Source: Halopseudomonas litoralis
Lineage (GTDB): Bacteria > Pseudomonadota > Gammaproteobacteria > Pseudomonadales > Pseudomonadaceae
DNA length: 64,000 bases
Assembly (NCBI RefSeq): GCF_900105005.1
Contig: NZ_LT629748.1
Coordinates: 2,852,001 to 2,916,000, forward strand
Direction: 5' to 3'
How positions within the stretch are numbered: position 1 is the stretch's first letter; each line of letters opens with the position of its first letter. Below the pieces are notes generated by a model. It searched no databases. It worked only from the letters and a program-made list of their open reading frames with translations, and was not told where the DNA came from. Below are positions 1 to 64,000 of this stretch, one piece after another. The position numbers were made by a program, and so were the translations under genes.

Positions 1-729
1 CTGTTCACTGGCGGCGGCGAGTTCGGCTTCGCTCACTCCTCCGGCCATCAGTTTATCCGGGTGGTGGCGGCTGAGCAGCCGGCGATAGGCGCGCTTGATC
101 TGCGCGGGCTCAGCGTTGAGCTCAACACCGAGAATACCAGCCGCCTGCTGCAAGCCGCCGCCGGTAGTGGCAGGCGCGGCACCTCCCGACTGGTGGCGCT
201 GATGACGCTGGCGCATCCTCTGCTGCTCCGCCTTGCTCAGTCCGGCCAGCGCTGCCCAGCGGCCCAATAACTGTTGCGAGGCCACGCTTGGCTGCCGATG
301 CACCAGCGCCATTCGCCAACAACAGTCCAGCAACTCGGCATTACGCCCCGGCTGCTGCCGGCAGAGCCGCCGTAATTGCCGTTCCACCCGCGTGGCCGGC
401 AGCTTGCCCCGATTGAAGCTTTCCATTGCAGCCAGCCGCTGCGGCTCGTCCAGTCGATACTGACGCATCAACTCCCGGGCCAGCTGTAGATGCTCGGGCG
501 TGACTCGGCCGTGCGCCTTGGCCACCCGCCCCAGACACAGAAACAGCACCTGATGAAATTCCGGCTTCAACCCCAGCCATCGGGCCAGCTGCGCCGGCAG
601 CTCCGACCAGCGCCGCAGCCCCCAATGCCGGTCCAGAGCATGGCCGAGTACACCACCGAGAACAGCGCCAGGCACACCGGCGACCACGCCACCAAGCAGA
701 ACTCCCGCAACGGTCACCGGCCACAGCAT
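1..729 (-). CDS. djlA: Co-chaperone DjlA (TerB + J domain), C-terminus cut by window edge
   Basis: The frame opens at ATG 729 (MLWPVTVAGVLLGG) and stays open to base 1, giving 243 residues with no stop in the window, so only a short C-terminus is missing. The N-terminus is a glycine-rich hydrophobic stretch like the unusual dimerising membrane segment of DjlA. The middle (about residues 50-150) is a helical TerB-like domain. The C-terminal end is a J domain carrying the HPD tripeptide (about bases 56-64) that stimulates DnaK ATPase. It starts 3 bp after the murU stop, so it is probably the last gene of an amgK-murU-djlA operon. A membrane-anchored DnaK co-chaperone is the family role. The alternative-frame ORF at 341-724 on the same strand is a shadow. 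Confidence 0.85.
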   Translation of the reverse strand, partial: MLWPVTVAGVLLGGVVAGVPGAVLGGVLGHALDRHWGLRRWSELPAQLARWLGLKPEFHQVLFLCLGRVAKAHGRVTPEHLQLARELMRQYRLDEPQRLAAMESFNRGKLPATRVERQLRRLCRQQPGRNAELLDCCWRMALVHRQPSVASQQLLGRWAALAGLSKAEQQRMRQRHQRHQSGGAAPATTGGGLQQAAGILGVELNAEPAQIKRAYRRLLSRHHPDKLMAGGVSEAELAAASEQ

Positions 730-732
730 CTA

Positions 733-2426
<1,694 letters not shown>

Positions 2427-2592
2427 TGGGTTCCTCAGCTTCCAAACAGACCGGCACTGGCTCTGGCGCCTCACAATGCTTTATTATCCACGATCTCGAT
2501 ACGCAGAAGCAGCATGCATGTTGCAATTGCCTCGCACAAGTTCCCGAGTCATCGCGAGCCTGCACGCCCGACTGAAACCCGGATAACTATAA

Positions 2593-5250
2593 ATGGCCTA
2601 CCCTAAACCTCCGTTCCGCCCTTCCTTCTCCCTGTTGCTGGCAAGCGGTTTGCTGCTGGCGCAACCCGTCGTCGCGCTTGCCGCCGCGCAGGTCGAATGT
2701 CGTGCCGGCAGTGATGGCAGCTGGGTCTGCGCCCCGCTGAAAGCCACCGCAGAGTTGCCGCCACGACCTGGAAAACCCGTTGTGCGTGCTGCCGAGGCCG
2801 AGCCTCGCCAGCGTGTCAGCGAAACCCGCCAACCCGCTACCCGGCCGCCAATAGAGAATTTCAGCGAGCTTGACTGGGTGCCTCGCGACCAATTGACCGC
2901 TACCCAGCGCGCAGCCATTGCCCCTTATTGCAGCGGTGACTACATCGAGCCGCCACGGGCCGGCCGGGATGACGATACGCCCTTCGATGAGTTGCCGGTC
3001 TATGCCAGCGCCGATTCCAGCAGCTTCGAGCAGCGCAACCAGACCGGTACTCTGCAAGGCGATGTACTGCTGCAACAGGGCCGTTTGCAGGCACAGGCCA
3101 ACGAGGCCAGTTTCGACCAGAACAACAATCTCGTCCGACTGAATGGTGACGTGCGCCTGCGCGATCAGGGCGTGCTGGTGCTGGGTGATCGGGCGCAGAT
3201 GCAGATCGACAGCGGCGAAACCCGCATCGAAGAAGTGCGCTATGTGGTCCATGACGCCAATGCCCGTGGCAGTGCTGAAAAGCTGATGCGCCGTGATGAT
3301 GCCGTCATTGTAATGACCGATGGCAGCTATACCACCTGCGACCCCGGCCGCAATACCTGGAGCCTGCACAGCGATGATATCGAACTGGACCAGGAGAAGG
3401 GATGGGGCGAGGCCAAGCATGTCACTCTCAAGGTCAAGGATGTTCCGGTGTTCTATACCCCGTACATCTACTTCCCGCTGGATGACCGTCGCCAGACCGG
3501 CCTGCTGCCGCCGTCCATCAGCAACTCCACCGACAACGGCACCGAACTGGTCACGCCCTACTACATCAACATTGCGCCGAATTACGATGCCACGCTGTAC
3601 CCACGCATGATGAGCAAGCGCGGCATGCAGATGGAAGGCGAATTCCGCTACATGCAGCCGGACCACGAAGGACAGCTCAGCGCCTCCTTCCTGGATGACA
3701 AGGAATACGACGATAACCGCTGGCTGTATGGCTGGGAACACCTGGGCGGTCTGCAGAGTCGCTGGACCACCGAGGTCGAGTACTTCGATATCAGCGACCC
3801 CTTCTATTTCCAGGACCTGAACAGCTCGCTTGATGCCCGCAGCGACACCTATGTCAATCAGCGCGGCGCCATGACCTACCGAGGCAATGGCTGGCAGTTC
3901 CAGGCCGCCCTGCACGCCTACGAACTGGCGACCATCACCTCGGTTACGCCCTATGAACGTCTGCCGCAATTGCGTCTGGATGGCGGTCACTGGTTGGGCG
4001 ACAGTGGGTTCAAGGTCGACTATCGGGCCGAGTACGCCTATTTTGACAGGGATCTCGACCAAGGCTTCCTGATTGGGGAAGACGGCCTGCACCTTGATGC
4101 CTTAGGTAATGCCATTCTGACGCCCGATGAAAACCTTATCGGTCTACAGCGCGCCACTGGCCATCGCGTCAGCCTGAGCCCACGCATCAGCTATCCCATG
4201 CAGAACAGCTGGGGCTACTTCACCCCGGCCACCCGCCTGCAGTCGACTTATTATGATCTGGACTTCGACGCCCGCGGTGACGGCTTCGATTATGCCGGCG
4301 CCGATACCACCCCCTCCAGCACCATTCCCGTGGCCAGCCTGGATGCAGGACTGTATTTCGACCGTGACATCAGTTGGTTCGGCAGAGACCTTCGCCAGAC
4401 CCTGGAGCCCCGCGCCTTCTATCTGTATGCGCCGGACCGCGACCAGGATGACCAGCCGCTGTTCGATACCAACGAGAACACCTTCAGCTACAACGCGCTG
4501 TTCCGCGATGATCGTTTCAGCGGCAACGACCGCGTCGGCGATGCCAACCAGCTGGCACTGGGTGTGACCAGCCGGGCGCTGGAAAGCAATGGAGTGGAGC
4601 GCGCTCGCGCCAGCTTCGGGCAGATCCTGTATTTCGAGGATCAACGCGTGCAACTGCTCAATACCGAAGGTCAGCGTCGCGAGGAGAACGACAGCTCCAC
4701 CTCCGCCTACGCTGCCGAGTTCATGTATCGAGTCAGCAATGCCTGGAAGCTGCGCGGCGACGCGCTCTGGGACCCCAAGGAGAACAATAACAACGCTGGC
4801 AGTCTGCTGGTCAACTATCAGCCCGAGCCGCGCAAGGTCATCAACGCCGGATATCGTTTCCGCAACGAAACCAATACCTTCAACGCCCTGACCGGTAGTT
4901 TCAATGAAGACGAGAACCGCCGTATCGACCAGTCGGACATGTCGTTCATCTGGCCGCTCAACCCACAGTGGAGCATGATCGGCCGCTGGCAGCATGATTT
5001 CGCCGGTGACCGAACCCTGGAAGCCTTCGGTGGTCTTGAATATGAAAGCTGCTGCTGGAAGCTCCGCTTCATTAACCGTTACTGGGTCGACTACAACGAG
5101 TTCGAATCGGTTACCCGTGATGAAGGCAACCGCGGCATCTTCCTGCAGGTGGTCCTCAAAGGGCTTGGCAGCGTTACCGGCAATCGTGTCGAAAGTCTTC
5201 TGGACGAAGGCATCCCTGGCTACAGAGAGCGTGAAAACAATGCATTTTAA
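2593..5250 (+). CDS. lptD: LPS-assembly outer membrane protein LptD
   Basis: An 885-residue protein with a signal peptide (hydrophobic core about residues 10-31, cleavage probably near ALA-AA). A periplasmic OstA/LptA-like jellyroll occupies about residues 140-260, followed by a large C-terminal beta-barrel rich in alternating aromatic and charged strands. LptD, with lipoprotein LptE, inserts lipopolysaccharide into the outer leaflet. Cysteines near the N-terminus (VECRAG, WVCAPL) and the late CC pair (YESCCWKLRF) fit the inter-domain disulfides needed for maturation. The extended N-terminal region of about 100 residues before the OstA domain is typical of Pseudomonas LptD. The gene overlaps surA by 11 bases, coupling the barrel to the chaperone that helps fold it. 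Confidence 0.97.
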   Translation: MAYPKPPFRPSFSLLLASGLLLAQPVVALAAAQVECRAGSDGSWVCAPLKATAELPPRPGKPVVRAAEAEPRQRVSETRQPATRPPIENFSELDWVPRDQLTATQRAAIAPYCSGDYIEPPRAGRDDDTPFDELPVYASADSSSFEQRNQTGTLQGDVLLQQGRLQAQANEASFDQNNNLVRLNGDVRLRDQGVLVLGDRAQMQIDSGETRIEEVRYVVHDANARGSAEKLMRRDDAVIVMTDGSYTTCDPGRNTWSLHSDDIELDQEKGWGEAKHVTLKVKDVPVFYTPYIYFPLDDRRQTGLLPPSISNSTDNGTELVTPYYINIAPNYDATLYPRMMSKRGMQMEGEFRYMQPDHEGQLSASFLDDKEYDDNRWLYGWEHLGGLQSRWTTEVEYFDISDPFYFQDLNSSLDARSDTYVNQRGAMTYRGNGWQFQAALHAYELATITSVTPYERLPQLRLDGGHWLGDSGFKVDYRAEYAYFDRDLDQGFLIGEDGLHLDALGNAILTPDENLIGLQRATGHRVSLSPRISYPMQNSWGYFTPATRLQSTYYDLDFDARGDGFDYAGADTTPSSTIPVASLDAGLYFDRDISWFGRDLRQTLEPRAFYLYAPDRDQDDQPLFDTNENTFSYNALFRDDRFSGNDRVGDANQLALGVTSRALESNGVERARASFGQILYFEDQRVQLLNTEGQRREENDSSTSAYAAEFMYRVSNAWKLRGDALWDPKENNNNAGSLLVNYQPEPRKVINAGYRFRNETNTFNALTGSFNEDENRRIDQSDMSFIWPLNPQWSMIGRWQHDFAGDRTLEAFGGLEYESCCWKLRFINRYWVDYNEFESVTRDEGNRGIFLQVVLKGLGSVTGNRVESLLDEGIPGYRERENNAF

Positions 5251-6529
5251 GTTACACCACAAGCTGGTCGGCCTGTGCGCCGGCCTGCTGCTCAGCACCG
5301 GCCTGCAGGCTCAGATGGTCGAACTGGATCGGGTCGCCGCCATCGTCGATAACGACGTCGTCATGCAAAGTCAGGTGCAAGAGCGGTTGAATACCATTCG
5401 CCAACAGTTGGATGAACGGGGCACCGAGCTGCCCCCCGAAGACGTGCTGCGCACCCAGGTGATTGACCGGCTGGTGCTGGAAAGCATCCAGTTGCAGATG
5501 GGCGAACGAGCCGGTATCCGCATCGACGACACCAGTCTCAACCAGACCATGCAGCAGCTGGCCGAGCGTAATGGAGTGAGCATGGAACAGTTCCGTGCCA
5601 CGCTTGAACGTGACGGCATCAGCTATAACCAGGCACGCGAGCAGATCCGCCGCGAGATGATCATCAACCGCGTGCGCCAGCGCCGGGTGGCCGAGCGTAT
5701 CCAGGTGAGTGATCAGGAAGTACGCAACTTCCTCAATTCCGAAATGGGTCGCTATCAGACATCCGCCGATTACCGTCTGGCCATGATTGTCCTGCCGGTA
5801 TCGGAAAACGCCAGCAATGAAGAAGCGCGCAGCAAAGCCGAGATCGCCAATGAGATCTACCAGGAGCTGAGCGAAGGTGCGGACTTCACTCGCCTGGCTG
5901 TCAGCCGCTCTGGCGGAGAACATGCCCTCGAAGGTGGTGAGCTGGGCTGGCGCAAGGCGGCTCAGCTGCCACCGGCCTTCGCCAATGCAGTGGACGAACT
6001 GGAAATCGGCGGGACCACGCCTCCCCTGCGCTCGCCCGCAGGCTTCCACATCCTCAAGCTGCTGGAAAAGCGTGGCGGGGATAACCTGCTGGTGGACGAG
6101 TTCAATGTGCGCCACATCCTGATCAAGCCCAGCGAGATCCGCAGCGAGGCAGAAACCGCCCAGCTGATCCAGCGCCTGTACGAACGTATCCGCGCCGGCG
6201 AATCCTTCGAGACCCTGGCGCGCTCCTTCTCGGAAGATCCGGGTTCGGCGCTCAACGGTGGTTCGCTCAACTGGGTTACTGCCGACGCCATGGTTCCCGA
6301 ATTCCGCGAGGTCATGACCACCACGCCGGAAAACCAGATTTCCGCGCCCTTCCAGAGCCAGTTCGGCTGGCATATTCTGCAGGTGCAGGGGCAACGTCAG
6401 GTCGATATGACCGATGAAATGCGTGAACAACAGGCCCGCAACCTGTTGCAGAACCGCAAGTTCGATGAAGAGCTGCAAACCTGGTTGCTGGAAATCCGTG
6501 ACGAAGCCTATGTTGAGATTAAAAGCTAA
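5240..6529 (+). CDS. surA: Periplasmic chaperone and peptidyl-prolyl isomerase SurA
   Basis: 429 residues, with a signal peptide ending near GLQA-QM. A SurA N-terminal chaperone domain (about residues 25-150) is followed by two parvulin domains: the first about residues 170-270, and the second starting at FNVRHILIKPSE near residue 290. SurA escorts unfolded outer-membrane proteins, including LptD, across the periplasm. The frame extends upstream to 4994, but that part lies inside lptD; ATG 5240 (MHFKLHHKLVG) gives the proper signal peptide and overlaps the lptD stop by 11 bases. The pdxA start follows immediately after the TAA, so lptD-surA-pdxA is a tight operon. Confidence 0.96.
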   Translation: MHFKLHHKLVGLCAGLLLSTGLQAQMVELDRVAAIVDNDVVMQSQVQERLNTIRQQLDERGTELPPEDVLRTQVIDRLVLESIQLQMGERAGIRIDDTSLNQTMQQLAERNGVSMEQFRATLERDGISYNQAREQIRREMIINRVRQRRVAERIQVSDQEVRNFLNSEMGRYQTSADYRLAMIVLPVSENASNEEARSKAEIANEIYQELSEGADFTRLAVSRSGGEHALEGGELGWRKAAQLPPAFANAVDELEIGGTTPPLRSPAGFHILKLLEKRGGDNLLVDEFNVRHILIKPSEIRSEAETAQLIQRLYERIRAGESFETLARSFSEDPGSALNGGSLNWVTADAMVPEFREVMTTTPENQISAPFQSQFGWHILQVQGQRQVDMTDEMREQQARNLLQNRKFDEELQTWLLEIRDEAYVEIKS

Positions 6530-7522
6530 GTGACTGCCTCCGCCATTGCTCTGACCGCCGGCGAACCCGCCGGCATCGGTCCTGATCTGTGTCTGCTGCT
6601 GGCTCGTGAGCCCTGCGCCCATGAACGTGTGGTCATCGCTGATCCCGACCTGCTTGCAGAACGCGCCCGCCAGCTCGGTCTCGATATAGAGCTGCGACCC
6701 TACGACCCGACACGCCCACCGGCGGCCCAGCAGGCCGGTCAGCTCAGCGTCTTGCCGGTGTCTCTGGCCGCGGCCTGCCAGCCGGGCAAGCTGAATCCGG
6801 CCAACGCACGCTATGTGCTGGAAACCCTGCGCCTGAGTGGCCAGGGCTGCATCGATGGGCAGTTTGCCGCAGTAGTGACAGCGCCCGTGCACAAGGGTGT
6901 CATCAATGACGCCGGGGTGCCCTTCTCCGGACATACCGAGTTCTTCGCCGATCAGACCGGCACCGAGCAGGTGGTGATGATGCTGGCCTGCCCCGGCCTG
7001 CGGGTGGCCCTGGTCACCACGCATCTGCCCCTGCGAGAGGTAGCCGATGCCATCACTCCAGAAACATTGGAGCAGGTGATACGTATTCTGCAGCAGGATC
7101 TGCGCCGCAAGTTCGGTATCGGTGAGCCTCGCATCCTGGTCTGCGGCCTCAATCCCCATGCCGGGGAAGGCGGTCATCTGGGCCGCGAAGAAATTGACAT
7201 CATCATTCCACTGCTCGAGCGCCTGCGCGGCGAGGGCATGTTGCTGGACGGTCCCTTACCGGCCGATACGCTTTTCACTCCCAAACATCTGGATCATGCC
7301 GACGCGGTATTGGCGATGTATCACGACCAGGGGCTGCCCGTGCTCAAACACAAGGGCTTTGGCCAGGCCGTAAACGTGACGTTAGGACTGCCGATCATCC
7401 GCACCTCGGTAGACCACGGCACAGCGCTGGATCTGGCCGCCACCGGACGTGTTGACGTAGGCAGCCTGACCGTCGCCCTGAACACCGCCATCAGCATGAT
7501 CGAAGCCCGAGGCCGGCAATGA
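6530..7522 (+). CDS. pdxA: 4-hydroxythreonine-4-phosphate dehydrogenase PdxA
   Basis: A 330-residue NAD-dependent dehydrogenase of the DXP-dependent pyridoxal phosphate pathway. It oxidises 4-phosphohydroxy-threonine to the unstable ketone that PdxJ condenses to pyridoxine phosphate. Family marks are [13 protein letters not shown] at the N-terminus, a metal-ligand histidine in GHTEFFAD, and [14 protein letters not shown] with the VNVTLGLP segment near residue 280. The start is GTG 6530, directly abutting the surA TAA, so its translation probably depends on ribosomes finishing surA. The stop overlaps the rsmA ATG by four bases. Family length is usual. Confidence 0.96.
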
Positions 7523-8331
7523 ACGAATTTGCTCCACACCGGGCGCGCAAGCGTTTCGGTCAGAACTTTCTGCACGATCACGGCGTGATCAATCGCATCC
7601 TGCGCGGTATCGCTCCGCGTGAAGGCCAGCGCCTGGTCGAGATCGGCCCGGGCCAGGGTGCCCTTACCGAAGGCCTGCTCGCCAGTGGTGGTCGGTTGGA
7701 TGTGGTCGAGCTGGACCATGATCTGCATCCGCTGCTGCTCGCCCACTTCGGTGGTAACCCGCAGTTCACCCTGCACAAGGGCGACGCCCTGAAATTCGAC
7801 TTCCGCTCCCTGGTTCAACCAGGCGAGAAGCTGCGGGTCGTAGGCAACTTGCCGTACAACATTTCCACGCCGCTGATGTTCCATCTGCTGAAGCAGTCCG
7901 ACTGCATCGCCGACATGCACTTCATGCTGCAGAAGGAAGTAGTGCAGCGTCTGGCCGCCGGCGCCGGCATGAACCACTACGGTCGTCTGGGCATCATGGT
8001 GCAATACCATTGCCAGGTGGAGCACCTGTTCGATGTGGGTCCGGGCGCCTTCAATCCGCCGCCCAAGGTTGACTCGGCGATAGTGCGATTGACGCCCCAC
8101 GCGACCTTGCCGCACCCCGCCGATGATCCACAGGTGTTGGAACTGATCGTTCGCGAAGCCTTCAACCAGCGCCGCAAGACCATGCGCAACACGCTCAAGG
8201 GTCTGCTGGATGCCGAGGCTATCGCCGCTGAAGGAATCGACCCGACACTGCGTCCGGAACAGGTCGACCTTGCCGGATTCGTGCGCCTGGCCAATCGGCT
8301 GGCCCAGCAACAGCGAGCCAGCCATGATTGA
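7519..8331 (+). CDS. rsmA: 16S rRNA dimethyladenosine transferase RsmA (KsgA)
   Basis: A 270-residue SAM-dependent methyltransferase that dimethylates the two adjacent adenines of the 3'-terminal hairpin of 16S rRNA during late 30S assembly. The N-terminus [11 protein letters not shown] is diagnostic of the family. The SAM-binding motif I is [14 protein letters not shown], and the catalytic motif NLPYNIST (N-L-P-Y) lies near residue 115. Downstream comes [12 protein letters not shown] and a C-terminal helical domain. The start ATG overlaps pdxA, and the stop is overlapped by the apaG start by 8 bases. The operon context surA-pdxA-rsmA-apaG-apaH is shared with other gammaproteobacteria. Confidence 0.97.
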
Positions 8332-8707
8332 TTCGCAGCTGCACAGCATTGTCATCGATACGCAACCTCGCTATCTGAGCGAACAATCCGATCCGGCGAC
8401 CAAACGCTTTGCCTTTGCCTACACCATCAGCATTCACAACGCCGGCCAGGTGCCGGTGCAGCTGCTGGACCGGCACTGGCTCATCACCGACGGCAATGGC
8501 AAGGTTCAGGAGGTACGTGGTGATGGCGTCATCGGCGAGCAGCCAGTTATCGAGCCCGGCGCCAGCCACATATACACCAGTGGCTGCCTGCTCGAGACCC
8601 CGGTAGGCACCATGCAGGGCAGCTATGGTATGCGCAGCAACACAGGAGTCGATTTCCGAGCCCCGGTCACGGTCTTCCGTCTGGCCAAACCCAACGCACT
8701 CAACTGA
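8324..8707 (+). CDS. apaG: ApaG (Co2+/Mg2+ efflux-associated, FN3-like fold)
   Basis: A 127-residue protein composed almost wholly of the ApaG domain, a beta-sandwich resembling fibronectin type III. Recognisable segments are [45 protein letters not shown] and the conserved GSYGM near residue 105. Its biochemical role is unsettled; mutants in enterobacteria show altered divalent cation sensitivity. ATG 8324 (MIDSQLHS) is chosen because it sits inside the end of rsmA by 8 bases and the encoded length matches the family, whereas the longer frame begins in the middle of rsmA. apaH follows after 7 bases. Confidence 0.95.
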
Positions 8708-8714
8708 GACCAGT

Positions 8715-9527
8715 ATGGCCGTATACGCTGTCGGAGATATCCAGGGCTGCTTCAAGCCGTTGCAATGCCTGCTTCAGGAAGTGGACTTCAATCCTTCGCG
8801 CGATACGCTCTGGGCAGTGGGCGATCTGGTCAACCGTGGCCCCGACTCGCTGGCCACCCTGCGCTATCTGGACAGCTTGGGCAATGCCTGCATAAGCGTA
8901 CTGGGCAATCACGACCTGCACCTGCTGGCCGCCGCCCATGACATCAAGCGTCTGCGCAAATCCGATACGCTACTCCCCATATTGCGAGCTCCCGATCGAG
9001 ACCACTTGCTGTATAACCTGCGCCAGCGTCCCCTGGCGCATATGGACAGCGAGCGAGGCCTGATCATGACCCATGCCGGCGTACCGCCGATCTGGAGCGC
9101 CCAGGACACCCTGGCGTTGGCTGCCGAGGTCGAAGCGGTACTGCGTTGCGACCAGCAACTACCCTGCTTTCTCGACGATATGTACGGCAACGAACCGGCA
9201 TGCTGGAGTCCTGAACTGGACGGCACAAAGCGCCTGCGGGTGATCACCAATTACCTGACGCGCATGCGCTTCTGTCGGCCTGACGGCACCTTGGATCTCA
9301 AGTCCAAGGACACGCCCGGCCAAGCCCCACAAGGTTATGTGCCCTGGTTCACCCTACCCCGCCGTGACCCCGAGATCGGCATCATTTTCGGCCACTGGGC
9401 TGCGCTGGAGGGCAAGGTGGAGGTTCCCGGCATTCATGCACTGGATACCGGCTGCGTATGGGGCAATCAATTGACATTGATGAATGTCGACACCGGTGAA
9501 AAACGCCACTGCTCGTGCCACGATTGA
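8715..9527 (+). CDS. apaH: Symmetrical diadenosine tetraphosphatase ApaH
   Basis: A 270-residue metallophosphatase that cleaves Ap4A to two ADP and can decap Np4-RNAs. The calcineurin-like metal motifs are all present: VGDIQGC near residue 5, [12 protein letters not shown] near residue 33, and [11 protein letters not shown] near residue 61; a late histidine pair appears in [11 protein letters not shown] and [10 protein letters not shown]. The upstream-extended frame from 8625 lies in apaG; ATG 8715 ([11 protein letters not shown]) gives the normal length. It is separated from apaG by 7 bases and from glpE by 52 bases. Confidence 0.96.
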
Positions 9528-9579
9528 CCGCCACCAACAGCTGCCCTAGGCTTCGCACATACCCTCACCGGAGCACATC

Positions 9580-9900
9580 ATGAGCGATTTTCAGCGTATC
9601 TCCCCCGAAACCGCAGCCCAGCTGCTGGCCGCGAATGCCCACACAGTGGACATCCGTGACCCGCAAAGCTATCACGCTGGCCATATCCGCGACGCCGTAC
9701 GCCTGGACAACGATAATGTGCAGGAATTTATCTCCTCTGCCGACCAGCAAAGACCCTTGGTCGTCTGCTGCTACCACGGCAATTCCAGCCAACAGGCCGC
9801 CGCCTGGCTAGCCGGCATCGGCTTCAGCGAAGTCTACAGCCTGGATGGCGGCTTCGAGCTCTGGCAACAGCAATACCCCGATCTTGTCAGCCGCGACTGA
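9580..9900 (+). CDS. glpE: Thiosulfate sulfurtransferase GlpE (single-domain rhodanese)
   Basis: A 106-residue single rhodanese domain. The active-site loop CYHGNSS (about residues 65-71) has the catalytic cysteine at the start of the six-residue loop; [14 protein letters not shown] is the usual CH2A motif, and SLDGGFELW is the C-terminal signature. It transfers sulfane sulfur from thiosulfate to cyanide or thiol acceptors such as thioredoxin. It lies 52 bp after apaH with a CCGGAG ribosome site before ATG 9580. Placement after apaH is the Pseudomonas arrangement, not linked to glycerol genes as in E. coli. Confidence 0.93.
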
Positions 9901-10112
9901 GCGGCTTCCTGCCTGCAATTGCACATTTTTTCACACATCCTCTGTCACCCTCGCGCAAACCAACTATCCTGAAAGCAAGGCAATCAAATAATTCAAAGCA
10001 ACGCCGGTCCACCGGCTTCCGATAACAGGGAAGCAAGTCGATGTGCAGCGCCGACCTGCCTTCGACCCACTTCCCGGGCCTTGTCTGCAGGCAGTAATGG
10101 GGGGATTTGCGC
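9901..10112 (+). promoter_or_regulatory. Leader region upstream of yeaG with a possible sigma-S type -10
   Basis: There are 301 bp between glpE and yeaG. CTATCCT at 9964-9970 resembles the CTATACT-type -10 favoured by RpoS, which would suit the stationary-phase yeaGH family, but I see no convincing -35. If used, it would leave a 5' leader of about 225 nt. This stretch also holds the small inverted sequence GGTCCACCGGCTTCC-like around 10006-10021 and no protein-coding frame I believe until 10113. Confidence 0.25.
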
Positions 10113-10205
10113 ATGCCATCAACTTTGCCCTTCGCTGCGTGGCAGATGGGTTCCTACCCGGAAGTCTCGGACCTAATTTTCAGTGAAAGCGAGGTCGCGC
10201 CATGA
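10113..10205 (+). CDS. Possible 30-residue leader ORF overlapping yeaG
   Basis: ATG 10113 opens a 30-codon frame (begins MPSTLPFAAWQMG, ends SESEVAP) whose TGA at 10203-10205 overlaps the yeaG ATG in an ATGA junction. A GGGGGG run lies about 8-13 bases before the ATG and could act as a ribosome site. The peptide is not hydrophobic and has no recognisable domain. The exact stop/start overlap is the main reason to list it: it would couple yeaG translation to the leader. It may still be chance; codon choice is not clearly biased. Confidence 0.3.
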   Translation: MPSTLPFAAWQMGSYPEVSDLIFSESEVAP

Positions 10206-12124
10206 GCATATTCAGTCATTTCCAGAGTCGATTCGAGACCACCCAGCAGGAGGAAATGTCCCTGCAGGAGTACCTTGATCTGTGCAAGGCCGATCCCTCT
10301 ACCTATGCCACCAGCGCCGAGCGACTGCTGATGGCCATCGGCGAGCCGGAGCTGATTGATACCTCACTGGACCCGCGGATGTCGCGCATCTTTTCCAACA
10401 AGGTGATCAAGCGCTACCCCGCCTTTGCTGACTTCCACGGCATGGAAGATGCCATCGAGCATATAGTGTCGTTCTTCAAGCACGCCGCTCAGGGCCTGGA
10501 AGAGCGCAAGCAGATCCTCTACCTGCTCGGCCCGGTGGGCGGCGGCAAGTCGTCCATTGCGGAAAAACTCAAAGCGCTGATGCAGCAGGTGCCCTTCTAT
10601 GCCATCAAGGGCTCGCCGGTTTTCGAATCCCCCCTGGGGCTGTTCAATGCAACGGAGGATGGCGCGATCCTCGAAGAGGACTTTGGCATTCCCCAGCGTT
10701 ACCTGACCAGCATCATGTCGCCCTGGGCGGTCAAACGTCTGCATGAATTCAATGGCGACATCAGCCAGTTCCGTGTGGTCAAACTGTACCCGTCGATCCT
10801 GCAGCAGGTTGCTGTCGCCAAGACCGAGCCGGGCGATGAGAACAACCAGGATATTTCTGCACTGGTCGGCAAGGTGGATATCCGCAAACTGGAAGAATTT
10901 CCGCAGAGTGACCCGGATGCCTACAGCTATTCCGGAGCCCTGTGCCGCGCCAACCAGGGGTTGATGGAATTCGTCGAGATGTTCAAGGCACCGATCAAGG
11001 TGCTGCATCCGCTGCTCACCGCCACCCAGGAGGGCAACTACAACAGCACAGAAGGCCTCGGCGCGCTGCCCTTCAATGGTGTGATCCTGGCTCACTCCAA
11101 CGAGTCGGAATGGCACACCTTCCGCAACAACAAGAACAACGAAGCCTTCATCGACCGAATTTACATCGTCAAGATCCCCTATTGTCTGCGGGTCAGTGAC
11201 GAGATTCAGATCTATCAGAAGCTGTTGACCCACAGCTCGCTGGCCAGCGCCCATTGCGCCCCCGACACGCTGAAAATGCTCGCCCAGTTCAGTGTGCTAT
11301 CACGCCTCAAGGAGCCGGAAAACTCCAACGTCTATTCGAAGATGCGAATCTACGATGGCGAGAATCTCAAGGATACCGATCCCAAGGCCAAATCGATCCA
11401 GGAGTACCGCGATACCGCAGGGGTAGATGAGGGCATGACCGGCCTGTCCACTCGCTTCGCCTTCAAGATCCTGTCCAAGGTCTTCAACTACGACAATACC
11501 GAGGTCGCCGCCAACCCGGTGCACCTGTTGTATGTACTGGAGCAGCAGATCGAACAGGAACAGTTCTCGGCAGAAGTCAGCGAGCGTTACCTGCGCTTTC
11601 TCAAGGAATACCTGGCGCCACGCTACGTGGAGTTCATCGGCAAGGAAATCCAGACCGCGTACCTGGAGTCCTACAGCGAATACGGGCAGAACATCTTCGA
11701 CCGCTATGTGTTGTATGCCGACTTCTGGATTCAGGATCAGGAATATCGCGACCCGGATACCGGCGAGATTCTCGACCGCGGCGCCCTGAGCGAAGAGCTG
11801 GAGAAGATCGAGAAACCCGCGGGCATCAGCAATCCCAAGGATTTCCGCAACGAGATCGTCAACTTCGTGCTGCGCGCCCGCGCCCACAACAACGGCAAGA
11901 ATCCCACCTGGCTATCCTATGAAAAGCTGCGGGTAGTGATCGAGAAGAAGATGTTCTCCAATACCGAGGACCTGCTGCCGGTAATCAGCTTCAACGCCAA
12001 GGCGTCCACCGAGGATCAGAAGAAGCACAACGACTTCGTTACCCGGATGGTCGAACGCGGCTATACCGAAAAACAGGTACGCCTGCTGTCGGAATGGTAT
12101 CTGCGCGTACGCAAGGCGCAATAA
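10202..12124 (+). CDS. yeaG: Serine protein kinase YeaG/PrkA family
   Basis: A 640-residue PrkA-type protein. An AAA+ module with a Walker A motif GPVGGGKS at residues 110-117 precedes a C-terminal kinase-like region. In enterobacteria the YeaG kinase acts with YeaH in the response to nitrogen starvation and stationary phase; in Bacillus PrkA influences sporulation. The start MSIFSHFQSRFE matches the family. It is followed by yeaH and ycgB, the usual three-gene stress cluster, but a 75-bp gap with a strong hairpin lies before yeaH, suggesting that the kinase may be made in different amounts from its partners. Length is normal. Confidence 0.93.
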   Translation: MSIFSHFQSRFETTQQEEMSLQEYLDLCKADPSTYATSAERLLMAIGEPELIDTSLDPRMSRIFSNKVIKRYPAFADFHGMEDAIEHIVSFFKHAAQGLEERKQILYLLGPVGGGKSSIAEKLKALMQQVPFYAIKGSPVFESPLGLFNATEDGAILEEDFGIPQRYLTSIMSPWAVKRLHEFNGDISQFRVVKLYPSILQQVAVAKTEPGDENNQDISALVGKVDIRKLEEFPQSDPDAYSYSGALCRANQGLMEFVEMFKAPIKVLHPLLTATQEGNYNSTEGLGALPFNGVILAHSNESEWHTFRNNKNNEAFIDRIYIVKIPYCLRVSDEIQIYQKLLTHSSLASAHCAPDTLKMLAQFSVLSRLKEPENSNVYSKMRIYDGENLKDTDPKAKSIQEYRDTAGVDEGMTGLSTRFAFKILSKVFNYDNTEVAANPVHLLYVLEQQIEQEQFSAEVSERYLRFLKEYLAPRYVEFIGKEIQTAYLESYSEYGQNIFDRYVLYADFWIQDQEYRDPDTGEILDRGALSEELEKIEKPAGISNPKDFRNEIVNFVLRARAHNNGKNPTWLSYEKLRVVIEKKMFSNTEDLLPVISFNAKASTEDQKKHNDFVTRMVERGYTEKQVRLLSEWYLRVRKAQ

Positions 12125-12143
12125 CGCTACTGCTACGCAGCAC

Positions 12144-12181
12144 GGCCGGCTTCGTGCCTGAGGTACGGCATGAAGCCGGCC
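12144..12181 (+). terminator. Intercistronic hairpin between yeaG and yeaH (attenuator or processing site)
   Basis: GGCCGGCTTC (12144-12153) pairs perfectly with GAAGCCGGCC (12172-12181), and inside it TGCC (12155-12158) pairs with GGCA (12167-12170). No U-run follows, so it is not a standard Rho-independent terminator. The yeaH ribosome site (CGGAGGGG, about 12188-12194) begins directly after. Likely roles are mRNA stabilisation of yeaG or partial attenuation. Confidence 0.5.
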
Positions 12182-12199
12182 CTCCCCCGGAGGGGCATT

Positions 12200-13471
12200 A
12201 TGAGCTATGTGATCGACCGTCGTCTGAACGGCAAGAACAAGAGCACGGTCAACCGCCAACGCTTTCTGCGCCGTTACAAGGCGCATATCAAGAAGGCAGT
12301 GGAAGAGGCGGTAGGCCGCCGCTCCATCACCGACATCGAACATGGGGAGCAGATCAGCATTCCCGGGCGGGATATTGATGAACCCATCTTTCATCACGGC
12401 CCCGGCGGCCGGCAGACCCGCGTTTTCCCCGGCAACCGCGAGTTTTCCACCGGTGATCGTATCGCCCGCCCAGAAGGAGGCGGCGGCGGAGGTGGCGGCA
12501 GTCAGGCCGGCAATTCCGGCGAAGGCGAAGATGACTTCGTCTTCCAGATAACCCAGGAGGAGTTTCTCGACTTCATGTTCGAGGACCTGGCGCTGCCCAA
12601 CCTGATCAAGCGACACCTGACCGGCACTGATACCTTCCGCACCGTGCGCGCCGGCATCAGTCAGCAGGGCAACCCTTCGCGCATCAATATCGTACGCTCC
12701 ATGCGTGCAGCCCAGGCCCGCCGCATCGCCTTGAGCGGGGGCAGCCGGGCGCGACTGCGCGAGGCGCTCAAGGAACTGGAGCAGCTGCGGTTGCAGCAGC
12801 CCGACAATCTGGGTGACATTCAGGCCCTGGAGCAGGAGATCGAGCAGCTGCGCAGCCGTATCGATCGCGTGCCCTTCCTGGACACCTTCGACCTGCGCTA
12901 CAACCTGCTGGTCAAGCAGCCCGATCCCAGCTCGCGGGCGGTGATGTTCTGTCTGATGGACGTGTCCGGCTCCATGACTCAGGCCACCAAGGATATCGCC
13001 AAGCGCTTCTACATCCTGCTGTATCTGTTCCTGCAGCGTAACTATGAACGCATCGATGTGGTCTTCATCCGCCACCACACCAGCGCCAAGGAAGTCGATG
13101 AGGAAGAGTTCTTCTACTCGCGGGAAACCGGGGGCACCATCGTTTCCAGTGCCCTGCGGATGATGCAGCAGATCATTGCCGATCGTTACTCGCCCGAAGA
13201 ATGGAACATCTATTGCGCCCAAGCCTCCGACGGTGACAACTGGAACGACGACTCGCCGATCTGTCGCGAGCTGCTGATCCGTCAGTTGATGCCGGCTATG
13301 CAGTACTACTGTTACGTCGAGATCACACCGCGAGAACATCAGGCACTATGGTATGAATATGAGCAGATTGCCGAGTACTTCCCCGACAGTTTTGCACAGC
13401 AGCAGATTGTCGACGCGGGGGATATCTACCCGGTGTTCCGCAAGTTGTTCCAGAAGAGGATGGTCACATGA
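12200..13471 (+). CDS. yeaH: YeaH/YhbH family protein (DUF444, VWA-like)
   Basis: 423 residues. The N-terminus is basic ([21 protein letters not shown]), followed by an eight-glycine linker near residues 93-100. A coiled-coil-prone segment lies about residues 185-222, and the C-terminus is a von Willebrand A-like domain with the MIDAS sequence DVSGS at residues 254-258. The family is the invariable partner of the YeaG/PrkA kinase, possibly a metal-dependent adaptor or substrate. ATG 12200 ([10 protein letters not shown]) is chosen over the upstream ATG 12170 because of its ribosome site and conserved N-terminus. It overlaps ycgB by four bases. Confidence 0.92.
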
Positions 13472-15021
13472 TCCGACAGCCCATCTCCACCGAATCGGAA
13501 TGGACCTTCGACCTGATCCGCGAGTATGACCGCGAGATCGGTCGTATCGCCTGTGATGTCTATGGCCTGGATACCTATCCCAATCAGATCGAGGTCATCA
13601 CCGCCGAGCAGATGATGGACGCCTATGCCTCAGTGGGCATGCCGCTGGGCTATCATCACTGGTCCTATGGCAAACACTTTCTGCATACGGAAAAGCACTA
13701 CCAACGTGGGCAGATGGGTTTGGCCTACGAAATCGTGATCAATTCCGACCCGTGCATTGCCTATCTGATGGAAGAAAACACCATGACCATGCAGGCGCTG
13801 GTCATTGCCCATGCCTGCTACGGTCACAACTCCTTCTTCAAGGGCAACTACCTGTTCCGCAGCTGGACCGATGCCGGCTCCATCATCGACTATCTGGTGT
13901 TTGCCAAGCAGTACATCAGCGAATGCGAAGAGCGATACGGCATCGACGCGGTGGAGGACCTGCTGGACTCCTGTCACGCCTTGATGAATTACGGCGTGGA
14001 CCGCTACAAGCGGCCCTACCCGGTTTCGGCCGAAGAAGAACGCCGCCGGCAACGCGAGCGCGAAGAATACCTGCAACGTCAGGTCAACGATTTGTGGCGA
14101 ACCATTCCGGTCAGCCCCGACGCCCATGATCGGCACCACGAAGAGTCGCGATATCCAGCAGAGCCCCAGGAAAACCTGCTGTACTTCATCGAAAAGAACG
14201 CACCGCTGCTTGAGCCGTGGCAGCGTGAGGTGGTGCGCATCGTGCGCAAGGTGGCGCAGTATTTCTACCCTCAACGCCAGACCCAGGTGATGAATGAAGG
14301 CTGGGCCACCTTCTGGCATTACACCCTGCTCAACCACCTGTATGACGAAGGCAAGGTGACTGATGGCTTCATGATGGAGTTTCTGCAGTCGCACACCAGC
14401 GTTATCTATCAACCGCCTTTCGACAGCCAATGGTTCAGCGGGGTCAACCCCTACACTCTGGGCTTTGCGATGATGCAGGATATCCGCCGCATCTGCGAAC
14501 ACCCTACCGCCGAAGATCGCGACTGGTTCCCTGATATCGCCGGCAGCGACTGGCTTGAAACAATCAAGTTTGCCATGCGCACCTTCAAGGATGAAAGCTT
14601 CATTCTGCAGTATCTGTCGCCCAAGGTGATTCGCGATCTGAAACTGTTTGCCATCGTCGACGATGAGCAGGACGATCATCTGCAGGTGGCAGCCATCCAT
14701 GACGATGCAGGCTACCGTCGAGTGCGCGAACTGCTCGCCGCCCAATACAATCTGGGCAACAACGAGCCGAATATCCAGGTATGGAAAGTGGACCGCCGGG
14801 GCGACCGGTCACTGTCCCTGCGTCACCAGCGCTATGAAGGCAAACCCTTGGGCGAAACCACCGAACGCATGCTGAAGCATCTGCATCGGCTATGGGGATT
14901 CGACATTCATCTGCAGAGCCTGGATGGCGATACCGTCAAAAGCGAGTCCCATATACCGCCTCGCCCAGCCAGCAACGAGGTGCCGATACCGCGCTTCGAT
15001 ATGAACATCCCGCCGATCTGA
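13468..15021 (+). CDS. ycgB: SpoVR family protein YcgB
   Basis: A 517-residue SpoVR-like protein. Characteristic stretches are [19 protein letters not shown], the [16 protein letters not shown] segment near residues 112-128, and [21 protein letters not shown] near residue 275, rich in histidines and acidic residues that could bind metal. SpoVR is needed for spore cortex in Bacillus; in non-sporulating bacteria it is co-regulated with yeaGH in stress and stationary phase, and the biochemical activity is unknown. It starts inside the end of yeaH and ends 95 bp before cca. The usual family length is about 510. Confidence 0.93.
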
Positions 15022-15116
15022 GCAGGCTGGCGGATCGATAGAAGCTTTTGAAGAACACCTGAGAGCGTTTTCAGAGGATTCTTGGCCTGCCAGGCACAAT
15101 GCCTTACAGTCGCGCC

Positions 15117-16361
15117 ATGAAAACAGATTTCAATACCTATCTGGTCGGCGGGGCCGTCCGCGATCAACTGCTGGGGGTGCCCTGGCACGAGCATGACTGG
15201 GTTGTGGTTGGTGCCACCCCCGAACAGCTGGTTCACGCTGGCTTCCGTCCGGTCGGGCAGGATTTCCCCGTATTCCTGCATCCACGCACCGGCGAGGAGT
15301 ACGCGCTGGCCCGCACCGAGCGAAAAAGCGGCCGCGGCTATGGTGGTTTCACCTTCCATGCCACCCCGGACATCACTCTGAAACAGGACCTGCAACGCCG
15401 CGACCTGACCATCAACGCCATGGCCATGGACGATGCTGGCGTGGTCATTGATCCCTATGGTGGCCAGCAGGATCTGAGTGCGCGGCTCTTGCGTCATGTC
15501 TCCCCGGCATTTGCCGAAGACCCGCTGCGGGTACTGCGGGTGGCGCGCTTTGCTGCGCGCTATGCGCCGCTGGGATTTCGTGTAGCAGATGAAACCATGC
15601 AGCTGATGCGCGAACTGGCAGAGTCCGGCGAACTGCAGGCACTCACCGCCGAGCGCACCTGGAAGGAGATCAGTCGTGCGCTGATGGAGAGCCGACCCGA
15701 GGTATTTATCCGGGTGCTGCATGAGTGCGGCGCACTGGCAGAATTGTTACCGGAAGTGGACTGTCTGTTCGGCGTGCCGCAACCCGAAGCGCACCATCCC
15801 GAGGTGGATACCGGCGAGCACGTATTGCTGGTGCTGCGCAAAGCCGCCGAGATGGACCTACCGCTGCCGGCACGCTGGGCCTGTCTGCTGCATGACCTGG
15901 GCAAGGGACGCACGCCCGAGCATTTCTGGCCCAAGCACCATGGTCACGAAGCCAAGGGGCTGGCGGCGGTCAAAGCAGTCAATCAGCGCTGCAAGGCGCC
16001 GCGTGATTGCCAGGAACTGGCGCTGTTGACCTGCGAGTATCACACCCACTGTCATCGTGCTCTGGAATTGAAACCCGGCACCCTGCTCAAGCTGTTCAAG
16101 ACGTTCGATATCTATCGCCGGCCGGAGCGGTTCGAGCAGTTTCTCGGTGCCTGTGAGGCCGATGCCCGTGGCCGCACCGGACTCGAACAGCGGGACTATC
16201 CCCAGGTCGACTATTTGCGGGCCGCTGCCACAGCCGCCCGCTCGGCGGATGTAAAAACGCTGCTGGAACAGGGGTATCAGGGCGCCGAACTGGGTGCGGC
16301 GCTGGAGCAGGAAAGATTGCGGCTGATTGCAGAACACAAACAAGGGCAGGCAAACCAGTAA
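15117..16361 (+). CDS. cca: Multifunctional CCA tRNA nucleotidyltransferase
   Basis: 414 residues. A class II nucleotidyltransferase head carries [12 protein letters not shown] at residues 6-17 and [12 protein letters not shown] near residue 90. A neck and body follow, then an HD domain with LLHDLGKG and HHGHEAKG near residues 255-280. It adds or repairs the 3' CCA of tRNAs; the HD part gives 2',3'-cyclic phosphodiesterase and phosphatase activities in gammaproteobacteria. ATG 15117 ([16 protein letters not shown]) is preferred to the ATG 18 bases upstream. The gene converges on folK with a 116-bp gap containing a weak TTGCGGA/TCCGCAA inverted pair but no obvious U-run terminator. Confidence 0.95.
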
Positions 16362-16477
16362 GCCGCAGGATTGCGAGCTGATCCTGATCGCCGGGCTGGT
16401 ACTGCACTGTGTTTGCGGAAGGCCCGACCCGGGGCGACAGTGTCCGCAAGCACGCCTGCGTCGCTCTCAGAGGTCGC

Positions 16478-17038
16478 TCAAGCCACACCGCTTCCCGGGG
16501 CGGGACTGACGGCCAGCCGCTGACGCAGCAACAGATCCGGCGTCAGCGACTGGCCACGCCAATCGAACGCCACCGGCCAGACCTTCTGATTCCCACGCCA
16601 GCCAGCCCAGAGATCGGCATGGGTCTGCTGCCCGCCGGGGAGTGGTGCATGCGGTGCCAGCAACGCCAAGGGCCACAGCACAAAGGCGTTGCGCCGCACT
16701 TCAGGTCGAGGCAACGTAATGCCGTGGTGCTCGCCGGTAAGGTCGCCATACACCAGAATATCGATATCCAGGGTAATCCGACCCGGAGAGAACTGCTGAC
16801 GCCGACCACACGCCGCTTCAATCGCCTTGAGCGCGGCCTGCAGGTCAACCAGTTCCAACTGACACTCCGCGCCAACCACCATGTTGTAGAAGCGTGTGCC
16901 GAGAATGCCCACCGCATCGCTTTCAAACACCGGGGAGAGATCCAGCGGTCCGAGCAATTGTTCGAGTGCATCCAGCCCCCGACGCAAATGGTGTTCGCGC
17001 TCGGTGTTGCTGCCCACACCAAGAAAGATGGCTGTCAT
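16478..17038 (-). CDS. folK: 6-hydroxymethyl-7,8-dihydropterin pyrophosphokinase FolK
   Basis: A 186-residue HPPK that transfers pyrophosphate from ATP to the pterin, making the substrate for dihydropteroate synthase. Motifs are LGVGSNTERE at the N-terminus, TRFYNMVVG near residue 50, GRITLDIDILVYGD (the D-x-D metal site) near residue 90, and LPRPEVRRNAFVLWPLAL near residue 113. The frame extends to 17128, but ATG 17038 (MTAIFLGVGSN) is the family start and overlaps folB by 4 bases. The C-terminal 40 residues beyond the HPPK core are not conserved in my memory of the family. Confidence 0.93.
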   Translation of the reverse strand: MTAIFLGVGSNTEREHHLRRGLDALEQLLGPLDLSPVFESDAVGILGTRFYNMVVGAECQLELVDLQAALKAIEAACGRRQQFSPGRITLDIDILVYGDLTGEHHGITLPRPEVRRNAFVLWPLALLAPHAPLPGGQQTHADLWAGWRGNQKVWPVAFDWRGQSLTPDLLLRQRLAVSPAPGSGVA

Positions 17039-17397
17039 GCTGGACGCTGTCCGCGCTCGATGATCACGCCCACACCACCACCGGCCTCCTTCACCGCACC
17101 GGGTTTGGTAACCGTCAGTCGTACCCAAGGCACGTTGAATTCATCCAATACCAGCGCTGCGACCCGCTCGGCCAGAGTTTCTATCAATTCGAAGTCAGTC
17201 GATGAGACATAGTCCAGCAGTCGCTGGCTGACCGCGGCATAATCCAGCGCCTGATTCAAATCATCATCCGCCGCAGCCGCACGAATGTCCCAAGCCATAT
17301 CCAGGTCAAACAGCAGGCGCTGACGGATGGTGCGCTCCCAATCGTAGACACCGATTACAGTCTCGACTTCCAGCCCTCTGATAAATACCTGATCCAC
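17035..17397 (-). CDS. folB: Dihydroneopterin aldolase FolB
   Basis: A 120-residue single-domain tunnelling-fold enzyme that cleaves dihydroneopterin to hydroxymethyl-dihydropterin, the substrate of the adjacent FolK. It starts MDQVFIRGLEVETVIGVYDWE, the conserved N-terminal sequence in which the YDWE glutamate lies near the pterin site, and includes the catalytic-lysine region VRLTVTKPGAVKEAGGVGV near residue 95. Operon folB-folK with a 4-base overlap. It is divergent from plsY, with 56 bp between starts. Confidence 0.95.
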   Translation of the reverse strand: MDQVFIRGLEVETVIGVYDWERTIRQRLLFDLDMAWDIRAAAADDDLNQALDYAAVSQRLLDYVSSTDFELIETLAERVAALVLDEFNVPWVRLTVTKPGAVKEAGGGVGVIIERGQRPA

Positions 17398-17453
17398 CCT
17401 TTTCTCCCGTGTCGACTACAATGGCCTTTCGATCAACCTCGGCCAGGCGCACC

Positions 17454-18038
17454 ATGACCGTTGAATTCAACCTGTTGCTGTGTGTGGCATATCTGCTCGG
17501 CTCGGTTTCCTTTGCCGTGCTGCTCGCCCGCCTGCGCCACCAGCCGGATCCGCGCCATTTCGGCTCGGGCAATCCGGGCGCCAGTAACATGCTGCGCCTG
17601 GGCAACCGCCCACTGGCCTTGGCCACCCTGCTCGGCGACATGGGCAAGGGCGCCCTTGCCGTCTGGCTGGCCAGCCAGGCCGGGCTGGAGCCGGTCCAGC
17701 TGGCTTGGGTCGGTCTCGCCGCCGTCGCTGGCCACATCCTGCCGCTGTATCACCGTTTCCATGGCGGCAAGGGCGTGGCCACCGCTGCTGGCGTGTTGCT
17801 GGTGCTGGCCTGGCCCGCCGCTGCGGTAGCTGCGCTGGCCTGGCTGAGCGCCTTCGCCATCCGCAGCATTGCTTCGCTCGCCTCGCTGGTCGCCTGTGTC
17901 GTTCTGCTGCCCTGGCTGGCCTGGCACAGCCCCGAATTGCAGCTGCCAGTGAGTCTCATGGTACTGATGATACTGCTGCGCCACAGATTGAATATCGGCC
18001 GCTTGCTGGCCGGCAACGAAAACCGTTTCCGCCACTGA
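17454..18038 (+). CDS. plsY: Glycerol-3-phosphate acyltransferase PlsY
   Basis: A 194-residue inner-membrane enzyme that acylates glycerol-3-phosphate using acyl-phosphate, the first step of phospholipid synthesis. It has about five hydrophobic segments. Family loops are FGSGNPGASNMLRLGN (residues 38-54), GHILPLYHRFHGGKGVATAAG (about residues 92-112), and HRLNIGRLLAGNENRF at the end. ATG 17454 (MTVEFNLLLCVAYLLGSVSFA) is taken rather than ATG 17409 because it matches the usual membrane N-terminus. It converges with tsaD, leaving a single base between the stop codons. Confidence 0.95.
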   Translation: MTVEFNLLLCVAYLLGSVSFAVLLARLRHQPDPRHFGSGNPGASNMLRLGNRPLALATLLGDMGKGALAVWLASQAGLEPVQLAWVGLAAVAGHILPLYHRFHGGKGVATAAGVLLVLAWPAAAVAALAWLSAFAIRSIASLASLVACVVLLPWLAWHSPELQLPVSLMVLMILLRHRLNIGRLLAGNENRFRH

Positions 18039-18039
18039 C

Positions 18040-19071
18040 TCAGCTGACGATAGACGGCAACTGTTCAAGCGGCCAGCGGGCACGCGTAACCAGTCCCTCA
18101 CGGTCCTGCTGTCCCGCCAGCAGCCGCTGGCAACCCGCGTAGGCGATCATGGCGCCGTTATCGGTGCAGAATTCGGTTCGGGCATAGAAGAGTTCGCCCT
18201 TGAGTCCGCGGGCCATGGCTTCCAGCGAAGCACGCAGGCGACGATTGGCACTCACCCCCCCGGCAATCACCAGCCGCTTGAAACCGGTGGCCTGGAGTGC
18301 ACGACGGCATTTGATGGTCAAGGTTTCGACCACCGCCTGCTCAAAAGCCAGAGCAATATCGCAACGTGTCTGCTCGCTGTCATCACCCTCGGCAACACAG
18401 CGCTGCCAGGCGGTCAACGTCGCGGTTTTCAGGCCACTGAAGCTGAAATCCAGCCCCGGCCGGTCAGTCATCGGGCGTGGAAACACGAACCGACCCGGCT
18501 GGCCATGTTCGGCAAGGCTGGCGATTTCCGGACCACCGGGGTAGCGCAGCCCCATCAACTTGGCAGTTTTGTCGAAAGCCTCGCCCGCTGCATCATCCAG
18601 CGATTCGCCGAGCAGCGTGTATTGACCGATGCCATCCACCTTGACCAGCTGTGTATGGCCACCGGATACCAGCAAGGCAACAAAGGGAAAGGCCGGCGGC
18701 TGATCTTCAAGCATGGGCGCCAGCAGATGACCTTCCATGTGATGCACGCCCAATGCCGGCACCTGCCAGGCAAACGCCAGCGCCCGCGCGAAGGCGCCGC
18801 CCACCAACAGCGCGCCCACCAGTCCCGGGCCGGCGGTATAGGCGATACCGTCCACCTCGCTGACTGTTACACCTGCGCGCTCCATCACTTCCCGCATCAG
18901 CGGCACCAGGCGCTTCACATGATCCCGCGAGGCCAGCTCGGGGACCACGCCGCCATACACGCGGTGCAGATCGATCTGGCTGAACAAGGCGTCCGCCAGC
19001 AGGCCGCGTTCGCTGTCGTACAGCGCAACGCCGGTTTCATCACAGGAGGTTTCAATACCCAGAACACGCAT
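18040..19071 (-). CDS. tsaD: tRNA N6-adenosine threonylcarbamoyltransferase TsaD
   Basis: A 343-residue ASKHA-fold protein that completes t6A37 modification of ANN-decoding tRNAs with TsaB, TsaC and TsaE. It begins [19 protein letters not shown], has HMEGH at residues 111-115 (the metal-binding H-x3-H), SGGHTQLV near residue 137, and a late [13 protein letters not shown] motif. The open frame runs to 19353, but the extra 94 residues have no family similarity; ATG 19071 is the standard start and has AGGAGG-like sequence upstream in its neighbourhood. It is divergent from rpsU, a common arrangement because both feed translation. Confidence 0.97.
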
Positions 19072-19191
19072 GGAGTCAGGAATGCCGGTCAGCTTGGAAA
19101 TGAGGCGTGCATGATAATCCCCATGATCCACGCAGACCAGCCTTTCCTGACCGCGATCTGACTGCCGGCAACGATCAAACGCATCCACCCT

Positions 19192-19220
19192 TTGCATTTC
19201 TCCACCGAAGGCGGTAACAT
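19192..19220 (+). promoter_or_regulatory. Candidate sigma-70 promoter for rpsU
   Basis: TTGCAT (19192-19197) and TAACAT (19215-19220) are separated by 17 bases, about 75 bp before the rpsU start. The match is moderate (3 of 6 and 4 of 6 to consensus). It sits in the only non-coding space between the divergent tsaD and rpsU starts. Confidence 0.35.
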
Positions 19221-19294
19221 CCGCTCCCCTTGAAATGCAATCGCTCTGATCCTTGTCGGGGCTATTACTCACAGTTTTTTGAGAAAGGTACGAA

Positions 19295-19510
19295 ATGCCT
19301 GCCGTCAAAGTAAAAGAGAACGAACCCTTCGACGTGGCCCTGCGTCGTTTCAAGCGCTCCTGCGAAAAAGCTGGCGTCTTGGCTGAAGTCCGCCGTCGCG
19401 AGTCCTACGAGAAGCCCACTACTGAGCGCAAGCGCAAGGCAGCTGCTGCTGTCAAGCGTCACGCCAAGAAGCTGCAGCGCGAAAACCGTCGTCGCGAGCG
19501 TCTGTACTGA
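19295..19510 (+). CDS. rpsU: 30S ribosomal protein bS21
   Basis: 71 residues, [27 protein letters not shown] at the start, highly basic to the end ([18 protein letters not shown]), the exact bS21 pattern and length. It binds near the anti-Shine-Dalgarno end of 16S rRNA in the 30S subunit. It heads the classic macromolecular-synthesis operon rpsU-dnaG-rpoD. The GAGAAAGG sequence before ATG 19295 is the ribosome site. Confidence 0.98.
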
Positions 19511-19530
19511 GTTCAGCTGCGACGTCCTGT

Positions 19531-19550
19531 CGGGCCTGACATCAGGCCCG
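19531..19550 (+). terminator. rpsU-dnaG intergenic hairpin (partial terminator or processing site)
   Basis: CGGGCCTG (19531-19538), a 4-base ACAT loop and CAGGCCCG (19543-19550) form a perfect 8-bp stem 20 bp after the rpsU stop. There is no U-run, so it probably reduces read-through or marks mRNA processing, as the intergenic terminator of this operon does in E. coli, where far more S21 than primase is needed. Confidence 0.5.
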
Positions 19551-19660
19551 CCGAGCAAGCGGCTTATCGCTGTATCGGCAGGACAGAAGTGATTAGTGCA
19601 CACATTGGTCCGGCCTTCCGGTAATACTGGAAATGGCTGGATTTCTGTGTTGCTTTTGCA

Positions 19661-19669
19661 TGCTATCAT
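19661..19669 (+). promoter_or_regulatory. Possible extended -10 promoter before dnaG
   Basis: TGC-TATCAT (19661-19669) fits an extended -10 (TGN-TATAAT, 5 of 6), about 104 bp upstream of the dnaG ATG. No good -35 is present, which extended -10 promoters tolerate. It lies in the 262-bp gap between rpsU and dnaG. Confidence 0.3.
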
Positions 19670-19772
19670 CTTGCCCCGATAGCCGCTTGCCCAACGCCTG
19701 CCTTCATGCCGTTGTGGCAGTCTCAGGGTCCTCGGCCCTGATATCCATTTCCACGTTTGCAAGGCAGCATGC

Positions 19773-21644
19773 ATGGCCGGGCTGATCCCACAGGGTTTCA
19801 TTGACGATCTTCTTGGACGCACCGATGTGGTCGAGGTGGTCGGCTCACGCCTGAAACTCAAGAAGACCGGCAAGAACTACTCGGCACTGTGCCCCTTCCA
19901 CAACGAAAAATCGCCCTCCTTCAGTGTCAGCCCCGACAAGCAGTTCTATTATTGCTTCGGCTGCGGCGCTGGCGGCAATGCCATTGGCTTCCTGATGGAT
20001 TTCGAGCGCCTGGATTTCCCCCAGGCCGTCGACGAACTGGCACGCCAGGCTGGCGTGGAAGTGCCTCGCGAAGATAGCGGCGGCAACCGCGGCCCACGGC
20101 AAACGCGTCAGGACAGTCCGCTGTATCCCGTACTGGAAAATGCCGCCGCCTATTATCGGCAGCAGCTGCGCCGCCATGCCCAGCGCAAGCGGGCGGTGGA
20201 GTATCTGCAGCAGCGCGGCCTCAGCGGTCAGATCGCCAAGCTGTACGACCTCGGTTTCGCTTCGCCTGGCTGGAATAACCTGATGGGACATCTGGCCACT
20301 GACAACAGTGAAGAGAAGCTGCTGATCGAAGCCGGGCTGGTGGTGGAGAACCCCGACAGCGGCAAACGCTACGATCGCTTCCGCGACCGGATCATCTTTC
20401 CCATCCGCGACAGCCGCGGCCGGGTGATCGGCTTCGGCGGTCGGGTACTGGGCGACGACAAACCCAAGTACCTCAACTCACCCGAGACCCCGGTTTTTCA
20501 CAAGGGCCGGGAACTGTATGGGCTGTATGAGGCCCGCAAGCAGAACCGCCAACTGGACGACATTCTGGTGGTGGAGGGCTACATGGATGTCATCGCCCTG
20601 GCCCAACACGGCGTGACCAATGCCGTCGCAACCCTGGGCACGGCCACCAGCGAAGAGCACCTCAAGCGCCTGTTCCGTATCGTCAACAGCGTGGTGTTCT
20701 GCTTCGATGGTGACAATGCCGGCCGTCAGGCCGCCTGGCGTGCATTGCAATCCTGTCTGCCAGTACTGGAAGACGGTCGCCATGTGCGCTTCATGTTCCT
20801 ACCCGATGGCCAGGATCCGGATAGCCTGATCCGCAGCGAAGGCCACGACGCCTTCCGCGCGCGCATGGTGCAGCAAGCCCAGCCCCTGACCGAATATCTG
20901 TTCCGTCATCTGGCTGAAGAAGCGCCGCCGGACAGCCTGGAAGGCAAAGCCCACCTGGCTACCCTGGCGCTGCCACTGATTGAACAGATCCCCGGCAGCC
21001 TGCTGCGCCGCCTGTTGCGGCAGTCCCTGGAATCGCGCACCGGGATGGACCTGGATAGCCTGCCGACGTCAGAACCGGCAAGTCCGCCCAGCATCGACTA
21101 CGATTATGATTATGGCTCTGAGCGCCAACTCAATGAAATGCCCGACTGGGCCGCTCCAGCGCCGAGCGCAGCGCCCAGTCGCACTCAACGCCGCCCCCAG
21201 AAGCGCGAGCGCAGCGCAGTGGAAAGCCCGGTCATGGGCGCCACCCGCACGCTGCTGCATCACCCGCATCTGGCCGGCCTGGTGAAACAGGCCAGACAGT
21301 TGGCCAATGAGGATGACGAAGAGGCGCAGCTGCTGATTGCATTGATCGACGCCCTGCAGAAAAACCCGCAGCTGTCGACAATAGAGTTATTGGCCAGGTG
21401 GCATGGAACAGCCTTGGGAGACCAGCTCAACCAGCTGGCAGAAAAGGAATGGCTGCTGAATATTCCCAGCGCCAACCTTGAACAACAGTTTTTCGACACC
21501 ATAAACATACTGATGGCAAGGCAAACCGACCGTCAGATTCAATACCTCCTCGACAAGTCGGCCCAGGCCCCACTCACCGCCGAGGAAAAACAGCTGCTGC
21601 GGGAGCTTCTGAGCAGAAGACATACACCAACTGTCGGAACCTGA
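19773..21644 (+). CDS. dnaG: DNA primase DnaG
   Basis: 623 residues. The N-terminal CHC2 zinc ribbon has C40, H43, C61 and C64 (CPFHNE ... YYCFGCG). The catalytic core includes the Toprim glutamate in [11 protein letters not shown] and the acidic DGDNAGR motif (about residues 265-320). After a variable proline/serine-rich linker (about residues 430-480), the C-terminal helical domain binds DnaB helicase. It makes the RNA primers for chromosome replication. ATG 19773 is a short distance from GCAAGG, a weak ribosome site, consistent with the low primase expression typical of the operon. Confidence 0.97.
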
Positions 21645-21666
21645 CAATCAGGCAAACTGGCAAGAC

Positions 21667-21687
21667 ACCCTGATTTCAGGGTATAAT
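21667..21687 (+). promoter_or_regulatory. Palindrome abutting a TATAAT -10 upstream of rpoD
   Basis: In the 88-bp dnaG-rpoD gap, ACCCTGA-TT-TCAGGGT (21667-21682) is a perfect 7+7 inverted repeat whose last base is the first T of a consensus TATAAT at 21682-21687, about 45 bp before the rpoD start. The -35 is weak (TGGCAA, 21658-21663, 18-base spacer). The palindrome occupies the spacer, where a bound repressor would block RNA polymerase. Protein unknown. Confidence 0.45.
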
Positions 21688-21732
21688 CCGCAGCTTACTT
21701 TTTGCACACCTAGGCATTCACATAGGGTTGTT

Positions 21733-23589
<1,857 letters not shown>

Positions 23590-23608
23590 GCGCACCGCAC
23601 CAACAGAA

Positions 23609-23631
23609 CGCCCGGCTTGCCGGGCGTTTTT
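23609..23631 (+). terminator. Rho-independent terminator after rpoD
   Basis: CGCCCGGC (23609-23616), TT loop, GCCGGGCG (23619-23626), then TTTTT (23627-23631). A perfect 8-bp GC stem with a U-run, 20 bp after the rpoD stop. Confidence 0.92.
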
Positions 23632-23755
23632 GTTTCTGCCGCCTGCGGCGAATAAAGTTACCGCTTCGTTCTATGCGACTTTCCCATTTCTCGCCTATTC
23701 TGCTTCGGCAGCATCACCCAAACGGGTGTTTGAATAATAACAAGAGGAAAGGAAT

Positions 23756-26140
23756 ATGCAGCAGTATATGCAGCGTGGAAGTCTCGCTCAGCTAGGATTG
23801 ATCAGTACCTTCCTGGTGCTGGGTGCGTGCAAGTTTGGTGGCAGTGGCGGTGGTAGCGATAGCCCTCCTCCCGCCGGCTACAAGGCAACCATCGAACGCA
23901 CTACCTACGGCGTTCCCCATATTACCGCGGATAACCTCGGAGGCGCAGGCTACGGCCACGGTTACGCCATTGCAGAGGACAACCTTTGTGTACTGGCAGA
24001 TGCCTTTCTGACCTTCCGTGGCGAGCGCTCACAGTATTTCGGGCCGGATGAACCCGCCTCACCCATGAGCACCTTCGGTTCACCGCCCAATCTGGAAGCG
24101 GACTTCTTCTTCCGCTTTGTCGTCGATGATCAGCAGGTCAGTAAATTCAAGAATGCACAGTCCGATGACGTGCGCGAGCTTCTGCGCGGCTTCACTGCGG
24201 GTTATAACCGCTACGTAAATGAGATACAGGATGGCCAGCATGCCGGGCGCCACACCGACTGCCGCAACCAGGAATGGCTGACGAGCGTAACCGAAGACGA
24301 TCTCATGCGCCGGCTCGTTGGGCTCAACCTGGCCGCCAGCAGCGCCAACTGGGTGGAAGAAATCGCCAGCGCGCAGCCGCCGGCCATAGGTGCCACCACG
24401 CTGCGCAGCCGCAGCGCTCCGCGGGAGCTGGACATCGACCCGGAACGTTTCAAGCTGGGCCGCAAGAACGGTATCGGCAGTAACACCTTCGCCTTTGGCA
24501 GCGATGCTACCGAAACCGGTGAAAGCCTGCTGTTTGCCAATCCCCATTGGTATCACCTGGGCATCGACCGCTTCTATCAGGTGCACATGACCGTCCCCGG
24601 CAAATTGGACATCTCCGGCGCCGCCATCATGGGCTCGCCCATGATCCAGATGGGCTTCAACGACGATATCGCCTGGGCACATACCGTCTCCACCGCCTAT
24701 CGCTTCACCCTCTATCAGTTGCAGCTGGCAAATGGCGATCCTACGCGCTATATCCAGGATGGCCAGGAAAAATCACTGGAGGCGACCGAGATCACCATTC
24801 AGGTCAAGCAAGACGATGGTTCGCTGGCGCCCGCTTCCCGCACCTTGTATCGCTCTGTTTACGGGCCGATGATCAATCTCGCCGGTATGGGCCTGCCCGG
24901 CTGGAACGAACAGATCGCCTTTACCCTGCGCGATATCAACCTGGAAAACACCCGCTCCTTCGAGAACTTCTTCGCCTGGAATCAGGCGGAGTCGCTGAGC
25001 GACTTCTATGACATAACCCGGCAGTACGTCGGCATCCCCTGGGTCAACACCACAGCTATTGGCCGCGACGATGAGCGTGCGCTCTATTCCGACATCACCG
25101 CCGTGCCCAACGTACCCGACAGCATGTTGGCTGACTGCCTGGCTCCAGGTCTCGGTCCCGTCGTCATCCAGTTGGTACCGGGCTTGCCGCTGCTGGATGG
25201 CACCCGCAGCGCATGCGACTGGCGCACCGACCCCGACTCGAAGCAACCCGGCGCATTCGGCCCCGGCAAACTGCCCAGCCTGTTCTCCACCGACTATGTC
25301 GCCAACATGAACGACAGTTACTGGCTGAGCAATCCCGAGCAGCCACTGACCGGTTTTGATGGCATCATCGGGCGCGAGAATTACCCGCAAACCCTGCGCA
25401 CCCGCATGGGTCATACCCTGGTGAGGGAGCGTTTGACGGGTACTGATGGCCTGAACGGTCACCAGGCCAGCAGCGAGAATATCCGCGATATCGTCCTCAA
25501 TAGCCGGGTCTACAGCGCCGAGCTGCTGAAAGACGAGGTGCTTGCCAGCGTATGCGACGCGGGCGCACCGGATATCGAGCAGCAGGCCTGTCAGATTCTG
25601 GGCAACTGGAATAATACCGGTGAGGTCGACGCGGTCGGTGCGCATATCTGGACTGCATTCTGGGTCAAGTTGCAGGATCTGGAGCTGGATATGGATCTGT
25701 ACGCTACGCCTTTCGATGCGGCCGATCCAATCAATACACCAGCCGGTTTGAGCACCAGCGGCGCCGTGCAGGACGCTATTCGCGGAGTGTTCTCCGATGC
25801 TGTGGCAGAATTGGTCGAAGCCGATATTCCGCTCAACGCCAAGCTGGGCGATATCCAGTTCTTCCTCAAACCGGGCGAGCAGATTTCCCAATATGGTGGC
25901 GAAGGTGAGGAAGGTTACTTCACCGTGCTGCGCAATACCTATATGCACGTCGTGGATTTTCCGGAGGATGAACCGGTGCGAGCCTATACCTTCCTGAGCA
26001 ATTCCCAATCCACCGACCCGACCAGCCCGCATTATGCCGACTACACCGAAGCCTATGCGGCAAAGAACTGGCACCGAGTACCCTTCACCCGAGCGCAAAT
26101 AGAAGCTGAGCGCATCTCCAGCATCGATATCAGCGAATAG
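23756..26140 (+). CDS. Penicillin acylase family (Ntn-hydrolase) lipoprotein
   Basis: 794 residues. The N-terminus has a hydrophobic segment ending in a lipobox LGAC with Cys25, then a Gly/Ser linker, so it is probably a lipoprotein. The mature part follows the S45 layout: an alpha portion (TTYGVPHITADN, AEDNLCVL) and, after autoproteolysis, a beta subunit beginning at Ser242 in GIGSNTFAFG, the predicted catalytic N-terminal serine. Relatives hydrolyse amide bonds of acyl-homoserine lactones, echinocandin-type lipopeptides or beta-lactam side chains; the substrate here cannot be read from sequence. It stands alone between the rpoD terminator and a tRNA, with AGAGGAAAGG as ribosome site. The first ATG is taken; ATG 23768 is also possible. 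Confidence 0.85.
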   Translation: MQQYMQRGSLAQLGLISTFLVLGACKFGGSGGGSDSPPPAGYKATIERTTYGVPHITADNLGGAGYGHGYAIAEDNLCVLADAFLTFRGERSQYFGPDEPASPMSTFGSPPNLEADFFFRFVVDDQQVSKFKNAQSDDVRELLRGFTAGYNRYVNEIQDGQHAGRHTDCRNQEWLTSVTEDDLMRRLVGLNLAASSANWVEEIASAQPPAIGATTLRSRSAPRELDIDPERFKLGRKNGIGSNTFAFGSDATETGESLLFANPHWYHLGIDRFYQVHMTVPGKLDISGAAIMGSPMIQMGFNDDIAWAHTVSTAYRFTLYQLQLANGDPTRYIQDGQEKSLEATEITIQVKQDDGSLAPASRTLYRSVYGPMINLAGMGLPGWNEQIAFTLRDINLENTRSFENFFAWNQAESLSDFYDITRQYVGIPWVNTTAIGRDDERALYSDITAVPNVPDSMLADCLAPGLGPVVIQLVPGLPLLDGTRSACDWRTDPDSKQPGAFGPGKLPSLFSTDYVANMNDSYWLSNPEQPLTGFDGIIGRENYPQTLRTRMGHTLVRERLTGTDGLNGHQASSENIRDIVLNSRVYSAELLKDEVLASVCDAGAPDIEQQACQILGNWNNTGEVDAVGAHIWTAFWVKLQDLELDMDLYATPFDAADPINTPAGLSTSGAVQDAIRGVFSDAVAELVEADIPLNAKLGDIQFFLKPGEQISQYGGEGEEGYFTVLRNTYMHVVDFPEDEPVRAYTFLSNSQSTDPTSPHYADYTEAYAAKNWHRVPFTRAQIEAERISSIDISE

Positions 26141-26203
26141 CACCAACCCGGATACAAGGCACCACAGGTGTCTTGTATCTTCCACACCCACTGCAATGCA
26201 GCC

Positions 26204-26232
26204 TAGCCAGAGCCAACCGCAGTACGTATAAT
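26204..26232 (+). promoter_or_regulatory. tRNA promoter
   Basis: TAGCCA (26204-26209), 17-base spacer, TATAAT (26227-26232), then a GC-rich discriminator CCGCGAC typical of stringently controlled stable-RNA promoters, 22 bp before the tRNA. Confidence 0.6.
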
Positions 26233-26253
26233 CCGCGACTGTTGTAAATAAGT

Positions 26254-26330
26254 GGGCCTATAGCTCAGTTGGTCAGAGCAGTCGACTCATAATCGATTGG
26301 TCGTAGGTTCAAGTCCTACTGGGCCCACCA
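26254..26330 (+). tRNA. tRNA-Ile2 (anticodon CAU, lysidine type)
   Basis: A 77-nt cloverleaf with encoded CCA: acceptor GGGCCTA/TGGGCCC, D-arm GCTC..GAGC, anticodon stem GTCGA/TCGAT around CTCATAA (CAT at 26288-26290), and T-arm with GGTTCAAGTCC. The anticodon alone would suggest Met, but the anticodon arm and variable region match E. coli ileX-type tRNA, and the C4-G69 and C5-G68 pairs are recognition features for TilS, which converts C34 to lysidine so the tRNA reads AUA as Ile. Elongator Met tRNA normally has different bases there. A run of five T follows the CCA. Confidence 0.8.
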
Positions 26331-26376
26331 TTTTTCCGGTCATTTCAGACCTCTCGCCGCCCCCTGTATTCCAGTA

Positions 26377-27552
26377 TTACAGCGAAGCAGCGGCCTCAGC
26401 CCCCATCTCGTCATCAGTCCTACCCAGCCGCCAGGTCATCACCAGCACCACCAGTGCACCAAAGACCATACAGACCCACGCCCATTGCAGCGATGCCATG
26501 GTATCCCTGATGACGCCCGCGAGCAGCGGCATCAACGCCGCTATGGCATAGCCACCACCCTGCACGAACGCCAGCAACGCGCCGGCCTGGGCCGGGGAGT
26601 CAGCATGATCCAGGGTGACGATCAGCGACAGCGGAAAGAGGGCACCAATGCCCAGCCCAAGCAAGACGATGGCCGGTAGCATGAGTGATATTGGTGCCAG
26701 AATCAGGCAGCCCAGCCCGGCCAGCATCAGCAGAATGACAAAGGTCAGCAGCGGTCGACGATCCGGGAAACGATGCACCAGGGATGACACGGCCAGCCCG
26801 GATACCACTTCCATCGCCGATAGCGCGCCGAGCAGGTAGCCGGCGTGGACCGGTGAGCGCCCAAGATCAATGTAGTAGGCCGGCAGCCATGCGAGCACAA
26901 GCGTGTAAGCGCTGGTGCCAATACCGAAAAACGCTAACAGGAACCAGGCCCGCGCGTTGCGGTATGGCAGTACGACCCGGTCCGCCGTGCGCTGTCGGCC
27001 GCCGGCATAGCGCATCCAGGCAATCAGTGCGAGCAAAGCCGGAATCAAGGCTACGCCCAGTACCAGGCGCCAGCCGCCTATTTCCGCAGCCGGTGCCGCC
27101 CCGGCTGCGGCGATCACCGCTCCGCCCATGATGCCGGTGGTAAACAACCCCATGAGCGAGCCTGCCCGCTCGGGGTGGTTTCTTTTCAGCCAGGCGGGCA
27201 TCAGAGCCTGGACCATGGCGATCCCGGTGCCGGCAACAGCCGCCGAGACGATCAGCCAGGCGGCCGAATCAATCAATAATCGCGCCGCGCTGGCCAGTGT
27301 GATCAACAGCATGCCGAGCGCTATTCCCCGCACCTCGCCTACCCAGCGTTGCAGCCACGGTCCGGCAAGAGCACAAACGCCCATCAGAAAAACCGGCAAG
27401 GTGGTCAATAGACTGGCCTGGGTGCTGCTGAGCCCGAGATCCTGCTGGAGTATGTCCAGCAACGGCCCGATGGAGGCCATGATCGGCCGAAGATTGAAAC
27501 CAATAATTAAGGCAAGCCCCGCAATCAGCGAGTACCGGGGAGAGGTCGACAT
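26377..27552 (-). CDS. MFS transporter, CynX/NimT family
   Basis: A 391-residue major-facilitator protein with about twelve hydrophobic segments. It opens with SLIAGLALIIGFNLRPIMASIGPLL, the CynX/NimT family N-terminus, and has the ARLLIDSAAWLIVSAAVAGTGIAMVQALMPAWLKRNHPERAG stretch around the second to fourth helices. Family members export or import small anions such as cyanate or 2-nitroimidazole-like compounds; no cyanase is visible here, so the substrate is unknown. It is transcribed toward the tRNA and divergent from azlC with 97 bp between starts. Confidence 0.8.
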   Translation of the reverse strand: MSTSPRYSLIAGLALIIGFNLRPIMASIGPLLDILQQDLGLSSTQASLLTTLPVFLMGVCALAGPWLQRWVGEVRGIALGMLLITLASAARLLIDSAAWLIVSAAVAGTGIAMVQALMPAWLKRNHPERAGSLMGLFTTGIMGGAVIAAAGAAPAAEIGGWRLVLGVALIPALLALIAWMRYAGGRQRTADRVVLPYRNARAWFLLAFFGIGTSAYTLVLAWLPAYYIDLGRSPVHAGYLLGALSAMEVVSGLAVSSLVHRFPDRRPLLTFVILLMLAGLGCLILAPISLMLPAIVLLGLGIGALFPLSLIVTLDHADSPAQAGALLAFVQGGGYAIAALMPLLAGVIRDTMASLQWAWVCMVFGALVVLVMTWRLGRTDDEMGAEAAASL

Positions 27553-27649
27553 GAGTTATTTCCGGGAGGGGGAACGCGGGCGGTATATTAACATGCCCAA
27601 TCCAAGGCGTGCGCCATTGGAACCCGATGCAAACCAATGAGAATGCGAG

Positions 27650-28360
27650 ATGCCAGAAAACACTGTAAATCTGTATGAATTCAATCGCCAGGATGTCTGG
27701 GCAGGATTCAAGCAGCTTGTACCCATTGCGATTTTTGTCATCGCTTTCGGCGCGGCCTTTGGGCTTGCGGCGACTCAGGCCGGGTTATCGCCTTCCCTGA
27801 GCATGTTCATGAGTACGCTGGTGTTCGCCGGTGCCTCCCAGTTCGCCGCGTTGGAGTTGTGGGGCACGCACATTCCGGTAGTTCCGCTGGCCCTTACGGT
27901 CTTCGCCATCAATGCCCGCCACCTGTTGATGGGCGCCTCGCTTTACCCGTGGCTGCGTTATTTATCACCGGCCAAGCGGTACGGCATCATGCTGGTGGCG
28001 TCCGATGCCAATTGGGTGATGTCGGTACAGGCATTTCATCGCGGGCAGCCAGGCTTCGGACTGCTGTTCGGTGGCGGTCTGGCACTCTGGTCTTTCTGGA
28101 TTTTCGGCACCTGGCTGGGTATTTATTTTGGCGGCGCCATACAGGACGCGACCCTGTATGGGCTGGACATGGTGATGGGCTGTTTCCTGCTGGCCATGGC
28201 GGTTGGCGGCGACAAAAGTATCCGGCTGTGGATTATCTGGGCAATTGCAGCTGGCTCAGCTCTGCTCGCCTACTGGTACCTGCCAGAGAACAGTCATGTC
28301 GTGGTAGGCGCCCTGGCCGGCGGTGTGCTGGGTGCGGTGTGGACGGAGAAGCTGCCATGA
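27650..28360 (+). CDS. azlC: AzlC family branched-chain amino acid exporter, large subunit
   Basis: 236 residues, with about seven hydrophobic segments. The family sequence runs from GFKQLVPIAIFVIAFGAAFG through a conserved FAGASQFAALEL and NARHLLMGASLYPWL (about residues 60-105). With the small subunit AzlD it forms an exporter of leucine-type amino acids and toxic analogues such as azaleucine. The stop overlaps the azlD start (ATGA). Specificity is inferred from the family only. Confidence 0.9.
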   Translation: MPENTVNLYEFNRQDVWAGFKQLVPIAIFVIAFGAAFGLAATQAGLSPSLSMFMSTLVFAGASQFAALELWGTHIPVVPLALTVFAINARHLLMGASLYPWLRYLSPAKRYGIMLVASDANWVMSVQAFHRGQPGFGLLFGGGLALWSFWIFGTWLGIYFGGAIQDATLYGLDMVMGCFLLAMAVGGDKSIRLWIIWAIAAGSALLAYWYLPENSHVVVGALAGGVLGAVWTEKLP

Positions 28361-28665
28361 ACATCGAGACAGTTGGTCTTGGCGCGCCGATCATAGTGCT
28401 GATCATGGCTGTTGTGACCCTGACGACCCGCTGGGGTGGCGTCTTCGTCATGTCGTTTGTGCCCATCAGCTACCGGGTCAAGCAGTTCATCAGCGCCATG
28501 TCCGGTTCAGTGCTGGTAGCGCTGCTGACGCCCATGGCCCTTGAGGGCGATACCAGCGCACGCCTGGCGCTACTGACAACAGCACTCATCATGCTGGTCT
28601 GGAAAAAACCCTTGCCTGCCATTGCTGCCGGTATTCTGATGGCTGCAGTTTCAAGACAGTTCTGA
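28357..28665 (+). CDS. azlD: AzlD family exporter small subunit
   Basis: 102 residues, four predicted membrane segments: IIVLIMAVVTLTTRWGGVF, the FISAMSGSVLVALLTPMAL region, LALLTTALIMLVW and PAIAAGILMAAV. The VTLTTRWGGVFVM sequence corresponds to the conserved TyrxxR/TRxxP-like region of AzlD. ATG 28357 overlaps the azlC stop by four bases, and the long upstream frame from 27859 is a shadow within azlC. Functions only with AzlC. Confidence 0.88.
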   Translation: MNIETVGLGAPIIVLIMAVVTLTTRWGGVFVMSFVPISYRVKQFISAMSGSVLVALLTPMALEGDTSARLALLTTALIMLVWKKPLPAIAAGILMAAVSRQF

Positions 28666-28692
28666 ACTCGCAGGGAGGTACTGCGCAGCCTG

Positions 28693-30057
28693 TCAAACCG
28701 GATCAGTCTGGCTTACTTCCATGAGCAGAACCTGTAGCGCATTTCCGCGCCCCTGGACGAAACCGGACTGCCCGCCAGCGTTCTCCACAATACGCCGAAC
28801 AATAGCCAGTCCGAGGCCTGTGCCTGTGCCGCTTCGGCGGCCCTTGCGAAAGCGCTGGAACATGGCTTCCCGCTCTGCCGTCGGCACGCCCGGGCCTTCG
28901 TCGGCCACTTCCAACATAATACCTTCGGCACGGCGGCAGACATTAACCTGGACGGTGCCAGCACCGTGCGTCAAAGCGTTATCCAGCAGGTTGACCAGAA
29001 CTTCACGCAGCTCATCGGTGTTCCCCTGACATCGCAGACTGTCCTCAATATGAACAGTGATGCCACGGCCCTGCGCTTCGAACAACGGCAACAGCGAAGC
29101 CGTCACCTCACGGCTCAGGCGCGACAGGTTGGTCTGCTGCTCCGCTCCACCTCGCTCGGTAGCGCCTTCCTGGTGGGCCAGTTCCAGCAACTGGCTGACC
29201 AGCCGGCGCAACTGGCGCATCTCCGCTTCCAGCGCGGGCCAATCCAGCTCGCCGCTATGGCGCGCATCCTGCAGCCGCAGATCGAGTACCGCCAAGGGTG
29301 TACGCAGTTCATGAGCGGCGTCGGCGATGAAGCGGCGCTCGGCCTCGTAGGCTCGCGCCAGGCGGTCGAGTGCACAATTGGCCGCCACGGCCAACGGATA
29401 AAACTCACCGGGCAAGCCTTGCAAGGGTATACGCCGCTCAGGTGTATCCGGACCAATACCTTGCGCCAACCGAGCCGCGCGGCGTACCGGGCGCAGTGTC
29501 CAATTGAGCAGTAACAGGATAAGTAGAATGCACAACAGCCCCACCGGCAGCATCAGGATCAGGCTGTGGCGCAGACGTTCCAACAGCAGTTGGTCGAGCA
29601 TGGCGCGCTCGTTCTGGTCATTGCGCGACACCATCAGAGTCGCGCCATCTGGCAGTCGTACCGGCGCATTGATGCTGTACCCACCATGAGGGCTCCAGCG
29701 CCACCAGGATGACTCGGGCGCCAGCGCCGCTGTGCGCAGACGCCGTGGTCGATCCATATAATCGGAGTACCCGAGCAACTGCCCGTCCACCGCATACAGG
29801 GTGTACTCCATCTGCCCACCGGCATGATAACGCGGCAACTCGGCCAGAGGCCGATCGCTGGTGAAACCTTCGCTGACTGCTTCAGCCTGCACCAGCAGTA
29901 CGGCGCGGCGCAGTTCGTCCCGCGTGCCATACATGTGCAAGGCGGACACGCCGAAACCCAGCACGAAGACCAGCGACAGCGCTATCAGCATGCGGGAGCG
30001 CAGACGCCGACCGGGCTGTGATCCATTCGTCAGGTTGCTGTCAGCTTGCAGTGGCAT
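28693..30057 (-). CDS. Two-component sensor histidine kinase
   Basis: 454 residues from ATG 30057. TM1 about 23-42, a periplasmic sensor of about 120 residues, TM2 about 164-186, HAMP about 187-240, HisKA with the phospho-acceptor H249 in AHELRTPLAVL, then an ATPase with NLLDNALTHG (N box), DEGPGVP (G1) and GTGLGLAIVRRI (G2). ATG 30084 is upstream in frame but falls inside the Fur-like palindrome at 30076-30090, so 30057 is preferred. The likely partner, a QseB/PmrA-type regulator on the same strand, lies 2 kb away beyond an oppositely oriented TonB receptor and is interrupted by a stop codon. It may sense iron or a siderophore; that is inference from neighbours. Confidence 0.9.
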   Translation of the reverse strand: MPLQADSNLTNGSQPGRRLRSRMLIALSLVFVLGFGVSALHMYGTRDELRRAVLLVQAEAVSEGFTSDRPLAELPRYHAGGQMEYTLYAVDGQLLGYSDYMDRPRRLRTAALAPESSWWRWSPHGGYSINAPVRLPDGATLMVSRNDQNERAMLDQLLLERLRHSLILMLPVGLLCILLILLLLNWTLRPVRRAARLAQGIGPDTPERRIPLQGLPGEFYPLAVAANCALDRLARAYEAERRFIADAAHELRTPLAVLDLRLQDARHSGELDWPALEAEMRQLRRLVSQLLELAHQEGATERGGAEQQTNLSRLSREVTASLLPLFEAQGRGITVHIEDSLRCQGNTDELREVLVNLLDNALTHGAGTVQVNVCRRAEGIMLEVADEGPGVPTAEREAMFQRFRKGRRSGTGTGLGLAIVRRIVENAGGQSGFVQGRGNALQVLLMEVSQTDPV

Positions 30058-30070
30058 ATTTGCGGCCAAC

Positions 30071-30095
30071 AATAATGATAACAACTATCATTTGC
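30071..30095. promoter_or_regulatory. Fur-like box between histidine kinase and TonB receptor
   Basis: AATAATGATAACAACTATCATT, with the inverted pair TGATA (30076-30080) and TATCA (30086-30090), resembles the Fur 19-bp consensus GATAATGATAATCATTATC. It lies 14 bp before the kinase start on one side and about 30 bp before the receptor ATG on the other, so one site could govern both. Confidence 0.65.
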
Positions 30096-30122
30096 ATTAC
30101 TCTTACAGGGAACGAATTGCGC

Positions 30123-32114
30123 ATGCCAGCACAAAGCATCCACCGCTACAAGTTTTTTTCACCTGCCGCCCTTACCTTGGCGATTGCCAGCACGCCTTAT
30201 TTGGCCGCTGAGCCAAATAAGGCAGACCCTGTTCAGCTCAACAATATGGTGGTGACCGCCGCCGGATATGAGCAGCAATTGATCGATGCACCAGCCTCCA
30301 TCACGGTGATCGGCAAAGACGACCTGGAGGGCAAATATTACCGGGATGTCACCGATGCACTGCAGGACATTCCCGGTGTATCCATCGAGGGCGGTGCCGG
30401 CGGCAAGCTGGAAAGCACCAACATCAATATTCGCGGGCTTGGCGAGTCCTATACTTTGTTTCTGATCAACGGCAAGCCGCTGGGCGCCTCCACCGAGGCC
30501 TATTACAACGGCTTTGGTTCGGCCACCCAGGTCGGCTGGCTGCCGCCGCTATCGGCCATTGAGCGCATCGAGGTGATCCGCGGACCAATGTCGTCGTTAT
30601 ATGGCTCCAGCGCGCTGGCCGGGGTGATCAATATCATCACCAAGGAGGTCGGAGACGAGTGGAGCGGGCGCGTCAGCCATGATCGGCTATTGCATGGGGA
30701 TAGTGACGCCGGCGGCTCGCAGCAGACCAATTTTTACCTCAGCGGGCCGCTGGCCGAAGATCGTCTGGGGCTGACCCTGTTCGGCTCCCGGTATCAACGC
30801 GACGAGGATGAAATCCAGGGCGGCTACACCGACAAGGAGCGGATCGACGGCACTGCCAAACTCAACCTGGTGGTCAACGAGGCCAACAGCATCGAGCTGG
30901 AGGCAGGCCGCGCCGAGCATGACAACCAGCGCACCGCCAAATCCGGCTCGCCGGGCGAAATGAACAATATCCGCACCCATTACGGCCTGACCCATAAACT
31001 TGACTGGGGCAATGATTTCGAGACCCGCAGTTTCTTCATCAATGAAGAGGTGGAGATCGAGAATGGCAGTGTCGAATCACGCTACGACAGCAGCCTGGTC
31101 AATACCAAGACGGTGTTGCCGCTGGCCAACCAGACCCTGACCCTGGGCGGTGAATACAAGTGGGAGACCACCGATCATGACGCTGGGCGCTTCTACGGCC
31201 GTGCCAACAACCTGGAACTGGAGCGCTGGCAGCGCGCCCTGTTCATTGAGGATGAGTTCTACGTCACCGACGACCTGTCTATCACTGGCGGGCTGCGTTA
31301 TGACGAGAACGAACATTATGGCGAAGAGCTGATCCCGCGCCTCTATGGGGTGTATCGCCTTACCGATGAATGGGTGGTCAAGGGCGGTGTGAGCGGCGGC
31401 TACAAGTCACCGACGTTGAAGCAGTCCGACCCCAATATCGTCGAGAATGCCGCCCGCAGTCGCGCCTTCGATATGGGCAACGCCGACCTCAAGCCAGAGA
31501 GCAGCATCAACTATGAAGCCGGGTTGATGTGGGATGCCGCCAGTGGGATCAACTCGGGGGTCACCGTCTACTACACCGAGTTCGAGGACCAGATCGGCAA
31601 GCGCATCATCTGTGATACCCGTGACGGTTCCGACCCGGTATGCGACGTCAATGGTGTCACCCGTGAATACATAAACCAATACATCAACCACGACTCGGCG
31701 GAGCTGCGTGGCGTGGAGATGTTCTTCAACGTACCTCTGGGCCCGGTGGATCTGAAGACCAACTACACCTACTCGGACAGCGAAATCACCGACTCCAAGG
31801 ACTCACCGGAAAGCGTCGGCCAGCCATTCAACAATCTGCCCAGGCACATGGTCAATGTCGGCCTGGACTGGGCCGCCACCGATGCGCTGGGCCTCTGGGC
31901 CAAGGCTCGCTACAAGAGCAAGACCGTGGAAGACAGCGACAGCCGCATCCCTTCCTACACCCTGGTAGACATCGGCGGCCTGTACCGGCTCAGCGACAGC
32001 TTCGATGTCTATGCCGGGCTGTACAACCTGTTCGACAAGGAAGTCACGGCCGAGGACTACGGCAAGACACTGGATGGGCGACGACTGAATGTCGGTGTGG
32101 CGTTCAATTTCTGA
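30123..32114 (+). CDS. TonB-dependent outer membrane receptor (siderophore/colicin I receptor type)
   Basis: 663 residues from ATG 30123 (MPAQSIHRYKFF), with a signal peptide ending near YLAA-EPNK. NNMVVTAAG near residue 42 resembles a TonB box; the plug domain (about residues 55-165) carries DIPGVSIEGG, NINIRGLGESY and VEVIRGPMSSLYGSSALAGVINIITK-like sequences, and a 22-strand barrel ends with the terminal aromatic F (VGVAFNF). It resembles CirA/FepA-type ferric-catecholate receptors in the plug, but the ligand is not certain. The longer frame from 30018 crosses the Fur box and is rejected. Its 3' end overlaps the converging response-regulator gene by 11 bases. Confidence 0.9.
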   Translation: MPAQSIHRYKFFSPAALTLAIASTPYLAAEPNKADPVQLNNMVVTAAGYEQQLIDAPASITVIGKDDLEGKYYRDVTDALQDIPGVSIEGGAGGKLESTNINIRGLGESYTLFLINGKPLGASTEAYYNGFGSATQVGWLPPLSAIERIEVIRGPMSSLYGSSALAGVINIITKEVGDEWSGRVSHDRLLHGDSDAGGSQQTNFYLSGPLAEDRLGLTLFGSRYQRDEDEIQGGYTDKERIDGTAKLNLVVNEANSIELEAGRAEHDNQRTAKSGSPGEMNNIRTHYGLTHKLDWGNDFETRSFFINEEVEIENGSVESRYDSSLVNTKTVLPLANQTLTLGGEYKWETTDHDAGRFYGRANNLELERWQRALFIEDEFYVTDDLSITGGLRYDENEHYGEELIPRLYGVYRLTDEWVVKGGVSGGYKSPTLKQSDPNIVENAARSRAFDMGNADLKPESSINYEAGLMWDAASGINSGVTVYYTEFEDQIGKRIICDTRDGSDPVCDVNGVTREYINQYINHDSAELRGVEMFFNVPLGPVDLKTNYTYSDSEITDSKDSPESVGQPFNNLPRHMVNVGLDWAATDALGLWAKARYKSKTVEDSDSRIPSYTLVDIGGLYRLSDSFDVYAGLYNLFDKEVTAEDYGKTLDGRRLNVGVAFNF

Positions 32115-32799
32115 GCGTCTGGGCCGGGGCCTGCGCCAGCCGGTAGCCCAACCCGCGCAGTGTCTCGATCGCGCTGTCGGCACCGGCTGCGGCCAGCTTG
32201 CGCCGCAGCCGCGAGACCAGCGCTTCAATGGCATTCGGCGTCACGGCCTCGCTCAATGAATACAGGCGATCCTCCAGATGGTCCTTGACCACCACCCGCG
32301 GCGCGTTGCACAGCAGCTCCTCAAGCAATGCCAGCTCGCGTTTGGACAGCAGCATCGGACGCTTGCCGACTAGCACGTCGCGGCTGTCGCGGAAGAACGA
32401 CAGGTTGCCCAGCTGCAGACAGCTTTCTCTACGCTGCCCGGCGCGGCGCAGTACCGCCCGCAGGCGCGCCTACAGCTCCGGCATGGCGAAGGGTTTGAGC
32501 AGATAGTCATCGGCGCCCGCATCCAGGCCGGCGATCCGACGCTCCAGCGAGTCGTAGGCAGTGAGGATGATGCACGGCAGATCGCTGTTGCGGGTCGAGT
32601 TGCGTGCGGCCAGCAACGACAGGCCGTCCATATCCGGCAGACCGAGATCAAGCAGCATGGCGTCGTAGCGACACAACCGCAACATCGCCATGGCCTGCCG
32701 CCCGTGCTCGGCCACGTCAACCACGAACCCGCTGCGCTGCAGGTGTTTCAACAACAGCTCACGCAGTGAGGGATGGTCTTCTATGACAAGCAGCTTCAT
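32104..32799 (-). pseudogene. OmpR-family response regulator interrupted by an in-frame amber codon
   Basis: One reading frame of 231 codons, normal for PmrA/QseB-type regulators, except that codon 110 is TAG (32472-32470). Before it is a complete receiver: E7, D8, phospho-acceptor D51 in LLDLGLPDMDG, T80 and K102 in YLLKPF. After it the frame continues without shift: ARLRAVLRRAG, then a winged-helix DNA-binding domain ending SRLRRKL...ETLRGLGYRLA. The family has a residue such as Q in the MPEL-x-ARLRAVLRR linker, so a single C to T change (CAG to TAG) explains it. Readthrough or a sequencing error would restore function; otherwise the product is a receiver-only fragment of 109 residues. It ends within the receptor gene by 11 bases. 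Confidence 0.88.
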
Positions 32800-32881
32800 G
32801 CGATTTCACCCGCCGTGGCCTCGTCAGGCTCCGGTCAGTTGGAACTGGAATAGTGATGCGAGGAATGTAACAAAATGCTTA

Positions 32882-32896
32882 TGATAAGTATTCTTA
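32882..32896. promoter_or_regulatory. Fur-like box upstream of the DUF3649-PepSY-DUF3325 operon
   Basis: TGATAAG-T-ATTCTTA (32882-32896) matches the 7-1-7 Fur unit TGATAAT-N-ATTATCA at 11 of 14 positions, in an AT-rich 150-bp gap between the divergent response regulator and DUF3649 genes. Confidence 0.5.
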
Positions 32897-32953
32897 TTTG
32901 TATACTAAGCGGCTATTCGCAACCGTTAATCGTAAATCTGCCCCTATTGAGTG

Positions 32954-33277
32954 ATGCTCATCATGCTTGTGTCATACCGCTTGCTCACTGATCTTTCAGC
33001 GCCCGTGCGTTATCGGTTGGTCATATTATCCCGCACGCTGCTCGCCATCGGCGGCGGCTATCTATTTACCGCGCTGAGCACCGCCAGCCTTGCCCTCGCC
33101 CTGCCGCTGCCTCGGCCGCAAGCGGTACTGGCTGCAACCCAACTGTCCTTCGCGCTGTATTGCGCGGTGATCATCTGGGCCTTCGCCGCTGCCAGCGTCC
33201 GGCGTGCCTGGCTGGTTACCGCCGGGCTATGTGCGGTGCCGGCTACCTATTTACTGTTGAACGGAGCGTGGTCATGA
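32954..33277 (+). CDS. Small membrane protein, DUF3649 type
   Basis: About 107 residues, three predicted membrane helices (roughly LSRTLLAIGGGYLFTALSTA, LSFALYCAVIIWAFAAA and LVTAGLCAVPATYLLL). I recognise it as the DUF3649 protein that accompanies PepSY and DUF3325 genes near TonB receptors in Pseudomonas, often labelled iron uptake protein; no activity is known. The start is uncertain: GTG 32951, ATG 32954 or ATG 32963 (which has a TTGAG at better spacing). The stop overlaps the next ATG (ATGA). Confidence 0.72.
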   Translation: MLIMLVSYRLLTDLSAPVRYRLVILSRTLLAIGGGYLFTALSTASLALALPLPRPQAVLAATQLSFALYCAVIIWAFAAASVRRAWLVTAGLCAVPATYLLLNGAWS

Positions 33278-34890
33278 AACAGCTCGGTTTTCGTCAAACC
33301 AATGCCTGGCTGCATACCTGGACCGGCCTGTTGCTCGGCTGGCTGCTGTATGCCGTCTTTCTGACCGGCACGCTGAGTTTCTTCCATCAGGAAATCAGTT
33401 TCTGGATGAAGCCCGAACTGCACGGGTCGGTAGCCGGTGATGGCAGCGCCGAGCGCGCCATCGCACGCTTGCATCAGTTGGCGCCGGATGCGGCCCAGTG
33501 GAATATCAATCTGCCCACCGAGCGCAACCCGGCGCTCGATGTGCAGTGGTTCGCTCAGGGCGAGCGTATCGGCAAAGGGGGCGGTCAGCGCCTGAGTCTG
33601 GATGCCGCAACCGGTGAGCCAATAACGCCACGTGAGACCCGCGGCGGTGGTTTTCTCTATCGCTTCCATTTCGAACTCTATGGCCTGCCACGAGTAACTG
33701 CGCGCTGGATCGTCGGTATCGCCACCATGGTCATGCTGGTCGCCATCGTCAGCGGTGTGGTCACCCACAAGAAGATCTTCAAGGACTTCTTCACCTTCCG
33801 CCCGCGCAAGGGCCAGCGCTCCTGGTTGGATGCGCACAATGCCACCGCCGTGCTGGCGCTGCCCTTCCACTTCATGATCACCTACAGCGGCCTGTTGCTG
33901 TTCATGTACATGCTCATGCCCTGGGGGGTGAACAGTGCTTATCAGGGCGATATGCAGGCCTATTTCAGCGAAGCCGGCAATCGCCGGGGTGCGCCCGAGC
34001 GCAGCGCAGACCAACCGAGTCGCGAGCCGATGACCGCAGAGCTGAGCGCCATCGCGCCATTGCTGGCCCAGGTGCAGCAACATTGGCCACGCGGCGCCGC
34101 CAGCATTCAGATAAGCAACCCGAATACCCAGCGGGCCCAGATCGAATTGCGCGAGCAGGGCAGCGACAGCTTGCTAGAACGCGGTCGTGGCCAACGGATG
34201 CGCTTCGATGGTGTCACCGGCGCGGCGCTGGAGATGCCAGCCACACCCCCGACCTCAACTACCAATGCGGTATATAACGTGTTCAGCAGCCTGCATCTGA
34301 TCCGTTTCGCCGGCCCACCGCTGCGCTGGTTGTTCTTTATCAGTGGGTTGTTGGGTACCGCCATGATCGCCACCGGCCTGGTGCTATGGGTGGTCAAGCG
34401 TCTGCCCGAACGCCGCAAACTCGGTCGCACACCGTTTGGCCACCGCCTGGTCGAAGTATTGAATGTCGGTACGGTAGCCGGCCTGCCGCTGGCTATCACC
34501 GCGTATTTCTGGGCCAACCGCCTGTTGCCGGCCGGACTGGCTCAGCGCAGCGACTGGGAAATCCGCAGCTTTCTGATTACCTGGCTGCTGTGCCTGCTGC
34601 ATCCGCTGCTGCGCTCGCACAAGCGCGCCTGGCAGGAGCAGCTGATAGCCGCTGCCGTACTGTTCGCTGGACTGCCACTGTTCAGCCTGGCGCTGCCGCA
34701 TAGCGGTCTACTGCATACCTTGACCACCGGCAAATGGCTGCTGGCAGGTATGGACCTGACTCTGCTGGCCAGTGCGGCGCTTTTGGGCTGGGCCGCCTAT
34801 GCGTTGGGCCGCCATCAACCCGCCGCCGCTCGCAGCCCACAACGGCAGCCGCGCAAAACCATGGCCACTACCGAGGAGGTATCGGCATGA
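33274..34890 (+). CDS. PepSY-associated transmembrane protein
   Basis: 538 residues. The start KQLGFRQTNAWLHTWTGLLLGWLLYAVFLTGTLSFFHQEI is the PepSY-TM N-terminus with a membrane-embedded histidine (LHTWTG) that may bind heme. Further TM segments lie near residues 145-165, 195-220, 350-375, 395-420, 430-450 and 470-490. A second histidine region is LDAHNATAVLALPFHFMITYSGLLL. Homologues (PiuB/FpvG-like) reduce or handle ferric siderophores at the inner membrane. It overlaps genes on both sides by four bases. The frame upstream of ATG 33274 belongs to DUF3649 coding sequence. Confidence 0.85.
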   Translation: MKQLGFRQTNAWLHTWTGLLLGWLLYAVFLTGTLSFFHQEISFWMKPELHGSVAGDGSAERAIARLHQLAPDAAQWNINLPTERNPALDVQWFAQGERIGKGGGQRLSLDAATGEPITPRETRGGGFLYRFHFELYGLPRVTARWIVGIATMVMLVAIVSGVVTHKKIFKDFFTFRPRKGQRSWLDAHNATAVLALPFHFMITYSGLLLFMYMLMPWGVNSAYQGDMQAYFSEAGNRRGAPERSADQPSREPMTAELSAIAPLLAQVQQHWPRGAASIQISNPNTQRAQIELREQGSDSLLERGRGQRMRFDGVTGAALEMPATPPTSTTNAVYNVFSSLHLIRFAGPPLRWLFFISGLLGTAMIATGLVLWVVKRLPERRKLGRTPFGHRLVEVLNVGTVAGLPLAITAYFWANRLLPAGLAQRSDWEIRSFLITWLLCLLHPLLRSHKRAWQEQLIAAAVLFAGLPLFSLALPHSGLLHTLTTGKWLLAGMDLTLLASAALLGWAAYALGRHQPAAARSPQRQPRKTMATTEEVSA

Positions 34891-35210
34891 TCAGCCTGAG
34901 TCTGGCGCTGTGCATCAGCGCCTTCGGTAGCCTGTGCCTGGGCATGCCGCGGCATTTCGAGCAGGCGCTCAAGCGCAAACCACATCTCTGGGCGAGTCGG
35001 GCCCTGCGCTGGCTCGGCTGGTTGCTGCTGGGTTTGGCGATCATGCCAGCAGTCGACGCGCTCGGCCCTTCCGTGGGACTGGCATTATGGGCATCGGCCC
35101 TGACCATTGCCGCGATGGGACAGGCACTATTGCTGACCTATCGGCCACGCCTGATCGTTCCAGTAAGCCTGTTGGCGCCACTGCTGGTGTTGCCCCTCCT
35201 CGGAGCATGA
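34887..35210 (+). CDS. Small membrane protein, DUF3325 type
   Basis: 107 residues with three hydrophobic segments. MISLSLALCISAFGSLCLGMPRHFEQAL at the N-terminus fits DUF3325. The GAGGAGG ribosome site lies just before ATG 34887, inside the end of the PepSY gene. Third member of a translationally coupled operon; probably part of an inner-membrane ferric-siderophore reduction or heme-handling assembly, by context only. Confidence 0.7.
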   Translation: MISLSLALCISAFGSLCLGMPRHFEQALKRKPHLWASRALRWLGWLLLGLAIMPAVDALGPSVGLALWASALTIAAMGQALLLTYRPRLIVPVSLLAPLLVLPLLGA

Positions 35211-35225
35211 CCAGCAGCTTCTACA

Positions 35226-35251
35226 GGCGGTTGCCGTCAGCGGTAACCGCC
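35226..35251. terminator. Hairpin at the convergent DUF3325/RND junction
   Basis: GGCGGTTGCC (35226-35235), loop GTCAGC, GGTAACCGCC (35242-35251), with one G-U pair. It lies in the 51-bp gap between converging genes. There is no clear U-run on either strand. Confidence 0.4.
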
Positions 35252-35261
35252 TTGAGCCGCA

Positions 35262-38200
35262 TCAATCCAGCACCTTTCGCTCTCCCGCCCCCTCTGGTGT
35301 CAACAGCACATACAATGCCGGCACCACAAATAGTGCCAATACCGACACCGAGACCAGCCCGAAGATAATCACCAACGTCAACGGTCGATAGAAGGCGCTG
35401 CTGACCGCCAAGGGTACCAGGCCAACGATGGTGGTGATGGCGGTGGTGAGCAGTGGGCGCAGGCGCCGGGCGGAGCCGGCGGCAGCAGCTTCGGGAATGC
35501 TCATGCCTTCTTTCAGGAAACTGTTCATGGTGTCGACCATGATGATGCCGTTGTTGATGGCGATGCCGATCAGTGAGACCAGACCGATCATGGCAAAGAA
35601 CGAGAAGGTGATATCGAACATCCAGAAGCCAAGGGCGGAGCCGATCACGGCCAGAGGCATGGTGGCGAAGATGATGAAAGCCTGACGGAAGCTGCTGAAC
35701 AGGATGACCAGCACACCGACCACCAGCACCACGGCGATAACCAAAGCTACCAGCGCGGAGGAGAAGGTTTCGGTGGTGTCCGCGGCTTCACCACCGATCA
35801 CGGCACGGTAGCCGGAAGGCCATTGCTGCTGCATTTCATCCAGATGCGGCTGCACTTCGGCGAAGACCTCACCGACGGTGCGGCCTTCGTTCTTGGCCAT
35901 GACGGTCAGCGCCCGCTCGCCGCCAACATGGGATATGGCGATAGCGGACTCGGATTGATTGGGTTTGAGCAACTGCTGGACGGCGAGGGAGCGGCCATCC
36001 TGGGTGAAAGCCCGCACCCGGCTCAGTTCTTCGGTGCTGCGTGGACCGCCGGCTTCACCGGGGCGGCTGGGCCATTCGGTGCCCAGGCGAATATCGATAT
36101 TGTCATCGCCGTCGGCAGTGACGAAGGTGCCGACTTCATCGGAGCTGAAGGCGATACGCAGCTGTGAAGCCAGGTCGCCGTGATCAATGCCGAAGAAGTT
36201 GGCTGCCTCACGGTCAGGCTGCAGCGCCAGTTGCGGCTTGAGCATACCGATGTTGTCGCGTACATCGACCACGCCCTGGGTGCCGGCCAACAGCGTCTGC
36301 ACCTCTCGGGACAACCGCAGCAGTTCATCCATGTCCGAACCGATCAGCTGGATCTCGATCGGATCACCCATGCTCGGGCTGCTGGATTCCGGCACCACCA
36401 ACAGCTGTGCAGCGGCGACATGTTGGTCCAGATAGACGGCAAGCTCGCGGCGCAATTCGTCGGCCAGCTCGTAGGACATGGCGTCACGCTCTTCCAATGG
36501 ACGGAAGATGGCGGAGAAACCAATGAAGTTCTCCGCCTCGCTGGGCTGCAGATTCGCTGCCATCGAGCCAGCGGCAAACGGGCTCTTCAGACCCACCAGT
36601 TTGACTACACTCTGGAAATAGGGCTTGTCGCGCAGGATCGCGCCGACATCATCGGCTATCGCCTGGGAGGTTTCCAGCTGCACCGTGGGCGGCAATTCGA
36701 TGTTGATGCCCAGGCGTTCGCCGTCCGTCGGCGGGAACAGCTCGACCCGCGCCTGGGTGAATGCCCACATGGAGAAGACAAACAGGGCGATGGCGCCGAT
36801 CACCCACAACCAGGATTGCCCGCGGCGCCCCACCACCCAGCGCGCATTCCAGCTTTCCAAGCCATTGACCGCACGAGCCGTGACACGGTCGGACAGACCC
36901 TGGCGCTGCGGGTCCTCGGATTTGCGCTGCTTGCCCAGCAAAGCGCGGGCCAGCGGCAGAGTGCACAGCATGGCGACAATGAACGAGAGAATCAGACAGA
37001 CCACGGTGGTGGTCGGCAATACGCGGATGAACTCGCCGACGGTACCGCTGATCGACATCAGCGGTGCCAGCGCGAGTATGGTGGTCAACTGTGCGGCAAA
37101 GGCAGGCAAGGCGTAGCGTTTGACCGTGGCCAGTACGGCCTGGCCGAAGGTCTTGCCGCCGTTGTAGATCTCGTCGTGCAGACCTTCCAGCAGGATGATG
37201 AACACATCAACGATCATCACCAGCGCGATGACCATACCGATGACTACCAGCTCGTTGAGCGAGTAGCCCATGATCAGGATGATCAGCAGCACCCCGGCAA
37301 AGGTCACCGGCACCGACAGACCGGCGAGAATCGCCTCGCGCCAGGCAATGGTCAGCAGCAGGATGATGAAGACCACCGCCATGGTCTGCAAGGCGCTGAA
37401 AAACACTTCGGCCAGCGATTCCATTATCTGGTCCGCTTCGTCTTGAATGACGCTGTATTCCAGGCCGGACGGCCAGGCGCCCTGCTCCTGCATCTGTGCC
37501 AGCGCTGCATGCAGGTCCGCCACCAGATTCACCGTATCGGCGCCGGGGCTTTTGCGCACCGAAAGTTCCAGCGACGCTGCATAGGCTTCGCCATCCGCAC
37601 TGAAGAAGGCACGTGAGGTTTCGGTTTCCTGCATGCGGCGCACCGATGCCACTTCATCAAGACGCACCGGTCGATCGGCACCGGGACCACTGAGCCTTGC
37701 CACCGGCAGCGCTCGCAGGTCATCCACATCACGGAAGCGCCCTTCCAACCGCACCACGGCGCCGATATCGTCGCTATGGATCTCGCCAAATGGCTGTTCC
37801 ACGTTGGCCTGCTGCACGGCGTTGCGCACGGATGAAGGCGACAACCCCAGCGCCAGCAGTCGCTCAGGACGCAGCAGTATTTGCACGATCTCCTCGCGTT
37901 CCCCGCCGATGTTCACTTCCCTGACGCCGGTCACCCGCTCCAGCATATCGCGGATGCGCCGAGCCTGGTCGTTCATGGTGGCCGAGCCGGCTTCGCCATG
38001 CAGGGTGAAGGTGAGAATCGGACGGTCATCCACGGATGCCTGCTCTATCGCCGGGCGTTCCACGTCTGCCGGCAACTCAGCCTCGGCATCGGCCACAGCG
38101 GCGCGTAACCGGGTCATGGCGTCGATAGGGTCGGCGGAAGCATCGAATTCAACGGAAATGACCGAGAAGGAATCATAGGAGGCGCTGTCTACCTTGCGTA

Positions 38201-38477
38201 CGCCCTCCAGGGTGGTGACTTCGTCTTCGATGATATCGGTGACTTGCTCTTCGATGGTGCGCGGGTCGGCGCCCGGCCAGGCGGTGGTGATGGTAGCTTG
38301 GGGGATATTCAGATCCGGCAGGGATTCCTTGACCAGTTGGGTATAGGCCATCAGCCCGCCCAGCAGCAGAGTGATCAGCAGCAGAATGCCGAAGATCGGC
38401 TGCAGGAAGAAGAACCGTGCCAGCGGGTGGGCCGAGCGTACCTCGTCGCTTTCCTGCCGGCCGTTGGCGGTGCTCAT
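35262..38477 (-). CDS. RND efflux pump inner-membrane transporter (HAE1 type)
   Basis: 1071 residues with the RND layout: TM1 near residues 28-47 (PIFGILLLITLLLGGLMAYTQL), a large periplasmic loop, TM2-6 around 360-510, a second loop and TM7-12 to the C-terminus. Intramembrane acid residues are in ALVMIVDVFIILLEG, and the second half has the family sequence GIAINNGIIMVDTMNSFLKEG. It exports hydrophobic drugs, solvents or dyes by proton antiport when joined to the adaptor and outer-membrane channel encoded upstream. It overlaps the adaptor gene by 4 bases. It is less like AcrB/MexB and nearer the shorter HAE1 pumps of environmental Pseudomonas; the substrate is unknown. Confidence 0.92.
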   Translation of the reverse strand: MSTANGRQESDEVRSAHPLARFFFLQPIFGILLLITLLLGGLMAYTQLVKESLPDLNIPQATITTAWPGADPRTIEEQVTDIIEDEVTTLEGVRKVDSASYDSFSVISVEFDASADPIDAMTRLRAAVADAEAELPADVERPAIEQASVDDRPILTFTLHGEAGSATMNDQARRIRDMLERVTGVREVNIGGEREEIVQILLRPERLLALGLSPSSVRNAVQQANVEQPFGEIHSDDIGAVVRLEGRFRDVDDLRALPVARLSGPGADRPVRLDEVASVRRMQETETSRAFFSADGEAYAASLELSVRKSPGADTVNLVADLHAALAQMQEQGAWPSGLEYSVIQDEADQIMESLAEVFFSALQTMAVVFIILLLTIAWREAILAGLSVPVTFAGVLLIILIMGYSLNELVVIGMVIALVMIVDVFIILLEGLHDEIYNGGKTFGQAVLATVKRYALPAFAAQLTTILALAPLMSISGTVGEFIRVLPTTTVVCLILSFIVAMLCTLPLARALLGKQRKSEDPQRQGLSDRVTARAVNGLESWNARWVVGRRGQSWLWVIGAIALFVFSMWAFTQARVELFPPTDGERLGINIELPPTVQLETSQAIADDVGAILRDKPYFQSVVKLVGLKSPFAAGSMAANLQPSEAENFIGFSAIFRPLEERDAMSYELADELRRELAVYLDQHVAAAQLLVVPESSSPSMGDPIEIQLIGSDMDELLRLSREVQTLLAGTQGVVDVRDNIGMLKPQLALQPDREAANFFGIDHGDLASQLRIAFSSDEVGTFVTADGDDNIDIRLGTEWPSRPGEAGGPRSTEELSRVRAFTQDGRSLAVQQLLKPNQSESAIAISHVGGERALTVMAKNEGRTVGEVFAEVQPHLDEMQQQWPSGYRAVIGGEAADTTETFSSALVALVIAVVLVVGVLVILFSSFRQAFIIFATMPLAVIGSALGFWMFDITFSFFAMIGLVSLIGIAINNGIIMVDTMNSFLKEGMSIPEAAAAGSARRLRPLLTTAITTIVGLVPLAVSSAFYRPLTLVIIFGLVSVSVLALFVVPALYVLLTPEGAGERKVLD

Positions 38478-39682
38478 TCAAACTCCCCATCGGTTTGCAG
38501 AACCCGCACCCGCTGACCATCGTAGAGTGCGGCACGCCCATCGGTCACCACCAGCTCGTTCTCCTCTACCCCATCGAGAACGGCACGGTAGGCGCCAGCC
38601 TGCTGACCCAGTTCTACCCGACGCTCGTTGACCCGGCCACTGTCCCTGTCCACCACGAAGAGAAAGGTCTGATCGTTACGAAAGCGCAGCGCTTCCAGGG
38701 GTACGGCCAGATTGTCCTGCAGCGCCGGCAGGGCAATCCAGACCGCGACGAACTCGCCATCCTGCAACCGGGGATTCTCGCCTTCGGTGTGCGCGATGAC
38801 TTCAAAGGTGCGGGTTTCCGGATCAAGGGACGGACTGATCGCATGCACATTGCCGGCCACTCGGTCCTCGCCGATCAGCGGATCGACATCACGACCGTCC
38901 AGCGGTGGCTCGCCACCGATCACCACCCGGGCACCGTTCTCGACCTTCCGGAAATCATAGGACGGCAGATCCACCCGCACCTCGAAGCGGTTCGGATCGA
39001 TCACCAGCGCCGGCACCGTGCGCAGCGCATTCTGCTCGGAGTTTGTCTGCACTATGCTGGGCATGAAATAGCGGCCCTTCTCGATATTCAGCCGCGCCAA
39101 CACCCCATCGATGGGCGATATCAGACGCGACTCATCGACACTCAACTGCGCCTGCGCCAGTTGCGCACGGCTGTTGTCCCGTGCTGCGGTGGCCTGCTCC
39201 ACCTGCACCACGGCCTGGTCCAGTTCCTGCTGCGAGGCTGAACGCTGCTCGATCAGCGTTTCGTAACGCTGGCGGGTTACCTTCGCCAGGGAGAGGTTGG
39301 CTTCGGCTTCGGCCAGTGACGCCCTGGCCGCCTGCAGATCCGCCTGCACCCGCTCCGGAGCCTGATGGGCAATCAATTGTCCGGCCTTGACCGGACTACC
39401 GATCCGCAGATCCTCATCCACGTGGGATACCACCCCCTGTTGAGTGAAGGTGAGAAATTCTCGCTGGCGGGAACGGGCGGTGCCCTGACTGTAAACCCAG
39501 GCCTGCAGGTTGCGATGTTCCACCGGCGTTACCTTGACGCTGACCACCTGCGCACCGCCATCCTGCTGCTCGGCGGCGCTGGGCTGAGCGTCCTGCAGCG
39601 GGTCCGGCTCCTCCGCGCCGCCACAACCCAGCAGTCCGAACAGCAAGGCCATGCCAATGGCGCTCAGTCGAGTCTTGTTCAT
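38474..39682 (-). CDS. RND efflux periplasmic adaptor (membrane fusion) lipoprotein
   Basis: 402 residues, starting MNKTRLSAIGMALLFGLLGCGG: a lipoprotein signal with lipobox LLGC (Cys20). An acidic, Gln-rich linker leads to the barrel-sandwich hybrid (TFTQQGVVSHVDEDLRIGSPVKAGQLIA), a coiled-coil hairpin of Leu/Ala/Gln-rich heptads (about residues 110-165), then the returning lipoyl half (SPIDGVLARLNIEKG) and beta-barrel domains. It bridges the RND protein and outer-membrane channel. Its stop abuts the next gene with 4-base overlap, and the preceding channel gene ends at the base before its start. Confidence 0.92.
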   Translation of the reverse strand: MNKTRLSAIGMALLFGLLGCGGAEEPDPLQDAQPSAAEQQDGGAQVVSVKVTPVEHRNLQAWVYSQGTARSRQREFLTFTQQGVVSHVDEDLRIGSPVKAGQLIAHQAPERVQADLQAARASLAEAEANLSLAKVTRQRYETLIEQRSASQQELDQAVVQVEQATAARDNSRAQLAQAQLSVDESRLISPIDGVLARLNIEKGRYFMPSIVQTNSEQNALRTVPALVIDPNRFEVRVDLPSYDFRKVENGARVVIGGEPPLDGRDVDPLIGEDRVAGNVHAISPSLDPETRTFEVIAHTEGENPRLQDGEFVAVWIALPALQDNLAVPLEALRFRNDQTFLFVVDRDSGRVNERRVELGQQAGAYRAVLDGVEENELVVTDGRAALYDGQRVRVLQTDGEFE

Positions 39683-41173
39683 TTATCTGCGCTCTTCTGG
39701 TGGGTTGGTGGAAAAGCTGCCGGCAGCAGCGGGCGTCACCGCAAGAACCTTGGGCGTGGGCTCGAAGCCGCCGCCCAAGGCCAGATGCAGGGCGATACGG
39801 TTTTCGATGCGCGCATGACGGGCAGTGATATGGGCGCTGCGGCCATTCAGGGCGCGCTGCTGGCTTTCCAGTACGTTGAGAAAGGGGTCTATGCCTTGCT
39901 GATAGCGGTTATAAGACATGTGCACTGCCTCTTCGGCAGCGCTGGCAGACAAATCCAGACTGGCTTCGCGCCTTTCCAGCACCGTATCCACCGCCAGCAT
40001 ACTTTCCACTTCTGCCAGCGCGTTCAGCGCCGTTTCGACATAGCCATGCAGCGCTTCATCCTGCTGGCCTTCAGCGATATCAACCTGGGCTACCAGGCGC
40101 CCGCCCTGAAATACCGGTTGCATGATCTGCCCGGCAATTGACCATACGAGATTGCTGCTATCAAACAGACCAGACAGCTCGCCGCTGGCATAACCCGCCG
40201 AGCCGCTCAGTGATAAAGAGGGTAGAAAGGAGCGCTGGGCTGCGCCCAATTGGTAACCGGAGGCCAGCAAGGTCAGCTCCGCGGCGCGTACATCCGGCCT
40301 CCGTTCCAGCAGCTCCGCAGGTACCCCTGCCGCTGGCGCTGCTGGTACGCCGGGCAGTGCGTCGGCCGTCTGCAGAGTGCCCGCCGGGTAATAACCGAGC
40401 AATATGTCGAGCTGACGCAGGGTACGCGCCAGGGCCTCACGTCGCTGCTCCAGCCCTGCTTCTGCAGAGCCCAGATTGGCTTCGGCCAGCTTGGCATCCG
40501 CTGGAGAGGCAATGCCGACCTGCGAGCGATTGCCAATCTGCCGGGACATCTCCGCCAACGCCTCGACGGTGCTCTCGGATAGTTCTACCTGAGCACGTGC
40601 ATGAACGATGTCGTAATAGAGTTGCACCACCTGAGCCACGACCGATTGCCGGGCGCCGCGTAATTGCTCGGCGCTGGCCAGAAATTCAGCGCGCGCAGCC
40701 GAAGTCAGTGCCGACAGCCGGCCCCATAGATCCAGCTCCCAGCTGACGTCCAGTGAGGCATTGTGATTGTTGCTGATGAAGGCCATGTCATCGGTCAGCT
40801 CCCCCAATGGCCCAGCCATGGCACTCATGTTCTGCCGCTGGCGGGCGCTATTGAAGCCTATTCCGGCCTGGGGGAGCTGATCACCCCGGTTCAGCCTTAC
40901 GCGCGCTTCTGCCACTCGGGCGCGGGCCAATGCCTGAGCCACACCCGGGTTGCGCAGCAACGCGGTGTCGACGAACCGATTCAGTTGGTCATCATCGAAG
41001 TCCTTCCACCAGCGCTCTACCGGTGCGTAACCATCAGCGAGGGTGCCATCGAAGGTCTCTGGCAGGGCGAACGGCAACTGCGGTTCTGCCGGCGGCGCTA
41101 CGCTACAGGCGCTGGACAGTATGGCCATGACCAGAACAACGCAGGGTAGCGACTTGTAAAAGCTGAAATTCAT
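39683..41173 (-). CDS. Outer-membrane efflux channel lipoprotein (NodT/OprM type)
   Basis: 496 residues. The N-terminus ends in lipobox SSAC (Cys23) followed by SVAPPAEPQ. Two repeats of the TolC/OprM fold can be seen, with coiled-coil helices such as ALARARVAEARVRLNRGDQLP and LAEANLGSAEAGLEQRREALARTLRQLD. It forms the trimeric exit duct. First gene of the three-gene efflux operon, transcribed on the minus strand. A palindrome that may be its operator lies 23-39 bp upstream. No regulator gene is adjacent. Confidence 0.9.
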   Translation of the reverse strand: MNFSFYKSLPCVVLVMAILSSACSVAPPAEPQLPFALPETFDGTLADGYAPVERWWKDFDDDQLNRFVDTALLRNPGVAQALARARVAEARVRLNRGDQLPQAGIGFNSARQRQNMSAMAGPLGELTDDMAFISNNHNASLDVSWELDLWGRLSALTSAARAEFLASAEQLRGARQSVVAQVVQLYYDIVHARAQVELSESTVEALAEMSRQIGNRSQVGIASPADAKLAEANLGSAEAGLEQRREALARTLRQLDILLGYYPAGTLQTADALPGVPAAPAAGVPAELLERRPDVRAAELTLLASGYQLGAAQRSFLPSLSLSGSAGYASGELSGLFDSSNLVWSIAGQIMQPVFQGGRLVAQVDIAEGQQDEALHGYVETALNALAEVESMLAVDTVLERREASLDLSASAAEEAVHMSYNRYQQGIDPFLNVLESQQRALNGRSAHITARHARIENRIALHLALGGGFEPTPKVLAVTPAAAGSFSTNPPEERR

Positions 41174-41195
41174 TCACCGTCCTTTTCTGGCTTCC

Positions 41196-41212
41196 GAATG
41201 AGTTATTCATTC
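41196..41212. promoter_or_regulatory. TetR-like operator before the efflux operon
   Basis: GAATGA-GTTAT-TCATTC (41196-41201 and 41207-41212) is a perfect 6+6 inverted repeat with a 5-base centre, of the kind bound by TetR-family repressors of efflux pumps. It lies 23 bp upstream of the channel gene start. Confidence 0.5.
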
Positions 41213-41332
41213 TAGCCCAGCCAACCCACCACCGGCTGACTTCCCGGACCCCATCTTGGCTCCGCTGCGATATGCTCGCTTGGCGAACACTATCAAGACA
41301 TCGTCCCTTTGGGGAAATTCCGACAGTGGCGC

Positions 41333-42751
41333 TCAGTCACGCCGCAACCGCGCCATCAGTCGATGTCGCCAGCTGGACTTCTGCTGTTCCTGTGGCGTTG
41401 GCCAGTCCAGTTTCTTGCTTTCACATTGGACTATACCGTTGGCTCCCAGGCGCAAGCGCCAACGCTGGGCCCTTGTGTGTTGCTGGCCCGGTTCGGTGAG
41501 TACCAGCAGCAGGTTATAGTCGTGCTGCTTTTCGATGGCGTGGCCCTCAACTGTGGAAAAGGCTTCCCCATCATCGGCGAGAGTAAACAGGCGGTTACGG
41601 GTAGGCTCTATCAACTCACACAGTGGTTCACAGTCCAGATTCACTCGCTCTTGAATCTCATTCTGCTCCAGCGCCGCCTTATCCAACTGCAAGTGGGTGC
41701 GATAGCAGATGATATGGCGCTCTTCATTGGCCCATTTGCCGGAATGCTCCAATACATCTCGCGGTAGATCAGCCAACTTGTAGTAGTCCAGCCAGACCAA
41801 CTGCTGCGCCATCAGCTGTTTGGTATAGGGCATCAACAGACGGTTTTTCCAACGCGCCCTGCCCTTGCGCAACCAACGGGTGAGCAGGGTGATCAAATCG
41901 TCACGCAACAGATCGCGGACGCCATACACCATGGCAATCCCCAGCAACAGAGTGATGGACAGCTGACTGGCGCTGCGAGCGTTGAACAGCACATAGGTAA
42001 ACAGTCCCATGATCAAGGTGGTGCTCGCTGCCTTGACCAGCTTGCGGGTCCCCGATCCCAGCTCGGTGAGCTTCGAGCGCAGCAGCACAGGATACTCCAG
42101 CAGCCGGTGATACAGGCTCATGCGGTTCCATACCCGGGTTGGCTTGCCACGGAAGTCGGCCAGGTACTCGCGCTCCTTGCGGATCCGATACTCCTCCAGC
42201 AGAAACTCCTCGACTGTCTCACGCAGCTCCGCATCCAGTTCCGAGTAACCCTCCAGCGTCATGCATTCCAGCAGGAACTGCTCGGCGTACCAGGAGAAAT
42301 AGATATCCATCTGCCGGAAATAACGCTGCTGACTGCTCGGCTCGGGTACCGTTCGGCGCAAGCGCTGGGCATAGGTCTCACTCAGACGCAGGGCCCGTGT
42401 TATGGGCTCGGCCGTGGCCACACCGGCGCTCTGTAGCTGCTGACGCAATCGGTCCACCGAGGCTTTGTAGCGGAACAACCAGGAACCGTAGGTAATCTCG
42501 TAATGGGGCGACATCAGCGCGAAGGAGCTGTCCTCCTTGCTGGCACGCTCCTGGGCTGGCAGGCCCAGCAGACCAAAGCGGTGCAACAGGGAGGTGAGAT
42601 AGAACTGCTGCTCGGACATTGTCCAGGCGGCAAAATTGCTCTCGTGGGGCGTGAACAGGTACAGTTCAATCTCGTAGCGGCCCGGCTTCTTGAGCGTGCG
42701 GGTCAGCTGCAGACGGTAATCACCCTTGCGTTTCAGTGAGAACACGGTCAC
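41333..42751 (-). CDS. Conserved-looking hypothetical membrane protein, 472 residues
   Basis: I do not recognise this protein. It begins MTVFSLKRKGDYRLQLTRTLKKPGRYEIELYLF, has a long soluble N-terminal region of about 240 residues rich in charged and aromatic amino acids, then two adjacent hydrophobic segments (about residues 243-262 KAASTTLIMGLFTYVLF and 267-285 LSITLLLGIAMVYGVRDLL), and a basic amphipathic stretch (RWLRKGRARWKNRLLMPYTKQL) before a C-terminal domain of about 150 residues. No catalytic motif is visible. It is monocistronic, between the efflux operon (divergent start 160 bp away on the same strand) and BenE. Length and codon pattern support a real gene. The FTPHESNFAAWTMSEQQFYLTSLLHRFGLLG region looks like an ordered N-terminal domain. 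Confidence 0.75.
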   Translation of the reverse strand: MTVFSLKRKGDYRLQLTRTLKKPGRYEIELYLFTPHESNFAAWTMSEQQFYLTSLLHRFGLLGLPAQERASKEDSSFALMSPHYEITYGSWLFRYKASVDRLRQQLQSAGVATAEPITRALRLSETYAQRLRRTVPEPSSQQRYFRQMDIYFSWYAEQFLLECMTLEGYSELDAELRETVEEFLLEEYRIRKEREYLADFRGKPTRVWNRMSLYHRLLEYPVLLRSKLTELGSGTRKLVKAASTTLIMGLFTYVLFNARSASQLSITLLLGIAMVYGVRDLLRDDLITLLTRWLRKGRARWKNRLLMPYTKQLMAQQLVWLDYYKLADLPRDVLEHSGKWANEERHIICYRTHLQLDKAALEQNEIQERVNLDCEPLCELIEPTRNRLFTLADDGEAFSTVEGHAIEKQHDYNLLLVLTEPGQQHTRAQRWRLRLGANGIVQCESKKLDWPTPQEQQKSSWRHRLMARLRRD

Positions 42752-43029
42752 TCCCTTCGATGTTCATGGCCATTCTTGGGCCTGACTGCGACACCTCCCT
42801 GGCAGGAGGTATGGCCCGCTTCAATCCTAGCATGACCGCGCCAGCGCGGCGTGGGGCCACAAGATAACCAGGACATTCGCGCTGCCATTGCGGTGTCGAG
42901 CCAGGTTAATATGAGCTCCACGGCACAATCCTCTGCTGCACAGGAAATCATGGTGATCAATACCAATTCATACCTGTTGTCTGGCCGGCCTTTTCTGCAC
43001 GATTTTTCGCCTGCAGCCAAGGGCCGAAT

Positions 43030-44259
43030 GTGAGTTTCTTCAAGGACCTGTCCCTCTCCTCCTTCAGCGCCGGCTTTGTCGCGGTACTGGTAGGCTTCAC
43101 CAGTTCTGCCGCGCTGGTGTTCCAGGCTGCCCGCGAGCTTGGGGCCACACCGGCCCAGATCGGCTCATGGATGCTGGCGCTCTGCCTGGGTATCGGTCTG
43201 TCCGGCATCTATCTTTCCTGGCGATTCAAGGCGCCGGTAGTCACCGCCTGGTCAACGCCGGGCGCCGCGGTATTGGTCACCGCTGCGTCCAGCGCGAGCC
43301 TTCAGGAAGCCACCGGCGCTTTCATTATCTGTGGACTGCTGATGGCGCTATGCGGTTTCTTCGGCTGGTTCGAACGCATCATGCAGCGCATTCCGCCGGC
43401 AATTGCCGCAGGCATGCTGGCTGGTGTGCTGCTGCGTTTTGGCATGGAGGCCTTCGCCGCACTGGAAACCGCATTCGGCCTGGTATTGCCGATGCTGCTC
43501 ACCTACTTGCTGGCTCGGCGATTGATCCCGCGCTATGCGGTGATAGCGCCTCTGGTGGTCGGTATTGCGGTGGCGGCGACTGCTGGCATGCTGGATTTCA
43601 GTGCATTGAGTTTCACCGTCACCACGCCACAGTGGGTTACGCCGTCTTTCAGCGTGCAGGCACTGATGGGCGTGGCCTTACCCTTGTTCGCTGTGAGCGT
43701 GGCATCGCAGAACCTGCCCGGGCTGGCGGTGCTACGGGCCGCTGGCTACCAGACACCCGCTTCGCCGTTGATCGGCTGGACCGGAATGGCAACCCTGGTG
43801 CTGGCCCCCTTCGGTGCCTTCGGTATCAACCTGGCTGCCATTACCGCAGCCATCTGCACCGGTCCCGAGGCCCATGACGACCCCGGCAAGCGTTATACCG
43901 CTGCGATTGTGTCCGGTATCTTCTATCTGATTGCGGGTATTTTCGGAGCCAGCATCGGTGCATTGTTTCTGGCATTTCCCAAGGAACTGGTGCTGGCCAT
44001 TGCCGGTTTTGCCTTGATCAATACCATCGGCAGCGGGCTCGTCAGCGCACTGCAGGAAGAACGCCACCGCGAAGCGGCGCTGATAACCTTTCTGGTCACC
44101 GCCTCAGGCGTATCGCTGCTGGGAATAGCCTCGGCGTTCTGGGGGATGGTAGCGGGCGCCGGCGCATTGCTTATCCTGCAAGCGCCCGGCCTGCAGAGCC
44201 AGCTCAGACGCAACGGGAAGACGGAGCCAGCCCAGGCTCAATCGACAGAGAAGAGCTGA
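43030..44259 (+). CDS. benE: BenE family benzoate/H+ symporter-like transporter
   Basis: 409 residues with about twelve membrane helices and the nucleobase-transporter-like fold of BenE: FSAGFVAVLVGFTSSAALVFQAARELGATPAQI at the start, GTTPALVTAWSTPGAAVL-like central motif (VTAWSTPGAAVLVTAA), IPPAIAAGMLAGVLLRFG, and ASQNLPGLAVLRAAGY. The start is GTG 43030 within GAATGTGAG; no upstream ATG in frame gives a better N-terminus. No benzoate-catabolic genes are nearby, so the substrate is unconfirmed. A 278-bp space before it holds nothing else I can support. Confidence 0.88.
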   Translation: MSFFKDLSLSSFSAGFVAVLVGFTSSAALVFQAARELGATPAQIGSWMLALCLGIGLSGIYLSWRFKAPVVTAWSTPGAAVLVTAASSASLQEATGAFIICGLLMALCGFFGWFERIMQRIPPAIAAGMLAGVLLRFGMEAFAALETAFGLVLPMLLTYLLARRLIPRYAVIAPLVVGIAVAATAGMLDFSALSFTVTTPQWVTPSFSVQALMGVALPLFAVSVASQNLPGLAVLRAAGYQTPASPLIGWTGMATLVLAPFGAFGINLAAITAAICTGPEAHDDPGKRYTAAIVSGIFYLIAGIFGASIGALFLAFPKELVLAIAGFALINTIGSGLVSALQEERHREAALITFLVTASGVSLLGIASAFWGMVAGAGALLILQAPGLQSQLRRNGKTEPAQAQSTEKS

Positions 44260-44288
44260 AGTTCTGAAAAGCCCAAAAGACGCCCATT

Positions 44289-44310
44289 AAAAAACCCCGC
44301 CGAGGCGGGG
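44289..44310 (-). terminator. Rho-independent terminator of the Rsm-like RNA
   Basis: On the minus strand: CCCCGCC-TC-GGCGGGG followed by TTTTTT (stem 44310-44295, U-run 44294-44289). It closes the small RNA and could also end acyl-CoA dehydrogenase transcripts, as I see no other terminator after that gene. Confidence 0.9.
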
Positions 44311-44416
44311 CTTCGCAAAATAACGTCCTGATCATCATCCTTAACGAGAGCACTTCCTGTAGCTTGTTCCCTGCTCCCTATTGGTGTTTCTCCGCTTCCT
44401 GCGATGCATCCTTGCG
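44289..44416 (-). ncRNA. RsmY/RsmZ/RsmX-type regulatory small RNA
   Basis: This roughly 128-nt minus-strand segment contains eight GGA motifs (TCC on plus at 44326, 44338, 44355, 44368, 44375, 44391, 44397 and 44409), in contexts such as CAAGGATG, GCAGGAAGC, AGGGAACA, ACAGGAAG, TAAGGATG and TCAGGACG, and ends in a GC-rich terminator with six U. This is the hallmark of RNAs that sequester RsmA/CsrA proteins. A -10-like TACTAT (44428-44423) and a palindromic GacA-type box centred about 65 bp upstream of the inferred start at about 44416 complete the expected architecture. No protein frame fits. I cannot say whether it is the RsmX, RsmY or RsmZ orthologue; GCAGGAAGC is like RsmY. Confidence 0.85.
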
Positions 44417-44472
44417 AAACCAATAGTACGTAGATGGTATGGATCGGCCCATAGGCTATTACCGCCACGCCT

Positions 44473-44490
44473 TGTAGGCCTTCTCCTACA
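44473..44490 (-). promoter_or_regulatory. GacA upstream activating sequence (GacS/GacA box)
   Basis: TGTAGG-N6-CCTACA on both strands (44473-44490), a perfect 6+6 palindrome with 6-base spacer, fits the TGTAAG-N6-CTTACA box in front of rsm RNA genes, with one symmetrical substitution per arm. Its centre is about 65 bp upstream of the inferred RNA start, the spacing expected. It lies 15 bp after the acyl-CoA dehydrogenase stop. Confidence 0.8.
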
Positions 44491-44505
44491 CCTCAACAAA
44501 GTGTC

Positions 44506-46290
44506 TCAGAACTGAGCCGCCTCCAACTCAAACAGCGACTCACTACCCGCGCGCACCGCCGCGCTCAGCGACTGGACTCTCGGCAGCAAACGCTTGAAAT
44601 AGAAGCGAGCGGTGGCCAGCTTGGCCTGGTAGAAACCATCCCCGTCCTGCTCCACAGCCAGCGCGGCCTTGGCCATGCGTGCCCACATATAGCCATAGGC
44701 GGTATAACCGAAGGTATGCAGATATTCCACCGACGCAGCGCCGACTTCATTGGGGTTGGCCTTGCTGCTTTCGATGACCTGAGCCGTCAGCTGCTTGAGG
44801 TTTTCCAGTGCGGCCTGCAACGGCTGAACAAACTCGTCCATGTCAGCTGCGCCATTGTCAGCAATGAAGTCCTCGATTTCATCAGCGAACACCTTGAAGA
44901 ACGCGCCGCCATTGGCAACGGTCTTGCGCCCCATCAGATCCAGCGCCTGAATACCGTTGGTGCCTTCGTAGATCTGCGCAATACGCACATCCCGCACCAG
45001 TTGCTCCTGACCCCACTCGCGAATGTAGCCATGCCCGCCGAGCACCTGCTGGCCGTGTACGCAGTTTTCGAAGCCCACGTCGGTGAAGAAGGCCTTGGCC
45101 ACTGGCGTCAGCAGTGCAACCAGATCTTCGCCCTTCTTCTTGATCTGCTCATCTTCAGCAAACTTGCTGATATCCAGCTGCATGCCGACATAGGTCGAGA
45201 AGGCGCGGCTGCCTTCGATCATGGCCTTCATGGTCAGCAGCATGCGCCGCACGTCCGGGTGCACTATGATCGGGTCGGCGGCCTTGTCCGGCTGTATCGC
45301 ACCGGTCGGCGCACGGCTCTGGATGCGTTCACGCGCATAGGCGACAGCGGTCTGGTAGGAGGCTTCGCCGCAACCGATGCCCTGGATGCCGATGGACAGG
45401 CGCTCGTAGTTCATCATGGTGAACATGGCGTTCAGGCCCTTGTTCACTTCGCCGATCAGATAGCCCTTGGCACCGTCGAAGTTCATCACACAGGTGGCCG
45501 AGCCCTTGATACCCATCTTGTGTTCGATCGAGCCGCAGCTCAGGGTATTGCGCTCGCCCAGACTGCCGTCTTCGCTGACCAGGAACTTGGGCACCAGGAA
45601 CAGGGAAATACCCTTGGGGCCGGCCGGTGCGTCGGGCAGCTTGGCCAGAACCAGGTGAATGATGTTTTCGGTCAGGTCATGCTCACCGCCGGTAATGAAG
45701 ATCTTGGTACCGGTAACGGCATAACTGCCATCGGCCTCGGGTACAGCCTTGGTGCGGATGATGCCCAGGTCGGTGCCGGCATGCGGCTCGGTCAGGCACA
45801 TGGTGCCAGCCCAGGTGCCGGCGTACATGTTCGGCAGGTACTTTTGCTTGAGCTCTTCGCTGCCATGGGCGTCCAGCGCCAGGGTGCTGCCGGCGGTCAG
45901 GGCGATATACAGGGCAAAGCTGCTGTTGGCGCCGTAGATCATTTCCTCGACCTGCACACCGAGGGTCTTGGGCATGCCCAGTCCACCGTATTCGGCATTA
46001 CCTGCCAGCCCTACCCAGCCGCCTTCGGCATAAGTGCTATAGGCTTCCTTGAAGCCGGCAGGAGTGGTGACTTCGCCGTTGTTCCACACCGCGCCTTCTT
46101 CGTCACCGTTGCGATTCAGTGGCGCTATGGTCTGCGAGGTGATCTTGGCGGCTTCCTCCAGCATGGCATCAGCGGTTTCAGCATCGATGGCGCCATTCAG
46201 GCCGGGCAGGCTCTGCCACAGCTGGTCGGCTGCAAAGGTTTCATTGAGAACGAAACGGATGTCACGCAGGGGGGCTTGGTACTCGGCCAT
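44506..46290 (-). CDS. Acyl-CoA dehydrogenase (FadE-like, 594 aa)
   Basis: A long-form FAD acyl-CoA dehydrogenase: N-terminal helical domain (PLRDIRFVLNETF, typical of this subfamily), FAD/substrate beta domain with TMCLTEPHAGTDLGIIRTKA and KIFITGGEHDL, then the C-terminal helical domain with the active-site region and FGGHGYIREWGQEQLVRDVRIAQIYEGTNGIQALDL (here VLGGHGY). An extra C-terminal domain extends it to about 600 residues. It performs the first beta-oxidation step. It strongly resembles the paralogue at 46964-48754; the pair recalls the PA0506/PA0508 genes of P. aeruginosa. Chain-length specificity cannot be read. A GacA box and small RNA follow closely. Confidence 0.92.
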   Translation of the reverse strand: MAEYQAPLRDIRFVLNETFAADQLWQSLPGLNGAIDAETADAMLEEAAKITSQTIAPLNRNGDEEGAVWNNGEVTTPAGFKEAYSTYAEGGWVGLAGNAEYGGLGMPKTLGVQVEEMIYGANSSFALYIALTAGSTLALDAHGSEELKQKYLPNMYAGTWAGTMCLTEPHAGTDLGIIRTKAVPEADGSYAVTGTKIFITGGEHDLTENIIHLVLAKLPDAPAGPKGISLFLVPKFLVSEDGSLGERNTLSCGSIEHKMGIKGSATCVMNFDGAKGYLIGEVNKGLNAMFTMMNYERLSIGIQGIGCGEASYQTAVAYARERIQSRAPTGAIQPDKAADPIIVHPDVRRMLLTMKAMIEGSRAFSTYVGMQLDISKFAEDEQIKKKGEDLVALLTPVAKAFFTDVGFENCVHGQQVLGGHGYIREWGQEQLVRDVRIAQIYEGTNGIQALDLMGRKTVANGGAFFKVFADEIEDFIADNGAADMDEFVQPLQAALENLKQLTAQVIESSKANPNEVGAASVEYLHTFGYTAYGYMWARMAKAALAVEQDGDGFYQAKLATARFYFKRLLPRVQSLSAAVRAGSESLFELEAAQF

Positions 46291-46455
46291 GGGAACTCCT
46301 CAGTCAATATGCCCGCTCGAACGGGTCGATTGGCCGATTGTAGACCGAGAACTTTTTAAACGACAGCGTCTTGTTGTGACTTTTATCTTTATTATGGTCA
46401 CGAACTGTCGAATTGGCCGGCTTTGGTGGGGCGGTTGGTTTGTGCCCTGGTCGCA

Positions 46456-46555
46456 GGATAGTATTCCCCTCATCTGAACGCGCACCCCGCCATCGATGGC
46501 GCTCGTCTACGGCCGTCCCTGGCCGCAGACGGTTCTGACGAGGGGAGTATTACCC
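46456..46555. repeat. Structured hairpin element L (three-way-junction family)
   Basis: A 100-nt element. Outer stem: 46456-46471 (GGATAGTATTCCCCTC) with 46540-46555 (GAGGGGAGTATTACCC), 13 Watson-Crick and 2 G-U of 16, then GAAC/GTTC after a small internal loop. Inside: palindrome GCCATC-GATGGC (46489-46500) and a long hairpin GTCTACGGCC / GGCCGCAGAC around the loop GTCCCT (46515-46520). Inverted partner of the element at 46822-46925. The whole 46291-46963 gap contains no gene; it holds this element, a REP doublet and the partner. Confidence 0.8.
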
Positions 46556-46663
46556 TACGCCTGACTAGCTCGGAGTGGTTGATGGAAGAATCTGGATACA
46601 CCGCAGCGGCGCGCGGTCACGCAGCCAACAGCGTGCTGGCGTGATAAGCGGAAAGCGGGTTTG

Positions 46664-46727
46664 TGTGGGAGCGGTCTTGCCCGCGAGGGTTTCCTGCAGG
46701 CCGTTCGCGGTCAAGACCGCTCCCACA
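46664..46727. repeat. Pseudomonas-type REP doublet
   Basis: TGTGGGAGCGGTCTTG-C-CCGCGA (46664-46686) faces its reverse complement (46705-46727) with one mismatch across an 18-bp centre. This is the GTGGGAGCGG...TTGCCCGCGA palindromic unit common in Pseudomonas genomes, in a BIME-like head-to-head pair. REP units are mobilised by RAYT transposases; no RAYT gene is in this window. Confidence 0.85.
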
Positions 46728-46821
46728 AAAACAGCCCGGAATTGACTGGAACCATAAAACTTTCCACAGACGCTTACCCATACCAAAGCGGTACCCGCAG
46801 CCCCTACAGAGGATACGGGTC

Positions 46822-46925
46822 TGGTGGGTATTAGCCCACTTCAGAACCGTGTGCGGCCAGGGACGGCCGTACACGAGCGCCATGGATGGCTGGGTGCGCG
46901 TTCTCAAGTGGGCTAATACCCGCCA
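46822..46925. repeat. Structured hairpin element R, inverted copy of element L
   Basis: Outer stem TGGTGGGTATTAGCCCACTT (46822-46841) pairs with AAGTGGGCTAATACCCGCCA (46906-46925), 20 bp with one G-U. The core (46841-46903) is the reverse complement of 46476-46538 at 59 of 63 positions. Hairpin CGTGTGCGGCC / GGCCGTACACG encloses AGGGAC (46859-46864), and GCCATGGATGGC is the second. The outer stem differs wholly from element L, yet pairs as well. Confidence 0.8.
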
Positions 46926-46963
46926 GGACCCTACACCGCACCAGCAATAGCTCCAACACGAAC

Positions 46964-48754
46964 TCAGAACTGCTCGGCAGTCATCCGCATCAAGGCATCA
47001 GCACCCGCTTCCAGCGCCTCGACATGTGCCTGAGCACGCGGCAGCAGACGTTTGAAGTAGAACTCCTGGGTGGCCAGCTTGGCCTGATAGAAAGATGCTT
47101 CGGAGCTGCCTGCGTCCAGTTTCTGCTGGGCGACCACCGCCATCTTCAACCAGAAGAAGGCGTGGATGACATAACCGGAGAACATCAGGAAGTCCGTGGC
47201 TGCGGCGCCGACTTCTTCCTTGTTCTGCATGGATTTGACCGCGACCTTCTGGGTCAGCTCGCCCCATTGGGCATTCAAGGCCGTGAGCTTGTTGAAGTAC
47301 CCGCCCAGCTGCGCATGACCTTCATTGGCCTGGCAGAACAGATGTACTTCCTTGGAGAAGGCCCGCAGCAGTTTGCCCTGACTCATCAGCACCTTGCGAC
47401 CGAGCAGGTCCAGCGCCTGAATGCCATTGGTACCTTCATAGATAGGAGCGATGCGGCAGTCACGAACCTGCTGCTCCTGACCCCACTCGCGAATGTAGCC
47501 GTGACCACCGAACACCTGCATACCCAGCAGAGTGACTTCCAGACCGGTATCGGTCATGAACGCCTTGCAGATGGGCGTCAGGAATGCCAGCTGATCTTCG
47601 GCGTTGGCGCGAACCGCTTCGTCGTTTGAGTAATGTGCATTGTCCAGCAGCTGAGCGGTGTAATAGGCGAGCGCGCGGTTGCCTTCGTTGAAGGCTTTCA
47701 TGGTCAGCAGCATGCGGCGGACATCGGGATGCACGATGATCGGGTCAGCTGGCTTCTCCGGTTCGGCCGGACCCGACAACGCGCGCATCTGCAGGCGGTC
47801 CTTGGCGTAGGCAACGGCGTTCTGGTAGGACACCTCGCCATGGCACAGGCCCTGCATACCGGTACCCAGGCGGGCGCCGTTCATCATGGTGAACATGCAG
47901 GCCAGACCCTTGTTGACCTCACCGATCAGAAAGCCGGTGGCGCCGTCGAAGTTCATCACGCAGGTGGCCGAGGCCTTGATGCCCATCTTGTGTTCGATGG
48001 AGCCGCAGACTACGCCATTGCGCTCGCCCTTCTCGCCGTTGGCGTCGGGCAGGAACTTGGGCACGATGAACAGCGAGATGCCCTTGGTACCGGCGGGCGC
48101 GTCGGGCAGTTTGGCCAGCACCAGGTGGACGATGTTCTCGGCCAGGTCGTGCTCGCCGGAAGAGATGAAGATCTTGGTGCCGGTCACCGCATAGCTGCCA
48201 TCAGCCTGGGGCGCGGCGCGGGTCTTGATCAGGCCCAGATCGGTGCCGCAGTGGGGCTCGGTCAGGCACATGGTGCCGGTCCAATGGCCTGGTACCAGTT
48301 TGTTCAGGTACAACTCTTTCTGTTCCTGAGTACCATGGGCGCGGATCGCCGAGGCGCAGCCGTGGGTCAGACCGGGATACATGTTCCACGCGTAGTTGGC
48401 CGAAGCAGTCATTTCATTGACCACCAGACCCAAGGATGAAGGCAGACCCTGCCCGCCGAACTCGACCGGGCCGCTCATGGCCGCCCAGCCGTTGTCAACA
48501 TACTGCTGGTAGGCTTCCTTGAACCCCTTGGGCGTGGTGACTACGCCATTGTCGAAGTGACAGCCTTCTTCGTCACCGGTGCGATTCAGTGGAGCCAATA
48601 CTTCGCCGGCAAATTTGGCGCTTTCCTCAAGGACGGCATCTACCAGGTCAGATGTCGCATCGGTCAGACCATGGGTTTGGTAACCGGCAGCGAAATCAAA
48701 TACTTCATCCATGACAAAGCGCATATCGCGCAGCGGGGCTGTGTAACTCGGCAT
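46964..48754 (-). CDS. Acyl-CoA dehydrogenase (FadE-like, 596 aa)
   Basis: Paralogue of the 44506-46290 product, with the same order of motifs: MPSYTAPLRDMRFVMDEVF, TMCLTEPHCGTDLGLIKTRAA, KIFISSGEHDLAENI, KMGIKASATCVMNFDGA, FGGHGYIREWGQEQQVRD and IYEGTNGIQALDLLGRK. It catalyses FAD-dependent formation of the trans-2 double bond in acyl-CoA; ETF is the electron acceptor. ATG 48754 is chosen; the in-frame upstream ATG 48850 lies beyond a palindromic operator-like sequence and adds non-conserved residues. It is separated from its paralogue by 673 bp of repeats. Confidence 0.92.
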   Translation of the reverse strand: MPSYTAPLRDMRFVMDEVFDFAAGYQTHGLTDATSDLVDAVLEESAKFAGEVLAPLNRTGDEEGCHFDNGVVTTPKGFKEAYQQYVDNGWAAMSGPVEFGGQGLPSSLGLVVNEMTASANYAWNMYPGLTHGCASAIRAHGTQEQKELYLNKLVPGHWTGTMCLTEPHCGTDLGLIKTRAAPQADGSYAVTGTKIFISSGEHDLAENIVHLVLAKLPDAPAGTKGISLFIVPKFLPDANGEKGERNGVVCGSIEHKMGIKASATCVMNFDGATGFLIGEVNKGLACMFTMMNGARLGTGMQGLCHGEVSYQNAVAYAKDRLQMRALSGPAEPEKPADPIIVHPDVRRMLLTMKAFNEGNRALAYYTAQLLDNAHYSNDEAVRANAEDQLAFLTPICKAFMTDTGLEVTLLGMQVFGGHGYIREWGQEQQVRDCRIAPIYEGTNGIQALDLLGRKVLMSQGKLLRAFSKEVHLFCQANEGHAQLGGYFNKLTALNAQWGELTQKVAVKSMQNKEEVGAAATDFLMFSGYVIHAFFWLKMAVVAQQKLDAGSSEASFYQAKLATQEFYFKRLLPRAQAHVEALEAGADALMRMTAEQF

Positions 48755-48817
48755 CGGTGTCTCCAGTGAAGGTGCAGCGCGTGGCTGATCAATATTCATA
48801 CGATTGTTTGACATTAA

Positions 48818-50359
<1,542 letters not shown>

Positions 50360-50499
50360 TATCTGCCCAGCCACTTATACCTAAAACGCATAAGAAAGGC
50401 ATTTTCAGGTCTTGGACAGACTAAGCGCCAACCTTTAGGGTAGCCGCTCTGTCTGGTTCCAGTTGCGGAACCCATACCTCACACGAGATTCAGGTGCCG

Positions 50500-52290
50500 A
50501 TGAACTGGGATACCCTGGCCATGCTTGGCGTGGCCGCCCTGCTAGGCTGGGTCATGTATGCCTTTGTGCGCGAGAAATTCAGCCCCGATGTAGTGGTGGG
50601 TATTGCTGTTGCCATTCTGCTTGCCACGACACTGCTGACCCCGGCGGAGGTGCTTGGCGTGTTGTCCAACAGCGCCCCGATCACCATCGCCTGCATGTTT
50701 GTCCTTTCCGCGGCGCTGGAGCGCACTGGCTGTGTCGATAAACTCGGCAGTCTGCTCGCCCGCATCGGTGGCACCAGCCCGACGCGCATGCTGTTCGCCT
50801 TGCTGGTCACCGCCATGCTGCTGTCCACCTTCATCAATAATACCCCGGTCGTTGCCATCCTGACCCCGGTGGCGGTAACCCTCGCCGCCAGGGTCGGCAG
50901 CAAGGCATCGAAGATGTTGATCCCGCTGTCCTATGCCACCATCCTCGGCGGCACCATGACCATGATCGGCACCTCGACCAATATCCTGGTCGACGGCGTT
51001 GCACGTCAGCAAGGGCTGGCCCCCTTCGGCATGTTCGAGATCACTCTGGCGGGCGCTATCTTCTCCGTCATCGGCCTGGCTTTCATCATGCTGCTCGGCA
51101 ATCGTCTGCTGCCCGACCGTGACAGCCTGTCCGATCGCCTGCGTCCGACCCGCAGCCGCACCTTCATGACCGAACTTCTGGTGCCCCACGGCTCCCCGGT
51201 CATCAATCAGACCATCGCCGATGCGCAGCTCAACGGCGACAGCGGTATCCAGGTACTGAAACTGTTCCGTGGCGACGACGAGCTGAGCACCCCGCTCAAC
51301 ACCACCACCCTGAACGCCGGCGACCGGCTAATATTGCACGCCAATGTGCGCGACTTCGTTGAGCTGCGGCAGAACGGGGTGCTCGAGTTCAACCGGGACC
51401 AGAGCTTCGAAACCATCTCCACCCGTGACGTGGTTCTTGCCGAGGCGGTAGTGGCACGCAGTTCGCGCTACATCAACCGCCCCATGCGTGATCTCAACCT
51501 CACCGCGCGCTACGGCATTCATGTGCTGGCCGTGCACCGTCAGGATGAGCATATTCAAGATAACCTGGACGACTTCGAACTGCAGTTCGGCGATGTGATG
51601 CTGGTGGAAGGCTCGCCGACACTGATCCGCAAGTTCGCTGACAATGGTGACCTGATCAGCCTGAACACCGTACAGGAGCGCGCTTACCGTCGTAACAAGG
51701 CACCAATTGCCATCGCAGCTGTGCTGGGGGTGATGGTTCTGGCAGCGCTGGGCATCATGCCGATCGAAGGCCTGGCAATCATTGCCGCCGCCCTGGTGGT
51801 CGCCACTGGCTGCCTCGAAATCGAGGACGCCTACAAGGCCATCGACTGGAAGATCCTGGCGCTGATATTCGGCATGCTGGCGATCAGTATTGCCATGAAC
51901 AAGGTGGGGCTAGTGGACAGCATAGTCGGTCAGGTGATGACCCTGTCACCGCTGCTCGGCCCGCTGTTCATGCTGTCCTTCATCTACCTGCTGACCTCGA
52001 TTCTTACCGAGATCATCAGTAACAACGCAGTGGGGGTCCTGCTGACGCCCATTGCCATCGGCGTGGCCCATCAGTTGGGCGCCGATCCCCGCCCCTTCGT
52101 GGTGGCCGTGATGTTTGCCGCCAGCGTCAGCTTTGCCACCCCGATCGGCTACCAGACCAACACTTTCGTCTACAGCGCCGGCGGCTATCGGTTCATGGAC
52201 TTCGTGCGGATCGGCATGCCGTTAAACCTGATCATGTGGGCTGCGGCAACACTCATCATCCCGCTGATCTGGCCGCTGTTTCCGGCGTGA
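50500..52290 (+). CDS. SLC13/DASS-type permease with RCK_C (TrkA-C) domains
   Basis: 596 residues. An N-terminal bundle of about six helices contains [16 protein letters not shown] and [17 protein letters not shown], the two helix-hairpin signatures of the DASS family. Two soluble TrkA-C-like domains follow in the middle (about residues 230-310 and 320-390), then more helices with [16 protein letters not shown] and [35 protein letters not shown]. This architecture is seen in uncharacterised bacterial anion (sulfate or dicarboxylate) permeases. ATG 50500 is preferred to GTG 50494. A strong symmetric hairpin follows the stop. Confidence 0.88.
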
Positions 52291-52297
52291 GGTGCGA

Positions 52298-52329
52298 ACA
52301 ACAAAGGCGGCCGAGGCCGCCTTTGTTGT
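52298..52329. terminator. Bidirectional terminator between SLC13 permease and metY
   Basis: ACAACAAAGGCGGCC-GA-GGCCGCCTTTGTTGT (52298-52329), a perfect 15-bp stem between converging genes; its own A/T flanks provide short U-runs in both directions. Confidence 0.85.
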
Positions 52330-52341
52330 GTTCAGCAATAC

Positions 52342-53616
52342 TTACTTCGATGCTTCCAGCGCCTGCTCCAGATCGGCGAGAATATCGTCGATATGCTCGA
52401 TACCAATCGACAGCCGTATCAGATCCCGCGGTACGCCAGCCTTTTCCAATTCTTCATCATCCAGCTGACGATGCGTGGTCGAGGCCGGGTGACACGCCAG
52501 GGACTTGGCATCACCGATATTCACCAGCCGCAGCACCAGATCCAGCGCATCGATGAAACGCGCGCCAGCTTCTTGACCACCCTTGATACCGAAGGACAGA
52601 ATCGCCGCCGGCGTACCGCCCATGTAGCGCTGGGCCAGTTCGTATTCGGGGTTATCCTTCAAGCCCGCAAACTTCACCCAGGCCACCTGCGGATGCTGCT
52701 GCAGGTACTCGGCGACCTTCTGCGCGTTCTCGCAATGACGCTCCATGCGCAGGCTCAGGGTTTCCAGCCCCTGCAGGATCAGGAAAGTATTGAACGGCGA
52801 CAGCGCCGCGCCCATGTTGCGCAGCGGCACTACTCGACAACGACCGATAAAGGCCGCCGGGCCGAAAGCCTCGGTGTAGACCACGCCGTGGTAGGACGGG
52901 TCAGGCGTATTCAGCAGCGGGAAGCGATCCTTGTTATCCGCCCAGGGAAACTTGCCGGAATCCACCACCATGCCGCCCAGGCTATTGCCGTGGCCGCCGA
53001 TATACTTGGTCAGCGCATGCACGACGATATCCGCGCCGTGCTCGAAGGGCCGGCACAGCACCGGTGTGGCCACTGTGTTATCAACGATCAGCGGCACGCC
53101 ATGGCGATGCGCTGCATCGGCCAGTGCCTGCAGGTCGACAATGTTACCCGCCGGATTGCCAATCGACTCGCAGAACACCGCCTTGGTGTTCTCATCGATC
53201 AGCGCTTCCATGGCAGCAATATCATTATGCGGCGCGAAACGCACCTCGATCCCCTGGCGCGGTAGCGTATGAGCGAACAGATTGTAGGTACCGCCATACA
53301 GCTTGGCGGTGGAAACAATATTGTCGCCCACCTCGGCAAGGGTCTGTATCGCATAGGTGATCGCCGCCATACCGGAAGCTACCGCCAATGCAGCTACCCC
53401 ACCCTCCAGTGCCGCCACTCGCTCTTCCAACACCGCATTGGTCGGGTTGGTAATCCGCGTGTAGATGTTGCCAGGTACCTTCAGGTCGAACAGATCAGCA
53501 CCGTGCTGCGTGCTGTCAAACGCGTAGGAGGTAGTCTGGTAGATCGGCACCGCGACCGACTTGGTGGTCGGGTCGGGGCTGTAGCCAGCATGTATTGCCA
53601 GGGTTTCGAGCTTCAT
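52342..53616 (-). CDS. metY: O-acetylhomoserine sulfhydrylase (MetY)
   Basis: A 424-residue PLP enzyme of the Cys/Met metabolism family. It opens [31 protein letters not shown], characteristic of MetY. Y52 and R54 in [10 protein letters not shown] contact the cofactor phosphate of the neighbouring subunit, and Lys204 in [11 protein letters not shown] forms the Schiff base. It makes homocysteine from O-acetylhomoserine and sulfide; the C-terminal HPASTTHRQ is conserved. MetZ (sulfhydrylase using O-succinylhomoserine) is the alternative, but the size and N-terminus favour MetY. It converges on the SLC13 gene and begins 29 bp after the hemE stop. Confidence 0.93.
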
Positions 53617-53645
53617 TATTGTTCTCCCTTGTGAAAAGTCCGTTG

Positions 53646-54734
53646 TCAGCCCTGGGCGACAACTGCATTCGGATCATGATATTTGGCCGAAAACTCATGC
53701 ACCGCCTCAATGAACACACCAGCATGGACCGGGTCCACTTCCGGGGTGATGCCGTGGCCGAGGTTGAACACGTGGCCAGCGCCCTTCCCGTAGCTGGCCA
53801 GGATACGCTCCACTTCGTTGCGGATGGCTTGCGGATTGGCATACAGCACAGTCGGATCCATATTGCCCTGCAGCGCCACCTTGGAGCCAACCCGCGAACG
53901 GGCCACACCGATGTCCATGGTCCAGTCCAGACCGACACCGTCAGCGCCGCAATCAGCAATGCTTTCCAGCCACAGACCACCGTTCTTGGTAAACACGATC
54001 ACCGGCACGCGACGGCCATCATGCTCGCGAATCAGGCCGCTGATGATCTTGCGCATGTAGGCCAGGGAAAACTGCTGATAAGCGTCGGCAGACAGGTTGC
54101 CGCCCCAGGTATCGAAGATCTGCACCGCCTGGGCGCCGGATTTGATCTGCTCGTTCAGATAGGAAGTAACCGACTGGGCCAGCTTATCCAGCAGCAGATG
54201 CACCGCTTCGGGCTGGTCATACATCATTGCCTTGATCTTCCGGAAGTCCTTGGAAGAGCCGCCTTCAACCATGTAGGTCGCCAGGGTCCAGGGGCTACCT
54301 GAGAAACCGATCAGCGGCACTCGGCCATTCAACTCGCGGCGAATGGTGCTGACCGCATCCATGACGTAACCCAGATCCTTGCGCGCATCGGGAATCGGCA
54401 GGGCTTCGATATCCGCCAGGGTATCGATGCGCTTGCGGAATTTCGGACCTTCACCGGTCTCGAAATGCAGACCCAGGCCCATGGCATCGGGAATGGTGAG
54501 AATGTCGGAAAACAGAATGGCCGCATCCAGCGGGTAACGCTCCAGAGGCTGCAGCGTTACTTCACAGGCCATTTCCGGATTCATGCACAGACCCATGAAA
54601 TCACCGGCGCGGGCGCGGGAGGCGCGGTACTCGGGCAGATAACGGCCAGCCTGGCGCATCATCCACACCGGGGTTACGTCGACAGGCTGACGCATCAGCG
54701 CACGCAGAAAACGGTCATTCTTCAATTCAGACAT
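53646..54734 (-). CDS. hemE: Uroporphyrinogen III decarboxylase HemE
   Basis: A 362-residue enzyme that removes four acetate carboxyls from uroporphyrinogen III to give coproporphyrinogen III in heme biosynthesis. [16 protein letters not shown] near residue 20 is the signature with the key arginine. Asp in [12 protein letters not shown] near residue 72 is the catalytic region, and [16 protein letters not shown] follows near residue 145. It lies upstream of metY in the same orientation, 30 bp apart. In P. aeruginosa hemE also follows gltD; here a 640-bp repeat-rich gap separates them. Confidence 0.97.
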
Positions 54735-54866
54735 GAAATCGGCATCCAGTTACGTAAATGGAGTCCATTGTAACCGTTATCGCAAGGAAGATAAGGGGCG
54801 GTGCGGCAAAGGGGCGCGGCGGGCTCGTTGTTACTGGCATGTTGATGTGCCTAGTGTGCAAGGACT

Positions 54867-54971
54867 GCGGTTACCGGTCGGGCCAGCTCGACACGCTGCA
54901 AGTACGTCCCTGTAAGCTCGCGGTTGTCATCCCTGACAACCGACGGTCGAGCTAACCCGACCGGTAACCGC
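54867..54971. repeat. Structured hairpin element (three-way-junction family)
   Basis: Outer arms 54867-54892 and 54946-54971 are inverted repeats of 26 bp (GCGGTTACCGGTCGGG at the outer end on both sides; a few mismatches inward). Inside are GGTTGTC-ATCCCT-GACAACC (54922-54941) and a weaker TAC-GTCCCT-GTA hairpin (54903-54914). Loops at 54906-54911 and 54929-54934 carry RTCCCT. It occupies the hemE-gltD gap (54735-55374), which has no gene. Confidence 0.8.
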
Positions 54972-54994
54972 TGCCGTCATCTCCGTGCGAGACC

Positions 54995-55122
54995 GGGACG
55001 CAGAGCGTCCCCGCAGGCATTCCCACGCTGGAGCATGGGAACGATCAAGTAAGGAGCCAGCACTCGATTTTGATGGTTCCCATGCTCTGCGTGGGAACCT
55101 CGCTGTGGACGCTCCAGCGTCC
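54995..55122. repeat. Dispersed multi-hairpin repeat, copy A
   Basis: Four consecutive hairpins: GGACGC-AGA-GCGTCC at the left, a TTCCCA...TGGGAA unit with GCTggAGC inside, GGTTCCCA...TGGGAACC with GC/GC inside, and GGACGCT-CC-AGCGTCC at the right end. A diverged copy is at 61661-61796, and a fragment (GCGGCGGGATTAAGACGCAG) recurs at 55141-55160. Confidence 0.7.
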
Positions 55123-55195
55123 GGCCTGGCCGGTATGCACGGCGGCGGGATTAAGACGCAGAGTATTCCATCAGCAACTCAGCAGCTCACAGGGT

Positions 55196-55298
55196 TGATG
55201 GTCTGGCCTGGCTTCGCAGACCGTTTGATGCCAGGGATGGCATCAACGAGCCCCCAGGGATGGGTTCACGGCGTGTCTGCGAAGCCAGGCCAGACCAT
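55196..55298. repeat. Structured hairpin element (three-way-junction family), perfect 25-bp arms
   Basis: Arms 55196-55220 and 55274-55298 are perfect 25-bp inverted repeats (outer GATGGTCTGGCC, inner CTTCGCAGAC). Inside are GATGCC-AGGGAT-GGCATC (55226-55243) and CCC-AGGGAT-GGG (55252-55263). Loops at 55232-55237 and 55255-55260 are identical AGGGAT. Ends 76 bp before the gltD stop codon, so it could also influence gltD transcript ends. Confidence 0.85.
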
Positions 55299-55374
55299 CG
55301 ACCCAGGCACCAACACGCCCAAACAACGCCAACGCAAACGCAAACCGCCAGCAGACATCACCCTAAAATCGACA

Positions 55375-56805
<1,431 letters not shown>

Positions 56806-56856
56806 TTACTGCAGCGCCGGGTCGTTCGCTCGTCGCTGCTTGATATCCATTGCCAT

Positions 56857-56880
56857 CGGCGGGCCTGATCGCGCCCGCCG
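56857..56880. terminator. Hairpin between gltB and gltD
   Basis: CGGCGGGC (56857-56864), 8-base loop, GCCCGCCG (56873-56880): perfect 8-bp GC stem, no U-run, in the 94-bp gltB-gltD gap. It may set the subunit ratio or protect the gltB mRNA end. Confidence 0.45.
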
Positions 56881-56887
56881 CTGCGAG

Positions 56888-59800
56888 TTATTGCGGGTTG
56901 GCCAAGGTGGTCCGCAGCAATGCCCGCAGGCTTGCTGCCTTCGGCTTGACCAGCCAGAACCGGCGGATGTGGTTGTCCAGATCCTCGAGCACCTCGGCAC
57001 CCCAGGCGCTGCCGGTTTCGGCAACGTACTCGGTCAACACCTGGGTCAGGTGGCTGCGGTAGGCTTCCATCGCTTCGCCGCTGATGCGTTGCAGCTCCAC
57101 CAGCTCATGGTTGAGCTTGTCGAAGAAGCTGTTGTCCTGATCCAGCACGTAGGCAAAGCCGCCGGTCATCCCCGCGCCGAAGTTGTAACCGGTCTTGCCG
57201 AGCACACAGACCATGCCGCCGGTCATGTACTCACAGCAGTGATCACCCGCCCCTTCGACGACCGCGTGACAACCCGAGTTGCGAACGGCGAAGCGCTCCC
57301 CAGCGGTACCAGCAGCGAATAGCTTGCCGCCAGTGGCACCGTACAAGCAGGTATTACCGATGATCGCGCTCCGCTCGGAGCGGAAAGCGCTGCCCCCAGG
57401 CGGTACTATCACCAGCTTGCCGCCGGTCATGCCCTTGCCAACGTAGTCGTTGGCATCTCCCTGCAGATACATATGCAGACCACCGGCATTCCACACGCCG
57501 AAGCTCTGGCCTGCGGTACCGCTGAAACGGAAGGTGATCGGTGCGCCACTCATGCCCTGGTTGCCATGGACCCGGGCAATCTCGCCGGACACCCGCGCAC
57601 CAATGGAGCGGTCACAGTTGGTCAGGCTCAGCTCATAGTCGCCGCCGGTAGCCCCTTCAATAGCGGCACGCGCCATGTCCACCATGCGTTCGGCGGTCTG
57701 TCCCTTGTCGAAGGGGGCGTTACCCGGTAGCTGACAATACTGCGGCTTGTCCGCCGGCACCGCATCACTGAACAGCAACGGACGCAGATCCAGCCCCTGC
57801 TGTTTGCTGGTGGCGCCCGGCAGGACTTCCAGCAGGTCGGTACGGCCGATCAGATCCTTGAGCTCCCGCACGCCGAGTTTCGCCATCCACTCACGCGTTT
57901 CGGTGGCAACGTAGGTGAAGAAATTCATCACCATCTGTACCGTACCGATGTAGTGGTTGTCGCGCAGGTTCTTGTTCTGCGTGGCGATGCCGGTGGCGCA
58001 GTTGTTCAAGTGACAGATACGCAGGTACTTACAGCCCAGGGCAATCATCGGCGCGGTACCGAAGCCGAAACTCTCGGCGCCGAGAATCGCCGCCTTGATC
58101 ACATCCAGACCGGTTTTCAGGCCACCGTCGGTCTGCACCCGCACCTTGCCGCGCAGATCATTGCCGCGCAGGGTCTGGTGCGCTTCGGACAGGCCCAGTT
58201 CCCAAGGCGAACCGGCATATTTGATGGAGGTCAGTGGTGATGCACCGGTGCCGCCGTCGTAACCGGAAATAGTGATCAGATCGGCGTAGGCCTTGGCCAC
58301 ACCGGCGGCGATGGTGCCTACGCCCGGCTCGGCGACCAGCTTGACCGAGACCAGCGCCTGGGGATTGACCTGCTTGAGGTCGAAAATCAGCTGCGCCAGA
58401 TCCTCGATCGAATAGATATCGTGGTGCGGCGGCGGCGAGATCAGGGTCACGCCGGGGACCGCATAACGCAGCCGGGCGATCAGCTCGTTGACCTTGCCGC
58501 CGGGCAGTTGCCCGCCTTCACCAGGCTTGGCGCCCTGGGCCAGCTTGATCTGCAGCACTTCGGCACTGACCAGATATTCCGGCGTCACGCCGAAACGGCC
58601 AGAGGCGATCTGCTTGATCTTCGAAGTACGGATACTGCCGTAGCGCGCCGGGTCCTCACCACCCTCACCCGAGTTGGAGCGCGCACCGAGCCGATTCATC
58701 GCCTCGGCAATGGCCTCATGGGCTTCGGGCGACAGCGCGCCGAGAGAGATACCCGCGGAATCGAAGCGCTTGAACAAGGATTCCAGTGGCTCGACCTCGG
58801 CCAGCGAGATCGGCGTCTGGTCATCCCGCAGGCGCAGCAGATCACGCAGGGTCGATACCGGCCGCTGGTTCACCAGCGCGGCGTATTCCAGGTACTTGTC
58901 ATAGCTGTCGCCCTGCACTGCATCCTGCAACGCGCGAACGATATCGGGGTTGTAGGCATGGTACTCGCCGCCGAACACGAACTTGAGCAGCCCGCCCTGC
59001 TGAATGGTCTTGCGCGGATTCCAGGCCTCGCTTGCCAGCAGCGCCTGTTCGACCTGCAGGTCAGCGAAACGCGCGCCCTGAATGCGACTGGGTACGCCCT
59101 TGAAGCACAGGTCGACGATCTCATCGGCCAGACCGACCGCTTCGAATAGCTGCGCGCCACGGTAGGAGGCGACGGTGGAAATCCCCATCTTCGAGAGAAT
59201 TTTCAGCAAGCCCTTGGAAATGCCCTTGCGGTAACTCTTGAAGACCTCATACAGATCGCCGATCACCTCGCCGGTACGAATCAGGTCGGCCAGCACCTCA
59301 TAGGCCAGGTAGGGATAGACCGCCGAGGCACCGAAGCCGATCAGCACCGCGAAATGATGCGGATCGCGGGCGGTGGCGGTATCCACCAGGATATTGCAGT
59401 CGCAACGCAGACCGACGGCGATCAGATGATGGTGCACCGCGCCGACCGCCAGGGCCGCATGCACTGGCAGCTTGCCCTGTTCAATAGCCCGGTCGCTCAG
59501 CACCAGCAATGTCTTGCCCGCCCGTACCGCGGCCTCGGCCTGCTCGGTGATGGCGGCCACCGCGGCATCCAACGGCACATCGGTAGCCACGTTGAGATTG
59601 ATGACCTGATGGGCGAACCCCGGACGCTCAAGGTTCATCAGGGTGCGCCATTTCGCGGGGGAGACTATCGGGCTGCTGAGAATGGCGCGGTTGGCGTGAT
59701 CCGGGGTCTCTTCGAAGACGTTGCGCTCGGCGCCCAGGCAGGTTTCCAACGACATGACGATGGCTTCGCGCAACGGGTCAATCGCCGGGTTGGTGACCTG

Positions 59801-61336
59801 GGCGAACTGTTGGCGGAAGTAATCGTAGACCGTACGCACTCGACTGGACAGCACGGCCATGGGCGTGTCGTCGCCCATGGAACCGACCGCCTCCTGGCCG
59901 TTTTCACCCAGGGGGCGCAATACCTGATCGCGTTCCTCGAAAGTGACCTGGAACATCTTCATGTACTGCTGCAGGGCTTCGGATGCGAGGAATTCGTCAC
60001 GGTGGTCCCGGTCGTCCAGCGTGCCCTGGATGCGCAAAGCATGCTGCTTGAGCCACTTGCGATACGGGTGCCGGGACTTCAGCCGGCCTTCTACTTCATC
60101 GGTGTGCAGGACTTCACCGGTGCGGGTGTCCACAGCGAGGATCTGACCGGGGCCGACCCGACCCTTGCTGACCACGTCTTGCGGGCGGTAACCCCAGACG
60201 CCGACTTCCGACGCCAGAGTAATGTAGCCGTTGGCAGTGATGACATAGCGCGCCGGCCGCAGCCCATTGCGGTCAAGCAGGCAGACAGCGTAGCGGCCTT
60301 CGGTCAGCACGATACCGGCCGGGCCATCCCAGGCTTCCATGTGCATGGAGTTGTATTCATAGAAGGAGCGCAGGTCTGCATCCATGGTTTCCATGTTCTG
60401 CCAGGCCGGCGGCACTACCATGCGCACCGCCCGGAACAGATCCATGCCACCGGCCAGCAGCAGCTCCAGCATGTTGTCCATGCTGGATGAATCCGAACCG
60501 GTGACGTTCACCAGCGGCGCCAGGCTGTTCAGGTCGGGCAACAGCTCGTTGACGAACTTGTTGCGCCGGGCATGGGCCCAGTTGCGGTTGGCGGTGATGG
60601 TGTTGATCTCGCCGTTGTGCGCCAGCAGGCGGAACGGCTGGGCCAGCGGCCAGCGCGGCAGCGTATTGGTCGAGAAGCGTTGATGGAATACGCTGATCGC
60701 GGTCTCCATACGGGGGTCGCCGAGTTCGGGGAAGAATTTATCCAAGTCGGCGGGCATCATCAGGCCCTTGTAGGAGATCACCTTGGGCGACAGGCTGCAG
60801 ACATAGAAGTCCGGATCGTCCTGCAGGGCGATTTCCACCCGGCGGCGGACATAGAACAGTTTGATCGCAAACTGCTGCTCGTCCAGCCCCTCGCCGGAGA
60901 TGAACAGCTGCTCGATATTCGGCTGGCAGCTCAGCGCCAGCGGGCCGAGAACGCTGCTCTCCACTGGCACCGCGCGCCAGCCGATCGGCAGCAGCTGCTG
61001 ATCGGCCAATGCGCTGGCAAATGCCTGATGAGCGCGCTGTTGCGCCTGTTCGCTGGCGCCAGTAAAGACCATTCCCACGGCGTACTGCTGCGGCAGATCC
61101 ACCGTCAGCTCATCCTGCGCTACGGCACGCATGAAACGGTCAGGCATCTGGATCAGCAGGCCGCAGCCGTCACCGGTCTTGCCGTCGGCATTGATGCCGC
61201 CGCGATGGGTCATGCAGGTCAGCGCCTCGATGGCGGTTTCCAGCAAATGATGACTGGCCTGCCCTTGCATATGGGCAATCAAACCGAAGCCACAGTTATC
61301 CCTGAACTGATCAGGCTGATACAGACCTGCTTTCAT
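56888..61336 (-). CDS. gltB: Glutamate synthase large subunit GltB
   Basis: 1482 residues from ATG 61336. The N-terminal class II glutamine amidotransferase has the catalytic Cys15 in [11 protein letters not shown] after a short propeptide, with [19 protein letters not shown] following. A central domain, then the FMN-binding synthase domain with [12 protein letters not shown] (C-x5-C-x4-C, the 3Fe-4S cluster) and ATGIATQ, and the C-terminal GXGXG-rich beta-helix ([21 protein letters not shown]). It channels ammonia from glutamine to 2-oxoglutarate. ATG 61336 ([14 protein letters not shown]) is the usual start; the frame reaches 61372, but those 12 residues are not conserved. Confidence 0.97.
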
Positions 61337-61427
61337 AGACACGCTCTCAATATTTCCATGTATTTCAGGCATTTACAGGATATTTTCAGGGTCAGAAAGA
61401 CCGCTATCAACTGTAAAAGAGAGCTTG

Positions 61428-61456
61428 ATTCTACACAGCCCCCCAAGCCACGACAA
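61428..61456 (-). promoter_or_regulatory. Candidate sigma-70 promoter of gltBD
   Basis: On the minus strand TTGTCG (61456-61451), 17-base spacer, TAGAAT (61433-61428), about 90 bp upstream of the gltB ATG. Matches 4 of 6 and 5 of 6 consensus positions. Confidence 0.5.
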
Positions 61457-61660
61457 TTATTTTTGCCGCAAAAACATATCTAACTGTCGTAAAAGTGAAT
61501 GCTTTTCTTAAAAGTATTTATATTTTTGAACCAAAGGAGTGCATACTTCATTATTCTGCACCGTGACGGGGCAGAATCGGGACGCAGACATTTCAGCTGG
61601 TTCTCCCCAAGCTGTGCATCGGAACCTGCGTTATGGGTACCGGGGTTCGGATTGGCTGGC

Positions 61661-61796
61661 CTGTGCGGCGGCGGGAATGGGACGCAGAGCGTTCCGGCAG
61701 GCATTCCCGCTGGAGCGCGGGAACAATCAGAGTGACAGACGAAATCGGAGCTATGACCACTCGATGGTTCCCATACTCTGCGCGAGAACCATCGGA
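61661..61796. repeat. Dispersed multi-hairpin repeat, copy B
   Basis: It shares with 54995-55122 the series GGGACGCAGAGCGT, GGCAGGCATTCCC or GCAGGCATTCCC, GCTGGAGC, GGGAAC.ATCA, then TCGAT.GGTTCCCAT.CTCTGCG..GAACC. The hairpins are less perfect, as in an older copy. It lies in the gap between gltB and the DamX-like gene (61337-61809); that gap also holds the gltB promoter and nothing else I can support. Confidence 0.65.
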
Positions 61797-61809
61797 ACGG
61801 TCAGCCTGC

Positions 61810-63369
61810 TTAGCGCAGCGACTGTTGGATGCTGCCGATACTACGTGGCCACGGCTTCAGTTTACGCAGGGATTCGGGTAATCGCGCCGCACCCTGCTGG
61901 GCCTGGCTACGCCCGGCATAGGCGCCTTGAGTGACGACGAACCATGGCTTGCCTTCGTGCAAGGTCTCGAAGTAGCCCAGATCCGCCACACCAGTTTGCG
62001 CACCAATGAAGTCCAGAGCAGCTTGGCGTGAACGGCTGCCCAGCAATTGCAGCGCATATTCACTCGTGGCACGTTGGCGATACCAGTCTGCCTGATGGTA
62101 GGCACCGGCTTTCCGGGCGGTTACCGCTGGCGCCGGGGCAGGTGCTGCTACCGGAGCGGCAGCCTCAGGTTTGACCGCAGGCTCTGGAGCAGCAACCACC
62201 GGCGGCGCCTCTACCGGTAGCGGCTCGGGCATGGCAATGGGCTCGGGCAAATCATTGGCATTGGCCGCAGTACCGCTGATCGCCGGCTCTTGGGTAAGAG
62301 CTCCGGCGTCCTCTGGGGCAGGCCCGCTGTTGGCCACGGTCGTGCCGAGCGGCTCGGCATCAGGCTCTTCGGCTATGCGTTCGAGCATGTTGCCTGCGTC
62401 ATTGGGCATCTGCAGAATTGGCCCAGCCACTCCGGCATCGGTAACATCTACCGTTGCCACTTGATCAGGCAGACTGAGGACCGTGCGGGTGGGCTCCGGC
62501 TCATCGCCACCCATCATCCAGGCAATGGCTACGCCGGTACCCACCAGCACCAGCGCAACCAGCGAGCGCAACGGCAAGGCCGTGCCCTTCTTGCGCTCTA
62601 CCGGTCCTGCCGGCTCGATTGCTTCCACCATCGTCTGCCTGGCCGCCTGGTTGATTTCACCCGGCCAACCACTGCTCTGCTGATAGATATGCCGAATCTG
62701 CTCGTCATCCAGCAACTCGATGCCCTGGCCAGCGGTTTCCAGCCGCTGGCTCAGATAATCCCGGGTTTCTTCAAGCGTGAACGGCGCCAGATCGATCAGT
62801 TGCAGCCAGACCCGATCTGCCGGCATATCAACGACCTCCAGCAGTCCGGCAACGGTTTCGTCCGCGAACAGAAAAACCCGCGGAGCGGCTCTTCCGCCAG
62901 ATTGGCTCAGATCAGCCAACAACTGCACAGCCTCACCATCAAGACAATGAGCGTCATCCACCACCAGGTACAATTGCATGCCGGTCAGATGCAGCTGATC
63001 GGCGCGTTCCAGCAGCGCCTTGGTATCCGCGACATTCAGAGCCTGGCAGATAAAGCGCGCCAGCGTCGACGCATCGGCAACTTCCCGCCCGGAGGTAACG
63101 ATGCATTGCACATTTTCCTTGTTGCAGCTGGCGACCAGCGCCTGGCGCAGCAGTGTCTTGCCCGCACCCGAAGGTCCGACCACGACCTGCACCTGCTCGG
63201 AGAAATGCGCCATATGGTGCAGTTGCGCCAGTACCGGCTTGCGCTTGGGCGTGAAAAATCGAAACCCCGGCGTACGCGCAGCGAAAGGATCATGCTGCAG
63301 TTGATAATGATCGAGAAAATCTTCTGTTGCGCTCAAATCGCTCATTCCCGCTTCCCGTTGATCACTCAT
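61810..63369 (-). CDS. DamX-like AAA ATPase with C-terminal SPOR domain
   Basis: 519 residues from ATG 63369. An AAA/ExeA-type ATPase has Walker A GPSGAGKT at residues 65-72 and Walker [11 protein letters not shown]. One transmembrane helix (about residues 270-292, [19 protein letters not shown]), an Ala/Pro/Glu-rich periplasmic linker, and a C-terminal SPOR domain (about residues 440-519) that binds denuded glycan at the septum follow. DamX in E. coli is a division protein at this locus downstream of aroB. It overlaps aroB by 8 bases. ATG 63345 is an alternative start. Confidence 0.9.
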
Positions 63370-64000
63370 CGCCGGCTGCCAACACGGAGCGCAGCGCCTT
63401 CCCATCAAAGTCTGCGGTGACTACCGCCTCACCCAATCGCTTGAGCAATACCAGGCGCAACTGACCATCCAGCACCTTCTTGTCCACCGCCATCAGACGT
63501 GTGAAATCCTCCGCCGCCATATCCGCCGGCGGCGTCACTGGCAGCCCGGCAGCGGCGACAAGCTGCGTGCAGCGGCGCTCTTCCTCAGGCGTCAGCCAAC
63601 CGAGAGTACGCGACAGCTGCAGCGCCATGATCATACCGGCGCCGACCGCTTCGCCGTGCAACCAGGTGCCATATCCCTGATGCGCTTCAATCGCATGGCC
63701 GAAGGTATGTCCCAGATTGAGAATCGCCCGCACTCCGCCCTCACGCTCATCCGCCGCCACCACTTCCGCCTTGATTGCACAGGAACGGGCGATCGCTTCG
63801 GTCACCAATTCCGGCTGCAGTGCGCGCAAAGCCTGCATATTCTGCTCAAGCCAGTCGAGAAATTCGATATCACGAATCAGGCCGTACTTGATGATTTCCG
63901 CGAGCCCGGCACTGACTTCGCGTTCCGGCAAGGTGCGCAGGCTATCGGTATCTATGAGTACAGCCTTGGGCTGATAGAAGGCACCGATCATGTTCTTGCC
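63362..64000 (-). CDS. aroB: 3-dehydroquinate synthase AroB, N-terminus beyond window
   Basis: The C-terminal part of AroB, open to the window edge (213 codons visible). It starts in [17 protein letters not shown], corresponding to the conserved GKNLIGAF-type segment, and contains [20 protein letters not shown], where the histidines bind zinc, plus the [10 protein letters not shown] motif. It converts DAHP to 3-dehydroquinate in the shikimate pathway. The internal ATG 63991 is not the true start. The real start lies about 150 codons further upstream, outside the window. The stop overlaps the DamX-like gene by 8 bases. Confidence 0.96.

Follow-up and report, generated by a model that had tools for sequence, protein, structure and literature searches.

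A predicted RsmY small RNA gene with a symmetric GacA-type box in Halopseudomonas litoralis

The rsmY locus

The locus described here lies within a stretch of 64,000 nucleotides from the genome of Halopseudomonas litoralis (contig NZ_LT629748.1), which we call the window. An acyl-CoA dehydrogenase (ACAD) gene (44506..46290, minus strand; Pfam Acyl-CoA_dh_N/M/1/C over their cut-offs) is located just upstream of a predicted RsmY small RNA on the same strand (44289..44416), and a BenE-family benzoate transporter gene on the plus strand (43030..44259; TIGR00843 446 bits, cut-off 203.4; PF03594) is the convergent neighbor. Read along the minus strand, the ACAD stop codon is followed by TGTAGGAGAAGGCCTACA at 44490-44473, TACTAT at 44428-44423, eight GGA motifs, and an intrinsic terminator with a GC stem and six U. 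The first of these elements, TGTAGG-N6-CCTACA, is a palindromic and symmetric variant of the GacA-type box TGTAAG-N6-CTTACA, keeping 10 of its 12 positions with one change per half, and it stands at the expected distance. TACTAT is a -10-like element, and similar elements were recognized by eye on the alignment of relatives. The start of the RNA was placed near 44416 from the position of this element, and given that start the box is centered ~65 bp upstream, in agreement with the activator box near -65 proposed in the original prediction. The first bases of the eight GGA are 44411, 44399, 44393, 44377, 44370, 44357, 44340, and 44328. The terminator (44289..44311) belongs to the Rfam match and is composed of the stem GCCCCGCCTCGGCGGGG at 44311-44295 and six T that run to 44289. 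The predicted palindrome, TACTAT, eight GGA, and terminator were all found at their minus-strand places.

A covariance search of the whole window, which had been proposed as the check on an Rsm-type RNA, returned the RsmY family (RF00195) at 44413-44291 on the minus strand with 64.0 bits against a gathering score of 57, E = 7.5e-13, and alignment to model positions 1-121 of 121. Besides RsmY, the sole gathering-score match within the window is one tRNA; CsrB and CsrC gave none. At the same locus RsmX (RF02144) reached 28.5 bits, below its gathering score of 56, and RsmZ (PrrB_RsmZ, RF00166) was absent among the five matches listed with E up to 10. The likeness to the GacA-controlled, RsmA-titrating RsmY of Pseudomonas extends to the full-length match, the GGA motifs, the terminator, and the GacA-type box, and the difference lies in the spelling of that box, TGTAGG/CCTACA instead of TGTAAG/CTTACA. 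From its sequence, we read the locus at 44413-44291 as an ordinary RsmY gene with a modest promoter variant.

Every part of this layout is short by itself, and it can be asked if the motifs came together by chance. The pattern TGTARG-N6-CYTACA has one exact match in the window against 0.01 expected from shuffles, and the rsmY box is its sole exact match in the 3,987,842-base genome. Sites with one mismatch number 15 genome-wide and 11 for a control pattern, so a near-match box alone means little, and to this extent the counts favor chance. The Rfam E-value, the low expectation for an exact box, and the conservation of all parts across the genus argue the other way, and the Rfam match together with the conservation in relatives refutes a chance assembly, whose probability we put at practically nil. 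The minus strand of the window carries a mean of 1.8 GGA per 125-nt stretch, and 8 or more occur at two places, rsmY (8) and an open reading frame (ORF) of 472 aa at 41333-42751 (10 per 125 nt). The latter, on the minus strand near an efflux-type outer membrane gene, holds the densest GGA stretch of the window, and neither Pfam nor NCBIfam matched it at E 0.001.

Neighboring genes and alternative readings

The acyl-CoA dehydrogenase named in the original prediction as the neighbor is borne out by its Pfam domains, and the box begins 16 bp past its stop codon. In 32 of the 36 congeners with rsmY the end of the ACAD match is at most 100 bp from the box; this distance is 1207 bp in G002, G006, and G033, and G021 has no ACAD match in the examined stretch around rsmY. 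Many rsmY loci of Pseudomonas share the ACAD neighbor as well. From the named genomes the best 80 ACAD loci were taken, one of which had too little sequence, and among the 79 scanned a box of at least 10/12 was found within 400 bp past ACAD in 52 and was missing in 27, compared with 0/79 in a control scan inside the ACAD gene. Since the box is present at 52/79 and absent at 27/79, and adjacency holds in 32/36 congeners, the ACAD-rsmY neighborhood is widespread but not universal. This common adjacency on one strand, with so short a gap, would fit an RNA that arises chiefly as a 3′ by-product of ACAD mRNA, generated by read-through or processing and lacking a promoter of its own. However, the box and the -10-like element keep a constant distance to the RNA in relatives, and both are also present in the three genomes where ACAD ends 1207 bp away, which makes a by-product very improbable.

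A second alternative is that the stretch encodes a small protein, as a 76-aa ORF at 44468-44238 on the minus strand is open in the source genome. In the seven clade relatives checked, however, this frame is broken by shifts or stops or has no start; the ORF is refuted as a conserved gene, and a protein-coding reading is exceedingly improbable.

Predicted RNA structure

Two hairpins that expose GGA can be drawn in the RsmY RNA. One is CGC-AGGAA-GCG at 44393..44403 (minus strand), with GGA in the loop, invariant in 8/8 clade members; the other, at 44350..44363 (minus strand), carries AGGA in the loop, and all its cells are paired in the 8 clade members. On the clade alignment these hairpins are 95% paired, and in the second one both sides have changed at 2/5 pairs, one of which is represented by letters in just two sequences. 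Of 500 shuffles, 76 reached the covariation of the complete structure. Neither the single-sequence prediction nor RNAalifold chose the CGC-AGGAA-GCG pairing, and the pairs that RNAalifold proposed were largely others, their covariation term amounting to just -0.11. The energy of the predicted fold has a z-score of -2.0, 6/200 shuffles folding at least as well. The original prediction had asked how many GGA lie in hairpin loops, and the answer is mixed: GGA are less paired on average (mean unpaired probability 0.55, other triplets 0.41), but 3 of the 8 are inside stems in the minimum-energy fold. With shuffles matching the covariation and RNAalifold choosing largely different pairs, structure was rejected as strong evidence; it is therefore weak support, and the RsmY family match is the main evidence.

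Conservation and variation of the GacA box

Ninety-six genomes including the source were searched; an RsmY match at E ≤0.001 was obtained in 63 and a match over the cut-off in 37, with 0/14 control genomes over the cut-off. Among the 37 Halopseudomonas genomes searched, box and rsmY RNA were found in 36, each box matching at least 9/12 positions, and G008 is the sole one without an RsmY match. The box occupies the same place in relatives, and its distance to the RNA is kept in the short-form relatives; across the genus the size of rsmY ranges from ~115 to 510 nt.

The spelling of the box separates the source clade from the rest of the genus. Outside the clade the left half is TGTAAG in 27/28 rsmY loci, the exception being TGTAGG in G019, whereas TGTAAG occurs in 0/8 loci of the clade, which show TGTAGG, CGTAGG, GGTAGG, and TGTACG, two each. 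The right halves in the clade are CTTACA (5), CCTACA (2), and CGTACA (1), and the complete palindrome TGTAGG/CCTACA is present at rsmY in the source and in G005. Two congeners, G013 and G030, also carry it at rsmZ, in the position of the GacA box. RsmZ is the same kind of RNA but a separate family, and the two RsmZ genes of the source genome lie elsewhere, their box being at about -172 relative to the model start, compared with -68 at rsmY. The rsmZ box of the genus ends in CCTACA: of 37 copies counted, after one G004 copy lacking upstream sequence was dropped, 27 are outside the clade, and 25 of them have this right half, one has CCTACG, and that of G027 has too little upstream sequence. In the clade CCTACA is found in 0/10 copies, which read GCTATN (8), ACTATG (1), and GTCATG (1).

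A third half-site 23 bp past the start of the first was seen at rsmZ, spelled TGTAAG in 15/37 and CGTAAG in 8/37 copies (e.g., L053 1320-1350). On average it matches at 5.1/6 positions, whereas the corresponding offset of 37 rsmY loci gives 2.6. It resembles the csrB arrangement of E. coli, where TGTAGGAGA is reported 5 bp past the repeat (PMC4682653), and it does not occur at rsmY.

The original prediction took the symmetric change of the box for a functional variant and not for decay. The recurrence of the palindrome as the rsmZ box of G013 and G030 makes this probable on sequence grounds, and the claim is supported in part; however, the left half-site is non-canonical in 8/8 clade rsmY loci, so some relaxation is real. 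One could go further and suppose that rsmY is genuine but its box is decaying, with weak GacA control and the two tandem rsmZ genes carrying the load. The four left-half spellings in the clade and the second RsmZ gene of the source genome would suit such a scenario. On the other hand, besides the palindrome at rsmZ in G013 and G030, TGTAGG and CCTACA each occur, one without the other, in the rsmY box of other species, the distance is constant within the clade, and the rsmZ boxes of the clade are altered too, so that rsmZ is not a better-preserved fallback. We consider decay quite improbable, and a probable working variant remains our reading of the box.

Related spellings have been described in other bacteria. 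In P. brassicacearum the box TATAGC...CTTACA is reported before the working Rsm RNAs rsmX-1 and rsmX-2 (PMC7911923); as described there, these genes belong to the rsmX family but have in common with the source a divergent left half and duplication of an Rsm RNA gene. The half-site change by itself is therefore not new. A TGTAGG/CTTACA box upstream of csrA1 is reported in Marinomonas (PMC8523701).

GacA and the altered box

The unusual spelling, judged by the sequences compared, belongs to a wider change in the species group of the source. In GacA the motif KL(C/H)LSPKTVNTYRYR reads His instead of Cys in 9 of the 36 genomes examined, which are exactly the clade with the changed box (support 0.999; FastTree on ACAD and GacA, some species having only one of the two proteins). 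It is conceivable that the DNA recognition of GacA shifted in this H. bauzanensis clade and that the altered regulator is re-matched by the symmetric box; this would be a modest example of co-change between a regulator and its site at a global switch. The exchanged residue immediately precedes the recognition helix, the LSPKTVNTYRYR that follows the residue is the same in 36/36 GacA, and the half-site change and the Cys-to-His exchange are one event on the tree. Because it is a single evolutionary event the co-change is an association only; as an established fact it was rejected, and we hold the re-matching as tentative and on balance unlikely.

The Gac/Rsm circuit

GacA is described as activating the transcription of rsmX, rsmY, and rsmZ, the RNAs of which sequester RsmA-type repressors through their GGA motifs (PMC2375449). 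The genome of H. litoralis possesses one GacA gene (294.7 bits, cut-off 280), one GacS/BarA-like kinase (805 bits, below the curated 890), and two genes of the CsrA/RsmA family (89.2 and 58.3 bits, cut-off 27). The check for other rsm RNAs disclosed two RsmZ genes in tandem, at G000:C1:487927-488060 (52.7 bits) and 488333-488464 (44.1 bits; cut-off 44). Each gene of this tandem (487927-488464) has its own upstream element, ~270 bp apart. Over 58 genomes, two RsmZ matches are listed only for the source and for G004, and the pair of G004 is at contig ends. A genome search with RsmX gave nothing over the cut-off; among the 19 matches listed, one is rsmY itself, and three others (38.4, 32.7, and 29.7 bits) were rejected as candidates, each being terminator-ended with 1-2 GGA and a box never above 8/12. 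The 38.4-bit match overlaps the end of a long ORF and falls at the same place as a weak RsmY match (G000:C1:1174512, 24.6 bits).

The sequence family, the anatomy, the conservation, and the presence of the partner genes are established here, and together the full-length match, the box distance kept in short-form relatives, and the Gac/Rsm partners uphold the predicted Rsm-type small RNA. Transcription, GacA dependence, and RsmA binding are expected by analogy with the RsmY family. Phosphorylated GacA would bind the 18-bp box ~65 bp upstream and activate the promoter with its -10 element TACTAT; a non-coding RNA of ~125 nt would then be produced, ending at the GC-stem terminator, and its GGA motifs would bind and titrate RsmA/CsrA proteins, freeing their target mRNAs. 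The explanation that we favor, with a probability of about 95%, is thus a putative rsmY gene that is GacA-activated and RsmA/CsrA-titrating, the symmetric box most likely being a working variant. E. coli CsrB and CsrC are likewise GGA-rich decoys under a GacA-family regulator acting at an 18-nt inverted repeat, but as described they are larger RNAs, and the csrB repeat is centered near -182 (PMC4682653).

Enlarged RsmY genes and significance

The RsmY of 7 of the 36 congeners is enlarged, spanning 192 to 510 nt and holding 11 to 36 GGA, where length is counted from 66 bp past the box center up to where the model match ends. The largest has 510 nt and 36 GGA (L079 2083-2592, minus strand), and it is followed by genes of 432 nt and 28 GGA (L078 1765-2196, plus), 352 nt and 22 GGA (L076 1818-2169, plus), 282 nt and 18 GGA (L073 2046-2327, minus), 267 nt and 18 GGA (L077 2027-2293, minus), 193 nt and 11 GGA (L072 1895-2087, plus), and 192 nt and 11 GGA (L074 2006-2197, plus). 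The three largest contain tandem units of ~80 nt. In the largest, 13/36 GGA are closed by a stem of 5 pairs or more, whereas 300 shuffles averaged 2.6 such GGA and never exceeded 8, a contrast that is overstated because the repeats are not independent. Published counts give E. coli CsrB 22 GGA and Pf1 25 (PMC11882849). In G052, of another genus of the family, a stretch of 336 nt from box to terminator with 21 GGA and a TGTAGG/CTTACA box was seen (L029 1296-1631, plus strand), which is possibly a separate enlargement.

A literature search by title found no paper about such enlarged RsmY, and a search for rsmY with Halopseudomonas or pertucinogena found none in the literature covered. The RsmY family is already known from related bacteria, and what is new is its member in Halopseudomonas, in which the Gac/Rsm switch is thereby placed. 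In this genus the GacA-box spellings and the RsmY sizes form natural series, which would make binding specificity and sponge capacity testable on orthologues.
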